Below, piece after piece: positions 1 to 64,000 of a DNA stretch of 64,000 bases. Below the pieces are notes generated by a model, which had not been told where the DNA came from, ran no database searches, and was given only the letters and a program-made list of their open reading frames with translations. Location of the stretch: contig NZ_SBEF01000015.1 in NCBI RefSeq assembly GCF_004011885.1, positions 1 to 64,000 on the forward strand, read 5' to 3'. The position numbers were made by a program, and so were the translations under genes. Every line of letters begins with the position of its first letter. The stretch's first letter is position 1. The DNA is from Serratia microhaemolytica. Its GTDB lineage: Bacteria > Pseudomonadota > Gammaproteobacteria > Enterobacterales > Enterobacteriaceae.

Positions 1-1916
1 ACAAAACTGACACCCGAGCTGTTGCCATTAATCACCAGTTTATCGGTCAATGAGTTGTCGTCACCCAGCACCGTATCAAACACCAGTGTGCCGCCACCGC
101 CCGAGTAGTTACCGTTAATCACTGTGACGTCGCCCGCTTGGCCATTGGCCATGGTGAGCTCACCGGCATTGAGCAGGTAACCGATATTATTAAACGTGGT
201 GGTCTGTGGAGAATGGGCGGAACGATTAGCGGTAATCAAGCGCCCGTCGTTCATCAAAATACTGTTTATTTCACCGAACTCATTGAAACCGCCCGAGCTA
301 TCCCAACGTGCGCCGCTGAGGTTAAAAAACAGGTTGTTGACTGCGTTCGCCAGTTGCACCCGACCGTGTAATTCCCCTTGATTGGTGATCACCGCCGCCG
401 CACCACTCGTTTCAATCACAGTATCCGCCGAGTATTCAGAAAGGTTACGCAGTCTACCGGCATTATTGATGTAGGTGCCTGCAGTGCTATTCGCATAGAT
501 TGCCGCTTTGCCCCCTTCAACCACACTGCCCTGTTTGATATCGATCTGTACTTCGCCGTTGCCGGTGTGTTCGGCAAATATTCCGTGATCAGTCACGCCG
601 GTCACTTGACCAGAAGTGGTGATGGAGAGGACCCCCACTCCTTTATTGAGAGCCTCAATACCATATCGATTAGCGAATACGTCAGCAGCACTAATAGTCA
701 GGTCAGTACCATGGTTCCTAGCTCCAATACCACTAGAACTTAGATAGCTCTCCTGTGACGTGGCAATCACTTTTCCGGTAGTGGTAATCGAAAGTGCCCC
801 AGCACCCTCATTACGACTATAAACCCCGCTGAAATAACCGGATGCATCAACTGCACTAATATTCAGATCTGTACCATAGTTATAGACAGCAATAGCCGAA
901 GCATCTATGCTGGTGACTCTTCCTGTTGCAGTAACAGAGAGTCTACCGCTTCCCTCATTGATGGCATAAATTCCTGCCCTCTTAGAAAACAGTTCATTGA
1001 TGTTAATGGTCAAGTCAGTACCTTGGTTATGGGCATAAATCCCAAGCCCAGACCACGGATCATCCGGAACCTTCCCAATCGATGTCACCTTCCCTTTACT
1101 GGTAACAGAAAGCACCCCCGTGCCTTTATTTTCAGCAAAAACCCCATAATTGCCCCCAGTTACATCAGTAGTATTAATGGTCAAATCAGTACCTCGGTTA
1201 TCGGCCGAGATACCTCTCCAATCTGCACCCGTCACTTTACCGGTGGCAGTAATAGAGAGTGCACCACTACCATAATTACGAGTATCGATCCCATCCTGTT
1301 TGCCCGATACTTCGGCAGTATGAATGGTCAGGCTGCTACTCTCGGCACTGTTATAAGCAGCAATACCATCTGACATAGCACTCGTTATTTTGCCTGTTGA
1401 AATAATTGAAAGCGCACCACTGCCATAATTATATGCATCAATACCATGAAAGTGAGCAAACACCTGCGCAGTATTAATATTCAAATCAGTACCTTCATTA
1501 TAGGCAGCGATACCCCTGTTAGTTGCGCTGATCAGCGTACCCGTGGTGATAATCGAAAGCACGCCACCTTCGTAATTGTCAGCGTCAATGACTGAACCGT
1601 TCCTACTTCTGATTACTGATTGATGTTCATCAATAAAACTTAAGCCCCCACGACCATATAACTCGAATTGACGAATTTCGTTACTATCAAGACCAAATCC
1701 CACTTCAGTAGTCACCTTCAGATCCCTACCGGACAATTTCTGTGTGCGGTCACTACTGTTATCCGCTGCACCAGAACAGCGGTAGTTGTTGGCAGAAATT
1801 TCAACACAGGTGCCTGCCTGTACACTGCCTGCCAGGGTGGAAAGTACCAGAGTGCTGAGCAGCGCTCTGCTGCTGGGGAATACTCGATCAATCGAGTCAG
1901 GTGATATTTTTGACAT
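1..1916 (-). CDS. autotransporter adhesin, pertactin-like passenger (partial, 3' end outside window)
   Basis: Reading the minus strand from ATG 1916-1914 gives 638 codons without a stop, continuing past base 1, so only the N-terminal part is seen. A hydrophobic signal peptide ends near SVQA (residues 31-34). From about residue 110 there are seven tandem repeats of about 49 residues, with cores like GALSITATGKVTG, GI.A.N.GTDLTI and YG..A.N.G. After these comes a pertactin-type region with NYSGGGGTLVFDTVL near residue 610, typical of the passenger stem before an autotransporter barrel. The barrel itself would lie left of the window. An SD-like AAGAGA sits 9 nt before this ATG; an in-frame ATG at 1925 is an alternative. 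The product is expected at the cell surface. The ligand is unknown. Confidence 0.85.
   Translation of the reverse strand, partial: MSKISPDSIDRVFPSSRALLSTLVLSTLAGSVQAGTCVEISANNYRCSGAADNSSDRTQKLSGRDLKVTTEVGFGLDSNEIRQFELYGRGGLSFIDEHQSVIRSRNGSVIDADNYEGGVLSIITTGTLISATNRGIAAYNEGTDLNINTAQVFAHFHGIDAYNYGSGALSIISTGKITSAMSDGIAAYNSAESSSLTIHTAEVSGKQDGIDTRNYGSGALSITATGKVTGADWRGISADNRGTDLTINTTDVTGGNYGVFAENKGTGVLSVTSKGKVTSIGKVPDDPWSGLGIYAHNQGTDLTININELFSKRAGIYAINEGSGRLSVTATGRVTSIDASAIAVYNYGTDLNISAVDASGYFSGVYSRNEGAGALSITTTGKVIATSQESYLSSSGIGARNHGTDLTISAADVFANRYGIEALNKGVGVLSITTSGQVTGVTDHGIFAEHTGNGEVQIDIKQGSVVEGGKAAIYANSTAGTYINNAGRLRNLSEYSADTVIETSGAAAVITNQGELHGRVQLANAVNNLFFNLSGARWDSSGGFNEFGEINSILMNDGRLITANRSAHSPQTTTFNNIGYLLNAGELTMANGQAGDVTVINGNYSGGGGTLVFDTVLGDDNSLTDKLVINGNSSGVSF
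330..1640 (-). repeat. seven tandem repeats encoding the adhesin passenger
   Basis: About 145-165-bp diverged units recur along this stretch and show on the plus strand as words such as AGTACC-T-GTTA, GCACC-CT-CC and CCGGTAGTGGTAAT. They encode the roughly 49-residue beta-helix units of the adhesin. Unit lengths vary by whole codons, so the frame is kept. The outer limits are approximate. Such arrays can recombine and change unit number. Confidence 0.65.
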
Positions 1917-1950
1917 GGATGACATTCTCTTAAGTGAACTCAATGCAATC

Positions 1951-1988
1951 CACTGCCAACGCAGATGCCAAACCGCTTGTTGGCAGTG
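1951..1988 (-). repeat. 10-bp perfect inverted repeat in the adhesin leader
   Basis: CACTGCCAAC at 1951-1960 pairs with GTTGGCAGTG at 1979-1988 around an 18-nt loop. It lies 35 nt upstream of the adhesin ATG, so it would fold as an mRNA hairpin in the 5' leader or act as a DNA operator. Confidence 0.55.
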
Positions 1989-2142
1989 CTTGTATCGATG
2001 ATGCGTTTCTCCTACATCGACAAAATTAGTTAATACACTTAATTGATTGCTCGAAAAGTGATCTAAACGATGTTTTCTGAAAATGTGTCATTTTTTTAAA
2101 AAATGTGTGCTTATTTATCGCAAAAGTTAATCATATGTTAAT

Positions 2143-2171
2143 AAAAAACACTCATGCCAACACGTATGAGT
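2143..2171 (-). terminator. Rho-independent terminator of yigL
   Basis: On the minus strand ACTCAT and ATGAGT (2150-2155, 2166-2171) form a stem followed by GTTTTTT. It lies about 105 nt past the yigL stop. The stem is short, so confidence is moderate. Confidence 0.5.
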
Positions 2172-2276
2172 CAGAAGAGACAGCAGTCAATCGTCGGAGG
2201 GAATAGAAAACTTGGAGGCGCAGCAGTGCATTAAGCCCTGCTGCTGGGGTAAATAATATCTTGAGATCGCTGTTCG

Positions 2277-3077
2277 TTATCCGAGAAACATCTGGCGTAA
2301 GTAGTGCGATACTGCGTCTTCTGCATTGCTGCCAATCACTTCAAGATCCGGTAAGGTCTGCTTCAAGCGCTGGTGGGCGTTGCCCATAATGCAGCCTTTC
2401 CCCGCCATTGACAGCATTTCCACATCATTCATGCCATCACCAAAGGCAATGCACGCTTCCAGTGAATGACCAATCAGTTTTGCGACTTCTTCTAGTGCAT
2501 GACCTTTCGAGATACCCCCCGCCATCACTTCGAGACAGGTCGGCAGGGAAAATGTCACATTCACCCGATCACCAAAACGAGCATTAATTTGCTGTTCCAA
2601 CGGCAATAAGGTGTCGTGATCATCACAGGTGAAGAACACTTTGCAGACGCCTTCAGTCTCTAGGGTGCGTGGATCAACAACTTGATATTGAAAGTTTGAC
2701 TCTTTAAAAAACTCATCCTGCTCCGGACTCACTCGGTCAATAAACCAGTCATCATCACGGAACAGATTGGTCTGAATATCACGATGACCATGCACGATGT
2801 GGCACAGTTGATGAGCAATGCTTGCATCCAGATTATGGCTAAAAATCAGCTCACCGGCGCTGTTGTGTACACGTGCGCCGTTGGAGGTGATCATAAAGGC
2901 GCTGATACCGAGATTGTCGCGAATTTGTGCGACATCAATGTGATGGCGGCCAGTAGCAAAAACAAAGTGAATACCACGCAGCAGTAGCAACTGCAACGTC
3001 TCGTGTGTGTACGCGGTGAGTGTGTGCTCAGGAGAGAGCAGAGTGCCATCTAAATCAGAAGCGACGACGTGATACAT
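2277..3077 (-). CDS. yigL: YigL, Cof-type HAD phosphatase (sugar/pyridoxal phosphatase)
   Basis: The 266-residue product has the length of E. coli YigL and matches it throughout. HAD motif I is DLDGTLL at residues 9-15, motif II lies in the VFATGRH segment, and the C-terminal motif IV is GDGMNDVEML. Members dephosphorylate sugar phosphates and pyridoxal phosphate in the cytosol. In E. coli YigL helps relieve phosphosugar stress. It follows pldB on the same strand after an 18-bp gap, the classical pldB-yigL pair, and is probably co-transcribed. Confidence 0.93.
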   Translation of the reverse strand: MYHVVASDLDGTLLSPEHTLTAYTHETLQLLLLRGIHFVFATGRHHIDVAQIRDNLGISAFMITSNGARVHNSAGELIFSHNLDASIAHQLCHIVHGHRDIQTNLFRDDDWFIDRVSPEQDEFFKESNFQYQVVDPRTLETEGVCKVFFTCDDHDTLLPLEQQINARFGDRVNVTFSLPTCLEVMAGGISKGHALEEVAKLIGHSLEACIAFGDGMNDVEMLSMAGKGCIMGNAHQRLKQTLPDLEVIGSNAEDAVSHYLRQMFLG

Positions 3078-3095
3078 AACGATACTTTTAACCTC

Positions 3096-4094
3096 TCATC
3101 GGTTGTCACTGAAGTGTTGGGCAAAGAAACGCAAAATGACACTCAGTGCCTGCGTGCGTATCTGGTCTTGTTCAAATAAAATTTCATGGTAAGCCCCATT
3201 GATAATCCAGGGTTTACCACCTTCACAATCGCCTCCCACCGTTACCAACGTGTGACAAAAATCTGTCTGTGCTTGGTTGTCTACTACTGTATCTTCGCTC
3301 GCCTGCAACAATAGCAGCGGTGTGGTGATGTTGGCAGCCTGAGCGATAATCTGCTTCCCAGCCTGGATGCTCTCACGTACCCAATGATAGGTTGGCCCCC
3401 CTAGCTGAATTTCAGGGTGATCAATATAGTAGCGTAGGTTTTGTTGATAACGCTCACGGCTGTGGGTGAGAGTATTTATCAAGTAGGGCAGTGGCAACCA
3501 TTGTCGCGTGCCGACAGCATAGGTGTCACGTATCGCCACGCGCTCTTCAGTCCAATCGAGAATGCGTTCCGCTAGCCAGTTTGGCATCGGTAGATCAATA
3601 CCAAACATGGGTGCAGAGAGTGCCGCCGCAGAAAACGCCGTCGGATGACGTGCAAGAAACAGGGTGAGGATTGCTGCACCCATCGAGTGTGCCAATGCAA
3701 AGTGTTGCTGGTAGGCTCTTGGCTGGACTATCTTCTGATAAAATGATTCAAAATCATCAACATAATCAGAGAACTTTACCACGTGCCCACGCTGTGGATC
3801 ATCCAGTAATCGCCCGGAACGCCCCTGGCCACGATGATCAACAATCATGACATCGTAACCATGATGAAACAGATCGTAGGCGACTTCAGGATATTTGACG
3901 TAACTTTCAACGCGGCCGGGGCTGATCACCACCACGCGTCGATGATGTGGTGCTTGAAAGCAGACAAAGCGGATCGGTACTCCAGCAACACCGCTAAACT
4001 CCCCCTCTTGTCGTTGCTGCCAAAACGGCAGTAGTGACCCAGTGACAAAAGCAGCAAAGTATTTTTCACGCTCGAACCATTGCGTAGCATTCAC
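3096..4094 (-). CDS. pldB: lysophospholipase L2 (PldB)
   Basis: The 332-residue protein is an alpha/beta hydrolase of the PldB family. It shows the nucleophile elbow AHSMGAA, the DHRGQGRSGRLL segment, the family signature GPTYHWVRES and the C-terminal catalytic region GAYHEILFE. PldB hydrolyses 2-acyl lysophospholipids and transfers acyl groups to phosphatidylglycerol at the inner membrane. E. coli PldB is slightly longer (340). The SD before the chosen ATG is weak. It is the first gene of pldB-yigL. The rhtB/rhtC genes usually found upstream in E. coli are absent. Confidence 0.92.
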   Translation of the reverse strand: MNATQWFEREKYFAAFVTGSLLPFWQQRQEGEFSGVAGVPIRFVCFQAPHHRRVVVISPGRVESYVKYPEVAYDLFHHGYDVMIVDHRGQGRSGRLLDDPQRGHVVKFSDYVDDFESFYQKIVQPRAYQQHFALAHSMGAAILTLFLARHPTAFSAAALSAPMFGIDLPMPNWLAERILDWTEERVAIRDTYAVGTRQWLPLPYLINTLTHSRERYQQNLRYYIDHPEIQLGGPTYHWVRESIQAGKQIIAQAANITTPLLLLQASEDTVVDNQAQTDFCHTLVTVGGDCEGGKPWIINGAYHEILFEQDQIRTQALSVILRFFAQHFSDNR

Positions 4095-4511
4095 AGCAAC
4101 GAGACCCCCAGTTACTCTTTATCACGCGCTCATCGCGCCAAGTAATAGCATCAATGCATTCGTATTTCAGCAATACCGAGTGCTGTAACGATGTCCGGAA
4201 CCGTTTGGTGCTGGACTAACCTGTTCCAAACCTAAACGATCGTCGGTAGCGGGTGAAGTCTCCTTTTCTGTCGCTATTGCATGATGGTTAACACACCATG
4301 TTCAATCAGATTGGATAGTGGTTGGCAAAATGGTCAGCGGGTCGCCGTTGTTGCTGGGTATCGCCAATAACATAATAATAATTATTATCATCTATAAGCT
4401 GATCTTTCTACCCAACATCGTGCTATGCTCTAACCAGTTACAATTTCCAAATCAGGATGACTGTCATATAGTACATCAACGCAATTCATTCGTAACAGGT
4501 TAATCACTGCC
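4095..4511. other. intergenic gap between pldB and can
   Basis: These 417 bp separate divergent pldB and can. No convincing gene is seen; a 61-codon plus-strand frame at 4318-4503 is low-complexity and unlikely to be real. The clearest signal is the AT palindrome at 4371-4389 resembling a Fur box. Confidence 0.5.
4371..4389. promoter_or_regulatory. candidate Fur box
   Basis: The 19 bases CATAATAATAATTATTATC match the classical 19-bp Fur consensus at 16 positions by my alignment and have a 14-bp perfect palindromic core. The site lies 122 bp upstream of can and 277 bp upstream of pldB. Neither is a standard Fur target, so it may serve an unrecognised transcript or be a chance AT-rich match. 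Confidence 0.4.
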
Positions 4512-5171
4512 ATGAAAGAAATTGAACAACTTATCACCAATAACCACCAGTGGTCGGAACGCATTAAGCAAGAAGACCCCAGTTTTTTCGAGCGCTTATC
4601 TTTAGCACAAAAACCACGCTTTTTATGGATTGGTTGTTCAGACAGCCGTGTACCTGCCGAGCGCTTGACCGGCCTGGAGCCAGGCGAGTTATTTGTGCAC
4701 CGTAATGTTGCTAACCAGGTGATCCATACCGATCTCAACTGTCTGTCAGTAGTGCAGTATGCTGTCGATGTGTTGGAAATTGAGCATATTATCATCTGTG
4801 GTCATTTAGGCTGTGGCGGTGTCGCTGCTGCGGTAGAGAATCCCGAGCTGGGGCTAATTAACAACTGGCTACTGCATATTCGCGACCTGTGGTTTAAGCA
4901 TAGTTCGCTACTGGGTGAGTTGGAGCCGGAAAAGCGGCTCAATGTGTTATGTGAAATCAATGTGATTGAGCAGGTGTATAACCTCGGTCACTCCACGATC
5001 ATGCAATCCGCTTGGAAACGTGGGCAAAAAGTGATGCTACACGGCTGGGTGTACGGTATCCAGGATGGCCGTTTGCATGATCTTGATGTCACCGCGACCA
5101 ATCGCGAAACGCTGGAGATGAGTTACCGTAAAGCGATAGCAACCCTTCAGCGCGAGAAAGGGTTGCTCTAA
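4512..5171 (+). CDS. can: beta-class carbonic anhydrase Can
   Basis: The 219-residue protein has the E. coli Can zinc set in place: Cys42 and Asp44 in GCSDSR, His98 and Cys101 in HLGCGG. It interconverts CO2 and bicarbonate, supplying bicarbonate for carboxylations in the cytosol. It faces hpt tail to tail with a 21-bp gap, the conserved enterobacterial arrangement. The SD is weak (CAGG about 10 nt upstream). Confidence 0.95.
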
Positions 5172-5192
5172 CCAGTTTGATAGTTTCGACAA

Positions 5193-5729
5193 CTACCTCC
5201 CTGACGTTACCACTTTGCCAATATAGGGTAGATGGCGGTAACGTTGGGCGTAGTCAATGCCATAGCCGACCACGAATTCATCCGGAATAGAAAATCCGAT
5301 ATACTCCACCAGCACTTCGCTTTCACGACGTGAGGGTTTGTCAAGTAAGGTACAGATTGCCAACGATTTTGGCTGGCGTAGTGCCAAAATTTCGCGCACT
5401 TTGTGCAACGTGTTGCCCGAATCGATAATGTCTTCAACAATCAAGACATCCTTGCCGTTAATCTCTTGCTCCAGATCTTTTAAGATTTTCACTTCACGCG
5501 AGCTGACGGTTCCACTGCCATAGCTGGAAACTGTCATGAAGTCGATTTCGTGCGGCACGCTGATGGCACGACACAGATCAGCCATGAAGATGAATGAACC
5601 ACGCAGCAAGCCAATCAATACCATCTCACTGCCACTCTGGCGATACGCTTCGCTGATCTGCTGCCCCAGTTCGGCAACACGATGCGCGATCTGCTGTGCA
5701 GAAATCATTGTTTCTACCGTCTGTTTCAT
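5193..5729 (-). CDS. hpt: hypoxanthine phosphoribosyltransferase
   Basis: The 178-residue product equals E. coli Hpt in length. It carries the PRPP-binding loop [14 protein letters not shown] and the flexible loop SSYGSG. It salvages hypoxanthine (and guanine poorly) to the nucleotide with PRPP. The start at 5729 is preceded by GGGGA at good spacing; an upstream in-frame start at 5750 would add seven residues absent from the family. Confidence 0.95.
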
Positions 5730-5824
5730 GCTGTTTTCCCCTGTTGGCAAAATAAATCTGAGTCTATCACACTGCGTTAATCAGGCGCTGGCTCACTCGT
5801 TTAGGCAAAGGTTCGACTGCCTGA

Positions 5825-7378
5825 TCAATCAACCACGCTGAAGCCCAACATCATACCTGTGTCTTCATGTTCCAACAGATGGCAATGCGCCATATAAGGG
5901 TGCTCTGCGCTCGCCAGATGCTGGAAGCGAACCAGTACTTCACTGCGTTTTCCTTCGACGCGCACAGTGTCTTTCCAGCCTGTGCGGTGTGGTGCCGGTG
6001 GTTGGCCATTCTCTGACAAGATCCGAAACTGTACTCCATGAATATGGAATGGATGCAGCATCATATCTCCTTCACCCGAGATCACCCATATTTCCTCTCG
6101 CCCACGCGGTAGTGAGAAACTTGGCTGTGTCATGTCGAAAGCTTTACCGTTGATGGTATTGGCATGACGAAAATCAAAATGGTGCTGGCCATGATGCGCC
6201 ATAGCGCTGTGATCCATACCTGCATGATCCATGTCGATGCCAGCCATCGCCTGATGACCATAGCGCTCCATCAATGCCTGCATACCTAGCATGTCCAGTT
6301 TAGGATCCATCATCAGTTGTAATGTCCGTTTCGGCAACGCCGTTAATGATGGCAAGGCTGGCAGGCTGACGAGGCGATCAGGTATCGATTTTACTCCTTG
6401 CTGTAATGCAGGTTGAATGCGCAGTACCGGTAGCGGCTGATCAAAAGGTGCCAAAGTCATTCCCATCTGCTGCACCGGTAGCGTCACTATGTCGAATGGC
6501 TTGCCATCAGAGGCGTCGATCAGAACTTCGAACCGCTCTCCCATTAACATCGGTAGTTCAGTCAGTTTTACCGGTTCACCAAGAAAGCCACCATCACTGG
6601 CAATCACATAGATTGGCCGCTGATCGCTAGTCGAAATATTGAGCGAGCGGGCATTGCAGCCATTGAGTAGCCGTAACCGCAACCAACCACGCGGAGTCAC
6701 TTGCTGTGGGTAAAGCGCACCATTGGTAAACATTCGGTCACCAAACCAGCCGACTGCCGCACTCATAATATCCAACTGATATTCAATCTGCCCGGTTTTT
6801 CCCAAGCGTTTATCTTGCAAAATGACGGGGAAATCATCGATACCCCAATCGGTTGGTAGTGTTAGTTTTTGGCTCTGCTCATCCTCCAGCAGTAACAATC
6901 CCGCTAGCCCCATCATCACCTGTTGTCCAGTCTTGCCATGGGTATGAGGATGAAACCAGCAACTGGCGGCCGGTTGGTTAATGGTCAAATCAACGCTGCG
7001 TTTACCACCAGGTGCGATCAGGGCATGTGGTCCCCCATCTGCCTCACCAGGGATCTCCAAGCCATGCCAATGTAACGTGGTCGCTTCCGGTAGCCGGTTA
7101 GTCATATCCACTGTGACGGTTTGGCCGCGTTGTAAACGCAGTGCTGGACCAAGTAGAGCACCATTCACGCCCCAAGTTTGGGTAGCAACACCAGGTAGCC
7201 ACTGCATCTGTCCAGTTTGCAAAGTAAGCGCAATTTTCCCTTCTGCATTAGGGAGGAGTAACGGTGGGATCGGCAGCGCCGGCTGCTCGCTCGCCCAGGC
7301 TGAATAACTCCACCAAGGTAAGGCAGCGCTCGCTCCTGCCAATGTAGTTAGTTTAATAAAATCACGACGTAGCATCAT
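5825..7378 (-). CDS. cueO: multicopper oxidase CueO
   Basis: The 517-residue protein opens with a twin-arginine signal (RRDFIKLTT, cleavage after AWA), so it is exported folded to the periplasm. Three cupredoxin domains carry the copper motifs HWHG, HPHTHG, HPFHIHG and the C-terminal [13 protein letters not shown]. The methionine-rich insert typical of CueO, which binds Cu(I), is present around residues 355-400 with [15 protein letters not shown]. It oxidises Cu(I) to the less toxic Cu(II). It is divergent from yacC as in E. coli. I see no clear CueR box upstream. Confidence 0.95.
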
Positions 7379-7732
7379 AGACTCGCTTCTAGCAGTAACT
7401 ATTGAGTAAATACGGTTTAAACAATTTACTAACCATTAGATGAAAACTCAAGGTGAAAAATAGTGGCTTGGCTAATATCATTGGAGTGTTGCTGTCCAAG
7501 TGTGGTAACTTGGCCCTTCCGCCGCCCAAAATGTAGTGAGTTGATGTATGGTTCACCATGTAGTTAATTTACCTGCATGCAGTCAACACGCTGTTTGTGC
7601 CAACACAACCAATTGATATATAAATTAATAAACTCACTGCGCTCGATGCTGATGCACGTGTCCTGTTCCATGCGCTCCGGCAGGCACTACGACCAAACGT
7701 CTTGGTCACCAACATGATATAGACTAACTTTG
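7379..7732. other. cueO-yacC divergent intergenic region
   Basis: The 354 bp must hold the promoters of cueO (minus) and yacC (plus). I find no gene and no recognisable CueR operator. The one clear dyad is GACCAA (7691-7696) and TTGGTC (7702-7707) around a 5-nt centre, 25 bp before yacC. It could be an operator or a leader hairpin. Confidence 0.4.
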
Positions 7733-8080
7733 ATGATGAGAAAAACAACTTTATTACTGTTACTGACGCTGTTAGGTTTCAGCCAAAGCAGCTTGGCACT
7801 GACAGAGCCAGAGGCGGAAGATCTGGCCGACTTAACGGCGGTGTTTGTCTACCTAAAAAATGATTGCGGCTATAGCGACCTGCCAAACGTGCAAATCAAA
7901 AGAGCGATTATTTATTTTGCACAGCAAAATCAATGGGATTTAAGCAACTACAACAGCTTTGATATGAAATCGATGGGCGAGAGTAGCTACCGCGATCTGC
8001 GCAGTATTACGCTACCCAATCGCAAAAAATGCCAATCTCTGGCTCGGGAATCACTGAGCCTGCTGGCTTACGCCAACTAA
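7733..8080 (+). CDS. yacC: YacC, PulS/OutS-family periplasmic protein
   Basis: The 115-residue product aligns along its length with E. coli YacC: after a signal peptide ending in SLA come TEPEAEDLADLTAVFV, NDCGY and FAQQNQWDLSNY. The family is related to PulS/OutS pilotins of type II secretion, but there is no lipobox cysteine at the cleavage site, so it should be soluble in the periplasm. Its function is unknown. TTG-ATG-ATG stand in frame at the start; ATG 7733 is chosen although no good SD is seen. Confidence 0.85.
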   Translation: MMRKTTLLLLLTLLGFSQSSLALTEPEAEDLADLTAVFVYLKNDCGYSDLPNVQIKRAIIYFAQQNQWDLSNYNSFDMKSMGESSYRDLRSITLPNRKKCQSLARESLSLLAYAN

Positions 8081-8192
8081 CTGGTTTGGCTTGCCTGCAT
8101 GTCAGCGCGCTTCAGGCATGTTGTCCACCTGGGGAATGGGCTGGCTTGGCATCAAGATTATACTACCAACAACAACGTGTTTTTTAATCCGG

Positions 8193-8951
8193 TTACACCA
8201 AGTGCAGCCGACACGATAACGCGGCCAATTTCTTCTGCACACTGCTAGACAGCAACTTGTCGGTGATGATATCAGTCATACTGCCAAGCTCAGCAACACG
8301 AAACAGGGAGTAAGCACCGTATTTACTGCTGTCAGCCAACAACACTCGACGGCGAGCATTCGCAATGATGTCTTGCTTCAAACCCGCTTTTTCCTCGTTC
8401 GGTGCGGTGATCCCCTTCTCAATACACCATGAGTTGCAACTTAGAAAGGCAACATCAGGATTGATCGCTCGCAGTAAACGACGACCATGATCACCCACAC
8501 AAGACTGACTACTATCATCAATGCGTCCACCAATAATCGTCACCTCAACCTGGGTAAACTCAGACAAAAACAGTGCAATGTGCAGATCGGCAGTGATCAC
8601 CCGTACCGGTAGATAGGTTAAATGACGAGCCAACTCGAGCATGGTGGTGCCTGCATCCAATACGACCGAATCACCGGGCTGCACCATATCAATCGCGCAT
8701 TGGGCGATTTGCCGTTTCTCTGCCTGTTGGCGCAACTGCTTCTGGTTAGTGGTTGGCTGTACCGGAATAAAACGGTTAAGCGCTACACCGCCGTGACTAC
8801 GGTGAATGATCCCTTGTCGATCGAGTTTGATCAAATCACGGCGGATAGTCGCAGGCGACGCATTAATCGCCGCCACCAGTTGTTCAACCGTGACCAGATT
8901 GTGTGCTTTAAGATATTCCAGTATCTGGTCTTGGCGCGCTTGTCTTCTCAT
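8193..8951 (-). CDS. DeoR-family transcriptional repressor
   Basis: The 252-residue protein has an N-terminal DeoR helix-turn-helix (residues 1-57, with [20 protein letters not shown] and the family's RDL...G.I.R.HGG) and a C-terminal DeoRC sensor domain with [10 protein letters not shown] and [10 protein letters not shown], which binds a sugar phosphate. It is the last gene of the permease-dtnK-pdxA2 cluster, 24 bp after pdxA2. It probably represses this operon in response to a phosphorylated pathway intermediate; that role is inferred from position. Confidence 0.85.
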
Positions 8952-8975
8952 GCTCTGGTGTTGTACCCATTCTGG

Positions 8976-9959
8976 TCAGGCTAACTGCATAGCGAGTTTG
9001 ATTGCTGTTACCATGCTGGCTGGATTAGCTTTTCCGCTCCAAGCAATATCAAATGCGGTGCCGTGATCCGCCGAGGTTCTGATAAACGGTAACCCTGCGG
9101 TGATATTAACACCGTCATAAAAACCGAGTAACTTCAATGGAATATGGCCTTGATCATGGTACATTGCCACCACCATATCGTACTGGCCTTCATACGCTTG
9201 CAGAAAAACGGTGTCGGGTGGGCAAGCACCATAAACATCAATACCTCGCTCCTTGGCAGCAGCAATCGCCGGATTAACCAGCGTGATCTCTTCATCACCA
9301 AACAAACCATGTTCTCCCGCATGGGGATTAACACCCGCCACCGCAATTTTGGGTTGACTGTAACCAATCCGTTTCAGGAAGCTATCGGCCATGCCGATCA
9401 CTGCCTCGATCCGTTCGGTAGTTAAGGTGTCAAGGAACTTGCGCAGGGCGATATGAGTAGAGACATGGATCACCTTCAATCTGTCGGTGTAGAGCACCAT
9501 GGCATAACTGCGGCTGTTGGTCAGTGTTGCCAATAGCTCGGTATGCCCTGGATAGAGATGACCAGCAAGATGCAATGCTTCTTTATTCAATGGCGCTGTG
9601 GCGATAGCGTGCACTTCATTTGCCAGCGCTAGTTCGGTGGCACGCTTCACGCACCGGTAAGCCAGATCTCCCGCCTGTGTTTGTACTACCCCTGGTGTCA
9701 GCCGGGCGGGGTCTGTCAATGGTTCATTAAGCACATTAATTATACCGGGCGCGAAGCATGCCTCCGAGACTCTTTCAATTTCCTGTATTTTTACAGCAGG
9801 GCAATAACCGAGACCTTGAATACGCTGCAACGTTTGCAGACATCCGACCACCACCACTGGGCTACCAGCTAACTCTCCTTCCGACAGTGCCTTGATAATA
9901 ATTTCTGGCCCAATCCCTGCCGGATCGCCCATGGTGACTGCAATCGTGCTACCTATCAC
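8976..9959 (-). CDS. pdxA2: 4-hydroxythreonate/threonate-4-phosphate dehydrogenase PdxA2
   Basis: The 327-residue product has PdxA family marks: MGDPAGIGPEII at the N terminus, the metal ligand in GHTELLA, and YHDQGHIPLK near the C terminus. Paired with a DUF1537 kinase it belongs to the PdxA2 branch, which oxidises and decarboxylates 4-phospho-D-threonate (or erythronate) to dihydroxyacetone phosphate with NAD, rather than serving vitamin B6 synthesis. The GTG at 9959 is chosen: GAGGAA lies 7 nt upstream and the 5' end overlaps dtnK by 11 bp. The open frame extends to 10013 without a better start. Confidence 0.88.
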   Translation of the reverse strand: MIGSTIAVTMGDPAGIGPEIIIKALSEGELAGSPVVVVGCLQTLQRIQGLGYCPAVKIQEIERVSEACFAPGIINVLNEPLTDPARLTPGVVQTQAGDLAYRCVKRATELALANEVHAIATAPLNKEALHLAGHLYPGHTELLATLTNSRSYAMVLYTDRLKVIHVSTHIALRKFLDTLTTERIEAVIGMADSFLKRIGYSQPKIAVAGVNPHAGEHGLFGDEEITLVNPAIAAAKERGIDVYGACPPDTVFLQAYEGQYDMVVAMYHDQGHIPLKLLGFYDGVNITAGLPFIRTSADHGTAFDIAWSGKANPASMVTAIKLAMQLA

Positions 9960-11220
9960 TATACATTTCCTCAATAAAATAAAGTGCATCGTGCAGTGTC
10001 GTTTCACTGCCAAATCCCCCCGCTTTAGTGATCACCGGTAAGTCATCGATTGCACTGTTAATAAAAGTACCGCAAGGTACACAAGGTACAACTTCATGAG
10101 AGATGCGATAGCCTTGAGCCCCGAGTGCCCTGGCAACCGCTATCGCAATATCCCCACCGGTGAGAAATAATCCACCGATTTTTGTCTGATTAATAATAGT
10201 TAGCGTGATCATCCCCAGCATCTGGCTGATCTTTTCCCCAAGTTGTTGGCGCGAAATACGGTATTTTTCACACAATGTGTCGATCATCTGACGTGCATCA
10301 GCATCCTGACAGGTTCGCAGCACGCAATGCTGCTTCTGATCCAATATACCTACCGCTTGTCGACTGATGCTCTGCGCCATGTCAGCACAATGTGGTTGCA
10401 GTAACGTCTCAACATCGATGTCGATGATACTGAGTGATCGCTGTTTAGCGGCAAAAACTATCTGTTGACGCGTCATCTCACTCATTGAGCCAGCCACCAC
10501 CAGCACCGGCAGATGCTGAGTTGCACCGACATAGCTGCTGGCTGGCAGCGCATTTGCTAACCCAGCAGCACCGACCAGTAAATAGCGTTGGCTAAGTTGC
10601 AGACTAGCCTGAGCCAACAGAGACAGATCACTGTCGTTTTCAGCATCAACCACCACGATTGCCGGTTGTTGTTGTTGCAGACGTTGTAGTTGGCTGAGCA
10701 ATTGCCCACTACGTACTACCGACAGATCCAATTCGTGGATCGGGTAATGAGTCTGTAACGCCAACAATGTCTTGATATGTGAAGAGACAATCGGCGTTTT
10801 CGGATCACTGGCAAATTCTGTTTCCAGTAATGGCTTGCCGTGCACATAACAATGTCCATTGCGCGTCACTCTGCCTGCGGCAGGGATCGCTGCCGCAACA
10901 ATCGCTAACTGTGCTCCAGTGACACTCATCACTGCCTCTATCTCTGCACCAACATTGCCACGAAAAGTTGAGTCAATCTTCTTATAGACTTGTGGCAATG
11001 TGGTGCCTTGCATGTAGGGCAGTAACACTTCACTCACTTTGGCGCGTGCAGCCGATGCCACTAATGCACGGCTGTCGGTGTTGATCACTAGCACGTCACA
11101 ACGGTGTGTAGGATGGCTCAGCGCGTTCAGCACCACATCAGTACGAGCGCCCTTCTTTGCCAACTGTACGCCGGTATCATTAGCACCGGTAAAGTCGTCA
11201 GCGATCACGATCATTTTCAC
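9949..11220 (-). CDS. dtnK: four-carbon acid sugar kinase (DUF1537, DtnK-type)
   Basis: The 423-residue protein has both domains of the family: an N-terminal DUF1537 domain starting MIVIADDFTGANDTGVQLAKKG and a C-terminal NBD domain with LFLTGGDIA and the nucleotide-site segment KAGGFG. It phosphorylates D-threonate or a similar acid sugar at O4, giving the PdxA2 substrate. It overlaps the permease gene by 4 bp and pdxA2 by 11 bp, so the three are translationally coupled. The precise substrate cannot be read from sequence. Confidence 0.87.
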   Translation of the reverse strand: MKMIVIADDFTGANDTGVQLAKKGARTDVVLNALSHPTHRCDVLVINTDSRALVASAARAKVSEVLLPYMQGTTLPQVYKKIDSTFRGNVGAEIEAVMSVTGAQLAIVAAAIPAAGRVTRNGHCYVHGKPLLETEFASDPKTPIVSSHIKTLLALQTHYPIHELDLSVVRSGQLLSQLQRLQQQQPAIVVVDAENDSDLSLLAQASLQLSQRYLLVGAAGLANALPASSYVGATQHLPVLVVAGSMSEMTRQQIVFAAKQRSLSIIDIDVETLLQPHCADMAQSISRQAVGILDQKQHCVLRTCQDADARQMIDTLCEKYRISRQQLGEKISQMLGMITLTIINQTKIGGLFLTGGDIAIAVARALGAQGYRISHEVVPCVPCGTFINSAIDDLPVITKAGGFGSETTLHDALYFIEEMYSDR

Positions 11221-12173
11221 GCTGTCTGCTCCAGCAGTGACTGCTTAACTGCATTTCTCTTGGCAACCCATGAACTCAAGATCGGTGTCAAAATCGCAGT
11301 GGTAATCACTGAAGCAGCAATCAGTGGCGCCGCTGCCGCCGCTGCTGAAGCCAACGCTGGGTCTGCCTGAGCGATTGCCAGTGGTGTCGCCACCGCATTA
11401 CCGGCAGTACTGGATGCAGCAGCGCCCGCCAAACCAGAACCACCGACCAGACGATCAGCCTGAATGTTAAAGAATCCACCAACAAATGTCGTTAAAACAC
11501 CCAACAGCACGCCGGCAAGGCCACCTTTGAGCAACATTTCAAGGTTAATGCCTGCACCAAGCGCAAAAGCAAAGAATGGGATTAAAATCGGGCCTCCTTT
11601 AGTGAGGAAATCGCGCATTTGCGGATCCAAATTGCCCAGCAACATTCCAATCAACAGTGGGATCAGCACCGCTACCAGTGCCATCATCGGGATATTGGCC
11701 ATTCCAGCCGCGCCAAGGGCGATCATGGTAAAAAATGGGCCATCATTCAGCGACAGGATCGAGATAGCCCCCACATCGCGCTCATTGCCAAACTCGCCCA
11801 CTAGAGCCGCATATAAACCACCATTTGAGTTACTCATTGCGGCAATAATCGCTAATCCGGTCAGACCGAAAATCCCTTCAGCACCAAACAGACGTTCGAC
11901 CCCTAAACCTAATACTACTGCAACCAACAATTTGGTTAATGTGATGCTCCCACCCTGTAACAGAGCACGCGGCGCGGCTCTAAAGCTGATCCCTGCCCCC
12001 ATACAGAGTAGAAAGGCGCCAATCAATGGTGCCGCACCACTCTTGAATAATGCTGTAGTAAAACCACCAACCGCCAGCGCGTTGGGTGCAAATGTATTAA
12101 TCATTGCGCCCAGTACCAATGGGATTACCATCATCCCGCCTGGAATCTTTTCTATTGTTGCCTTGATTTTCAT
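11217..12173 (-). CDS. KdgT-family acid sugar:H+ symporter
   Basis: The 318-residue protein is hydrophobic, with about ten membrane segments, and matches the 2-keto-3-deoxygluconate permease family (IEKIPGGMM at the N terminus, GNLDPQMRDFL and ILIPFFAFALG mid-protein). It is probably the inner-membrane uptake system for the acid sugar used by the downstream kinase and dehydrogenase, so the substrate may be threonate/erythronate rather than ketodeoxygluconate. The start at 12173 has GAGGGA 3 nt upstream; an ATG at 12206 would add 11 residues absent in the family. First gene of the operon. Confidence 0.85.
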   Translation of the reverse strand: MKIKATIEKIPGGMMVIPLVLGAMINTFAPNALAVGGFTTALFKSGAAPLIGAFLLCMGAGISFRAAPRALLQGGSITLTKLLVAVVLGLGVERLFGAEGIFGLTGLAIIAAMSNSNGGLYAALVGEFGNERDVGAISILSLNDGPFFTMIALGAAGMANIPMMALVAVLIPLLIGMLLGNLDPQMRDFLTKGGPILIPFFAFALGAGINLEMLLKGGLAGVLLGVLTTFVGGFFNIQADRLVGGSGLAGAAASSTAGNAVATPLAIAQADPALASAAAAAAPLIAASVITTAILTPILSSWVAKRNAVKQSLLEQTA

Positions 12174-12200
12174 TCTTCCCTCGACTAGCTGATTTAGTTT

Positions 12201-12213
12201 AATCAATTTGATT
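12201..12213. promoter_or_regulatory. candidate operator AATCAATTTGATT
   Basis: Two 6-bp arms flank one central base, 28 bp upstream of the permease ATG. Further AATCA/TGATT half-sites follow at 12272-12284 (AATCAGAGATTGATT region) and near 12300. Position makes it a candidate site for the DeoR-type protein encoded at the operon's end. Confidence 0.35.
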
Positions 12214-12473
12214 ATATTAAATCATTAAATGTAAAAACAACCCCGCCAATTACAATATTGTGAAATAAATTTAATCAGAGATTGATTGGTTTTACTCAAA
12301 TCAGTAATCGATATTGGCAGTTAGGCGCATTTCAGGCTATTTATTGAACACTTGTGTCAGACAATGCTCTCTAAACATATCCGACATAACAGACTATCCT
12401 ATCAATTATTTCACGATCGTTGACAATGCTGCCGAGCCAGCAGTTAACCAAACCGGTTGCCAACAGGCTACGG

Positions 12474-12502
12474 TTTCTATTTAACGCCAGGCACTCTATA
12501 AT
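12474..12502 (+). promoter_or_regulatory. probable fur promoter
   Basis: A perfect TATAAT at 12497-12502 is preceded at 17 bp by TTTCTA (3 of 6 matches to the -35 box). Transcription would start near 12509, giving a leader of about 80 nt before fur. Confidence 0.45.
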
Positions 12503-12587
12503 GCGAACCATTAGCTATTGATGCCAGCCTACAATGCGGGCGAAGCAATCTCGCAATACCATGAGCATAACTACAGGACGCTACCCG

Positions 12588-13022
12588 ATGACTGATAACA
12601 ATAGTGCGCTGAAGAAGGCTGGCTTGAAAGTCACACTTCCACGATTGAAAATCCTAGAAATATTCCAGTCGCCGGACTGTCACCACATCAGCGCAGAAGA
12701 TCTGTACAAAAAATTATTGGATATGGGAGAAGAAATTGGTTTAGCCACTGTCTACCGTGTGTTGAATCAGTTTGAAGATGCAGGGATTGTCACACGCCAC
12801 AATTTTGAAGGTGGTAAGGCGATATTTGAATTGGCTAAACAGGATCATCATGATCATCTTATCTGCTTGGAATGCGGCAAAGTGATCGAGTTTAGTGATG
12901 AAGCGATTGAAGCGCGTCAACGCGATATTGCCAAACAACACGGCATTAAGCTGACCAATCACAGCTTATATCTGTATGGCCACTGCCAGTCTGGTCATTG
13001 TCGTGATAAAGGTCTGCTGTGA
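12588..13022 (+). CDS. fur: ferric uptake regulator Fur
   Basis: The 144-residue protein has the Fur winged helix (residues 1-80, with KVTLPRLKILEIF and LATVYRVLNQFEDAGIV) and the metal-binding dimerisation part with HHDHLICLECGKVIEF and a second cysteine pair near the C terminus (HCQSGHC). With Fe(II) it represses iron-uptake genes. The start at 12588 matches the family N terminus MTDNN and has AGGA 9 nt upstream; an in-frame ATG at 12534 would add 18 foreign residues. The usual upstream fldA/ybfE neighbours are missing, so fur has been moved. Confidence 0.96.
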   Translation: MTDNNSALKKAGLKVTLPRLKILEIFQSPDCHHISAEDLYKKLLDMGEEIGLATVYRVLNQFEDAGIVTRHNFEGGKAIFELAKQDHHDHLICLECGKVIEFSDEAIEARQRDIAKQHGIKLTNHSLYLYGHCQSGHCRDKGLL

Positions 13023-13082
13023 AATTTCGCCGGCTAATCGGCTAACCCTTGCTCAGTAGTTACATCATCAGCACTAAAACAA

Positions 13083-13120
13083 AACCCCCATAAGCGCGTT
13101 AACTGGCGTCTATGGGGGTT
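13083..13120. terminator. bidirectional terminator between fur and the peroxiredoxin gene
   Basis: AACCCCCATA (13083-13092) pairs perfectly with TATGGGGGTT (13111-13120). On the minus strand the stem runs into TTTTGTTTT, so it ends the peroxiredoxin transcript well. On the plus strand it probably also ends fur, although the tail there is poor in T. Confidence 0.8.
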
Positions 13121-13168
13121 AATAAATCAACCGGCACATTCACCGATTGAATCTGTCAGTGGCAAAAA

Positions 13169-13771
13169 TTACAGCTTCGCTGCATTCTCAGCCAGGTATT
13201 TTGCCACGCCATCTGGAGAAGCACCCATACCCGCTTTACCTTTTTCCCACTGTGCAGGGCAAACTTCACCGTGCGTTTCGTGGAATTGCAATGCATCAAC
13301 GGTACGGATCATTTCATCAATATTACGGCCAATCGGCAGATCATTCACAATTTGAGCACGTACAATGCCGTCTTTGTCAATCAGGAATGAACCACGCAGT
13401 GCGACACCGACTTCTGGATGTTCGATACCATAAGCTTTTTGGATTTCACGCTTAATATCGGCGACCATCGCATATTTCACTTCACCGATACCGCCTTTCT
13501 CAACGGGTGTTTTACGCCATGCATTGTGGACAAACGCAGAGTCGAAAGAGACGCCAACAACTTCAACGCCACGTTTTTGGAATTCTTCATAACGGTGATC
13601 GAAAGCAATCAACTCAGAAGGGCAAACAAAGGTAAAATCCATTGGCCAGAAAAACAGCACCGCGGGTTTACCATTCAAATGTTTTTTTAGGTTGAAGTTT
13701 CCTACGATCTCTCCATTACCTAATACAGCAGCTGCAGTGAAGTCAGGGGCTTGACGAGTTACCAGGACCAT
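13169..13771 (-). CDS. 2-Cys peroxiredoxin (AhpC/TSA family)
   Basis: The 200-residue protein is a typical 2-Cys peroxiredoxin: peroxidatic Cys50 in DFTFVCPSEL, resolving Cys171 in GEVCPAQW, and conserved residues RGSFLIDKDG. It reduces hydrogen peroxide and organic peroxides in the cytosol with a thioredoxin-like donor. This branch (often called TsaA/PrxC) also lies beside acpH in Yersinia-type genomes and differs from the AhpCF system. The start at 13771 has AGGAG at good spacing; the longer frame to 13867 adds a spurious hydrophobic stretch. Confidence 0.92.
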   Translation of the reverse strand: MVLVTRQAPDFTAAAVLGNGEIVGNFNLKKHLNGKPAVLFFWPMDFTFVCPSELIAFDHRYEEFQKRGVEVVGVSFDSAFVHNAWRKTPVEKGGIGEVKYAMVADIKREIQKAYGIEHPEVGVALRGSFLIDKDGIVRAQIVNDLPIGRNIDEMIRTVDALQFHETHGEVCPAQWEKGKAGMGASPDGVAKYLAENAAKL

Positions 13772-13912
13772 AATTACTCCTGTAATAGTTGTTAAAAGGG
13801 TTGATGTAAAAGCCAGCACGAGTATATGTGCGATCCCGCTCAGAGAAAAGGACAAAAAACCAATCAATAGGATAGCCGTTACCTATCAAATGCTGATTCA
13901 CTTTTTGATCAT

Positions 13913-14515
13913 TTAGTCTTTGCTGCCTACCTGTTGCCAGTGCTGATCCCGTGCCAGTCGCATCATACGTGGGTATAATTGCCAAAATTGTGCTTCTAGT
14001 GCGCTGTAGTGATGAGTGACTTCAGCAAAAGAATCCGCTAACGCCGCTAAACGAGGTCGGCGTCGGCTCATGCGTTGTAACACCTCGCCAATGAATGGTA
14101 ACTCAGCGTAGCGTTCCAACCAGCGTTCATGCCACAGAGCGTGATTCAATTGCTGAAAATGCACCGGAGTCTTTGGCAAATAAGGGGTGATCTGTGCTGC
14201 TGCCAACTCAGCAAAAGCAGGCAGTGAGTATTCCGATTCAAGCTGTTGCCAATCTCGAGCCAGAAAGTGATCCCAAACGATATCAAGAGTGATCGGGGCA
14301 ATACGGCGTAGTGGCTGACTAAAATAGAGACGGCTGGCACTCACTTCTGGCTGACGATCGGTGAAAACATCTACCCGTCGATGCATGATGATGCCAGCAA
14401 CAACCTGCTGTTCGAACTGACCCTGTGGGTTACCACGCACAAAATCCGCCAGCAAATTACCTGCTAGGGAACTCTGTGCTAACTTAGCCAAATGAAGATG
14501 AGCGAGAAAATTCAT
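13913..14515 (-). CDS. acpH: acyl carrier protein phosphodiesterase AcpH
   Basis: The 200-residue protein starts [10 protein letters not shown], as in E. coli AcpH, and shows [19 protein letters not shown] and [10 protein letters not shown], the histidine/aspartate motifs of this HD-like family. It removes the 4'-phosphopantetheine arm from holo-ACP. It is divergent from queA, the conserved arrangement. E. coli AcpH has 193 residues; the C terminus here is slightly longer. Confidence 0.92.
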
Positions 14516-14568
14516 CTGCTGATTATATCTTGAATCGGCAGAAACAACAGCCGATACCTGCTTATTGC

Positions 14569-14597
14569 TTGCGGCTTAACTGTCGGCGCTTTAGACT
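14569..14597 (+). promoter_or_regulatory. queA promoter
   Basis: TTGCGG (14569-14574) and TAGACT (14592-14597) are 17 bp apart, a good sigma-70 layout 40 bp upstream of queA. The bases after the -10 box are GC-rich (AGCGCC), as in stringently controlled promoters. Confidence 0.55.
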
Positions 14598-14636
14598 GTA
14601 GCGCCTGTTTTTGCCATCCAGTTAAAGTGAATAGCC

Positions 14637-15707
14637 ATGCGTGTCGCTGATTTTTCTTTTACCCTTCCTGAACCGTTGATTGCCCATTACCCACAAGCTG
14701 AGCGTAGCCACTGCCGCCTGCTGCAATTGGATGGTGTAACCGGTGCGCTGAGCCACGGTCTGTTTACCGATCTGCTCGATAAACTGGAAGCAGGTGATCT
14801 GTTGGTATTTAATAACACACGCGTGATCCCCGCCCGCCTGTTCGGTAGCAAAGCCAGTGGTGGCAAGGTGGAGGTGTTGGTTGAGCGAGTGCTGGATCAA
14901 CAACGCGTATTAGCACATGTGCGTGCTTCCAAAGCGCCAAAACCCGGCTCACAGTTGTTACTCGGCGACGATGAGAGCATTCAGGTGACCATGTTGTCAC
15001 GTCAGGATACGCTGTTTGAGTTGCGCTTTGACGATAGCCGTGATGTCTTAACTATTCTTAATACCGCCGGGCATATGCCACTACCGCCCTACATTACTCG
15101 CCCCGATGAAGCCGTGGATCGTGAACTGTATCAAACCGTTTATAGTCAAAAGCCAGGCGCCGTCGCTGCGCCAACTGCTGGCCTGCACTTTGATCAACCG
15201 TTGCTTGATGCGTTACGTGCCAAAGGGGTGGAAATGGCGTTTGTCACTCTGCATGTTGGCGCCGGCACTTTTCAACCAGTGCGGGTGGCTACGATTGAAG
15301 AGCATCAGATGCATGCTGAGTATGTCGAGGTACCGGAGCAAGTCGTAGCCGCAGTGTTAGCCTGCAAAGCCAGAGGTAAGCGCGTGATCGCTGTCGGAAC
15401 AACGTCGGTTCGCTCGTTAGAGAGCGCCGCTGCTGCCGCTAGCGGACAACTGCTGGCGCCTTTTTTTGGCGATACCCGTATCTTCATCTATCCGGGCTAT
15501 CACTATCAGGTGGTCGATGCGCTAATTACCAATTTCCATCTGCCAGAATCAACACTCATCATGCTGGTTGCTGCCTTTGCGGGTTATCGTCATACCATGA
15601 ATGCCTACCAGCAGGCAGTGGAACAGCAGTACCGGTTTTTCAGCTACGGCGATGCGATGTTTATCAGCCGCAATCCGCACGCTGAATCTGAACGGGTTGG
15701 TGAGTAA
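14637..15707 (+). CDS. queA: S-adenosylmethionine:tRNA ribosyltransferase-isomerase QueA
   Basis: The 356-residue protein has exactly the E. coli length and family motifs such as [34 protein letters not shown] and TTSVRSLES. It transfers the ribosyl part of SAM to preQ1-modified tRNA, giving epoxyqueuosine at position 34. It is the first gene of queA-tgt-yajC-secD-secF and has its own promoter just upstream. Confidence 0.96.
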
Positions 15708-15723
15708 CAAGTAGAAACGCTAG

Positions 15724-16899
<1,176 letters not shown>

Positions 16900-16932
16900 C
16901 TTAACCATTGCTAACCTAATGAGGGAATTTTA

Positions 16933-17265
16933 ATGAGCTTTTTCATTTCTGACGCTGTCGCATCTGCCGGAGCCCCAGCCCAGGGAAGTCCATACTCTTT
17001 GATTGTTATGCTGGTGGTGTTTGGTCTGATTTTTTACTTTATGATCCTACGCCCACAACAGAAACGAGCCAAAGAGCATAAAAAACTGATGGACTCCATC
17101 AGCAAAGGAGATGAAGTATTAACTACCGGTGGTCTGATTGGTCGTGTCAATAAAGTGACTGACACTGGTGTGATCGCTCTTGCGCTTAATGACACCACTG
17201 AAGTGATGATTAAGCGTGACTTCGTTGCCGCCGTATTACCGAAAGGTACTATGAAGGCTCTGTAA
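16933..17265 (+). CDS. yajC: Sec translocon accessory protein YajC
   Basis: The 110-residue protein has a single membrane helix (about residues 20-40, [20 protein letters not shown]) followed by a cytosolic part with [14 protein letters not shown]. It forms a subcomplex with SecD and SecF at the SecYEG translocon. It lies between tgt and secD and is preceded by GAGGGA. Confidence 0.95.
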
Positions 17266-17288
17266 TTTTTTTCCCGAAGGGAATTGCC

Positions 17289-19136
17289 GTGCTAAACCGT
17301 TATCCTTTGTGGAAGTATCTGATGTTGATCGTGGTGATCTTCATCGGTCTGCTTTATGCGCTTCCCAACATCTATGGTGAAGATCCGGCGGTACAGATCA
17401 CTGGTGTGCGCGGTGTCGCAGCCAGTGAAACTACCTTGGTTCAAGTCCGTGATGTATTAGCTAAAGAAAATATCGCTAGCAAGTCAATCGCACTGGAAAA
17501 CGGTGCTATCCTCGCTCGCTTCAGAGATACCGATGTACAGTTACGCGCACGTGAAGCGCTACTGGCTGCATTGGGTGAAAAATATGTTGTCGCACTCAAC
17601 CTGGCAGCGGCAACGCCAACCTGGCTGACCAAAATCAGTGCTGAGCCAATGAAACTGGGCTTAGATTTGCGTGGCGGTGTTCACTTCCTGATGGAAGTCG
17701 ATATGGCAACTGCGCTGAGCAAATTACAGGAGCAGATGGTTGACAGCCTGCGTAGCGAACTGCGTGAAAAAGGGCTCCCCTACGCATCAATCCGTAAATT
17801 TGAAAACAACGGTGTTGAAGTTCGTTTCCGTGATCAATCCACACGTGATCAGGCGAACAGTTACCTGGCTCCACGTCAACGTGACTGGGTGTTCGCTAAC
17901 CTGGGCAATAATAGCCTGAAAATCACCATGACAGATGCCCGCCTGAGTGAAGCGCGCGAATATGCAGTGCAGCAAAACATCAGCATCCTGCGTAAACGTG
18001 TTAACCAGTTAGGGGTTGCTGAACCGCTGGTGCAACGTCAAGGTGCAGAGCGGATTGTGGTTGAGTTGCCTGGCATTCAGGATACCGCCAGGGCGAAAGA
18101 GATCCTCGGTGCCACTGCGACACTGGAGTTTCGTTTAGTCAACACCAGTGTTGATCCAAGTGCAGCGGCCAGTGGACGTGTACCGGGCGATTCAGAAATA
18201 AAATATACCCGAGACAACCAACCGGTTGTGCTCTACAAGCGTGTGATCCTCACCGGTGACCATATTACTGACTCCACCTCTGGCCCAGATGAGTTTGGTA
18301 ATCCACAAGTGAATATCTCTCTGGATGGCGCAGGCGGTAGCATGATGTCCAACTTCACCAAGGACAACATTGGCAAACCCATGGCAACACTGTTTGTAGA
18401 ATACAAAGACAGTGGCGTCAAAGATGCCACTGGGCGTTCGGTGTTGGTGAAACAGGAAGAGGTGATCAATATCGCCAACATCCAGTCACGACTGGGCAAC
18501 AGCTTCCGTATCACTGGCATCGATAATCAGGCCGAGGCGCATCAGTTGTCATTGTTGCTGCGTGCCGGTGCATTAATTGCACCAATCCAGATCGTTGAAG
18601 AACGTACTATCGGCCCGACGCTGGGTCAGCAGAATATTAACCAAGGCTTGCAGGCTTGCCTATGGGGCTTGTTAACCTCAATTCTGTTCATGGTCATCTG
18701 GTACCGTAAATTTGGCGTGATCGCTTCAACCGCACTGGTTGCCAACCTAGTGCTGATTGTTGGAGTGATGTCACTGTTACCGGGCGCCACACTCACCATG
18801 CCAGGTATTGCAGGTATCGTGCTGACACTGGCAGTAGCTGTTGATGCTAACGTGTTGATCAACGAACGGATCAAAGAAGAGCTTCGCAATGGTCGTTCTG
18901 TACAGCAAGCGATCCACGAAGGCTATCAAGGGGCGTTCTCGAGTATCATCGATGCCAACCTGACCACGCTGATCACCGCAATCATCCTGTACGCTGTCGG
19001 TACCGGTTCGATCAAAGGCTTTGCGATCACCACGTCAATTGGTGTCATCACCTCGATGTTCACTGCCATTGTCGGCACCCGTGCCATTGTCAACCTGCTT
19101 TATGGCGGCAAGCGCATAAACAAGCTGTCTATCTGA
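17289..19136 (+). CDS. secD: protein translocase subunit SecD
   Basis: The 615-residue protein has the SecD layout: N-terminal membrane helix, a long periplasmic P1 region with [16 protein letters not shown], and five C-terminal membrane segments with the conserved [15 protein letters not shown]. With SecF it uses the proton gradient to pull and release secretory proteins on the periplasmic side. It starts 23 bp after yajC and has GAAGGGA upstream. Confidence 0.96.
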
Positions 19137-19146
19137 GGAGTGCGTT

Positions 19147-20115
19147 GTGGCACAGGATTATACCGTTGAACAATTAAACTACGGCCGTAAAGTCTATGAC
19201 TTTATGCGCTGGGATAAACTGGCTTTCGCCATCTCACTGCTGCTGTTAGCTGCGTCGCTGCTCACTATGTCAGTGCGCGGTTTTAACTGGGGGCTTGATT
19301 TCACTGGCGGTACGGTGATTGAGATCAACCTTGAGCAACCAGCAAACCTCGATCTGATGCGAGATACGCTGGAGAAAGCCGGTTTTACTGATCTGGTGAT
19401 CCAGAACTTCGGCAGTAGCCGCGATATCATGGTGCGGATGCCACCAACAACAGGTACCGCAGGCCAGGAGATTGGCAGCAAGATCATCAGTGTGATCAAT
19501 AGCTCAATCGACAAGAATGCCACCATCAAACGGGTTGAGTTCGTCGGGCCAAGTGTCGGCAGTGAGTTGGCACAAGCCGGTGGCATGGCGCTACTGGTGG
19601 CACTGATCTGTATCCTGATCTATGTCGGTTTCCGCTTTGAGTGGCGTTTGGCGTTAGGTGCCGTCATTGCGCTAGCGCACGATGTGATCATCACGCTCGG
19701 AGTGCTGTCACTGTTCCGGATCGAAGTTGATCTGACCATTGTCGCTTCGCTGATGTCGGTGATTGGTTACTCACTGAATGACAGTATCGTGGTTTCAGAC
19801 CGTATTCGTGAAAATTTCCGTAAGATCCGCCGAGGAACTTCCTACGAAATCATGAACGTTTCGCTGACCCAGACATTAAGCCGTACTATCATGACCTCAG
19901 CTACCACGCTCATGGTGGTGCTGATGCTCTACATTTTTGGTGGTGCCATGTTACAAGGCTTTTCGCTAGCGATGCTGATTGGTGTCTCTATCGGTACTGT
20001 CTCCTCGATCTACGTTGCTTCCGCACTGGCACTGCGCCTAGGTATGAAACGTGAACATATGCTGCAACAGAAAGTTGAGAAAGAGGGGGCAGATCAGCCC
20101 TCGATCCTGCCTTAA
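19147..20115 (+). CDS. secF: protein translocase subunit SecF
   Basis: The 322-residue protein starts with GTG and matches E. coli SecF closely, with [37 protein letters not shown] and the [15 protein letters not shown] segment, then [10 protein letters not shown] at the C terminus. It has six membrane segments with a periplasmic loop between the first two. It follows secD by 10 bp with GAGGAG as ribosome site. Confidence 0.96.
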
Positions 20116-20170
20116 CCGACTTCAGCGGCAACTTATCCACTAACAGCGCTTGCTGTTCTGGCGAGACCAA

Positions 20171-20199
20171 CTGCGGGTATTTGTTATCATTACCCGCAG
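20171..20199. terminator. 9-bp dyad after secF, possible terminator
   Basis: CTGCGGGTA (20171-20179) pairs perfectly with TACCCGCAG (20191-20199) around 11 nt. It lies 55 nt past secF and 80 nt before nrdR. No T run follows, so it may slow or punctuate transcription between the two operons rather than stop it fully. Confidence 0.4.
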
Positions 20200-20279
20200 A
20201 TAACTCCGCTCATCGCTTTGTTGTTGCGCTACTTCAGGTTAAACTCTCTTACCGGTAACAATATCTATCAGGATCTCCT

Positions 20280-20729
20280 ATGCATTGCCCCTTTTGTGCT
20301 GCTGTTGATACTAAAGTGATCGATTCGCGCCTGGTAGGTGACGGCTCGCAAGTTCGCCGCCGCCGTCAATGCCTGGTGTGCCATGAACGCTTCACCACCT
20401 TTGAAGTAGCCGAACTCGTGATGCCGCATGTGATTAAAAGTGATGGAGTACGTGAACCGTTTAATGAAGACAAACTACGGCGCGGGATGCTGAAAGCGTT
20501 GGAAAAACGGCCTGTTAGCTCTGATGATGTAGAAAATGCCATCCATCATCTCAAGTCCGAACTGCGTGCCACCGGAGAACGTGAAGTCAGCACCCAGATC
20601 ATCGGTGAACTGGTGATGAATGCGTTAAAAAAACTGGATAAGGTTGCTTATATCCGCTTTGCTTCGGTTTACCGCAGCTTTGAAGATATTCGTGAATTTG
20701 GCGAAGAGATCGCCCGGCTGCAAGATTAG
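20280..20729 (+). CDS. nrdR: transcriptional repressor NrdR
   Basis: The 149-residue protein has the N-terminal zinc ribbon (CPFC at residues 3-6 and CLVC near residue 31) and the ATP-cone domain with [14 protein letters not shown]. It senses dATP/ATP and represses ribonucleotide reductase genes. It is the first gene of nrdR-ribD-ribH-nusB-thiL-pgpA. Confidence 0.96.
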
Positions 20730-20752
20730 TGCAACCGTCAAAAGGCACAAAC

Positions 20753-21886
20753 ATGAGCAATGATGACCTCTATATGGCACGTGCGCTAGAGCTGGCGCGT
20801 CGGGGCCGTTTTACCACCGCACCAAATCCAAATGTCGGTTGTGTGATTGTACAGAATGGGCAGATCGTCGGAGAAGGCTACCACCAGCGGGCTGGTGAAC
20901 CTCATGCAGAGGTGTACGCCTTAGCGATGGCAGGTGTACAGGCACGCGGCGCTACTGCTTACGTCACCCTAGAGCCATGCAGCCACCATGGCCGCACCCC
21001 CCCCTGTGCCGATGCACTCATCTCTGCTGGCATCAGTCGTGTTGTCGTCGCGATGTCAGATCCTAACCCGCTGGTCGCTGGTCGTGGGCTAAAAAGACTG
21101 CAACAAGCTGGCATCATGGTACGTCAAGGCGTGATGACCCGCGAAGCTGAGGCGATCAATCGTGGTTTCCTGAAACGCATGCGCCAGGGCTTACCCTACT
21201 TGCAACTGAAATTGGGCGCTTCATTAGACGGGCGTACGGCTATGGCCTCAGGTGAAAGTCAATGGATCACCTCAGTTGAAGCGCGTAGAGATGTTCAATG
21301 TTTTCGCGCAGAGAGTGCTGCTATTGTCAGCACCAGCGCCACCGTACTGGCTGACAACCCAGCATTGACTGTGCGCTGGGATGAACTGAGCGCAGAAATC
21401 CATCAGTGTTATCAACAACAAAACCGTCTGCCAGAAAACGTACGCCAACCGGTACGCGTGATTATCGACAGCCAAAACCGGGTCACTCCTGCACATCGCA
21501 TCACACAACAGCCTGGTCAGACTTGGCTAGTGCGTCAACGCGCAGATGACCAACACTGGCCGGAAACCGTTGAACAGTGGCTATTGCCTGCTCGGCAGCA
21601 CGCAGGGCAACAGGGTATCGATCTCACGGGTTTAATGCAGTGCCTGGCTGAGCGCCAAATCAATAGTGTCTGGGTCGAAGCGGGTGCTCACTTGGCAGGC
21701 GCACTGCTACAGGCAAAACTGGTTGATGAGTTGATCCTCTACCTGGCACCTAAATTATTGGGTGATAATGCGCGTGGTTTATGCCAGTTAGTCGGCTTGG
21801 AGCGGTTGGCTGATGCCCCTGAATTGCAGTTACAAGAAGTACGGCAAGTAGGTACAGATTTGCGCCTACGCCTGACCTTACGCTAG
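20753..21886 (+). CDS. ribD: riboflavin biosynthesis deaminase/reductase RibD
   Basis: The 377-residue bifunctional protein has a CMP/dCMP-type deaminase domain (residues 1-145; zinc motifs HAEVYAL and PCSHHGRTPPCADAL) and a C-terminal reductase domain with LGASLDGRTA. It carries out the second and third steps of riboflavin synthesis. ATG 20753 with AAAGG upstream is chosen; a GTG at 20729 would touch the nrdR stop. The RTPPC codons contain a run of eight C. Confidence 0.95.
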   Translation: MSNDDLYMARALELARRGRFTTAPNPNVGCVIVQNGQIVGEGYHQRAGEPHAEVYALAMAGVQARGATAYVTLEPCSHHGRTPPCADALISAGISRVVVAMSDPNPLVAGRGLKRLQQAGIMVRQGVMTREAEAINRGFLKRMRQGLPYLQLKLGASLDGRTAMASGESQWITSVEARRDVQCFRAESAAIVSTSATVLADNPALTVRWDELSAEIHQCYQQQNRLPENVRQPVRVIIDSQNRVTPAHRITQQPGQTWLVRQRADDQHWPETVEQWLLPARQHAGQQGIDLTGLMQCLAERQINSVWVEAGAHLAGALLQAKLVDELILYLAPKLLGDNARGLCQLVGLERLADAPELQLQEVRQVGTDLRLRLTLR

Positions 21887-22049
21887 CCACTCGACGCTAT
21901 CCAGCTCATTTTGTAAAACCGCCGCGCAGCACGATAAAGAGTGTGGTAGAATCCGCCACCCGCACCGCGTTGTGCTACCCAATCACAATGTTGAACCGTT
22001 GAATTGAAGTGTGAAACCTGACTGTTGAACCCATTTTTAAGGAGAGTCA

Positions 22050-22520
22050 ATGAAAGTTATCGAAGGCGTTGTTGCTGCTCCCAATGCTCGTGTGGCAATC
22101 ACTATTGCACGCTTTAACAGCTTCATCAACGACAGCCTGCTACAGGGCGCTGTTGATGCGCTCAAACGTATTGGTCAAGTTGCTGATGACAACATTACTG
22201 TAGTTTGGGTGCCGGGTGCCTATGAACTGCCACTCACCGCCCGTGTACTGGCCAACAGTGGTAACTATGATGCGGTGATTGCATTGGGTACCGTGATCCG
22301 TGGCGGTACCGCACATTTTGAATATGTTGCCGGTGAAGCGAGTTCTGGTTTGGGTCATGTTGCGCTGGATTGCCAGATCCCGGTCACATTTGGTGTACTC
22401 ACTACCGAGAACATTGAGCAAGCGATCGAACGCGCTGGAACCAAAGCAGGTAATAAAGGTGCTGAAGCTGCACTGACTGCACTGGAAATGATCAATGTTA
22501 TCAAAGCAATTAATGCCTGA
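22050..22520 (+). CDS. ribH: 6,7-dimethyl-8-ribityllumazine synthase
   Basis: The 156-residue protein has the lumazine synthase motifs [31 protein letters not shown] and the GNKGAEAA segment. It condenses the ribityl pyrimidine from RibD chemistry with dihydroxybutanone phosphate and assembles as a 60-mer. A good SD (AAGGAGAG) precedes it. The 163-bp gap after ribD is longer than others in the operon and may hold an extra promoter. Confidence 0.96.
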
Positions 22521-22541
22521 ATTTAGTTTAAGGGGAACGTT

Positions 22542-22958
22542 GTGAAACCTTCTGCTCGTCGTCGTGCGCGTGAATGCGCAGTTCAAGCGCTCTACTCTTG
22601 GCAAGTGTCGCACAATGACATTGCTGATATTGAACATCAATTTTTGACTGAGCAGGATGTCAAAGGTGCCGACATTACCTATTTTCGTGAACTGCTATCT
22701 GGGGTGGCAACCCATGCAACCCTACTCGATAGCCTAATGACTCCTTATCTGTCACGTCAGTTGGAGGAGCTTGGGCCTGTAGAACGCGCGGTGCTGCGTC
22801 TCGCGTTATATGAACTGAAGATGCGAGAAGATGTGCCCTATAAAGTCGCAATTAACGAGGCGATCGAACTGGCAAAAATCTTCGGTGCTGAGGATAGCCA
22901 TAAGTTTGTTAATGGTGTGCTGGATAAAGCGGCCCCAACTATTCGCCAGAAAAGATAA
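22542..22958 (+). CDS. nusB: transcription antitermination factor NusB
   Basis: The 138-residue protein starts with GTG and reads [21 protein letters not shown], the NusB N terminus, with [16 protein letters not shown] in the C-terminal half. With NusE/S10 it binds boxA RNA and promotes readthrough of rRNA operons. It lies 21 bp after ribH, the usual ribH-nusB pair. Confidence 0.96.
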
Positions 22959-22993
22959 TCTGCCATCAGCCTCTATATTGTTGGAAAAGCAGC

Positions 22994-23983
22994 ATGAGTT
23001 GTGGTGAATTTGAGTTAATCGCCCGTTATTTTAACCGAAGCTCCGTTGTACGCCGCGATGTGCAACTCGGTATCGGTGATGATTGCGCACTGTTGGCACC
23101 CAAAGAGAATCAGCTTCTGGCAATCAGCACCGATACCCTAGTTGCTGGTGTTCACTTCCTGCCTGATATCGATCCGGCAGATCTTGGTTACAAGGCATTA
23201 GCGGTTAACCTAAGTGATCTAGCCGCAATGGGGGCTGATCCTGCTTGGCTCAGCCTAGCATTAACACTGCCGCATGTTGATACTGCCTGGCTACAAGCAT
23301 TTAGCGATGCGCTGTTTCAACCAATAAGTTACTACGGAATGCAACTGATTGGTGGTGACACTACCCGTGGGCCATTGAGCCTAACACTGACTATTCACGG
23401 ATGGGTTCCGGCTGGACGGGCGTTAAAACGCAGCGGTGCCAAACCGGGTGACTGGATCTACGTCACTGGCACATTGGGCGATAGCGCTGCCGGTTTGGCA
23501 ATTTTGCAGCAACGTCTCACTGTCAACCAACAAGCCGATCGTGATTATCTTGTCACCCGTCACCTACGGCCAACACCACGTATCCTGCATGGTCAAGCGC
23601 TGCGTAATTTGGCCAGCTCCGCTATCGATCTCTCCGACGGTGTGATCTCTGATCTGCAACATATACTGAAAGCCTCAGCCTGTGGCGCGCGTATTGCTCT
23701 CAACGCACTGCCACTCTCGCCTGCACTGCGTCGTCATGTCGATAGCGAACAGGCGTTGCGCTGGGCATTGAGTGGTGGTGAAGATTATGAACTCTGCTTT
23801 ACCGTGCCAGAGATCAATCGCGGTGCTCTTGAAGTCGCACTAGGACATCTTGGCGCTGAGTACACCTGCATAGGTCAGATTGCTGCTGCCTCTGAAGGGG
23901 TAAAATTCTACCGCGATGGGCGCGAAGTCACACCTATCTGGCAGGGCTACGATCACTTTAATAGCGATGACACAACACCATGA
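22994..23983 (+). CDS. thiL: thiamine-monophosphate kinase
   Basis: The 329-residue protein has the ThiL/PurM-like metal motifs [29 protein letters not shown] and GGEDYELCF. It phosphorylates thiamine phosphate to the active diphosphate. It follows nusB by 35 bp and overlaps pgpA by 4 bp (ATGA). E. coli ThiL has 325 residues. Confidence 0.95.
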
Positions 23984-24501
23984 AAGATGTAGCAAAAGCG
24001 CGTTTGCACCTCAGTAATCCAACACATCTGCTGGCGACCGGTTTTGGCAGTGGCCTGTCACCGATCATGCCGGGTACTGCTGGCTCGATCGCTGCTCTTC
24101 CGGTTTGGTGGTTATTGATTCAGTTTCCATGGCCATATTACTTGCTGCTGCTGCTACTGAGCTGCATTATCGGTATCTATCTGTGCCAAAAAACCGCCGA
24201 TGACATGCAAGTGCATGATCATGGTAGTATCGTTTGGGATGAATTTGTTGGAATGTGGATCACGCTGTTGGCGTTACCACTCTATAACTGGCAATGGATC
24301 GCTGCTGGTTTTCTGCTCTTTCGGCTGCTTGATATTTATAAACCCTGGCCTATCCGCTGGTTCGATCGCAAATTGCACAATGGGTTAGGGATTATGATCG
24401 ACGATGTACTGGCAGGTATGCTCGCGGCGGCGATCCTTTATGGTGTTGCTTACTGGCTCGGACACCCAGTACCAATGTTGTTTGCTGGATCGCTTGGTTA
24501 G
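23980..24501 (+). CDS. pgpA: phosphatidylglycerophosphatase A
   Basis: The 173-residue membrane protein has the PgpA signatures [25 protein letters not shown] and [10 protein letters not shown] and three to four membrane helices. It dephosphorylates PGP to phosphatidylglycerol in the inner membrane. It is the last gene of the nrdR-pgpA run and is coupled to thiL by a 4-bp overlap. Confidence 0.95.
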
Positions 24502-24586
24502 CCTCCTCTGTTGGTAAACAAACAGTTAGCCCACTTCTAGCGGACAGTATTCCGTGTCAGAGCAAACCTGTATTGCAGTAGTGAGA

Positions 24587-24622
24587 TGTGAACCAGACAT
24601 CGGCTAGCCACGCTGGTTCACA
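24587..24622. repeat. 10-bp inverted repeat
   Basis: TGTGAACCAG (24587-24596) and CTGGTTCACA (24613-24622) are perfect complements around a 16-nt loop that contains the small palindrome GGCTAGCC. No T run follows, so it is not a classical terminator. Confidence 0.45.
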
Positions 24623-24827
24623 TACTTGCTGCCTAAGAGGGGTCACACCCAGTTTAACCACCCATTCCTGTTACATTAATAAAAATACTGATTAAACAAC
24701 AGATTATAACACTGCACAGAAACCGCAGTGTACGGCTAGCAGGTGACGATGTTGAACATAGCCGATCTCCATCTCCATTACAGCAGCAGTGGCACAGAAC
24801 CAGTTAAAAGGATCGGAAAATCAAACC

Positions 24828-24861
24828 TATCAAGCTAAATTCACCATCTATTAGCTTGATA
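24828..24861 (-). terminator. terminator of the MFS gene
   Basis: An 11-bp perfect stem (TATCAAGCTAA 24828-24838, TTAGCTTGATA 24851-24861) begins 9 bp past the MFS stop. On the minus strand it is followed by GGTTTGATTTT. The stem is AT-rich but long. Confidence 0.6.
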
Positions 24862-24869
24862 GCTGAAGG

Positions 24870-26012
24870 CTAGTGTGCTTTACGCAATAGCAAAACGGCT
24901 AATAACCATTCAACGATAGCGATGAATATTAACAGGCTTAACGCATATTGATAGTTAGCGTTGGCTATGGTAACAGCAAACAGGTAGGGGAAGGCATAAA
25001 CGCCGATAAAATAACATAAACTGAATAGCGTTAGGTTATTCTTTCTATCATTTTCTGTGGTTGCCTGGCTCACTGAAGCACTCTGAATTAATGGATAGAC
25101 CAACCCATATGACAGCCCAAGCAGTGCGGAGGGGATTAGATAAAAAACATTCCCGTTAACAAAATTCATAAGCGCTATCGCCAGCGCCATGATCGCTAGC
25201 AGTAACACCATCATTAGCTCTTTAGCAAATGCGTTCACTAGCTTGGTCAATGTCAACCTTGCTACGATCACAGAAACCGTGTAGGCGATATAAAAATAGG
25301 AAAAGTCCAGATTTCTGGCATCAGCAATTAATGACTGAAAATTCATCATCGAACTAAAAATACAGGCGCCTAGGAATACCATTATCATCGGTGTAACCGC
25401 TTTGGTCGTCACCACCGTTTTCAATGACAAATGCGTGTTCGCGGCATGATGTGGCGTAGCTGATGCCGGTGCACGACAGAAGCAAAATGTCAAACCAGCC
25501 AATAATGCTGACAGCAATGCCGCACTATAGCTAGTCACGATAGAAAAACCATAACTCATTGAAAATTTAACCAATACAGGTGATAAACCAGCACCTAACA
25601 TATTAAATGCTGAAATATAAGAAAAGTTATTTGTTCTATTTTGATCATTACTCAACTGTGAAATGATAATCGGGCCTAGGGTATAGACCACTCCCCAACC
25701 AACACCAAACAACACGCCAGCGAGATAGTATGAAAAGGTGTTGCCGTAAAGCACTAACATGATCGCGAGTGCATAAATAAAGCATCCACCACTGATTAAT
25801 TTCTGATTAGAAACATATTGATATAGTCTGGGCAACAGCGCAATCGCAGGAAAAACACCTAACACCCCCATAGCAATGATCTTGCCAGAAAAAGAGACTG
25901 GCATTGATAAGTGCTGAGTAAAAAAGAGCGGAATAGTTAGCAGTACACCATAAGCAAAAGAGATTAAAAAAGAGCTGAAAAAAACCAGATTTATTTTATT
26001 TACACCTTTCAT
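24870..26012 (-). CDS. major facilitator superfamily transporter
   Basis: The 380-residue protein is strongly hydrophobic with about twelve predicted membrane helices and a central hydrophilic loop near residue 185, the MFS layout. I do not recognise the subfamily or substrate. The segment LLGLSYGLVYPLIQSASVS resembles the helix 8-9 region of MFS sugar or drug exporters. The start has GGGGA 6 nt upstream. It stands alone between the pgpA and cys operons, with AT-rich flanks, so acquisition or relocation is plausible. Confidence 0.8.
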   Translation of the reverse strand: MKGVNKINLVFFSSFLISFAYGVLLTIPLFFTQHLSMPVSFSGKIIAMGVLGVFPAIALLPRLYQYVSNQKLISGGCFIYALAIMLVLYGNTFSYYLAGVLFGVGWGVVYTLGPIIISQLSNDQNRTNNFSYISAFNMLGAGLSPVLVKFSMSYGFSIVTSYSAALLSALLAGLTFCFCRAPASATPHHAANTHLSLKTVVTTKAVTPMIMVFLGACIFSSMMNFQSLIADARNLDFSYFYIAYTVSVIVARLTLTKLVNAFAKELMMVLLLAIMALAIALMNFVNGNVFYLIPSALLGLSYGLVYPLIQSASVSQATTENDRKNNLTLFSLCYFIGVYAFPYLFAVTIANANYQYALSLLIFIAIVEWLLAVLLLRKAH

Positions 26013-26206
26013 TCCTTATCCCCTGTAGAAATGACTAAAGCTAATTTCAATATTTTCAATTTGTTATTTTTAATATTAATCAAAATGAAGTCTAACTCTT
26101 ATTTCAGTCGGTATAATCGGCAGCAAAAGATGGACACAGCTCGTGTGCTGAGATCAGCGCGTACACGCAGTATGTCAGCAGTTCATACGCTGCCTAGAGG
26201 TGCCTG

Positions 26207-27097
26207 CTAGCCAAAGACCCCAGTAGAGAGGTAACGATCACCACGATCACAGATAATTGCGACGATACGACTGCCAGGATTATCGGCTGCAAGACGCAAT
26301 GCACCACTGACCGCTCCACCAGAACTAACACCACAAAAGATCCCTTCTCGCTGAGCCAGTTGACGCATCGTCTGTTCGGCCGCCTGTTGACTGATATCCA
26401 ACAGTTGATCCACCAGTTCAGGTCGATAAATTCCAGGCAGGTACGCTGCGGGCCAACGACGAATGCCAGGAATTGAGCTGCCTTCTGCCGGTTGTAGCCC
26501 GATGATCTGGATCTGTGGTTTCTGCTGCTTCAGATAAGCACCAACCCCAGTAATAGTGCCGGTGGTTCCCATGCAGGAGACAAAGTGAGTCAAGTTACCT
26601 GCTGTTTGCTGCCAGATTTCAGGGCCTGTACTGGTGAAGTGAGCGTAAGGATTATCTTGGTTATTAAATTGATCCAGCACCCACCCTTGCCCTTGCTGCT
26701 GCATCGTTTGCGCCAGATCACGCGCACCCTCCATCCCCAGCTCACTACTTACCAGTATCAACTCAGCACCGTAGGCTCGCATCGCTGCTTGACGCTCTAA
26801 GCTCATGTTCTCCGGCATCAGCAATTTTAAACGGTAGCCTTTAACCGCACAGATCATTGCCAGTGCAATGCCCGTATTCCCGCTGGTTGCCTCGATCAGG
26901 CTGTCGCCTGGCTTGATCTCTCCTCGGCGTTCAGCCTGCTGGATCATCGCGAGCGCCGCACGATCTTTGACCGAACCTGCAGGGTTATTTCCCTCCAGTT
27001 TTAACCAGATCTCACTGTCTAGCCCCTCGGTGAGCCGCTGCAACTTAACCAGTGGGGTATTGCCTATACACTGCTCCAATATTGTCACGCTAGTCAT
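26207..27097 (-). CDS. cysM: cysteine synthase B (O-acetylserine sulfhydrylase)
   Basis: The 296-residue PLP enzyme has the pyridoxal lysine in NPAGSVKDRAAL, the phosphate loop TSGNTGIA, and GSSIPGIRRWP, which separates CysM from CysK. It makes cysteine from O-acetylserine and sulfide, or S-sulfocysteine from thiosulfate. ATG 27097 has AGGAG upstream and fits the family N terminus; the frame continues to 27133. The C terminus lacks about ten residues of E. coli CysM. Last gene of cysPTWAM. Confidence 0.95.
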   Translation of the reverse strand: MTSVTILEQCIGNTPLVKLQRLTEGLDSEIWLKLEGNNPAGSVKDRAALAMIQQAERRGEIKPGDSLIEATSGNTGIALAMICAVKGYRLKLLMPENMSLERQAAMRAYGAELILVSSELGMEGARDLAQTMQQQGQGWVLDQFNNQDNPYAHFTSTGPEIWQQTAGNLTHFVSCMGTTGTITGVGAYLKQQKPQIQIIGLQPAEGSSIPGIRRWPAAYLPGIYRPELVDQLLDISQQAAEQTMRQLAQREGIFCGVSSGGAVSGALRLAADNPGSRIVAIICDRGDRYLSTGVFG

Positions 27098-27150
27098 CTC
27101 TCCTGTTGTCACTACCGCAAATTTGTCCGTCACGAGCTGATCGTTACAAC

Positions 27151-28239
27151 CTAAGCGCTCTTCGCCAGTGCTATCGGCTGTAACTGTTGTTCACCGGCAT
27201 AGAGCCGTGCATTGCAAGCACCGACATAGTAGCGACCAGCACGAACAGGCACTGGCTGTGTTGTTGGTAAGATAACGCTAAGTGGTGCCTGATGCCAACC
27301 TATTGGCTGCACAGTTAACTGCCAAAAATGACCATGCGGGTTAACTTCGATCACTTGTACCGGTAATGGGCAACGAGGGCTCGCGTCACTACTCAACGCC
27401 ATCTCCCAAGGACGTAGAAACAGCTCTACGACACCTTGATATAACAGCGGCTGTGCCAAAGGCCACTGGTAGCCACCAACGAACAGTTGCGTGCCTCGGA
27501 CCTCACCACTGAACTGGTTCACTTCACCAATAAATTCCAACACAAAACGGCTAGCAGGCTGATCAATGATCTCGCTGGGTGTGCCCACTTGTTCAATGTT
27601 ACCTTGGCTCATTACCACCACGCGATCTGCCACCTCTAATGCCTCTTCTTGATCGTGGGTCACAAACACGCTGGTAAATTTCAGCTCTTCATGCAGTTGA
27701 CGCAACCAGCGCCGCAACTCTTTGCGGACTTGAGCATCCAAGGCTCCGAATGGCTCATCAAGCAACAGAATTTGTGGCTCCACGGCTAATGCCCGCGCCA
27801 GCGCGACCCGCTGTCTCTGCCCACCTGAGAGCTGTGCCGGGTAGCGATTGGCAAAATGGCGCAACTGCACCATATCGAGTAGCTGAGTCACTTTCTGTTT
27901 GATCGCGGCGGCTGTCGGTCGCTGGCGACGTGGCAACACCGTCAAGCCAAAGGCAACGTTGTCAAATACGCTCATATGACGAAATAGCGCATAGTGTTGG
28001 AATACGAAACCGACCTGCCGATCTCGTGGGTGCAGTCCACTCACATCAACACCATGGAATGCCAGGCTACCACGGCTCTGCTGCTCTAGCCCGGCAATGA
28101 TGCGCAGTAACGTGGTTTTACCCGATCCAGAGGGGCCTAACAGCGCTACCATTTCACCCGAGCAGATGTTCAACGAGATATCATGCAGCACTTGGCTACG
28201 TCCAAAGAATTTGTTGATACGGTTAATCTCGATACTCAT
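27151..28239 (-). CDS. cysA: sulfate/thiosulfate ABC transporter ATP-binding protein
   Basis: The 362-residue ATPase has Walker [10 protein letters not shown], signature [16 protein letters not shown], Walker [13 protein letters not shown] and the switch histidine in [10 protein letters not shown], followed by a C-terminal regulatory (TOBE-like) domain. It powers sulfate and thiosulfate import through CysT/CysW. It overlaps cysW by 4 bp (ATGA). Confidence 0.96.
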
Positions 28240-29105
28240 TGCTGTTCCTCCGCTTCACGATATGACTGCTGGCGCTCGAGACGCCACTGTAATGCACTTT
28301 TTAACAACAGGGTTGCAATAGCCAGTAGTGTTAATAATGTGGCAGCAGTGAAAGCGCCAACGTTGTTGTAGTCTTGATGCAGCAGTTCAATCTGTAGCGG
28401 TAAGGTGTAAGTTTCGCCACGGATAGCACCAGAGACTACCGATACCGCACCAAACTCACCGATCGCTCGTGCATTGGTCAGTACCACTCCATATAGCAAT
28501 GCCCAGCGGATATTTGGCAAAGTGACACGCCAAAACATCTGCCAGCCAGAAGCCCCTAGCAGCACCGCAGCCTCATCTTCCTGACTACCTTGGCTCATCA
28601 TCAATGGCACCAGTTCGCGTACCACAAATGGGCAAGTGACAAAGAGGGTGACCAATACCATACCAGGCCAAGAGAACATCAATTGCAGGTTATGGCTCTC
28701 CAACCAGCCGCCTAGCGGGCCATTACTACCGTAAAACAGCAGATAAAGCAGCCCTGCAACCACCGGAGAAACGGCAAATGGGATATCAAACAGTGTTAAT
28801 AGCAGTTGGCGGCCAGGAAAATTAAAGCGCGTCACTAACCAAGCCAGTAAGGTGCCAAATAGCAGATTGACCGGTACTGTAATCAGTGCCATCAGCAAGG
28901 TTAACCAGATCGCATGTAACATATCGGGTTCAACCAGATTCTGCCAAACTGCGTTCAGACCCAGTGATAATGCCTGGCTGAAGATCATCACCAGTGGCAC
29001 GACCAGTAGCAGCAGGGTGAATAGCATACCCATGCTGATAAGCAGCCATTTCCCCCAATTTATCGTACCGTTCGCCGGAAGATTAACCTTGCGTATCACT
29101 GTCAT
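28236..29105 (-). CDS. cysW: sulfate/thiosulfate ABC transporter permease CysW
   Basis: The 289-residue protein has six membrane helices and the permease EAA loop [16 protein letters not shown] that docks on CysA. It pairs with CysT. Its ATG overlaps the cysT stop, and the run of eight G at the end of cysT sits where its SD would be. Confidence 0.95.
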
Positions 29106-29938
29106 GCTGCCCCCCCCAACCTGCGACCAAAACGGCTCTGCAAGATGTTAATCGCAAACAATAACAACAGCGAGGCTGCCAAGATCACTGAAGCGATAGC
29201 GCTAGCCGCCGGGTAGTCGAACTCTTGTAGGCGAACAAAAATCATCAGCGAAGTGACTTCAGTTTGCCAAGCGATATTTCCCGCAATAAAAATCACTGCG
29301 CCAAATTCACCTAGACTGCGAGTAAAAGAGAGCGCGGTGCCCGCCAGCAGTGCCGGCGCAATTTCCGGTAATATCACGCGATGAAAGGTTTGCCATCTAC
29401 TGGCTCCCAGTGTTTCGGCTGCTTCTTCATACTCTAGTGCTAACTCCTCCAGTACTGGCTGCACTGTTCGCACCACAAACGGAATGCTAGTGAATGCCAT
29501 TGCGACTGCAATTCCCAGCCAGGTGAACGAGACTTTGATATCAAACTGCGCCAACCATTGACCATACCAGCCACTGGTGGAGAACAACCCTGCCAAGGTT
29601 AACCCGGCTACTGCTGTTGGCAGTGCAAATGGCAGGTCGATCAACCCATCCAGCAATGTACGCCCCGGGAATTGATAACGGGTCAGGATCCAGGCCATTA
29701 ACATGCCAAATAGTGCATTGAACAAGCTGGCAACACCAGCAGCGAGCAGTGTCACTTTATAGGCTGCTATTAGCTGTGGATGGCTGATCACTTGCCAATA
29801 TTGTGCCAAGCTCATCTGTGCCAGTTGCATCAGCAATGCACTGAGCGGCAGTAACAGGATCAGACAGGTATAGAGCAGGCTGCAGCCGAGGCTGAGCGTG
29901 AAGCCAGGTAGCACACGTTTACTGGCCGGCTTCACCAT
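29102..29938 (-). CDS. cysT: sulfate/thiosulfate ABC transporter permease CysT (CysU)
   Basis: The 278-residue protein has six membrane helices and the EAA loop EEAAETLGASRWQTFHRV. Its start overlaps the cysP stop by one base and its end overlaps cysW by 4 bp. The last codons, TTG GGG GGG GCA GCA TGA, contain a G8 tract. Confidence 0.95.
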   Translation of the reverse strand: MVKPASKRVLPGFTLSLGCSLLYTCLILLLPLSALLMQLAQMSLAQYWQVISHPQLIAAYKVTLLAAGVASLFNALFGMLMAWILTRYQFPGRTLLDGLIDLPFALPTAVAGLTLAGLFSTSGWYGQWLAQFDIKVSFTWLGIAVAMAFTSIPFVVRTVQPVLEELALEYEEAAETLGASRWQTFHRVILPEIAPALLAGTALSFTRSLGEFGAVIFIAGNIAWQTEVTSLMIFVRLQEFDYPAASAIASVILAASLLLLFAINILQSRFGRRLGGAA

Positions 29939-30960
29939 TATTGATGCCCCTCAGCCAATAATTGGTCAAACTGTCCACCACTGGCGAAGTGGAGACGATT
30001 CGCCTCTGGCCAGGAGCCAAATTGCTCTTCAACCCGAAACAGTTTACTGGCGGGGAAGCGCTGCTGCACGTCTGCCATTGCATTCTGATCATAAACCCGG
30101 TAGTAAAATTCAGTGATTTTGCGCTGAGCTGCCGGACTGTAGAGATATTCAAGATAAGCTTTTGCCGCTAGCGCAGTGCCCTTTCTCTCAACATTCTTAT
30201 CAATCCAGGTTACTGGAAATTCTGCCAATATGTTAACAGGAGGTACGATCACCTGATATTTTTCCACTCCATACTGCTGGCGAATATTATTAACCTCTGA
30301 CTCAAAGCTAATTAATACGTCCCCAATGCCTCGTTCGACAAAGCTGGCGGTGGCGCCACGACCACCGGTATCGAATACCTGAACGTTTTTCAATAACTGG
30401 CGCATAAACTGTTGTGTCTGTTGCTGATCACCAGCATTTGCTAGGTTGCTAGCGCCCCAAGCAGCAAGGTAGGTGTAGCGGCCATTGCCGGAAGTTTTTG
30501 GGTTAGGAAACACCAGTTGTACATCACTGCGCGCTAGATCCTGCCAATTCTGGATCTGTTTTGGATTACCTGCACGCACGAGAAACGCCATTGTGGAGTA
30601 AAACGGTGAGCTGTTATTTGGCAAACGTTGCTGCCAATCTGCTGGGATCAGTTTGCCGCGATCGTGCAGGATCTGAACATCTGTGACCTGGTTATAGGTG
30701 ACGACATCAGCACGTAGCCCCTGCAAAATCGCCAGTGCCTGTTTGGAAGATCCCGCATGAGACTGTTTAATCGTGATTTTTTCATTAGGATGTTGCTGCT
30801 GCCATTGCTGTTCAAATGCCGGATTCAGCGCGGCAAACAGTTCGCGCGAAATATCATAGGAGCTGTTAAGCAGTTCTAGCGCCGATGTGTTACCACTGCT
30901 CACAAGCAGTAGTGCCAATCCGCTGTTGCATATTATTTTTTTTAACTGAATAAATGTCAT
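29938..30960 (-). CDS. cysP: thiosulfate/sulfate-binding periplasmic protein
   Basis: The 340-residue protein has a signal peptide ending at TSA-LE and then [30 protein letters not shown] and [13 protein letters not shown], hallmarks of the CysP/Sbp family that bind the oxyanion without metal. It delivers the ligand to CysT/CysW/CysA. ATG 30960 has AGAGGTG upstream; 30975 would add five residues. It is the first gene of the operon, which is expected to depend on CysB; the 230-bp upstream gap shows no site I can name with confidence. Confidence 0.95.
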
Positions 30961-31145
30961 GCCACACCTCTTCACATTTTTGCCGTTATTCTACTTTCGG
31001 TTTCACTTCCAGCAGCCCAACAATTCGTCACTTGATGGTCGCTAGTGTATTGAGGAGCAAGGCCAGATATATAACGCTTTTATATACTATTTTGCGATTT
31101 TCAAGTGTTAAACGCTATAAGTGTCATTTTCCGAAGGAAGGATGA

Positions 31146-31163
31146 GAGCCAGTCTCCTGGCTC
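31146..31163 (-). terminator. possible yfeX terminator
   Basis: GAGCCAG (31146-31152) and CTGGCTC (31157-31163) form a 7-bp GC-rich hairpin with a 4-nt loop, 30 bp after the yfeX stop. The minus-strand tail TCATCCTTCCTT is pyrimidine-rich but not a pure T run. Confidence 0.45.
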
Positions 31164-31192
31164 GCGGTAGGTCGAAATGTGCCATCAACCAG

Positions 31193-32092
31193 CTATAGCG
31201 CCAGTAGACGGGTCAGTGACGGGGCAAAGTAGTAACCACCAGTTACCGGGCGACTAAAGCGCAACATAGCGTCATGTTTGCCATCAAGGTGGCCAAACAT
31301 GCTCAGTAGCTGCTGTTCCAGGTTGTACAGCCGCGCACAGTAGGCGATAAAATAGAGGCCATGCTTACCGCTGGCTGTGCCATACGGCAAACTTTGCCGC
31401 AAAATTTTCAGCCCTTTGCCCTGTTGTTTCAGATCAACACGGCTAACGTGTGAGGTATCTGGCCGTTTGTCAGCAGGAAGTTCTTCACTCTCCTGTTTGG
31501 TTCTACCAATGATCTGTTGTTGCTGCTCTACCGTGAAACGCTGCCACTGTTGCAGGTTATGCTCATAACGCTGAACCAAAACATAGCTGCCGCCTTGATC
31601 TACTTCACCTTCAGTAATCAGTGCCACCGCTGCACGCTGTTCGTTTTGCGGGTTTTCAGTACCATCAATAAAACCGCTGAGGTCACGATCTTCTACCCAG
31701 CGGAAACCATGCGTCTCCTCGTCAACTCGAATTGCTGTACCAAATACCGCTAATGCCGCTTGTGCCACGCTGAAGTTTACGTCGTGACGTAGTGATTGAA
31801 TGTGGATCAACAGATCGCGCTGAGTTGCTGGTGCCAACCCTTTACCCAGTGTGGTGAAGGGTTTCAGTTCACTGGCACCTTCACCCGAACTAAGCTGGTA
31901 CCAAGTGTGCGCACCAAAGGCAATCACTGCCCCCAGTTGAGCGTCGGGGAATTGTTGCTGTAACTGTGTCAATGCCTGGCAAAACTGTCGACTGGCACGA
32001 CGCACTTCATCCAATTCCCCTACCACTGTCGCTTCTATAAAAATGCCGAAACGGCAATGTTCCAATAAGATACCACTCTGAGCCTGCACCAT
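31193..32092 (-). CDS. yfeX: Dyp-type haem peroxidase YfeX
   Basis: The 299-residue protein has the E. coli YfeX length and the Dyp motif GFIDGTENP, then [15 protein letters not shown] and [10 protein letters not shown]. It is a cytosolic haem peroxidase acting on porphyrinogens; a claimed role in releasing iron from haem is disputed. It lies upstream of cysP on the same strand with a 230-bp gap, so it is probably transcribed separately. Confidence 0.94.
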
Positions 32093-32323
32093 GTTCCATT
32101 ACCTTATCAACTAAATTGAGGAGATAACTATAGCCTGTTGCAACTGGCGATATAAAGTGAATAACGCAGATTAATCATCAGTCTCTGCCCACTGGGAGTC
32201 ACCTGATTCTTTAGCTAAATATTGTGCTAATTCTGCGTGAGGGAATGCCTTGCTCGGCTAGTATTGCACTGTAACGGTATGATCAGCAGCCAACATGCTG
32301 CGAGGGAACGAGCGAGAGAGACT

Positions 32324-32356
32324 CAGCGTGAACCCCAGAGTTCAAGGTTCACGCTG
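32324..32356 (-). terminator. rpoD terminator
   Basis: CAGCGTGAACC (32324-32334) and GGTTCACGCTG (32346-32356) form a perfect 11-bp stem 36 bp past the rpoD stop. The tail on the minus strand (AGTCTCTCTCGC) is T-rich but interrupted. Confidence 0.6.
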
Positions 32357-32391
32357 CAAACGTGCCAGCAGAAGCCAGCGCGGGAGGTGGA

Positions 32392-34224
32392 TTAGTCGTC
32401 GAGGAAGCTGCGCAACACTTCTGAACGACTTGGGTGACGCAATTTACGCAGTGCTTTCGCTTCGATCTGGCGAATACGCTCGCGTGTGACATCAAATTGC
32501 TTGCCGACCTCTTCCAACGTGTGATCGGTATTCATATCAATACCAAAACGCATACGCAGTACCTTTGCTTCCCGTGCGGTTAAACCCGCCAGTACATCGT
32601 TGGTGGCGGTACGCAAACTCTCTGAAGTCGCCGAGTCAAGCGGCAATTCGAGGGTTGTATCTTCAATAAAATCACCAAGATGTGAATCTTCATCATCACC
32701 AATCGGCGTTTCCATTGAAATCGGTTCTTTAGCGATTTTCAGTACTTTGCGGATCTTATCTTCCGGCATCAGCATCCGTTCAGCTAACTCTTCCGGCGTG
32801 GGTTCTCGCCCCATTTCCTGTAGCATCTGGCGTGAAATACGGTTGAGTTTGTTAATTGTCTCAATCATATGCACCGGAATACGGATAGTGCGTGCCTGAT
32901 CAGCAATCGAACGAGTGATCGCCTGACGGATCCACCAAGTGGCATAAGTTGAAAACTTATAACCCCGGCGATACTCAAACTTATCTACCGCTTTCATCAG
33001 GCCAATATTCCCTTCCTGGATCAGATCGAGGAACTGTAGACCACGGTTGGTATATTTCTTGGCGATCGAGATAACCAGACGCAAGTTTGCCTCTACCATC
33101 TCCTTTTTGGCACGACGTGCCTTCGCTTCACCAATCGACATACGGCGGTTGATGTCTTTGACCTGATCAATCGTTAGCCCTGTCTCTTGTTCGATCTGAG
33201 CCAATTTCTGTAAGCTGCGCTGAACTTCTTCACCGACATCCTGCAATCTTTCGGACCACGGTTTGCCCATCGCTAATGCAGCAGAGAACCAAGTCTCGCT
33301 GGTTTCATTACCAGTAAACAGGCTGACAAAGTTCTTCTTTGGCATTTTGCACTGCTCAACACAGAGCTTCATGATCAAGCGTTCCTGGCTACGAACTCGC
33401 TCCATCATGCTGCGCATTGAGTTAACCAGAAAATCGAACTGTTTCGGCACCAGACGGAACTGTTTGAACACTTCCGATAAGTTGTGGATCTCCTCTATCG
33501 CACGCTGATGACTCCGCCCATGCTTCTTGATCGCTAGGCGCGTGGTCTCATATTGCGCACGCAGATCAGCAAACTTCTGACGCGCTAACTCAGGATCGAT
33601 GCTGTGATCGTCTTCACTCTCTTCCTCAGCCTCTTCATCAACATCGTGCTCTTCGGCTGGCAGTTCCGAACCAATATGCGTTGCCGTTGGTGCCAAATCT
33701 TCCTGCTGCGCATCAGGATCAACGAAGCCGGTGATCAAATCAGAGAGCCGCGTTTCGCCCGCTTCTACCCGATCATACTGTTCGAGCAGGTAGGTGATCG
33801 CCTCAGGATACTCGGCAACCGAGCACTGTACCTGGTTGATGCCATCCTCGATACGTTTGGCGATATCAATTTCGCCCTCACGCGTCAGCAATTCAACGGT
33901 ACCCATTTCACGCATATACATGCGTACTGGGTCCGTGGTACGGCCAATTTCAGATTCAACACTGGAAAGCACCTGAGCTGCCGCTTCTGCCGCATCTTCA
34001 TCGGCATCGGTGGTGTGCTCAGCCAGCATTAAATCATCAGCATCAGGTGCTTCTTCCATCACCTGAATGCCCATGTCGTTAATCATCTGGATGATGTCTT
34101 CGATCTGATCAGAATCGACGATATCTTCTGGCAGATGGTCATTGACCTCAGCATAGGTCAAATAGCCTTGCTCCTTACCACGGGTGACAAGTAGCTTAAG
34201 CTGTGACTGCGGGTTTTGCTCCAT
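32392..34224 (-). CDS. rpoD: RNA polymerase sigma-70 factor RpoD
   Basis: The 610-residue protein has all group 1 sigma regions: 1.1 at the N terminus, an acidic non-conserved insert near residues 190-215, region 2 with [17 protein letters not shown] (promoter melting and -10 binding), region 3, and region 4.2 with [20 protein letters not shown] (-35 binding), ending [10 protein letters not shown] as in E. coli (613 residues). It is the last gene of rpsU-dnaG-rpoD. Confidence 0.98.
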
Positions 34225-34400
34225 AAGGCGGTATCCACGCTTCAGAGTAATTTGGGTTGGTGTCGGTCGGCGAAACTGCCAACAATATCATTTGGGACGT
34301 TTTTATTATTGCCGCTGCCCAGATGTGGCGGCATATCGCAAGGCTCACTCCCTGCATTTAGCGGCACTTAAGCCGTTCGGTATAGGTGTTATACCCTTCA

Positions 34401-34438
34401 GACGTAACGTAGCAGAGTTGTTACTCCTCTGTAACGTC
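34401..34438 (-). other. imperfect hairpin in the dnaG-rpoD spacer
   Basis: GACGT/ACGTC and CAGAG/CTCTG arms nest around a 9-nt loop just after the dnaG stop. In E. coli this spacer carries an RNA processing site that lowers dnaG relative to rpoD mRNA. The match here is positional only. Confidence 0.3.
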
Positions 34439-34455
34439 AATTCATCAGGATATCT

Positions 34456-36204
34456 TTAGTGTTTTTTGGCCAATATCTGATTCAGTGAACGCACCTCTTC
34501 GCGCTCTTCCTGGCTCAAACTTGCCGTTCTCGCCTTTGCAATCAGGGTTTCCAATCGCTGTTCAAGTACTGAATCATACAAACTTGCCAAGGTATCCAAA
34601 AAGGTCTGTTCAATCATCTCATCGACGATCATATGGTTCCACATCGCGAGACTTTCAAGCTGCTGACTAAATTTGTTATCCCGATAAAGCTCCAGTAGCT
34701 GACCTGTGGTTAGACCGGGTTGCGCTAAACAAGTTTGCACTAACTCAATAAAAAGCGTTAAACCCGCCTGATTAGCCTGTTCAAGACCTTCTAATGAAGG
34801 TATAAGTGTAGCCAACTGCGGGTTCTGTACGAGTAACCCGACTAAGATCCGCATGGTGGTGCGTTTTAACTGTACCGCGCGATAACCATTTGTTGCTGTT
34901 GCCTGTCTCGGCATCAACTTATCCAGTTGGTTATCATCCAGCAGACCTAATTTGTTACCTAATTGCTGGCGCAGATACAATCGCAGTGTTTCGCCTGGCA
35001 CCTGACCAATCAGCGGCAGAGCTAGTGTACTCAATTTTGCCCGCCCATCTACGCTACTTAAGTCAACTTGCGTCACCAGTGTTTCAAACAAGAAGGTGGA
35101 GAGCGGTTGCGCATGCTCGATGCGCTGTTCAAACGCCTGCTTTCCTTCTTTACGTACCAGAGTATCTGGATCTTCACCATCAGGTAAAAACATAAAACGC
35201 AACTGTCGACCATCATTCAAGTAAGGCAGTGCAGTTTCCAATGCTCGCCAAGCTGCCTCGCGCCCTGCGCGATCGCCATCATAACAACAGATGACATTAT
35301 CAGTCACACGAAACAGTAGCTGAACGTGTTCAGCGGTAGTCGAGGTACCCAATGAGGCCACTGCGTAATCAATACCATATTGAGCCAGTGCTACCACATC
35401 CATATAGCCTTCAACTACCAACAGGCGCTGCGGATTGCTCTGTTGCTGCTGTGCTTCATATAAGCCGTACAGTTGCCGGCCTTTGTGAAATATTTCGGTC
35501 TCTGGTGAATTGAGATATTTCGGCATCCCTTCCCCCAGAACCCGTCCACCAAAAGCAATCACTCGCCCACGCTTGTCGCGGATCGGGAACATGACACGTT
35601 CACGAAAGCGATCGTAGCTGCGCCCTTGCTCATTAGTCACCAGCATTCCGGCATCGTTCAGTGCGGCCAGGCCACCGGCTGCGCGACCGAAGCGCTTTAA
35701 CGCATTGTCCCAACCTGCTGGGGCAAAACCAATAGCAAAATGGCGAATAATCTCTTCACTCAAACCACGTTGACTGAGGTAATTTCTCGCCTGTTGACCA
35801 TGACTCTGCTGCAACGACTGCTGATAGAACTCGCTCAGTTGCCCCATCAGTTGATATAGGCTCTGGCGCTGGTGACGTTCCATCTGTGTTGGGCCACTAC
35901 CTGCCTCATACGGCACATCAAGACCGTGCATTGCCGCCAACTCTTCGATGGTTTCGACAAATTCAAGCCGATCATAATTCATCAAAAAGTCGATGGCATT
36001 ACCGTGCGCACCACAACCAAAGCAGTGATAGAACTGTTTTTCCCCATTCACCGTAAACGAGGGGGTCTTTTCATTATGGAATGGACAGCACGCGTGATAA
36101 TTTTTACCCTGTTTCTTGAGTTTTACTCGTATATCGATGAGATCAACAATATCGGTGCGAGCCAGCAAGTCATTGATAAATACGCGAGGAATTCGCCCAG
36201 CCAT
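34456..36204 (-). CDS. dnaG: DNA primase DnaG
   Basis: The 582-residue primase has the CHC2 zinc site (Cys40, His43, Cys61, Cys64), a Toprim core with EGYMDVVALAQYG and DGDRAG, and the C-terminal helicase-binding domain. It makes RNA primers at the fork with DnaB. It lies between rpsU and rpoD in the macromolecular synthesis operon. Confidence 0.98.
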   Translation of the reverse strand: MAGRIPRVFINDLLARTDIVDLIDIRVKLKKQGKNYHACCPFHNEKTPSFTVNGEKQFYHCFGCGAHGNAIDFLMNYDRLEFVETIEELAAMHGLDVPYEAGSGPTQMERHQRQSLYQLMGQLSEFYQQSLQQSHGQQARNYLSQRGLSEEIIRHFAIGFAPAGWDNALKRFGRAAGGLAALNDAGMLVTNEQGRSYDRFRERVMFPIRDKRGRVIAFGGRVLGEGMPKYLNSPETEIFHKGRQLYGLYEAQQQQSNPQRLLVVEGYMDVVALAQYGIDYAVASLGTSTTAEHVQLLFRVTDNVICCYDGDRAGREAAWRALETALPYLNDGRQLRFMFLPDGEDPDTLVRKEGKQAFEQRIEHAQPLSTFLFETLVTQVDLSSVDGRAKLSTLALPLIGQVPGETLRLYLRQQLGNKLGLLDDNQLDKLMPRQATATNGYRAVQLKRTTMRILVGLLVQNPQLATLIPSLEGLEQANQAGLTLFIELVQTCLAQPGLTTGQLLELYRDNKFSQQLESLAMWNHMIVDEMIEQTFLDTLASLYDSVLEQRLETLIAKARTASLSQEEREEVRSLNQILAKKH

Positions 36205-36238
36205 AAGCTTTTATTCAATTTCCTATAAACGAGAATAA

Positions 36239-36267
36239 GCCGCGCATTTCTTAAGGAAATGCACGGC
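36239..36267 (-). terminator. attenuating terminator between rpsU and dnaG
   Basis: GCCG-C-GCATTTC (36239-36250) pairs with GAAATGC-A-CGGC (36256-36267) around TTAAG, just upstream of dnaG. The tail TTATTCTC is only partly T-rich, fitting the known partial terminator T1 that lets some polymerase enter dnaG. Confidence 0.7.
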
Positions 36268-36339
36268 CTTCATATGCAACTACTCGGTCTGCGTGTTCTT
36301 GGAAATTAAAAATCACGCGGTGGGGCTAACCCCTAAGGA

Positions 36340-36567
<228 letters not shown>

Positions 36568-36622
36568 TCAATAAAATTCGCTTTTTTGCTGACCAAACGC
36601 CAACATTTCAGAATGGTGCCGA

Positions 36623-36652
36623 ATTCTACTGTAAGGAATATGGCTTTGTAAA
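36623..36652 (-). promoter_or_regulatory. rpsU operon promoter
   Basis: On the minus strand TTTACA (36652-36647) and TAGAAT (36628-36623) are 18 bp apart, about 70 bp upstream of rpsU. I see no LexA box near it, although E. coli has one in this operon's promoter region. Confidence 0.55.
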
Positions 36653-36774
36653 GGAGAAATCAAAAGCGCCAAACACGCCCGGCGAGCCAGAACCAAAATC
36701 GACTCGGTTATGTTAGACTGACGCAACGCAGTGAACACAAACTGCTAATCCCTCGGTAAACAACGGAAACAACA

Positions 36775-37791
36775 ATGCGCGTACTGGGTATCGAAACATC
36801 CTGTGATGAAACTGGCATTGCCATCTACGATGATGAAGCAGGTCTACTCGCCAATCAACTCTATAGTCAAGTTAAAATCCATGCTGACTATGGTGGTGTG
36901 GTGCCTGAACTGGCCTCACGCGACCATGTGCGCAAGACGGTGCCGCTTATTCAGGCGGCGCTGCAACAGGCTAACCTCACCGCCGACGATATTAATGCGG
37001 TTGCTTATACAGCAGGGCCTGGGCTAGTGGGTGCCTTATTGGTTGGTGCAACCATTGGCCGTGCGCTGGCATTCGCTTGGCAAGTCCCTGCCGTGGCAGT
37101 TCACCATATGGAGGGGCACTTACTGGCCCCAATGCTAGAAGCTCAGCCACCTCAGTTTCCTTTTGTCGCACTGCTGGTCTCCGGTGGGCACACCCAGTTG
37201 ATCCAAGTGACCGGGATTGGTGAGTACACGCTACTGGGGGAGTCAATCGATGATGCAGCAGGTGAAGCATTCGACAAAACAGCAAAACTATTGGGACTAG
37301 ACTATCCAGGTGGGCCACTGTTGTCACAATTGGCACAACAAGGGGTCACTGGACGCTTCACTTTCCCACGACCAATGACAGATCGTCCCGGGTTAGATTT
37401 CAGTTTCTCTGGTTTGAAAACCTTTGCCGCCAACACTGCCCGCACGCATGGTGACGATCCACAAACCCGGGCCGATATCGCACGCGCCTTTGAAGATGCC
37501 GTGGTTGACACTTTGGCGATCAAATGCAAACGCGCCCTTGAGCAAACTGGATTGAACCGATTGGTGGTCGCTGGTGGTGTCAGCGCCAACCGTACCTTAC
37601 GTGATAAGCTGGCTAGCGTGATGCAACAGCGCGGCGGTCATGTTTTTTATCCCCGCCCCGAATTCTGCACCGATAACGGTGCGATGATCGCTTATGCCGG
37701 TATGGTGCGCTTAAATAGCCCGCAGACATCTCTGGGCGTCACTGTGCATCCACGCTGGCCACTGGCTCAGTTAACCCCTGTTGGTCAGTAG
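36775..37791 (+). CDS. tsaD: tRNA N6-adenosine threonylcarbamoyltransferase TsaD
   Basis: The 338-residue protein begins [14 protein letters not shown] and has the metal histidines in HHMEGHL, the SGGHTQL loop and [12 protein letters not shown]. It transfers the threonylcarbamoyl group to A37 of ANN-decoding tRNAs together with TsaB and TsaE. Divergent placement from rpsU is conserved in enterobacteria. Confidence 0.97.
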
Positions 37792-37892
37792 CACCCCACT
37801 TTAGTCAGCGGTAAGCCTGCTGCAACCGGTTGATTGTGCTAAAAACGGCGACCGTACATGGTTGATAGCCACCAATCTTGCCCTCAGGTTGA

Positions 37893-39284
37893 CTATTTCT
37901 CTTGCGGAAACAGTAGATTGAGCACAATCGCTGTGATACCACCGGCAGCGATGCCGGAAGAGAACAACGTTTTTAGCCAATCGGGAGAAAACTGTAGGAT
38001 CAGCGGCTGCTGTGACACACCCAAACCGACGGCAAGCGACAGCGCGATAATCATGATCGCACGTCGATTCAACGTTTCACGCGCCACAATCCGAACGCCA
38101 GATGCTGCAATGGTGCCAAACATCACAATGGTTGCACCACCAAGTATCGGTTCGGGGATCTGCTGGACAAAACCCGCAACACCAGGAAAGATGCCCAGCA
38201 ACATCAGCATCAGTGCCACTAGAAAGCCAACGTAACGGCTGGCGACCCCTGTCAGTTGGATCACACCATTGTTTTGGCTAAAACAGGAGTTAGGGAAGGT
38301 GTTAAACATCGCCGATAACATTGAGTTCAGGCCATTTGCCAATACTCCACCTTTTAAACGCCTCATATATAGTGGCCCACTAACCGGTTGTTCCGAGACA
38401 TCTGAGGTGGCGGTGATATCACCGATCGTCTCAAGCGAAGTCACCATAAACACCAGCATCAACGGCAATAGTAAACCCCAGTCAAAGCCCAGCCCATAAT
38501 AGAGCGGCATAGGCAACATCACTAACGGGGCCGTTCCATCAGCCTGTGTAGCCGGTAGCATCCCTAACCACCAGGCGAGCAGATAGCCAATCGCCATCGC
38601 TATCACCAATGAGGCGACACGCAGATAAGGATTACGTTGCCGATTCAGCGCAATAATGACCCCCAGCACCACACCCGCCAACAGCAAGTTATCAGGAGCG
38701 CCAAAAGTTTGATTATTAAGCGCAGCATAACCACCACCGATCGAAGTTAAGCCAATCTGGATCAGCGACAAGCCAATAATCATCACCACAATGCCAGAGA
38801 CCAGTGGCGTAATAATTCGGTGTGCCAGGTGTAGCACCCGTGAGAGTAAAATTTCAGTGCAGGCAGCGAGCATCAAAGTACCAAACAGTGCCGCCATCAT
38901 GGTCGGGATATCAGCCCCACCATTTTTTAGTGCCAATCCCCCCATGATCAGCGGAGCCACAAAGTTGAAACTGGTACCTTGGATCGATAGCAGCCCCGAA
39001 CCGACTGGTCCCCAGGTTCTGATTTGTAAAATAGAGGCCAAGCCGGAGGCGAATAACGACATACTGATAATGCGCTGAGTATCTTGTGGCGGCAGCCCCA
39101 GTGCTTGGCAAATCAGTATCGCAGGAGTGATCACGGCAACAAACATCGCTAACAGATGTTGGCTGGCAGCAAATAGCGCTTGCGGCAGAGGTGGGCGCTC
39201 ATCCAGGTGATAGATCAGTTCACTGCTGCCTGTACTGGCCGATCTATCCGCTCTATTACCAGACCTGGTGGATTGAATCGTCAT
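37893..39284 (-). CDS. xanP: xanthine permease XanP
   Basis: The 463-residue protein has exactly the E. coli XanP length and about twelve membrane segments of the NCS2 family, with [20 protein letters not shown] and [18 protein letters not shown]. It imports xanthine with protons. It is divergent from gltS as in E. coli, and a PurR box lies upstream at 39338-39353. Confidence 0.95.
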
Positions 39285-39606
39285 GGCAGTGTATTCTCAC
39301 AGCGGAAAAGAGGGCATTTTAATCTGCCAGTGAAGAAAAGCAAACGGTTGCTTAACAATATATCTGTACTATCCTCAAAGGCACCCTACTCCATTTTGTG
39401 TAGCATACCGCTGGTTAAAAACGACACAGAAAGCGCTGTCAAATTGCACAAGATGGAGGAAAAACTTTATGAGCGTCTCATTTCCACCTATTTTCTCTTG
39501 TGTTGTTTACGATTTTTACTTCTAATCCTGCACTCACTAAGTTAAAAAATTGAGTGGAATTTGTAACTTATTATTTACTATTGCTTTAATCATACGGGGT
39601 AACTAG
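39285..39606. other. xanP-gltS divergent regulatory region
   Basis: The 322 bp contain the PurR box (39338-39353) and a 12-bp imperfect inverted repeat, CTCCATTTTGTG (39389-39400) with CACAAGATGGAG (39447-39458). No gene is supported; the frame at 39180-39545 overlaps xanP and looks spurious. Confidence 0.5.
39338..39353. promoter_or_regulatory. PurR operator
   Basis: AAGCAAACGGTTGCTT fits every fixed position of the PurR consensus ANGCAANCGNTTNCNT. It is centred about 60 bp upstream of xanP, so purine-loaded PurR should repress the permease. Confidence 0.8.
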
Positions 39607-40821
39607 ATGTTCCATCTTGATACTTATGGCACTTTAGTCGCTGCCACACTGGTTCTGCTGCTCGGCGGCAAATGTGTGCGTTCGATTCCTCTGCTAAGAA
39701 AATATACAATCCCAGCACCCGTTGCTGGTGGCCTGTTGGTTGCATTATTGCTGCTGGTTATCAAGAAAACAGTCAATTGGGAAATCGGCTTCGATATGTC
39801 GCTGAAAGATCCCCTAATGCTGGCTTTTTTCGCCACCGTAGGTCTAAATGCTAACCTCGCCCGTTTACGAGCGGGTGGTAAGGCACTGGTTGTTTTCCTG
39901 TTTGTAGTGCTTGGTCTATTGCTGGTACAGAACGGTATCGGTGTCGGTATGGCAAAAATGCTCGGCCTCGATCCATTAATGGGTCTAATCGCCGGTTCTA
40001 TCACCCTTTCCGGTGGTCACGGTACTGGTGCCGCGTGGAGTAAAGTGTTTGTTGAGCAGTACGGTTTTGCCAACGCCACCGAAGTTGCGATGGCTTGTGC
40101 TACTTTCGGACTGGTTCTCGGTGGGCTGATTGGTGGTCCGGTTGCGCGCCATTTGGTCAAACGCTCCTCGATACCCGATGCAGCAGCAGAGGACAGTGTA
40201 CAACCCAGTGGTTTTGAAAAACCGGAAAGTGGCCGTTTGATCACTTCGCTGGTACTGGTCGAAACCATTGCTATGATCGCTGTCTGCCTCAGCTTCGGTA
40301 ACATCATTGCCGACGCACTGAGAGGTACGGTTTTCGAGTTACCGACCTTTGTCTGTGTACTGTTTATGGGCGTAATTGTCAGCAACACGCTCTCGGCAAC
40401 TGGGTTATATACCATCTTCGAACGTGCTGTTTCGGTGCTTGGCAACGTCAGTTTATCGCTGTTTTTGGCCATGGCACTGATGAGCCTACGCCTCTGGGAA
40501 CTTGCCTCGCTGGCACTGCCAATGTTGCTGATCCTCTCGGTACAGGCACTGGTGATGGCGCTGTATGCTATTTTTGTCACCTATCGAGTCATGGGGCGCT
40601 CTTACGATGCGGCCGTGTTAGCGGCAGGCCATTGCGGTTTTGGTATGGGAGCAACTCCGACAGCAATTGCTAATATGCAGGCGATCACTGATCGTTTTGG
40701 CCCTTCACACCTGGCATTTTTAGTCGTGCCAATGGTGGGTGCATTCTTTATCGATATCGCCAACGCGATCATTATTAAGCTTTATCTAATGTTGCCTGGC
40801 TTTACTACCGTTGTCGGGTAA
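39607..40821 (+). CDS. gltS: sodium/glutamate symporter GltS
   Basis: The 404-residue protein has two inverted five-helix halves with the re-entrant loops GSITLSGGHGTGAAW and AGHCGFGMGATPTAIANM. It imports glutamate with sodium. E. coli GltS has 401 residues. It is followed by yjjV after about 20 bp. Confidence 0.95.
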   Translation: MFHLDTYGTLVAATLVLLLGGKCVRSIPLLRKYTIPAPVAGGLLVALLLLVIKKTVNWEIGFDMSLKDPLMLAFFATVGLNANLARLRAGGKALVVFLFVVLGLLLVQNGIGVGMAKMLGLDPLMGLIAGSITLSGGHGTGAAWSKVFVEQYGFANATEVAMACATFGLVLGGLIGGPVARHLVKRSSIPDAAAEDSVQPSGFEKPESGRLITSLVLVETIAMIAVCLSFGNIIADALRGTVFELPTFVCVLFMGVIVSNTLSATGLYTIFERAVSVLGNVSLSLFLAMALMSLRLWELASLALPMLLILSVQALVMALYAIFVTYRVMGRSYDAAVLAAGHCGFGMGATPTAIANMQAITDRFGPSHLAFLVVPMVGAFFIDIANAIIIKLYLMLPGFTTVVG

Positions 40822-40841
40822 CCCCTTTCAGTACCTAATTG

Positions 40842-41651
40842 ATGAGTTATAGCTTTACCGATACGCATTGCCACTTTGACTTTCCTCCTTTTTGTGGTGA
40901 TGAACAAGCCAGCCTTCAGCGTGCTGCTGAGGCTGGCGTACAGCAGATTATTGTGCCGACAGTGACTGCTGCCGGTTTTGCGCCGGTTTTAGCACTGGCA
41001 CAACAATACCCTGCTTTGTTTGCTGCGCTGGGGCTACACCCACTCTATGTACAGCAGCATCAAGACCACCACTTGGTTGAATTAAGCCAAGCCCTGGCGA
41101 CTCAACCAACGAAACTGATTGCTGTGGGTGAGATCGGGCTGGATCTCTATATGCCCGATCCCTGCTTTGCACGCCAACAGACTCTGCTAGCTGCTCAATT
41201 AAAACTGGCAAAACAGTATGATCTGCCAGTGTTACTACACTCGCGCCGCAGCCATGATCAACTCAGTATGCTGCTACGCCGCGCCGATTTACCGCGCCGA
41301 GGTGTGGTACACGGTTTTGCTGGTAGCTTGGCACAAGCGCAAACCTTTTTAAGCCTGGGATATTACATTGGCGTTGGTGGTACTATCACTTATCCGCGTG
41401 CGCAGAAAACCCGCCGCGTGATAGCGCAGTTACCGCTCGCTTCGCTACTGCTCGAGACTGATGCTCCTGACATGCCGCTGGCAGGCTATCAAGGGCAAGC
41501 CAACCGACCTGAACGTTTGCGTGAGATTTTCTCAGCACTTTGCCAGCTACGTGATGAGCCTGCCGCAGAGATTGCCTGGCAACTACAGCAAAATGTACAA
41601 GTGCTGTTTGGTTTGAATAAGACCTCTGCTTCGCTCGTTTCCCCGTGCTGA
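40842..41651 (+). CDS. yjjV: TatD-family metal-dependent hydrolase YjjV
   Basis: The 269-residue protein matches E. coli YjjV. It has the metal motif DTHCHFDFPPF, GEIGLDLY, LHSRRSHDQL, VVHGFAGSL and LLLETDAPDMPL. The family comprises 3'-5' deoxyribonucleases/hydrolases. ATG 40842 is chosen over the preceding in-frame TTG. It is 20 bp after gltS, but in E. coli it sits far away near deoC, so the pairing is recent or lineage-specific. Confidence 0.92.
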   Translation: MSYSFTDTHCHFDFPPFCGDEQASLQRAAEAGVQQIIVPTVTAAGFAPVLALAQQYPALFAALGLHPLYVQQHQDHHLVELSQALATQPTKLIAVGEIGLDLYMPDPCFARQQTLLAAQLKLAKQYDLPVLLHSRRSHDQLSMLLRRADLPRRGVVHGFAGSLAQAQTFLSLGYYIGVGGTITYPRAQKTRRVIAQLPLASLLLETDAPDMPLAGYQGQANRPERLREIFSALCQLRDEPAAEIAWQLQQNVQVLFGLNKTSASLVSPC

Positions 41652-41690
41652 GCCATCCGCACAATAAGCGCAGTCTTTTAATCGATTGCT

Positions 41691-41702
41691 TTGATTAATC
41701 AA
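41691..41702. promoter_or_regulatory. palindrome TTGATTAATCAA
   Basis: A perfect 12-bp palindrome lies 101 bp before the FAD oxidoreductase gene. It is followed by two more TTGATTA / TTAATC half-sites (41708-41733). It is a candidate operator; the regulator is unknown. Confidence 0.35.
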
Positions 41703-41803
41703 TAGCATTGATTAGCCTATCACATTAGTTAATCTGCTGGTTTCGCGGTGCTAAATGCTTTATAACATTGCCCAGTGATTGATTGTCGACAAGGGAAAAA
41801 TAG

Positions 41804-43117
41804 GTGAAATATCCATCAGTGCCATTAAATCAAAATGATAACGGCTGGTTAATCGATCATCAGCAAACCACACGTTATCCCGTGTTGGTGGGAAACCAAA
41901 CCGCTGATTGGGTAGTGGTAGGTTCTGGCTTTGCTGGCGTCTCTTTTGCCCGACGATTGGCCTGTCTAAATCCAGAACTAAAGATTATTCTGATTGATGC
42001 CAACGGTGCTGCAGAGAGTTCATCAGCCAGAAATTCCGGATTTATCATTGGGCTGCCACACAATATCGGCAGTTCAACCGCTGAACTGAAAAAAGCACAA
42101 GGCTATCGTTCGCTACTACAGGCGGGGATCAACCAACTCAGTACCCTGATCGGCCAGCATCAGATCGTGTGTCAATGGGAGAATATTGGTAAATACCATT
42201 GCCAAGTTTCAAGCAGCAACCAACGAATATTAAAAGAGTACTGCGATCACCTCTCAATGATGGAAGAACCATACCAACTCCTGCAACAGGACGAACTGGA
42301 GCAAAAGCTGGCTACCCGTTTTTATCGGCAGGGGATCTACACCCCAAACACGATCCTAGTTAATCCGGCTAGCCTGATTATTGGCTTGGTTGATCACCTG
42401 CCACAAAATGTCACGGTGTATAACCACAGCCCAGTGATGGAGATCAACTACGGTAATAACATTCAGGTACGTACTCCTTATGGCACGCTGATAACGGGTA
42501 ATATCATGCTGGCTACCAATGCCCTCTCGCGTGAACTGTTACCGGCGACCAGCAGACAGGCAGCAATGGCAACATTTGCCAGTATCACCGCACCACTGAC
42601 CGCCGAGCAGCGCCAACGATTACCCGAGATGAGCAGTTGGGGACTAACACCGGTTAATGCGATCGCCGGTGCCACGCTGCGCTATACACCAGACCACCGT
42701 TTTCTTATCCGCCAGCATGTGATCCCAGCCCTGAATGGTGCAGTAACTGCCGCGCAAACCTATCAGGCAACGGAGCAGCATCGTAGGCTGTTTAATAAAA
42801 TTTACCCGCAATTAAATGACGTGCCAGTGCTGCGTACCTGGTCTGGCACCATCAGTGTGACGAGGAATGGTGCTCCCGTTTGGGGCAAATTAAAAAAAGG
42901 GGTTTATACCGCTGGCGGATGCAATGGCGCAGGTATCGCTAAGCAGACCATCGCTGGCAGCCTGTTAGCCGATTACGCGTTAAGCCAACATCATCCGCTG
43001 ATTGGTGCCATGCTCGAACTCGGGCACGCCAACTACCTGCCACCATCACCATTGTTGGATGTTGCAATCAAACTGTCGTTGGCTAAAGAGCGTTTTCTCG
43101 GGCGCTCAGAGGGGTAA
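41804..43117 (+). CDS. FAD-dependent amine/amino acid oxidase (DAO superfamily)
   Basis: The 437-residue protein has a Rossmann FAD motif, VVVGSGFAGVSFARRLA, near residues 37-53, the DAO feature SSARNSGFIIGLPHN and a C-terminal FAD segment GVYTAGGCNGAGIAKQT. It resembles OrdL/PuuB oxidases of gamma-glutamylputrescine and similar amines, but the substrate cannot be fixed. GTG 41804 has AAGGGA upstream. No puu or other pathway genes flank it. A palindrome upstream suggests its own regulation. Confidence 0.82.
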   Translation: MKYPSVPLNQNDNGWLIDHQQTTRYPVLVGNQTADWVVVGSGFAGVSFARRLACLNPELKIILIDANGAAESSSARNSGFIIGLPHNIGSSTAELKKAQGYRSLLQAGINQLSTLIGQHQIVCQWENIGKYHCQVSSSNQRILKEYCDHLSMMEEPYQLLQQDELEQKLATRFYRQGIYTPNTILVNPASLIIGLVDHLPQNVTVYNHSPVMEINYGNNIQVRTPYGTLITGNIMLATNALSRELLPATSRQAAMATFASITAPLTAEQRQRLPEMSSWGLTPVNAIAGATLRYTPDHRFLIRQHVIPALNGAVTAAQTYQATEQHRRLFNKIYPQLNDVPVLRTWSGTISVTRNGAPVWGKLKKGVYTAGGCNGAGIAKQTIAGSLLADYALSQHHPLIGAMLELGHANYLPPSPLLDVAIKLSLAKERFLGRSEG

Positions 43118-43126
43118 TAAAGGCAA

Positions 43127-43732
43127 CTACTCAGCCAGCACCAACCTAACCGGTTCAACCGCTAAGGTGACGCTCTTAGGTTCTTGTTCGCTGAGTACCA
43201 TCACATAACGTATCGCTCCATTTGATTGTAAATAAAAGTGAGATGCCTCGACTTGGCGCAATAACTCATTCACTTTTTCAATACTCTGTTCAATGGTCAA
43301 TACTGTTTCAAACTGACGTATCAACGCAGCCATATACTGAATAGCCGCGCTCTGTGCGTTTGTGCTGTTGGCTGACAGTAGGTGGGTAAGCTGTATCGTT
43401 TTGATCTTACCGCTCCCCCGCTCTAGTGCGGTAGAGGCATATAAATCAGCACGGATCCTGCTGGCAGCGCGTAACAGTGATGGCGGATCCGCCCGTTCAC
43501 TTGCAACTATCCGAAACTCACCAATCGGCAACGTTGGATTATCACGATTATAACTTTCACGAAATTCGGCTACAGTGAAGGAGAAGGTTGGCGCTTCAGC
43601 AAGCAGATAAGGTGCCGTTAACCGCTCAGCACTCAAAGCCAACGTATCATGTTGAGCAGCAAACACCGAATGAAGAGCAAACCACAGGTTAAAAACAAAG
43701 TAGCAGGCAACGGCAATCACGATTTTCTGCAT
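43127..43732 (-). CDS. yiiQ: DUF1454 periplasmic protein YiiQ
   Basis: The 201-residue protein has a signal peptide (cleavage near VFA-AQ) and matches E. coli YiiQ: APYLLAEAPTF, REDFN-like RESYN, DLYASTALERGSGKIK, and the C-terminal VTLAVEPVRL. The function is unknown; the signal peptide places it in the periplasm. As in E. coli, it is adjacent to a DUF805 (yiiR-like) gene, but tpiA, the E. coli neighbour, is absent. Confidence 0.88.
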   Translation of the reverse strand: MQKIVIAVACYFVFNLWFALHSVFAAQHDTLALSAERLTAPYLLAEAPTFSFTVAEFRESYNRDNPTLPIGEFRIVASERADPPSLLRAASRIRADLYASTALERGSGKIKTIQLTHLLSANSTNAQSAAIQYMAALIRQFETVLTIEQSIEKVNELLRQVEASHFYLQSNGAIRYVMVLSEQEPKSVTLAVEPVRLVLAE

Positions 43733-43908
43733 GGTATTCCTGTATTAATTCTGTTTTCCTAATGCACCGGTTGTCAAATGCTTGTGTTACACTGCTGCGC
43801 CAACGTGGCGGCATCATTGCCTATTGTTTAGCCAGCAAAGCCAGTCAAATCACAATTGCCAATCGCAGAGGTGAACTGGCAATAGATTATATAAGAGCAC
43901 AGAAATCA

Positions 43909-44331
43909 ATGACCATAGAACAGTGGTGTTTTTCTTTTCGAGGCCGCATAGGGCGGCGTGATTTTTGGATCTGGATCGCTATTTGGATGATCCTCATGAT
44001 GATTGGTTTTGTACTGGCCGATCAGCAACTGCTCTCGGTACAGTCTGTGGCATTCTTTTTAGTATTGCTATTGTGGCCAACTACCGCTGTTATCGTGAAA
44101 CGGTTGCATGATCGCAATAAAAAAGGAGGATGGGCGCTGCTGTTAGTCGTTGCTTGGCTACTGTTTGCTGGCAACTGGCAGATGCTAGCTCCCATCTGGC
44201 AACTGGGTATCGGGCGTTTTATTCCCACCCTAATCACCGTGATGATGCTGCTTGATTTGGGCGTATTTGTCGGTACACCCGGTGAAAACCGTTTCGGTGC
44301 ACCAGCCAACCGTGTCAGGTTCCATCGTTAA
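43909..44331 (+). CDS. yiiR: DUF805 inner-membrane protein, YiiR-like
   Basis: The 140-residue protein opens MTIEQWCFSFRGRIGRRDFW, the DUF805 signature, and has four membrane helices with VKRLHDRNKKGGWALL between them and VGTPGENRFG at the end. Function unknown. ATG 43909 matches the YiiR N terminus; the frame is open back to 43762 but that part does not resemble the family. It is divergent from yiiQ. Confidence 0.85.
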   Translation: MTIEQWCFSFRGRIGRRDFWIWIAIWMILMMIGFVLADQQLLSVQSVAFFLVLLLWPTTAVIVKRLHDRNKKGGWALLLVVAWLLFAGNWQMLAPIWQLGIGRFIPTLITVMMLLDLGVFVGTPGENRFGAPANRVRFHR

Positions 44332-44436
44332 GTCAGTTGAATGTTGCCTACTGTTATACGATGCCAGGAAACATTGTGTGGTTTAGCACACTCTCCACAG
44401 CAACATTACCCATGACAAAAAATCTGAGTGATAAGT

Positions 44437-44477
44437 ATGAAGTCTCCTGACAACTCACTGAAGACAAGAGACTTCAT
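44437..44477. terminator. 10-bp inverted repeat between convergent genes
   Basis: ATGAAGTCTC (44437-44446) and GAGACTTCAT (44468-44477) form a perfect stem with a 21-nt loop between the yiiR-like gene and the SufR-like gene, which end toward each other. Neither side has an immediate T run; it is a possible shared terminator. Confidence 0.4.
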
Positions 44478-44491
44478 CCTAGATTACCGCT

Positions 44492-45139
44492 TCAGACCGG
44501 GCTGCAGGCTATAACACCAGCCTGTTTCGGCTTAATTAAATAACCGCAACGTCGATTACCAGAGACAGGATAACTTTTACGCTCAATCGAGTAATCCCTA
44601 CCAAATAAACGAGTAAACAGCCTGACTTCCGAGTCACAAAGCGCACTGCAGCTATGCGCACCAGCGCCAGTTGGGCAGTGATTCTCAACCAACAATATCC
44701 CTTCTGGTGTTTCTATCAACTCTGACATATAACCATCATTTTGACGCAGTTTTACCAAACAGTTAAGTTTGTCCAAATGGCTCTGCTTTTCGGCAAGGCA
44801 ACTGGCATAACGTTGGTAAAATTTATCTTCACGCGCGCAAATTAACTTATCTATTCCTCCAGGGCCAAACACCTCTTGTGCTGACTCCAACAAGGCAGAT
44901 GAAAGCCGATCATTACGATCAGTAAACTGGCTGTGCCCTTGTGGTGTCAGTGACCAGTAACGTGTTGGTCGCCCAACTTTGCTACGGGTCTCCTCATAAC
45001 AAACCAGATCACGCTCTTGCAACGAGTGTAGATGCTGGCGGATCCCCATTGTCGTGATATCAAGCTGTTCAGCAAGCATTTTGACTGAATGAGGGCCTAA
45101 GGTTTTTAGTTGTAATAAAATCAACTCTAATGTTTTCAT
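44492..45139 (-). CDS. SufR-like (COG2345) transcriptional regulator
   Basis: The 215-residue protein has an N-terminal ArsR/DeoR-like winged helix (about residues 1-70, with ITTMGIRQHLHSLQERDLV and GRPTRYWSLT) and a C-terminal part with cysteines 155, 164, 168 and 198 in NHCPTGAGAHSCSALCDSE and RRCGY. This cysteine layout is that of SufR-type regulators that bind an Fe-S cluster. Targets are unknown; no suf, isc or other Fe-S gene is adjacent. A long empty AT-rich region lies upstream. Confidence 0.78.
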   Translation of the reverse strand: MKTLELILLQLKTLGPHSVKMLAEQLDITTMGIRQHLHSLQERDLVCYEETRSKVGRPTRYWSLTPQGHSQFTDRNDRLSSALLESAQEVFGPGGIDKLICAREDKFYQRYASCLAEKQSHLDKLNCLVKLRQNDGYMSELIETPEGILLVENHCPTGAGAHSCSALCDSEVRLFTRLFGRDYSIERKSYPVSGNRRCGYLIKPKQAGVIACSPV

Positions 45140-45874
45140 AAACCCAATCCCTGTGGTGGAATATTAAATAAAGTTAGTAACGATAATTACCAAACAGCAT
45201 GTTTAATTTTTTATTTATATACGACCTATTGATATACAGGAAATTATCTGTATTTCTGGCCGAATGTTGTACTTCTCCTCATGGTATTAAACTTTAGAAA
45301 AACAAACTTTTCTGCCTTTTCATTTGTGCTACCAAACGGTTAACCTTTAAATAGGTTAATAAACAATCGGGAGCCACTATTTCTCAAGACTGATACAACA
45401 ACCTCTTACTAAAACCGAACACTATAATAAGCTAGCTCAAGAGTAACTGACTCAGCTAATTATCTATTCATAACCAATCCTATCACCACATTGGCATGAC
45501 AAAACACTATCGAACCGCCAGTTCACTGACCGCTCCACAATGCTTTCATTGAGTTGAAAAAATAGAGTTCGCCAAAGGCAATTGTCGGAGAAACAAATTA
45601 GTAAAACTTTCGTTTGATGTCTATGATTTTTTTCATGTTTTTATCTTATAGGAATAAGCTACCATTGAGTGAAAACGGTGCCTAAAACAGAATCAAGCGA
45701 TCAAAAAACAACCAAAAAATCACGACACAATTGATTGATAGAAAAGAAAAGGCGATTTATTTCAATTTAATAGAAAAAGTAAAAAATGTAAATCAGCATT
45801 ACTGCATCAGTACAATACCAAATAAGTGAAGGCTTACTATCATTAATTAAAAATTAACTAATAAGAAAAAATTA
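45140..45874. other. 735-bp AT-rich gene-free region
   Basis: No frame of 60 codons and no recognisable RNA gene is seen. The sequence is very AT-rich with A runs. Small dyads are ATACAG/CTGTAT (45234-45253) and TTAACCT/AGGTTAA (45340-45359). In E. coli the gene after cysE is trmL, which is missing here. It may be an eroded former gene region plus the promoter of the SufR-like gene. Confidence 0.5.
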
Positions 45875-46696
45875 TTAAATTCCATCACCATTCTCAAACT
45901 GCTTTTTACGGCCATTGAAGTACTGATTCATCTCCATCGCTGGAGTATCACTTTCTGGGCGACCGACAACGCGTGCGGGAACACCTGCCACTGTAGTATG
46001 TGGTGGCACTGGCCGCAGTACCACCGAACCGGCACCTATTTTTGCTCCCTTTCCAACTTCAATATTACCGAGAATTTTAGCTCCAGCACCAATCATCACG
46101 CCTTCACGAATTTTAGGATGGCGATCACCGCTGGTTTTACCCGTTCCTCCCAAAGTGACGGATTGCAGGATAGACACATTATTCTCAACCACCGCCGTTT
46201 CACCGATAACAATCCCCGTAGCATGGTCCAGCATAATTCCCGAGCCAATCATCGCTGCCGGATGAATATCGACCGAGAAAGCGACCGAAATTTGATTCTG
46301 CAAATAAATCGCTAATGCCTGACGCCCTTGTTGCCACAACCAGTGACCAATCCGATAAGCCTGTAGCGCATGAAACCCCTTCAGATAGAGCAATGGGGTA
46401 GAACATTTATCCACCGCAGGATCACGCAACTGCACTGCCAAAATATCACGAGCAGCACACAACACCATTTGTCCATCCGATTGGTAAGCTTCTTCGATCA
46501 CCTCGCGCACCGCAATCGCTGGCATACTGGGATTCGCCAACTTATTGGCCAGAATATAGCTGAGTGCGCGGGAAAGATTTTCGTGCTTGAGTAATGTGGC
46601 ATGGAAAAAGCTGGCCAGCATCGGTTCACTCTCTGCCAGCGCTTTAGCCTCTGATTTGATACTACTCCAGACTTGCTCTAATTCGGTGGGTGACAT
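45875..46696 (-). CDS. cysE: serine O-acetyltransferase CysE
   Basis: The 273-residue protein equals E. coli CysE in length. The N-terminal helical domain is followed by a left-handed beta-helix with hexapeptide repeats and the active site around DHATGIVIGETAVV and GDRHPKI. It makes O-acetylserine, the substrate of CysM, and is feedback-inhibited by cysteine. It is the last gene of yibN-grxC-secB-gpsA-cysE. Confidence 0.97.
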   Translation of the reverse strand: MSPTELEQVWSSIKSEAKALAESEPMLASFFHATLLKHENLSRALSYILANKLANPSMPAIAVREVIEEAYQSDGQMVLCAARDILAVQLRDPAVDKCSTPLLYLKGFHALQAYRIGHWLWQQGRQALAIYLQNQISVAFSVDIHPAAMIGSGIMLDHATGIVIGETAVVENNVSILQSVTLGGTGKTSGDRHPKIREGVMIGAGAKILGNIEVGKGAKIGAGSVVLRPVPPHTTVAGVPARVVGRPESDTPAMEMNQYFNGRKKQFENGDGI

Positions 46697-46753
46697 AGCC
46701 TGCTCTCCATTTTACAATCCAGCCAGCCCCCAGCCTACCGCCGGGGCGGCGAA

Positions 46754-46781
46754 GGTAAAGGCGTGTTTCACTGCCTTTACC
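46754..46781. other. 9-bp hairpin between gpsA and cysE
   Basis: GGTAAAGGC (46754-46762) pairs perfectly with GCCTTTACC (46773-46781), 8 bp past the gpsA stop. It could attenuate or process the gpsA-cysE transcript; the minus-strand tail is weak in T. Confidence 0.45.
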
Positions 46782-46788
46782 TGCGGAA

Positions 46789-47799
46789 TTACACTTCATC
46801 TTTGCGACTTCTGCCCAATAGACTTAATGCCGCTTCATGAACATTTTTGTCGGTATAGAGCACTTTATAGATCTGTTCAGTGATCGGCATCTCTACACCC
46901 GCCCGCTGAGCCAAGGCAACAACCTCCTTGGTGTTCCGGTACCCTTCCACTACCTGGCCGATACTGCTCTGTGCCTGCTCCGCTGTTAATCCCTGCCCAA
47001 GCATGATACCAAAGCGGCGATTGCGTGACTGGTTATCAGTACAAGTGAGCACCAGATCGCCCAATCCGGCCATCCCCATAAAAGTGGCTGGATCAGCACC
47101 CAATGCAGCGCCTAACCGACTCATTTCAGCCAGGCCACGTGTAATCAATGCGGTGCGGGCATTAGCACCAAACCCGATACCATCTGACATGCCTGCACCA
47201 ATCGCAATCACGTTTTTCACCGCGCCACCCAACTGTACCCCAATCAGATCAGGATTGTTGTAGACACGCAGGCTCTTACCGCAATGCAGCAATTGTTGCA
47301 ACTCATCAGCAAACTGAAGATCCGTGGCAGCCAGAGCAATCGCGGTCGGTAGGCCCGCCGCCAGTTCTTTAGCAAAAGTAGGGCCTGAAAGCACCGCCAA
47401 CGGCATCTCAGGCGGCAACACCTCTCGCGCTACATCCTGCAAGAGACGGCCAGTTTCGGCTTCTAGCCCCTTGGTTGCCCAAACCACTCGTGCATCTGTA
47501 CGCAGATGAGGCCGCAGTTGTCGCAACACATCAGCAAAAACATGGCTTGGCACTACAATCAGCACATCTCGGCTGGCAGCCAGTGCTCGTGCGAGATCGC
47601 TATCAAGTAATAGCGTGTCGGGAAAGGTCACATCGGGAAGAAAACGCTGGTTACAGCGCTGCTGCTGCATCAGCGCAATCTGTTCAGGATTGTGCCCCCA
47701 CAACATCACTAAATGGCCATTACGCGCAAGCGTAATGGCTAAAGCGGTGCCATAAGAGCCGGCACCGATAACAGTAATTGAAGTTTCAATAATATTCAT
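46789..47799 (-). CDS. gpsA: glycerol-3-phosphate dehydrogenase (NAD(P)+)
   Basis: The 336-residue protein has the N-terminal nucleotide-binding motif [33 protein letters not shown] and GLGDLVLTC. It reduces dihydroxyacetone phosphate to sn-glycerol-3-phosphate for phospholipids. Its ATG overlaps the secB stop by one base (TGATG). Confidence 0.96.
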
Positions 47800-48269
47800 C
47801 AGTCACCCTGATGTGGTTGAGCACCCTCATTTTCCGCTTGCTGCTGCAAGTAGCTCATGAACAGCGCGTCAAAATTGACTGGTGCCAGATTCAATTGAGG
47901 GAAGGTGCCACGAGAAACCAGATTGGTGATACATTCACGGGCATACGGGAACAGAATATTCGGGCAGTATGCGCCTAGGCAGTGCGCCAGTTGTGTGCCT
48001 TCAATACCAGAAATCGAGAAGATCCCAGCCTGTTGCACTTCACACAAAAACGCCGTCTCCTTGCCCAAGGTCGCCGTCACCGTGGCGCGCAGCACCACTT
48101 CATACACGCCTTCTGCCAAACTGTTAGAAGAGGTGTCCAGATCGAGTTTAACTTCTGGCTGCCACTCTTGCTGGAACACTTGTGGTGCGTTTGGCGCTTC
48201 AAACGAGATGTCTTTGGTGTAGATACGTTGGATCTGAAAAACCATCTCGGTCGCGTTTTGTTCTGACAT
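47799..48269 (-). CDS. secB: protein-export chaperone SecB
   Basis: The 156-residue acidic protein matches enterobacterial SecB, with [18 protein letters not shown] and [19 protein letters not shown]. It holds preproteins unfolded and hands them to SecA. ATG 48269 gives the family start MSEQN; an upstream ATG at 48314 adds unrelated residues. Confidence 0.97.
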
Positions 48270-48503
48270 GTGTAATATCCTTTGTTGAATAACGTTATGA
48301 CTGCCTTGATTCACTTAACGAGCAAAACCCAAAGCAAATTAATTACTGCATGTTAGGCCACAAGTCCACCCGACATTACAATGGCAGTTAACTCAATCAG
48401 TTTGCCATTTTTTGTCACTTGCAGCCCTGATAACAACCCTTGAACTGCTGTTTGATGCGCACCTGAGCAAACCACGGGTGTCAGGTTTTGATCAAACTCG
48501 CTG

Positions 48504-48752
48504 TCACAGCAATCGATCCAGGCCGCCCTGGGCATCGAGTTCATGCAGATCATCACAACCACCAATGTGTTGGTCATTAATGAAAATCTGCGGTACCGTG
48601 CTGCGTCCGCTACGTGCAATCATCCGTTGACGTTTCTCTTCATCACCATCAATTGCAATCTCATCAAATGTCGCTCCCTTACTGGTCAACAGTGCCTTGG
48701 CACGATGGCAGTATGGGCAAGTCGCTTTAGTGTAAATTTCAATCTTTGCCAT
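48504..48752 (-). CDS. grxC: glutaredoxin 3
   Basis: The 82-residue protein has the active site CPYC (Cys12, Cys15), the TVPQIFIN cis-proline loop and GGCDDLHEL. It is a glutathione-dependent thiol oxidoreductase in the cytosol. ATG 48752 fits E. coli GrxC (83 residues). It lies 10 bp downstream of yibN and 234 bp from secB. Confidence 0.95.
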   Translation of the reverse strand: MAKIEIYTKATCPYCHRAKALLTSKGATFDEIAIDGDEEKRQRMIARSGRSTVPQIFINDQHIGGCDDLHELDAQGGLDRLL

Positions 48753-48762
48753 AGTATCCTCG

Positions 48763-49200
48763 TTATGACTTACCACGCGCTAGAGGAAGGTTTTCTCCAC
48801 TCCAGCCAGAAATACCTTCTTTCAGAATATAAACCTGACCAAAGCCGTTTTGACTGAGGCTCTCTGCTGGTGGACGCGACGTAGTTCCATGCGCACAAAC
48901 GACAATCACCGGCTGGGCTTTATGCTTTTCCAGTTCACCCAAACTACCTGCTTTAATTTCACTTGCGGTTAAGTTAATTGCGCCTATGATGTGCCCCTTG
49001 CGGAAATCATCACGGCTGCGGAGATCAACCACTACCGCATCTTCTTTATTGATCAAACGGGTAGCCTCAGCACGGGTGATCTCTTTGACTTTAGAAAAAC
49101 GGCTTTTAAACGTCATCACAATGACAGCCAACAGCAAAGCAACCCAAGACAGGCTCAATATTGGGTGCCTACCGACAAATTGAATAATTTCTTGCAGCAT
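48763..49200 (-). CDS. yibN: membrane-anchored rhodanese-like protein YibN
   Basis: The 145-residue protein has one N-terminal membrane helix (residues 10-30) and a rhodanese domain with [15 protein letters not shown]. The active loop here is CAHGTTSR, a canonical CxxGxxS/T loop with the catalytic cysteine, whereas my recollection of E. coli YibN has a non-canonical loop. Role in envelope or sulfur chemistry is unsettled. ATG 49200 is chosen; a TTG at 49212 abuts the SD-like GGGAG. Confidence 0.92.
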
Positions 49201-49788
49201 GTGGGGTAACAACTCCCGTTAGTTAAGGGGAAAAAGACTCAAGCGTTAAGAGTATACCTGTCGGATTGAGCAAATACAGCCAATAAACCAGACCGTAGCG
49301 CAGAAACTGGCCCGCAGTTGCACTAACATCGAAAAACAATGAATGTTTTTTAAGCAAAATCTGTTGTTATTACTCGCGATTGAGTCGCCGTTTAGGAGGC
49401 AGATCACGGTCACAAACCGCCTCTGCCCATGCGACTTGGACACAAAGAATTTCATCCATATTATGGCAACGATATCCTCATTAGCAGCAAACCAAATTAT
49501 TCGCCACACTCTCAATGCAATAGCGGCAAAAAATGCGTTAATGTGGTGGCGAACAGATCTCTTTACAGGCTTTTTGCCCGGCTACGTTGTAAAATCGTTA
49601 TTAGCCGCCGATTCCAACAAGCATCGTTGGCAGGTTCACCAGGCAACTATTCGGTAAAGCCATCGTCAAACTACCCTAGCCGAACGACTATAGGTGCAAC
49701 ATCAGCCTGAGGGCCAATAGGCATCGCTTTAATAGTGATCGAACCGATGCCTATTGACAACTTGAGCTATCAGAAAGAGGTTACTGTA
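49201..49788. other. 588-bp gap between yibN and gpmI
   Basis: The divergent promoters of yibN and gpmI lie here, but the gap is far longer than needed. Two overlapping frames of 89 and 104 codons (49246-49515 minus, 49343-49657 plus) have no family resemblance I can see and no good SD. A 12-bp inverted repeat stands at 49715-49756. Confidence 0.45.
49715..49756 (+). repeat. 12-bp perfect inverted repeat upstream of gpmI
   Basis: CAATAGGCATCG (49715-49726) and CGATGCCTATTG (49745-49756) are perfect complements with an 18-nt loop. The repeat ends 32 nt before the gpmI ATG, just upstream of its SD, so it may form a leader hairpin. Confidence 0.6.
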
Positions 49789-51333
49789 ATGTCGAGCACG
49801 AAAAAACCGATGGTATTAGTTATCCTGGATGGGTATGGCTATCGCGAGGCGTCTCAAGACAACGCGATCTTGAACGCACACACCCCAGTCATGGATCAAC
49901 TGTGGCAACAGCAACCACACACGCTGATTTCAGCCTCTGGGCTGGATGTTGGTCTCCCCGACGGGCAAATGGGGAACTCTGAAGTCGGTCACGTTAACCT
50001 CGGTGCTGGTCGTGTGGTCTATCAGGATCTGACGCGTCTGGACAAAGAGATCAGTGAAGGCAGCTTTTTCACCAATCCCACCCTCACTGCGGCAGTAGAC
50101 AAAGCGGTGGCAAGCGGCAAGGCCGTACACATCATGGGGCTGATGTCTCCAGGTGGTGTGCATAGCCATGAAGACCATATTCTGGCGATGCTACAACTGG
50201 CAGCGCAACGTGGGGCAAAAACCGTCTATCTACACGCCTTCCTTGATGGCCGCGACACACCGCCACGCAGTGCCGAAAATACCCTGAAACGTTTCACAGA
50301 GCAGTTTACAGCGTTAGGTATTGGTCGCATCGCATCGATCGTCGGGCGCTACTACGCGATGGATCGTGACAACCGATGGGATCGGGTGCAGTTAGCCTAC
50401 GATCTGATGACATTGGCTCAAGCCGAGTACGCTGCTGATGATGCCGTCAGTGCGTTACAAGCCGCCTACGCACGGGATGAAAACGACGAGTTCGTCAAAC
50501 CAACGGTGATCCAGGCCGCTGGTCAACCCTCTGCGGCAATGCAAGATGGCGATGCTGTGATTTTCATGAATTTCCGCGCTGACCGCGCACGCCAAATTAC
50601 TCGTGCCTTTGTCGAGCCGCATTTCAATCAGTTTACACGTAACAAGGTGATCAACTTCGGTCAGTTTGTCATGTTGACTGAATATGCTGCGGATATTCAA
50701 GCCGCTTGTGCATATCCACCCGAATCGCTGGTGAATACGCTCGGGGAGTGGCTAATGAAGCATGGTAAGACACAACTGCGCATCTCAGAGACAGAAAAAT
50801 ATGCTCACGTCACCTTTTTCTTCAATGGCGGGGTAGAGACACCGTTTGTTGGAGAAGATCGCATACTGATCAACTCACCCAAGGTTGCTACCTACGATCT
50901 CCAACCGGAGATGAGCAGTGCCGAATTAACAGAAAAGCTGCTGGCCGCGATCCACAGTGGCAAGTATGACGTCATCATCTGTAACTACCCGAATGGTGAC
51001 ATGGTAGGCCACACAGGTGTCTACCAAGCGGCGATTGAAGCAGTAGAAGCACTTGATGCCTGTATTGCCCAAGTCGTCACCGCCGTACAAACCGTAGGCG
51101 GACAATTGCTGATCACCGCTGACCACGGTAACGCTGAGCAGATGCGTGATCCCGCTACCGACCAGGCACACACTGCCCATACCAGCGAGCCCGTTCCGCT
51201 GATTTATATCGGACAATCAGCAAAAGCGGTCGAAGGCGGCAAACTTTCCGATATTGCACCAACCATGCTGGCGTTAATGGAAATGGAAATACCTCAAGAG
51301 ATGACTGGTAAGCCGCTATTTATCGTGAAATAA
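49789..51333 (+). CDS. gpmI: 2,3-bisphosphoglycerate-independent phosphoglycerate mutase
   Basis: The 514-residue protein has the E. coli length. It shows [11 protein letters not shown], the catalytic-serine segment [25 protein letters not shown], and the metal motifs [10 protein letters not shown] and [12 protein letters not shown]. It interconverts 2- and 3-phosphoglycerate using Mn. ATG 49789 has AAAGAGG at good spacing. It leads gpmI-envC-yibQ. Confidence 0.96.
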
Positions 51334-51342
51334 TCCGGCTCC

Positions 51343-52662
51343 ATGAAGGAGAAAACCCCATTTTTAGTAAAAATGGTCACCAAAAGCCTAAATCGAGCCA
51401 GCAACATGCTGGCTAAGTATTGCCGGCTTGCTCAATTGACCAACTTATGTGCCAGCATTTTTTGTGCTGGCGCATTGCTATCGCCATTGGTCAGTCACGC
51501 TGCAGATAACCAATCACAACTGAAGTTGTTACAGCAAGATATCGCAGAAAAAGAGAAAGCGGTTAAACAGCAGCAGCAACAGCGCATCCTGCTACAAAAT
51601 CAGTTAGAACAGCAGGAAAAAATGATTGCCCAGTTCAGCCAGACGCTGTACGAAACCCAACAGACACTGGTTGAGTTGGAAAAAGAGATCAGCGTTGTCA
51701 ATCAATCGGTGGAAAAACTACAAATTCAGTACCAAAAACAGCAACGAATGCTGGCCAATCAACTCGATGCGGCTTTTCGTCAAGGGCAGCATAATGCGTT
51801 ACAACTGATGTTGAGCAGTGAAGAGAGTCAACGGCGCGAGCGTATCCTAGCCTATTTCAGTTATCTCAACGAATCACGTCAGCAATCTATTGCACAGTTG
51901 AATCAAACGCAACACGCATTAACTGAGCAAAAACAGGCGTTGCAGCTCAAGCAAGCAAAACAGACCAACTTGCTTGAAAACCAGCAAATACAGCAAAAAA
52001 GGCTGGAGCAGACACGCTCAGTACGCAAAAAAACATTAATCCAGCTTGAAGCCTCGCTACAGAAAGACCAAGTACGGCTCGCTGAATTACGCCAGAATGA
52101 GTCCGGCCTGCGTGACAAAATAGCCAAAGCTGAACGCGAGGCGAAAGCCCGAACAGAGAAAGAGGCACGTGAAGCTGAGCGACTCTGGGCGAAAGAGCAG
52201 CAGGCAAGACAAGCGGGTAAAAGCTACAAGCCTACTGAAAGCGAGCGCCAGCTTATGGCTCGCACTGGCGGTATCGGCAGACCTTCAGGACAGTTACTGT
52301 GGCCGGTTCGTGGTCGGGTCGAGCACTACTTTGGTGACGCACTGGCTGGTGAGTTACGTTGGAAAGGGATGGTGATCTCTGCCGGTGAAGGCATCGAAGT
52401 GAAAGCAATTGCAGGCGGTCGCGTATTGCTTGCGGATTGGTTACGCGGTTATGGGCTGGTGATCATTATCGAGCACGGCAAAGGGGATATGAGCTTATAT
52501 GGTTACAACCAAAGTGCCTTAGTCAAGGTTGGTCAACACGTTAAGGCTGGGCAAGCAATTGCTCGTGTTGGTAGCAGTGGCGGTCAGGGAGTTCCGTCGC
52601 TTTATTTTGAAATTCGTCGCCAGGGGCAAGCAGTAAACCCACTGCCGTGGTTGGGAAAATAG
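51343..52662 (+). CDS. envC: murein hydrolase activator EnvC
   Basis: The protein (439 residues from ATG 51343, 429 from ATG 51373) has a long signal peptide ending VSHA, two stretches of coiled coil rich in Q and K (about residues 55-295) and a C-terminal LytM domain with ELRWKGMVI and LYFEIRRQGQAVNPLPWLG. The LytM site is degenerate, as expected for an activator of AmiA and AmiB at the septum rather than a hydrolase. The start is uncertain: AAGGAG lies just inside the frame, 21 nt before the second ATG. Confidence 0.93.
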   Translation: MKEKTPFLVKMVTKSLNRASNMLAKYCRLAQLTNLCASIFCAGALLSPLVSHAADNQSQLKLLQQDIAEKEKAVKQQQQQRILLQNQLEQQEKMIAQFSQTLYETQQTLVELEKEISVVNQSVEKLQIQYQKQQRMLANQLDAAFRQGQHNALQLMLSSEESQRRERILAYFSYLNESRQQSIAQLNQTQHALTEQKQALQLKQAKQTNLLENQQIQQKRLEQTRSVRKKTLIQLEASLQKDQVRLAELRQNESGLRDKIAKAEREAKARTEKEAREAERLWAKEQQARQAGKSYKPTESERQLMARTGGIGRPSGQLLWPVRGRVEHYFGDALAGELRWKGMVISAGEGIEVKAIAGGRVLLADWLRGYGLVIIIEHGKGDMSLYGYNQSALVKVGQHVKAGQAIARVGSSGGQGVPSLYFEIRRQGQAVNPLPWLGK

Positions 52663-53543
52663 CCTTGTATCTGGTCAGAAAATCCATCTGTTTACTGCTT
52701 ATCACGCTACTGCTCGCTGATACTGTACCCGCAGCAAAACTCTCCATTGTGATTGACGATGTTGGTTACCGCTTGCAGCAAGAAAATTTGATTTTGCGGA
52801 TGCCTAGCGCGATTGCGTTAGCGATATTACCCAATGCTCCTCATGCCCGCTTAATGGCAACCAAAGCACATCAGCAAGGTCGAGAGGTGTTGATCCACAT
52901 GCCAATGGCACCGCTTGGCAAACATCCTCAAGAGCGTGATACCCTGCAACCTGCAATGACTCAGTCAGAAATCCGACGGATTATCGCCAATGCAGTGGAT
53001 CGCGTTCCCTACGCCGTTGGTATGAATAATCACACCGGCAGTGCAATGACCGCCAATCTGGCAGCAATGGAAAAAGTGATGCGGGTACTGGCAGATTACC
53101 AACTCTACTTTCTCGACAGCAGAACCACCGTTGAGACAAAGGCCGTCGCCGCTGCAGTAAAACAGGGGGTCAAGGTACTCGAACGCAAAGTATTTCTGGA
53201 TGACAGCGCCAATCCAGATGAGATCCGGTTCCAATTTAAACGTGCGATAAACCTCGCGCGCCGTCATGGAGCCGCCATCGCAATTGGTCACCCGCGTCCA
53301 GCAACCATTGCGGTTCTACAGCAGATGCTGTCAAAACTACCAGCAGATATCGAACTGGTTGCCCCCAGTTCTCTGCTACCCCCATCACCGCAACAATCTG
53401 ACCAGACACCAAAAGATCACAATAGATTGCTACACTCCCCTGCGTGGTGGGATTCCCTGAAACATTACTTCTCCCATTCGCTGATCATACAGACTCTACA
53501 GCGCTACTGGCAGCAATCGGAACCAACAGACAAAAACCGATAG
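52647..53543 (+). CDS. yibQ: YibQ, divergent polysaccharide deacetylase
   Basis: The 298-residue protein has an N-terminal signal segment and KLSIVIDDVGYR, VLIHMPMAP, GMNNHTGSAMT, YFLDSRTT and AIGHPRPAT, the motifs of the divergent polysaccharide deacetylase family. The substrate is unknown; it is envelope-directed. GTG 52647 overlaps envC by 16 bp; TTG 52665 with GGGA upstream is an alternative. The C-terminal 60 residues are shorter and unlike those of E. coli YibQ. Confidence 0.9.
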   Translation: MVGKIALYLVRKSICLLLITLLLADTVPAAKLSIVIDDVGYRLQQENLILRMPSAIALAILPNAPHARLMATKAHQQGREVLIHMPMAPLGKHPQERDTLQPAMTQSEIRRIIANAVDRVPYAVGMNNHTGSAMTANLAAMEKVMRVLADYQLYFLDSRTTVETKAVAAAVKQGVKVLERKVFLDDSANPDEIRFQFKRAINLARRHGAAIAIGHPRPATIAVLQQMLSKLPADIELVAPSSLLPPSPQQSDQTPKDHNRLLHSPAWWDSLKHYFSHSLIIQTLQRYWQQSEPTDKNR

Positions 53544-53585
53544 CCGACTGCCAACTCACCCATGTTTCAAACTGAGCATCACTGA

Positions 53586-53601
53586 CGGCGCAAATGCGCC
53601 G
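53586..53601. terminator. hairpin between convergent yibQ and tdh
   Basis: CGGCGC (53586-53591) and GCGCCG (53596-53601) form a compact GC stem with loop AAAT in the 86-bp gap between the two stops. No T run follows on either side, so termination is only probable. Confidence 0.4.
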
Positions 53602-53629
53602 CCAGCCAAAAAGTCACTACTGTCGCCGG

Positions 53630-54655
53630 TTAATCCCAGTTCAAGATCACCTTGCCTGATTGACCAGAACGCATGACATCAAACCCCTGCTGAAACTGAT
53701 CAATCGAAAAACGGTGAGTGATGATCGGCGTTAAATCGAGACCAGACTGGATTAAGGCTGCCATCTTGTACCAGGTTTCAAACATCTCACGACCATAAAT
53801 CCCTTTAATAAATAATCCCTTGAAAATAACCTGACTCCAATCAATCGCCATCTCTGACGATGGAATTCCCAGCATGGCAATCCTGCCACCGTGATTCATC
53901 ACCGCCAGCAGGCTACGAAATGCCGGTGCAGCTCCCGACATCTCCAAACCAACATCGAAACCTTCAGTCATACCCAACTCGGCCATCACATCGCTCAAAT
54001 TTTCTCGCGCAACATTCACCGCACGCGTGACACCCATTTGACGAGCGAGATCTAACCGGTATTCGTTAACATCGGTGATCACCACATGACGGGCACCAAC
54101 ATGTTTACAGACTGCCGCTGCCATGATGCCAATCGGCCCTGCGCCAGAAACCAGCACATCCTCACCCACCAAATCGAACGAAAGTGCGGTGTGTACTGCA
54201 TTACCAAATGGATCAAAAATGGCGGCCAGTTCATCGCTGATGTTATCCGGGATCTTGAAGGCATTAAACGCCGGGATCACCAGGTATTGTGCAAATGCGC
54301 CGGCTCGATTAACACCCACACCCGTGGTGTTGCGGCACAAATGAGTGCGCCCCGCACGACAATTGCGACAGTGACCACAAGTGATGTGGCCTTCACCCGA
54401 AACACGATCGCCAATATTAAAGCCCTTCACCTCCTGGCCAATCGCCACCACTTCGCCAACATACTCATGGCCAATCACCATTGGCACTGGAATGGTCTTC
54501 TGTGACCACTCATCCCAGTTGTAGATATGGACATCGGTACCACAAATAGCGGTTTTACGGATCTTAATCATCACATCATTGTGCCCCAACTCAGGTTCCG
54601 CTACTTCAGTCAGCCAGATCCCTTGTGCTGCGTGCAACTTTGCTAATGCTTTCAT
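53630..54655 (-). CDS. tdh: L-threonine 3-dehydrogenase
   Basis: The 341-residue zinc alcohol dehydrogenase family protein has the catalytic-zinc segment CGTDVHIY and GHEYVGEVV, the structural-zinc cysteines in [15 protein letters not shown], and the NAD fold at [14 protein letters not shown]. It oxidises threonine to 2-amino-3-ketobutyrate, which Kbl cleaves. It follows kbl by 14 bp. Confidence 0.97.
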
Positions 54656-54669
54656 TCAGATCACCTTAA

Positions 54670-55866
54670 TTACGCTATAACTCCGAGTTCTTTACCAATA
54701 CGAGTAAACGCTTCAACTGCATATTCAATCTGTTCTGGCGAGTGGTCTGCCGACATCTGAGTGCGAATACGTGCCTGCCCTTTTGGTACTACCGGATAGT
54801 AGAAACCCGTGACATAAATCCCCTCATTAAGCAGTGCGTTAGCAAACTGCTGTGCCAACTTAGCCTCACCGAGCATCACCGGAATGATCGCGTGATCAGC
54901 ACCCGCTAACGTGAACCCGGCAGCCGTCATTTTCTGCCGGAATAGACTGGCGTTACGCCACAGGCGCTGGCGCAGCTCATCGCCTTGTTCAAGCAACGTC
55001 AATACCTGAAGAGACGCCGCTACAATCGCCGGTGCTAACGAGTTAGAGAACAGATAAGGGCGCGAACGCTGGCGCAACCACTCAACAACCTCCTTGCGCG
55101 CCGCAGTATAGCCACCCGAGGCACCACCGAGCGCTTTGCCTAACGTACCGGTAATAATATCAACACGATCCATCACTTGGCAGTATTCGTGCGTGCCACG
55201 CCCATGCGCGCCGACAAAGCCAACTGCGTGTGAATCATCGACCATCACCAGCGCATCATACTGTTCTGCCAAATCACACACCGCTCGCAGATTGGCAATC
55301 ACACCATCCATCGAGAACACACCGTCGGTGGCGATCATGATATGACGAGCGCCCTCAGCCTTGGCCAACTCAAGCTGCTGTGCCAACTGCTGCATATCGT
55401 TATTGGCATAACGGTAACGTTTTGCCTTACACAGCCGGATGCCATCGATGATCGAGGCATGGTTGAGGGCATCAGAGATGATTGCATCCTCCGCGCCCAA
55501 CAAAGTCTCGAACAGACCGCCATTGGCATCAAAGCAAGAGGAGTAAAGGATTGCATCTTCCATACCTAAAAACTGAGCCAACTGCTGCTCTAACTGCTTA
55601 TGGCTATCCTGAGTGCCGCAGATAAAACGCACTGAAGCCATACCAAAACCGTGACTGTCCATCCCCGCTTTGGCGGCAGCAATCACCGCCGGATGGTTTG
55701 CTAATCCCAGATAGTTGTTGGCACAAAAATTAACCACCTGACGCCCATCCGCCACCGCAATCTGGGCTTGTTGTGGGCAAGTGATGATGCGCTCTTCTTT
55801 GAATAGCCCTTCATCGCGGGTAGTGGCAAGTTGCTGTTGCAACTGCTGATAAAAAGATATGGACAT
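54670..55866 (-). CDS. kbl: 2-amino-3-ketobutyrate CoA ligase
   Basis: The 398-residue PLP enzyme has the E. coli length, with [31 protein letters not shown] and the pyridoxal lysine in [14 protein letters not shown]. It splits aminoketobutyrate with CoA to glycine and acetyl-CoA. ATG 55866 gives the family start; the frame continues to 55899. It is divergent from hldD. Confidence 0.97.
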
Positions 55867-56024
55867 TCGCTTATCTCCAGGACAGGGGCACTGCGGCATA
55901 TTTAACTGATTTCTTAGTATAATATCGCCAACACCGACAATGGAGCAGAAAAGTATCAGTAGATGTTACCGGCGCGCAGTTTTATTGCCCGCCTAGCGGC
56001 TCTGTTCCTGTTGGTGTGAAGTGT

Positions 56025-56064
56025 TATGATAGAGACAGGTAGGCTGATACACGGTGTATCAGCC
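56025..56064 (+). promoter_or_regulatory. hldD -10 box and 11-bp leader palindrome
   Basis: TATGAT at 56025-56030 is a likely -10 box. Directly downstream GGCTGATACAC (56042-56052) and GTGTATCAGCC (56054-56064) form a perfect inverted repeat around one base. It ends 23 nt before hldD. It may be an operator dyad overlapping the transcription start or a leader hairpin. Confidence 0.5.
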
Positions 56065-56087
56065 AGTAGAATATAGGGGTAAGGCCA

Positions 56088-57020
56088 ATGATTATCGTCA
56101 CTGGCGGTGCTGGCATGATTGGCAGCAACATCATTAACGCACTCAATAAGCAGGGGTACCGCGATATCCTGGTGGTTGACAACCTGAAGGATGGCACCAA
56201 GTTTGCCAATCTGGTTGATCTTGATATTGCCGATTACATCGATAAAGAGGATTTTATCGCCAATATCATTGCCGGTGATGATTTCGGTGACATTGAAGCG
56301 ATCTTCCATCAAGGCGCCTGTTCTGCCACCACTGAGTGGGATGGCAAGTATATGATGGATAATAACTATCAGTATTCAAAAGAGCTGCTGCACTACTGCC
56401 TGGATCGTCAAATCCCGTTCCTCTATGCCTCCTCTGCCGCCATTTATGGCGGTCGCAGCGACAACTTCATTGAACAGCGCGAATATGAACAGCCACTGAA
56501 TGTCTATGGCTACTCGAAATTCCTGTTTGATCAATATGTGCGTGCAATTTTACCTACCGCTCAATCTCAGGTTTGCGGTTTTCGTTATTTCAACGTCTAC
56601 GGCCCACGTGAAAGTCACAAGGGCAGCATGGCCAGTGTCGCATTCCATTTGAACAGCCAGATTAAACGCGGTGAAAACCCGAAACTGTTTGCTGGCAGTG
56701 AGAATTTCCAGCGTGACTTTATCTATGTCGGCGATGTCGCCGCTGTGAACCTCTGGTTCTGGCAACAAGGTATCTCAGGGATCTTCAACTGCGGCACTGG
56801 TCGGGCAGAGACTTTCCAAAGCATTGCCGATGCCGTAGTCGCCTATCACCAACAAGGTAGCGTCGAGTACATCCCATTTCCAGAAGCACTGAAAGGACGT
56901 TATCAAGCCTACACTCAAGCCGATACCACTCAACTGCGTGCCGCTGGTTATAGCGCCCAGTTTAAAACTGTCGCCGAAGGGGTGCAGGAGTATATGGTTT
57001 GGTTAAATCGTGGTAACTAA
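56088..57020 (+). CDS. hldD: ADP-L-glycero-D-manno-heptose 6-epimerase
   Basis: The 310-residue extended SDR has the nucleotide motif [10 protein letters not shown], the catalytic Ser-Tyr-Lys set (SSAA, YGYSK) and [11 protein letters not shown]. It epimerises ADP-heptose for LPS inner core. Length as in E. coli HldD (RfaD). It leads hldD-waaF-waaC. Confidence 0.97.
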
Positions 57021-57042
57021 CTGGAAGGAATAATAAAACAGT

Positions 57043-58104
57043 ATGAAAATACTGGTAATCGGCCCCTCGTGGGTGGGCGATATGATGATGTCGCAAAGCC
57101 TCTACCGCACGCTGAAAAGTGAATTACCTAGCGCGGAAATCGACGTCATGGCACCAGCTTGGTGTCGCCCGTTGCTCGCACGGATGCCGGAAGTCAATCA
57201 AGCGTTGGCCATGCCGCTTGGGCATGGTGCATTAGCACTGACGGAACGCCGTCGCCTCGGGCTGGCGTTGCGTGATCACGGCTACCAGCGTGCCTATGTG
57301 CTCCCTAACTCGTTTAAGTCTGCGTTAGTGCCGCTGTTTGCCAACGTACCACGGCGTATCGGCTGGCGTGGTGAAATGCGCTATGGCCTGCTTAATGATC
57401 TACGCGTGTTGGACAAAAACGCCTTTCCGCTGATGGTACAACGCTATGTTGCGTTGGCTTACGATCAACAACAGGTGAAGTGCGCCGAAGACCTGCCATC
57501 GCCACTCCCCTGGCCAGCGCTAAAGGTCACTGAATCAGAGCTGGTCGCCTCTGTCGCTGCCTTCAACGTGGTTGCCAACCGACCAATAATAGCTTTCTGC
57601 CCTGGTGCTGAATTTGGCCCTGCCAAACGCTGGCCACACTACCACTATGCCACGTTGGCAGCGATGCTGATCGCCTCGGGCTATCAAGTGATTTTACTCG
57701 GCTCGGCGAAAGATCAGCTTGCTGGTGAACAGATCCGTTCACTGTTAACAGAAGATACACGTGCTTTTTGCCGCAATCTGGCTGGTGATACCACACTGGA
57801 TCAGGCTGTCAATCTGCTGGCATTCTGCCATGCCGTGGTGACCAACGATTCCGGATTGATGCATGTGGCTGCGGCACTCGACAAGCCGCTGATTGCACTT
57901 TACGGCCCAAGTAGCCCTGATTTTACCCCGCCACTCTCGCCGCAGGCGGTAGTGATCCGTCTAATCAGCGGCTATCACAAAGTGCGCAAAGGCGATAGCG
58001 AGCAAGGTTACCACCAGAGTCTGATCGACATTCAACCACAACAAGTGCTGGACGCATTACAACCCTTGTTGGCAAGCCATAAGGGGACATCATGCAGGTC
58101 CTGA
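57043..58104 (+). CDS. waaF: ADP-heptose:LPS heptosyltransferase II
   Basis: The 353-residue GT9 glycosyltransferase starts MKILVIGPSWVGDMMMSQSL and has FCPGAEFGPAKRWP and NDSGLMHVAAALDKP. It adds the second heptose to the LPS inner core on the cytosolic face of the inner membrane. It lies 22 bp after hldD and overlaps waaC by 13 bp. Confidence 0.96.
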   Translation: MKILVIGPSWVGDMMMSQSLYRTLKSELPSAEIDVMAPAWCRPLLARMPEVNQALAMPLGHGALALTERRRLGLALRDHGYQRAYVLPNSFKSALVPLFANVPRRIGWRGEMRYGLLNDLRVLDKNAFPLMVQRYVALAYDQQQVKCAEDLPSPLPWPALKVTESELVASVAAFNVVANRPIIAFCPGAEFGPAKRWPHYHYATLAAMLIASGYQVILLGSAKDQLAGEQIRSLLTEDTRAFCRNLAGDTTLDQAVNLLAFCHAVVTNDSGLMHVAAALDKPLIALYGPSSPDFTPPLSPQAVVIRLISGYHKVRKGDSEQGYHQSLIDIQPQQVLDALQPLLASHKGTSCRS

Positions 58105-59063
58105 TTGTTAAAACTTCCTCAATGGGAGATATTTTGCACACTTTGCCTGCGCTGACCGACGCAATGCAGGCAATACCAGGCATTCGTTTTGATTGGGTGG
58201 TCGAAGAGAACTTTAGCCAGATCCCCACTTGGCATCCAGCGGTTGATCGGGTGATCCCGGTGGCGATCCGCCGTTGGCGTAAGCATTGGTTTTCCGCTGA
58301 AGTACGCCAGCAACGCCAACTGTTTAAGCAACTGTTGCAACAGCGCAACTACCATCTTGTTATCGACGCGCAAGGGCTACTAAAAAGCGCCGCGCTAGTC
58401 ACCCGACTGGCTCACGGTCGAAAGCATGGGCAAGATTGGCACAGTGCGCGCGAACCGCTAGCCAGTTGCTTTTATCAACATCGCCACGCGATCGACAAAC
58501 AGCAACATGCGCTAGAGCGCACGCGTGAACTCTTCGCCAAAAGCCTGGGGTATGTTAAACCAGCCAGCCAAGGGGATTATGCTATTGCCGCGCATTTTAC
58601 TGCGCCATCTGAGCAAGCGCAGATACCCTACCTGGTGCTGCTACATGCCACCACGCGTGACGAAAAACATTGGCCAGAAGCGCATTGGCGTGCACTCATC
58701 GCCCAAATTGCTGCTACCGGGCTGAAAATCAAGTTGCCGTGGGGGGCTGAGCACGAACGCCAACGTGCACTACGGTTGGCTGACGGCTTTAGTCATGTTG
58801 ACGTATTGGCAAAGCTGAGCTTGCAGCAGGTTGCCGAAGTGCTGGCTGGTGCTAAAGCCATCGTTTCAGTTGATACCGGTTTAAGCCACCTCGCCGCTGC
58901 CTTAGCTCGCCCCAATATTACCCTGTTCGGCCCCACCGATCCGGGTTTGATTGGTGGTTATGGCGCACATCAGCACGCACTGATGGCACCGGGAAAACAG
59001 TTGAGTAACCTGAAACCCGAAACCGTCTGGCAACAGTTACAATCCATTCTGTCGGCTTGCTGA
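58092..59063 (+). CDS. waaC: ADP-heptose:LPS heptosyltransferase I
   Basis: The 323-residue GT9 protein starts MQVLIVKTSSMGDILHTLPAL and has HATTRDEKHWPEAHW and SVDTGLSHLAAALARPN. It adds the first heptose to Kdo. It overlaps waaF by 13 bp. The usual next LPS genes (waaL or waaA/kdtA) do not follow; the locus breaks off here. Confidence 0.96.
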   Translation: MQVLIVKTSSMGDILHTLPALTDAMQAIPGIRFDWVVEENFSQIPTWHPAVDRVIPVAIRRWRKHWFSAEVRQQRQLFKQLLQQRNYHLVIDAQGLLKSAALVTRLAHGRKHGQDWHSAREPLASCFYQHRHAIDKQQHALERTRELFAKSLGYVKPASQGDYAIAAHFTAPSEQAQIPYLVLLHATTRDEKHWPEAHWRALIAQIAATGLKIKLPWGAEHERQRALRLADGFSHVDVLAKLSLQQVAEVLAGAKAIVSVDTGLSHLAAALARPNITLFGPTDPGLIGGYGAHQHALMAPGKQLSNLKPETVWQQLQSILSAC

Positions 59064-59073
59064 ATGACGCCAC
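59060..59073 (+). repeat. 14-bp direct repeat, copy 1
   Basis: CTGAATGACGCCAC overlaps the waaC stop. The identical sequence recurs at 59772-59785, so the two copies flank the yicN-like gene. Confidence 0.6.
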
Positions 59074-59082
59074 AGCGTCGTT
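59063..59082 (+). terminator. terminator of hldD-waaF-waaC
   Basis: AATGACGC (59063-59070) pairs with GCGTCGTT (59075-59082) around CACA, starting at the waaC stop codon, and is followed by ATATTT. One pair is G-U. It overlaps the first 14-bp direct repeat. Confidence 0.5.
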
Positions 59083-59223
59083 ATATTTGGACATGAGCAT
59101 GTTTGAGCACTAACAATGCCTAGGCAGCAACAGTATCTAGCAACCATAACGTGCAGGCAGCACGAGCACAATGTGGCTAAGCGCTGGCGAGTGGCAACAC
59201 GACACCCGTCGGCTCAGCCCTAA

Positions 59224-59241
59224 GGCTGTTGTGTAACAGCC
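59224..59241. other. hairpin before the yicN-like gene
   Basis: GGCTGTT (59224-59230) and AACAGCC (59235-59241) form a perfect 7-bp stem with loop GTGT, 43 bp upstream of the gene start. No T run follows. Confidence 0.4.
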
Positions 59242-59284
59242 AAATTAACCGTTAGCACAGACATTCGATGGGAAGCTATCAACA

Positions 59285-59707
59285 ATGATATGGTTTATTA
59301 TCGCCGCACTGGTTGCGGTATTTCTTATTGGCTATCGTTTTATTACTGCTGATGCACGTAAAGCCATCGATTCACTGGCGAATTTTATCAACGTGAAACC
59401 CCTGCTGGTTGAATCCATGCTGCAGGAGATGGGCAGTCGCCATAGCCAACTTTTTATCCGTAACCTGAACAACGGCTATACCGAACAGATGCATCAAGCG
59501 GCTTACTTGCTGTTTATTTATCATACTTTTGTCAAACAGGCTGATGAACAACAGCTCGCCCAGTGGAGTAAAATATTGCTCAACGCGGGTTTACCGGTGC
59601 AACTTAGCGCTGAACACAGTGAAGCAGCACTATTCTATTTTGCTGATTTACAACTGGATCCATTTGAATTAGCACAATTTCGCCGTGCTCTCAGTCAAAC
59701 CGATTAG
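59285..59707 (+). CDS. yicN: DUF1198 protein, YicN-like
   Basis: The 140-residue protein has one N-terminal membrane helix (residues 2-20) and then TADARKAIDSL and VESMLQEMG, resembling E. coli YicN (DUF1198). The rest is helical and poorly conserved. Function is unknown. It stands alone between waaC and dusC and is bounded by two copies of a 14-bp repeat. Confidence 0.7.
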   Translation: MIWFIIAALVAVFLIGYRFITADARKAIDSLANFINVKPLLVESMLQEMGSRHSQLFIRNLNNGYTEQMHQAAYLLFIYHTFVKQADEQQLAQWSKILLNAGLPVQLSAEHSEAALFYFADLQLDPFELAQFRRALSQTD

Positions 59708-59764
59708 CCAACCATTACCCTCATGCTAACCGCAACTAACCGATTTAGCTAAACCGCCAGAATA

Positions 59765-59785
59765 GCGTCATCTGAATGACGCCAC
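59765..59785 (+). repeat. 14-bp direct repeat, copy 2, within a leader hairpin
   Basis: GCGTCAT (59765-59771) and ATGACGC (59776-59782) form a 7-bp stem with loop CTGA. The right arm is part of CTGAATGACGCCAC (59772-59785), identical to 59060-59073. The hairpin ends just before the dusC SD (GGAGA). Confidence 0.6.
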
Positions 59786-59795
59786 GGAGATAACT

Positions 59796-60743
59796 ATGCG
59801 GCTGTTTTTGGCCCCGATGGATGGTGTGCTCGATGCATTAATGCGTGAGCTACTGACCGCAGTCAACGATTATGATCTCTGCATCACCGAGTTTCTGCGT
59901 GTGGTTGATCAACGGCTACCCGCTAAATCGTTCTATCGCATCTGCCCTGAACTGCACCACAACGGGCTAACCGCTTCAGGAACGCCAGTACGGATACAAC
60001 TGCTTGGGCAGCATCCAGAATGGTTGGCAGAAAATGCGGCTTTAGCGGTTGAATTAGGCTCTCATGGTGTCGATCTGAATTGTGGTTGTCCATCCAAGCA
60101 GGTCAATGGCAGTGGCGGAGGTGCCAGCCTGCTAAAAGATCCCGATTTAATTTACCGTGCGGCAAAAGCAATGCGTGCCGCAGTGCCAACTTCACTCCCC
60201 GTATCGGTCAAAGTTCGCTTAGGCTGGGATTGCAACCGCCACAGTATGGAAATTGCCGATGCCGTACAGCAAGCAGGAGCGAGCGAGATCACGGTGCATG
60301 GTCGAACAAAACTGGATGGCTACCGTGCCGACCGGATCAATTGGCCGGCGATCGGCTACATCCGCCAACAGCTCACCATTCCGGTGATAGCAAATGGCGA
60401 GATTTGGCATCACCAAAGCGCACAAGCCTGCTTACAAGTGACCGGCTGTGATGCGCTAATGCTCGGACGTGGTGCACTGAACCTGCCCAATCTGAGCAGA
60501 GTGATCAGAGAGAACCAGTCCGCTATGCCGTGGCCACAAGTGCTGCAACTACTGCAACAGTATCTACAACTGGAGAAACCCAAAGACAACGGTATGTACC
60601 ACCTTGCCCGTATCAAGCAGTGGCTGGGATATTTGCGCCAGCAGTACCCAGCAGCCGATATGTTATTTAGTCAGATCCGCGCACTGAAACAGCTAACAGA
60701 GATCGCTGTAGTGATTGAGCAAACACTCGCAAGCGTTGATTAG
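59796..60743 (+). CDS. dusC: tRNA-dihydrouridine(16) synthase DusC
   Basis: The 315-residue flavoprotein has the Dus motifs [35 protein letters not shown] with the catalytic cysteine, VSVKVRLGW, and [10 protein letters not shown]. It reduces U16 of tRNA with FMN. It is convergent with the DUF1460 gene and the two stops overlap by 4 bp. Confidence 0.95.
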
Positions 60744-61477
60744 CGCGGTCGTAACACCACTATGCCCGGTGTTTTCTCTAGATAGCGGATAAAATCTGCA
60801 TTCACAACTTGCCGACTCTCTGCTGGTTGCTCAGTTTGGCGAGACGAGGCGTGGCGTAGCAGTGTGCCCTGTTCAGACACAATAAAAAATCCGGTATGCG
60901 TCACATCTAAGCCAGCGAGTGGCGTGTAAATACCAATATAATCACCGTTGTTAAGCTGATTGATCACCTGTTGATCAATCCACTCGCTCGGTAGATAAGT
61001 CACCGGCCGTTCAACCACCGCCACTCCAGGCAAGTAAAGCGTACCATCCGCTTTTTGGTTGAGTTGCTTTAGCACCGTGACACTGTGCTGACTGAGCGAT
61101 GCCGTCACATCATCAGCAATCACCCGTTCACAGTATGCCCAATCGCTGAAAAAGTGGCGACGATGGGCAAAGGTAATATTGCCATTCCGATAACGGGTTT
61201 GAACTAAATTCTCCAGCAAGCTAGCTTCACTGCTCGCATGTCGCAACGCCTCTACGTACTCTAAGTAGGTCAAACAATCCAGTTGGCATAAGTCAATCAC
61301 CAATTGTTCAGCCATGCTCGCTGAGCCGATCAAACGATTTGCCAAATAGGGCGTGGCAAGAAAAAACCGTGACAACTGCTCAATCACCTGCCCCTTTTCC
61401 GCATCCGCAAGCGTGCGACGCAGTGCCAATAATGCTGACAACCTTTGGCCACTGGCGCTATCGATGATACCGTTCAT
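60740..61477 (-). CDS. DUF1460 family N-acetylmuramoyl-L-alanine amidase-like protein
   Basis: The 245-residue protein matches DUF1460, a branch of the NlpC/P60 cysteine peptidase superfamily. Cys68 in [17 protein letters not shown] is the likely nucleophile and the histidine in DVTHTGFFI the base. No signal peptide is obvious from this start, unusual for a murein-acting enzyme. ATG 61477 has GAGGTGG 5 nt upstream. It sits next to a lipoprotein operon on the opposite strand. Confidence 0.78.
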
Positions 61478-61800
61478 AACCGCCACCTCTTTTTAACCAT
61501 AATCATTTGATTTGAATTAAAACAGGGCCAAATCACCAGACAGTTTAACACTATCATCAATGATTGTTGCCCATGCATACTGCTACTGGTAGCCAACGTC
61601 AGCATTCGACTTTTTAACGCCAGGCCACAACTGACCCGGTAAAATCTATCGACATTGGAAACGAGTTCCTCTAATTTACTCACTGCTTTTGTTAGCATGA
61701 ACCAACTGTTTTTTTCAAAAAAATAACAAATCCCACCGTAGAATAGTGGGCTGGTTTTTTTGTTCATCTTTTAAATCATTTAATTATAGAGGGATTGATT
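61478..61800. other. gap between the DUF1460 and CsgG-like genes
   Basis: These 323 bp must hold both divergent promoters. A minus-strand frame of 97 codons (61474-61767) overlaps the DUF1460 start by ATGA but resembles no family I know. A hairpin with a T run lies at 61732-61761. Confidence 0.45.
61732..61761 (+). terminator. terminator-like hairpin in the leader of the lipoprotein operon
   Basis: CCCAC (61732-61736) and GTGGG (61746-61750) form a 5-bp GC stem, followed by CTGG and seven T (61755-61761). It is 40 bp upstream of the CsgG-like gene, and no plus-strand gene ends nearby, so it may attenuate the operon or end a small RNA. Confidence 0.4.
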
Positions 61801-62475
61801 TTGTCTAAGAAACCATTACTCATCTGTTTTTTCCTGCTCTCCAGCAGCCTGTTAGCAGGCTGTGCCAGTGAGTCATCACGCTCAATGGAAGTAGCAAAAG
61901 TCGCTTCCTATAACACCCCCTACCAAGGAGCACGCACACCCATCGCAGTCGGCAATTTTGACAACCGTTCCAATTACATGAACGGTATCTTTTCCGATGG
62001 TGTTGATCGCCTTGGCAATCAGTCTAAAACGATCCTGATCACTCATTTGCAACAAACCGGACGTTTTAATGTGCTGGATCGCGCCAATATGGCTGCACTG
62101 CAAGCTGAAGCTGCACTTTCCGGTCAACGGCAGGCTGTACAAGGCGCACGTTATGTGATCACCGGTGATGTCACCGAGTTTGGACGTAAAGAAGTGGGTG
62201 ACCACCAGCTATTTGGCATTTTAGGACGTGGCAAAACCCAGGTTGCCTACGCCAAAGTTAACTTAAACGTAGTGAATGTACAAACTTCCGAAGTCGTATT
62301 CTCCAGCCAAGGTGCCGGTGAGTACTCGCTTTCCAACCGTGAAGTGATCGGTTTTGGTGGCACCGCTAGCTACGATTCAACATTAAACGGTAAAGTACTT
62401 GATTTGGCTGTCCGTGAAGCAGTCAATAATTTGATCAGCGGAATTGATCGTGGCGCATGGCGTCCAGCAAACTAG
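61801..62475 (+). CDS. CsgG/HfaB-family lipoprotein
   Basis: The 224-residue protein has a lipoprotein signal with lipobox LAGC (Cys21) and a CsgG-like domain: IAVGNFDNRSNYMNG, GRFNVLDRANM, ARYVITGDVTEFG, and VREAVNNLISGI at the C terminus. CsgG itself is the outer-membrane curli secretion pore, but this branch lacks curli genes nearby and may act as an assembly or regulatory lipoprotein. TTG 61801 is chosen since AGAGGGA lies 6 nt upstream. First of three lipoprotein genes. Confidence 0.82.
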   Translation: MSKKPLLICFFLLSSSLLAGCASESSRSMEVAKVASYNTPYQGARTPIAVGNFDNRSNYMNGIFSDGVDRLGNQSKTILITHLQQTGRFNVLDRANMAALQAEAALSGQRQAVQGARYVITGDVTEFGRKEVGDHQLFGILGRGKTQVAYAKVNLNVVNVQTSEVVFSSQGAGEYSLSNREVIGFGGTASYDSTLNGKVLDLAVREAVNNLISGIDRGAWRPAN

Positions 62476-62498
62476 GGAAGGAAAGCGGAGCATATATT

Positions 62499-62858
62499 GT
62501 GATAACTAAAAAAATCAGTGCAGTGCTGATATTAGCTGTCTGTTTGGTCGGTTGTAGCCGTTCACCACAGCCACTCTATTACTGGGGCGATTATCAGAAA
62601 ACAATATACCAGTATTATCAGACTGAGAGTGATAGCACAGGTCAGCAGATTGCCAGCCTGCAAGCGATGATTGAGCGTTCTCGCGCCAGCAATAAAGCGC
62701 TACCGCCTGGCGTTCATGCACACCTCGGTATGCTATACGCTAAAACAGGAAGAGCTGAACAGGCCGTCGCTGAATTCAATATGGAAAAGTTACTGTTCCC
62801 AGAATCTGCGCCATTTATGAACTTTTTAATTAGCAAAGATAAAGGGAGCAGAAAATGA
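62499..62858 (+). CDS. DUF4810 lipoprotein
   Basis: The 119-residue protein has a lipobox LVGC (Cys19) followed by PLYYWGDYQKTIYQYY, the DUF4810 hallmark, and a TPR-like C-terminal part (HLGMLYAKTGRAEQAVAEFN). GTG 62499 has GGAG 9 nt upstream. It starts 23 bp after the CsgG-like gene and overlaps the next gene by 4 bp. Function is unknown; partners are the two flanking lipoproteins. Confidence 0.8.
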   Translation: MITKKISAVLILAVCLVGCSRSPQPLYYWGDYQKTIYQYYQTESDSTGQQIASLQAMIERSRASNKALPPGVHAHLGMLYAKTGRAEQAVAEFNMEKLLFPESAPFMNFLISKDKGSRK

Positions 62859-63508
62859 AACATAGATTCGGAGCACTCGTTGCAGTCGCACTGATGCTAT
62901 TGAGCGGTTGTGCCAAGAAAGCGCCTTATGACTATAGTGCGTTTCATGAAAGCAAACCGCGTTCCATTTTGGTGTTGCCTCCAGTTAGCCAGTCACTTGA
63001 TATTAAAGCCAGTCACAGTGTGTTGGCCAGCACCAGCCAACCATTGGCTGAAGCCGGCTACTATGTGCTGCCAGTGGCAGTAGTGGAAGAAACTTTCATG
63101 CAAAATGGGCTGACCACCGCAGGTGACATTCACGCCGTAAGCATCGAGAAGCTACATCAAATCTTTGCTGCTGATGCGGTGCTGTATCTTGATGTCGTCA
63201 AATATGGTACTAACTACATTCTGTTAGCCAGTGAAACACGGGTAACGATTAACGCACGACTGGTTGATCTGCGTAGTGGTAAACTGCTCTGGAGCGGAAG
63301 TGGTAGCGCATCCAACAACGAAGGTGGCAACAGCAATAATGGTCTGTTAACCCAGTTGATCGTCGCAGCGGTACGGCAGGTTGTTGATACTATTAACGAC
63401 AAAGGATTTGAGATCGGTGCGGTCGCCAACAATCGGCTACTATCGGCTGGTCGAGAAGGGGGTATTCTCTACGGCCCACGCTCACCAAAATATACCCAAC
63501 AATATTAA
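62855..63508 (+). CDS. DUF799 (GNA1162-family) lipoprotein
   Basis: The 217-residue protein has lipobox LSGC (Cys19), then ILVLPPVSQS, YYVLPVAVVEETF, ADAVLYLDVVKYG and a C-terminal QVVDTINDKG. These fit DUF799/GNA1162, named after a Neisseria surface lipoprotein whose fold resembles periplasmic parts of transport machines. The ATGA overlap with the DUF4810 gene shows tight coupling. Likely lipidated and acting with the other two at the outer membrane. Confidence 0.82.
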   Translation: MKHRFGALVAVALMLLSGCAKKAPYDYSAFHESKPRSILVLPPVSQSLDIKASHSVLASTSQPLAEAGYYVLPVAVVEETFMQNGLTTAGDIHAVSIEKLHQIFAADAVLYLDVVKYGTNYILLASETRVTINARLVDLRSGKLLWSGSGSASNNEGGNSNNGLLTQLIVAAVRQVVDTINDKGFEIGAVANNRLLSAGREGGILYGPRSPKYTQQY

Positions 63509-63513
63509 ATCGT

Positions 63514-63541
63514 TTTGCGGCAGCCAGTCGGCTGTCGCAAA
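63514..63541 (+). terminator. terminator of the three-lipoprotein operon
   Basis: TTTGCGGCAGCC (63514-63525) and GGCTGTCGCAAA (63530-63541) form a 12-bp stem with one G-T pair and loop AGTC, 5 bp after the stop. The following tail CTAATCTGAATTT is only moderately T-rich. Confidence 0.6.
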
Positions 63542-63550
63542 CTAATCTGA

Positions 63551-63580
63551 ATTTACTGTGTTGGGCGAATGTCAGTAAAT
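63551..63580. promoter_or_regulatory. 8-bp dyad upstream of the RIO kinase gene
   Basis: ATTTACTG (63551-63558) and CAGTAAAT (63573-63580) are perfect complements around 14 nt, about 40 bp before the next gene. It may be an operator; no regulator is assigned. Confidence 0.35.
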
Positions 63581-63620
63581 AAAATAGAGGTATCGGGGAC
63601 TCAGTAAGGTACAAGGCGGT

Positions 63621-64000
63621 ATGAAAATTCCAAAGAGACTGCAACCATTGGTTGACGATGGGCTGATTGATGATGTCATTCGGCGTTTAAAGAGCGGCAA
63701 GGAGGCGGACGTATTCATTGTGCGATGTGGTGATGAAATCCGCTGTGCTAAGGTGTACAAAGAGGCGGAAAAACGCAACTTCAAACAGGCGGTACACTAC
63801 CAAGAGGGGCGCAAAGTACGCAATAGCCGTGATGCGCGCGCAATGCATAAAGGATCCAAATTTGGTCGTCAACAGCAGGAAGAGGCTTGGCAGAATACCG
63901 AAGTAGACGCACTCTATCTGCTGGCTAAAGCCGGAGTTCGTGTTCCACAACCAGATATCTGTTTGGATGGCGTGTTATTGATGGAACTGATCACCGATGC
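63621..64000 (+). CDS. RIO1-family serine/threonine protein kinase (partial, 3' end outside window)
   Basis: The frame from ATG 63621 is open for 126 codons to the right edge. It begins MKIPKRLQPLVDDGLIDDV, has the RIO nucleotide loop SGKEADVF, the ATP lysine in CAKVYK and the hinge VLLMELITD. RIO kinases occur in some enterobacteria and pseudomonads, but their bacterial substrates are unknown. SD AAGG is 4 nt upstream. Confidence 0.82.
   Translation, partial: MKIPKRLQPLVDDGLIDDVIRRLKSGKEADVFIVRCGDEIRCAKVYKEAEKRNFKQAVHYQEGRKVRNSRDARAMHKGSKFGRQQQEEAWQNTEVDALYLLAKAGVRVPQPDICLDGVLLMELITD

Follow-up and report, generated by a model that had tools for sequence, protein, structure and literature searches.

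A conserved operon of three lipoproteins in Serratia microhaemolytica, a candidate curli-independent outer-membrane complex

Three co-directional genes with lipoboxes, at 61801-63508 of the 64,000-nucleotide stretch of Serratia microhaemolytica DNA analysed here (the window), are inherited as one operon. All three encode lipoproteins: the first is CsgG-like, the second belongs to DUF4810 and the third to the GNA1162 family (DUF799). The reading we prefer is a curli-independent outer-membrane complex in which the first protein would provide a ring, possibly a pore, with GNA1162 and the TPR-like DUF4810 protein as accessories; as a whole explanation it has about an even chance of being right. 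That the three proteins assemble into a heteromeric complex we think probable; that the CsgG-like protein makes a true transmembrane pore falls slightly short of evenly balanced.

Three lipoprotein genes inherited as one operon

The CsgG-like gene (61801..62475, plus strand) probably starts at the TTG at 61801, 7 nt past an AGAGGG; a TTG at 61795 is possible, and there is no ATG. Its lipobox, LAGC, leaves a predicted mature protein of 204 aa. The DUF4810 gene (62499..62858, plus strand; lipobox LVGC) follows after a gap of about 23 nt; its GTG at 62499 is a likelier start than the ATG at 62457, and TPR-like helices are predicted for its product. An ATGA overlap joins it to the GNA1162-like gene (62855..63508, plus strand; lipobox LSGC). 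Each product exceeds the cut-off of its Pfam family: CsgG (PF03783) at E 1.9e-27 and 96.4 bits against a cut-off of 20.8, over profile positions 6-208 of 210; DUF4810 (PF16068) at E 6.2e-33 and 113.6 bits, over 1-85 of 85; and PF05643, formerly DUF799, at E 2.2e-80 and 269 bits, over 1-185 of 185. Reading frames, lipoboxes and Pfam matches thus confirm the original prediction of an operon of three lipobox genes, the last two coupled by ATGA. The "good hairpin" that it placed at the operon's end (63514..63541, plus strand; 12 bp) holds up as a fold, at -20.7 kcal/mol and z -4.7 with 0 of 200 shuffles equally good, but no T run lies 3' of the stem and the terminator scan output does not include it. 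Upstream of the trio a sigma-70 scan returned no site; in 40 regions upstream of the CsgG-like gene a simple pattern found no sigma-E-like site, and 8-mer counts, no higher than in shuffles, revealed no shared motif.

That the set recurs in proteobacteria is borne out by counting. Of the 299 genomes surveyed in the phylum, 25 have DUF4810; a CsgG gene adjoins it in all 25 and a GNA1162 gene in 24, the 25th being interrupted by a contig end. Gene order is kept in all 80 named loci, the best 80 among 569 confirmed relatives, with near relatives therefore over-represented; at these same loci the mature CsgG-like protein is always 204-209 residues long, and the DUF4810 and GNA1162 genes share a 4-nt start-stop overlap in 62. 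Under a length-anchored rule 239 of the 240 trio proteins from these best 80 of 569 loci have a lipobox (the 240th has one at a wider limit; a stricter rule, tried earlier, had found 174), and Asp at +2, the inner-membrane signal, occurs in none of the 239 scored. The three genes form a conserved cassette. The trio is spread over many genomes of beta- and gammaproteobacteria, and the matches listed include genera from the environment or associated with plants or insects (Dechloromonas, Thauera, Dickeya, Photorhabdus); in E. coli, 20,395 records searched in "distant" mode held nothing that matched the DNA of the GNA1162-like gene. A four-gene form also exists, in which CsgG is longer and one further, unnamed lipoprotein is added. 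Across the trio, the proteins' pairwise distances are correlated (r 0.76, 0.56 and 0.58; permutation maxima 0.21-0.25; n = 41), which shared ancestry alone would produce as well.

Elsewhere the CsgG-like gene is labelled a curli component—it is so called in papers on A. pleuropneumoniae and N. meningitidis—yet the present genome, 99.94% complete, has no match to the curlin repeat (PF07012) or to CsgF (PF10614), for which an E. coli control was positive, and its only CsgG match is the trio's own gene. Of the survey genomes, 16 carry the three-gene form, and in none of these was a curli-type CsgG (cut-off E < 1e-50) found; the probability of this by chance is about 27%. These counts agree with the claim that the set occurs without curli genes.

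Neighbouring genes and the AmiA-like peptidase

A wall-linked role had been proposed from the adjoining gene, an AmiA-like (DUF1460) peptidase homologue at 60740..61486 on the minus strand (PF07313, E 5.3e-72; likely start ATG 61477). Its product has no N-terminal signal peptide. The peptidase occurs in 6 of the 299 phylum genomes, beside the trio only in that of Serratia microhaemolytica; one other genome, G237, holds both on separate contigs. It was matched in 43 of 246 family genomes, and none of the 30 peptidase loci fetched from these has a trio gene within 1.5 kb; conversely, it is found at none of the best 80 of 569 trio loci. The wall-linked role is not supported, since among the loci compared the peptidase adjoins the trio in this genome alone and is without a secretion signal. 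The gene-neighbourhood counts suggested for DUF1460 show no recurring link, and we judge the peptidase to lie outside the system; it looks like a chance neighbour.

No conserved substrate gene was found beside the trio among the neighbour families of the best 80 of 569 loci. The widest families beyond the trio reach 16, 9, 8, 7 and 7 of about 40 genus labels. The family with 16 is built from frames that run on the minus strand over the trio, and we judge these to be shadow frames; the others, by one representative each, are a LysR regulator, a GGDEF/EAL protein, an ABC ATPase and an Fe-S oxidoreductase, each belonging to a large family and found at varying positions. Because neighbour reading frames were chosen greedily by length and grouped by single linkage, some of the groups are mixed; for the same reason even the trio's own families get no further than 37, 34 and 33 genus labels in this listing. 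Local synteny is common to five Pectobacterium-like genera.

Fold of the CsgG-like protein and its partners

Profile comparison and structure prediction both place a CsgG fold over nearly the full mature length of the CsgG-like protein. Against curli-type CsgG, hhalign gives a probability of 95-97% over up to 198 of 204 columns, and VIA-align matches the model to CsgG structures at Z 13.7-15.2 with up to 189 of 204 residues aligned; the membrane-bound form, 4uv3_C, is matched at Z 14.5 (rmsd 3.3, 187 aligned). PelC is the next family in the structural list, at Z 11.2 (PelC and PelBC together 10.3-11.2), and LptE, PqiC and TraT, also CsgG-superfamily lipoproteins, appear there too, so the fold is no proof of a pore. 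Model confidence is moderate (pLDDT 73.4) and falls below 50 in the constriction loop (residues 39-49) and in hairpin 2 (164-171).

In each hairpin region the distal part ranks with the most conserved stretches of the protein (majority residue 0.90 and 0.91), along with the C-terminal helix (0.90). Hairpin region 1 has a best hydrophobic face comparable to that of curli-type CsgG (1.44 against 1.27), whereas region 2 is shorter in the compared columns (28 residues against 35) and its face weaker (1.47 against 2.13). For the constriction, which we take to be formed by Tyr51, Asn55 and Phe56 in CsgG numbering, hhalign pairs Tyr51 with Tyr39 of the CsgG-like protein (Tyr in 60 and Phe in 21 of 81 sequences, hence aromatic in all), Phe56 with Phe44 (81 of 81) and Asn55 with Ile43. 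At hhalign's strictest setting the loop stays unaligned, and MAFFT, unlike hhalign, leaves positions 51 and 56 non-aromatic: the three positions show Ile or Val, a gap, and Gly or Asp in 20 of 20 sequences. Among 12 curli-type CsgG proteins Phe56 is kept in 11, Asn55 in 5 and Tyr51 in 2. Loss of the constriction was considered and dropped, for it came from a single MAFFT alignment that the profile alignment contradicts; because the latter keeps the aromatic positions, we raised our estimate for a true pore.

The same features bear on a different arrangement, in which the CsgG-like and GNA1162 proteins would form periplasm-facing rings under the outer membrane without spanning it, a scaffold like PelC with DUF4810 as its TPR part. 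We consider it possible but doubtful, and no surer that such a scaffold would guide or stabilise another exporter or envelope machine. The place of PelC and PelBC among the structural neighbours next after CsgG (Z 10.3-11.2) and the shortness of hairpin region 2 speak for it, as does the PelBC abstract, in which twelve PelC lipoproteins make up an essential ring in the periplasm; CsgG structures, membrane-bound ones included, nevertheless match better and along almost all of the protein, conservation is strong in both hairpin regions, and no exporter gene is conserved next door in the best 80 of 569 loci.

The DUF4810 model (pLDDT 82.7) has five helices. Its top Foldseek matches are mostly TPR proteins, the best being a designed one at a weak E of 0.033, and its top structural Z, 10.2, falls short of the roughly 13 taken as a guide for helical repeats; it is likely a small TPR-like helical protein, as originally supposed, though the matches are weak. 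By sequence the third protein clearly belongs to the GNA1162 family (E 4.3e-53 to PDB 4hrv, GNA1162 of N. meningitidis), the crystal structure of which was reportedly described by Cai in 2013. Foldseek also relates the CsgG-like model to 4hrv at E 1.7e-7, with low TM values (0.33 and 0.45) and an rmsd of 10.5; profile alignment gives no sequence link between GNA1162 and CsgG (probability about 0.1%).

A candidate complex and its known counterparts

Co-inheritance, lipoboxes without Asp at +2 (239 proteins scored, best 80 of 569 loci), a TPR-like DUF4810 protein and the GNA1162 fold match together make an outer-membrane complex of the trio plausible, as had been suggested. The complex would be self-contained. 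Its lipoproteins would go to the outer membrane, where the CsgG-like subunit may oligomerise into an anchored ring; less certainly, its two conserved hairpins would insert to give a CsgG-type pore. GNA1162 might stack on this ring or gate it from the periplasmic side, the DUF4810 lipoprotein might recruit substrate or bridge ring and GNA1162, and the whole would work without curlin or CsgF. In its broadest form—a widespread, curli-independent CsgG-type secretion or permeation machine of the outer membrane with a GNA1162 gate and a DUF4810 TPR adaptor, in three- and four-gene forms—we advance this only tentatively.

It is unlikely that the trio is instead a surface lipoprotein set for adhesion or host contact, not transport, its resemblance to CsgG being one of fold only. 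Reports that GNA1162 is surface-exposed by FACS (as cited in PMC6497663), that proteins of brain endothelial cells were bound by recombinant NMB1126 in ELISA (PMC6168680) and that csgG of A. pleuropneumoniae shows high expression in pig lung (PMC3328466) would suit such a role, but the cassette's presence in Dechloromonas, Thauera, Dickeya and Photorhabdus, which are environmental or plant- or insect-associated, means that a host-specific adhesin role is not general. A second LpoB-type activator of peptidoglycan synthases, its CsgG-like protein contacting a penicillin-binding protein and the other two modulating, is more improbable still: it draws on a weak Pfam LpoB match (PF13036; 23 bits against a cut-off of 22.3, E 3.8e-4) that covers residues 83-173 of the CsgG-like protein, where CsgG covers 44-224, while the genome has its own, far better LpoB on another contig (E 1.1e-29) and the adjoining peptidase is unlinked to the trio.

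The closest relatives of the trio are meningococcal NMB1162-NMB1163-NMB1164 (second copy NMB1124-1126; NEIS1063/1065/1066) and APL_0220-0222 of A. pleuropneumoniae; compared by annotation, these sets differ from it in host organism. By annotation the middle gene in both is probably DUF4810, APL_0220 probably CsgG-like and APL_0222 probably GNA1162-like. Published lists place a DUF799 lipoprotein next to an unnamed gene and one for CsgG, and elsewhere group a CsgG family protein with a hypothetical protein and a putative lipoprotein. The meningococcal homologues are given as outer-membrane-vesicle proteins in PMC10097807 and PMC6497663; PMC6338130 lists the meningococcal CsgG-like protein as periplasmic, which counts against the reading we prefer. 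The trio was thus not quite the undescribed system once suggested: the genes are already on record in Neisseria and Pasteurellaceae and the GNA1162 structure is solved, but their function appears undescribed, searches of open-licence PMC papers having shown no functional study of the trio. Should the trio prove to be a pore complex, an uncharacterised outer-membrane machine is present in many beta- and gammaproteobacteria, among them meningococci, where trio proteins are vaccine-vesicle antigens. The tight three-gene unit and its four-gene variant offer a concrete parts list.

Exopolysaccharide export by PelC/PelBC, where PelB carries the TPR part, resembles the trio in that a CsgG-superfamily lipoprotein works, or in the trio would work, with TPR-type elements; it differs in that the trio's DUF4810 protein stands on its own as a lipoprotein of some 100 residues and that no polysaccharide gene recurs at a fixed place beside the trio in the best 80 of 569 loci. 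The CsgG curli channel is likewise a lipoprotein, its predicted likeness extending over nearly the full mature length, to both hairpin regions and, in the profile alignment, to aromatic residues at the constriction. Unlike it, the trio's CsgG-like protein has a shorter hairpin region 2 and no C-terminal extension (the alignment stops at 241 of 262), is encoded in a genome without curlin repeat or CsgF, and shares its operon with genes for two partner lipoproteins, DUF4810 and GNA1162.

Three lipoprotein genes and their neighbours

At 61801-63508 of the window lie three lipobox-bearing genes, all in the same direction and the last two joined by an ATGA overlap, which upholds the three-gene operon of the original prediction. 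The first is CsgG-like (Pfam CsgG, E 1.9e-27) and has no ATG start; we take TTG 61801 as its likely start because it stands 7 nt after AGAGGG. The second encodes a DUF4810 protein (Pfam E 6.2e-33), its most probable start being GTG 62499, about 23 nt beyond the stop of the first; the third is GNA1162-like (Pfam E 2.2e-80), of the family once named DUF799. The hairpin said to end the operon is present—12 bp, 3' of the trio, z -4.7—but is without a T run, so that a terminator role is unproven. Between the peptidase gene and the CsgG-like gene, which diverge, a small hairpin (61732-61750) is followed within a few bases by a plus-strand T run, as judged by eye; it is a possible leader attenuator or terminator. 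Just over 110 bp past the trio starts a PA4780-type RIO1-like kinase gene (63621-64000); a gene of the same cluster is found downstream of the trio in Serratia too, hinting at partial shared synteny.

The AmiA-like (DUF1460) peptidase gene (60740-61486, minus strand) faces a dihydrouridine synthase gene in convergent orientation and diverges from the trio. Its protein, with likely start at ATG 61477, retains the conserved Cys68 and His194 and carries no recognisable N-terminal signal; among 30 homologues, our own rule finds a lipobox in 23, and of the other 7 all but one have a hydrophobic start, a count that is loose in that the pre-domain region of the window peptidase also reaches the threshold of 7. 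The window peptidase may be cytoplasmic or decaying. Its proximity had been read as a sign of a wall-linked role for the trio, but among the loci examined no linkage of the two was found beyond this genome, and the peptidase is uninformative about the trio.

Conservation and distribution of the cassette

We surveyed 299 genomes spread across the phylum, with 14 control genomes. CsgG was present in 84 of the 299, GNA1162 in 38 (25 strong, 13 weak) and DUF4810 in 25, and a CsgG match lies just upstream of DUF4810 in all 25, a GNA1162 match just downstream in 24. In the exception, G077, DUF4810 stops 262 bp from the contig end; the sole strong GNA1162 without DUF4810, in G089, begins 286 bp into its contig, and in G076 the trio runs off the contig end within GNA1162. 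With 25 genomes in each of the two sets and 299 in all, an overlap of 24 has a hypergeometric p of 4e-33, assuming independent genomes, which these are not. DUF4810 is absent from all 13 genomes with only weak GNA1162, and Bacteroides ihuae alone among the controls has all three families in its genome. Three of the weak proteins, all from this phylum (L026, L028, L029), were scanned: they are open frames of 642-678 aa with the GNA1162-like domain near the N-terminus and, towards the C-terminus, a beta-helix match that is weak and below the cut-off; in L026 a FecR-domain gene adjoins.

Among the best 80 of the 569 relatives confirmed in a scan of named genomes, gene order was the same at 80/80 loci and the DUF4810/GNA1162 overlap was exactly four bases at 62. 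Hosts among these 80 include Serratia, Pectobacterium, Yersinia, Photorhabdus, Xenorhabdus and Providencia, and further Pseudomonas, Aeromonas, Thauera, Dechloromonas and Cupriavidus. Neighbours of these loci differ between genera, except for local synteny in Pectobacterium-like ones, the families recurring most being regulators, GGDEF/EAL proteins, ABC ATPases and Fe-S proteins; since they vary while the trio stays together, the trio is a self-contained cassette. The predicted recurrence of the set is thus confirmed, and its genes are conserved together rather than scattered. Distribution is nevertheless patchy: GNA1162 occurs in 2 of the 12 survey genomes of the family (this one and G222) and is absent from 10. 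In a plasmid collection, 11 of 72,556 records had GNA1162-like matches, some of them chromosome-sized; matches in records of 134-373 kb, from Comamonas, Polaromonas and Novosphingobium, suggest that the gene can reside on plasmids, and in the Polaromonas record it adjoins an annotated DUF4810 gene.

The four-gene form and curli

Nine of the 25 genomes with DUF4810 have a longer CsgG open frame, of 316-345 aa in eight; that of G267 (locus L049) is 272 aa, its C-terminal part continuing in another frame near the 3' end, in what seems a frameshift or sequencing error. CsgG and DUF4810 matches are then 668-835 bp apart (8 measured), and at all nine loci (L046, L047, L049-L055) the gap is filled by an additional open frame, in which a lipobox-like site was identified by eye; it is 106-131 aa long in eight and 178 aa in L054, where a start at an inner ATG would make it about 114 aa. 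Six of these extra lipoproteins were scanned and none had a Pfam match over the cut-off; the one four-gene CsgG scanned gave a sub-threshold FlgT_C match (E 0.037). We found no name for this form in the literature searched.

The set had been said to occur without curli genes. In this genome the trio gene is the single CsgG match and there are no curlin repeat or CsgF matches. Curli-type CsgG (E below 1e-50, our cut-off) is absent from all 16 three-gene genomes of the survey and accompanies the cassette in 2 of the 9 four-gene genomes. As 23 of the 299 genomes carry curli-type CsgG, about 27% of random draws would also give 0/16, and independence of the three-gene form from curli is therefore only weakly indicated. 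A separate LpoB elsewhere in this genome argues against an LpoB role for the CsgG-like gene.

Structure, location and known relatives

Profile alignment of the CsgG-like protein with 12 curli-type CsgG proteins gave probabilities of 95-97%, with 198 of 204 columns aligned in the first run and 93 to 198 according to the stringency setting. Its AlphaFold2 model (pLDDT 73.4) matches CsgG structures at Z 13.7-15.2, including membrane-bound 4uv3_C (187 aligned, rmsd 3.3), the next match being PelC (Z 11.2). All 80 proteins from the best 80 of 569 loci have a mature length of 204-209, and the distal parts of the hairpins are among the best conserved stretches in 41 sequences. The profile alignment pairs the CsgG constriction residues Tyr51 with window Tyr39 (aromatic in 81/81 sequences) and Phe56 with Phe44 (Phe in 81/81), although the MAFFT alignment disagrees at these positions and model confidence is low there; the pairing would fit a retained CsgG-type constriction. 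Counting against a pore, hairpin region 2 falls short of that of CsgG in both length and hydrophobicity. The five-helix DUF4810 model (pLDDT 82.7) has mostly TPR proteins as top structural matches, with weak E-values and Z within the chance range of helical repeats. The GNA1162 crystal structure, 4hrv, is among the Foldseek matches of the CsgG-like model (E 1.7e-7, TM-scores only 0.33 and 0.45), so that the first and third proteins may share a fold superfamily; profile comparison gave no alignment between their sequences.

A first, stricter rule found lipoboxes in 174 of 240 trio proteins and one anchored on mature length in 239; that of the 240th, the L064 DUF4810 protein, whose frame runs on, was found with a wider limit. 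Residue +2 is Asp in none of the 239 scored, and under the lipoprotein sorting rule a residue other than Asp at +2 points to the outer membrane. Of the available readings of the trio, an outer-membrane complex is the one we favour.

In published work, meningococcal relatives are catalogued as outer-membrane-vesicle proteins (PMC10097807, PMC6338130, PMC6497663), PMC6338130 listing the CsgG-like protein as periplasmic and the GNA1162 protein as outer-membrane, and a DUF799 protein is catalogued in A. baumannii vesicles (PMC10016710). Genes listed with constitutive high expression in pig lung include csgG (APL_0220) and APL_0221 of A. pleuropneumoniae (PMC3328466), and homologues of NMB1162 and NMB1164 are listed for H. 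parasuis and A. pleuropneumoniae alike as up-regulated in biofilm (PMC4245831). According to PMC6497663, GNA1162 resembles TolB and LptE in structure, with little detail on its function. The trio had been put forward as an undescribed system; its genes are already known in N. meningitidis (NMB1162-1164, with a second copy NMB1124-1126; NMAA_0892-0894) and A. pleuropneumoniae (APL_0220-0222), and "uncharacterised" describes the system better.
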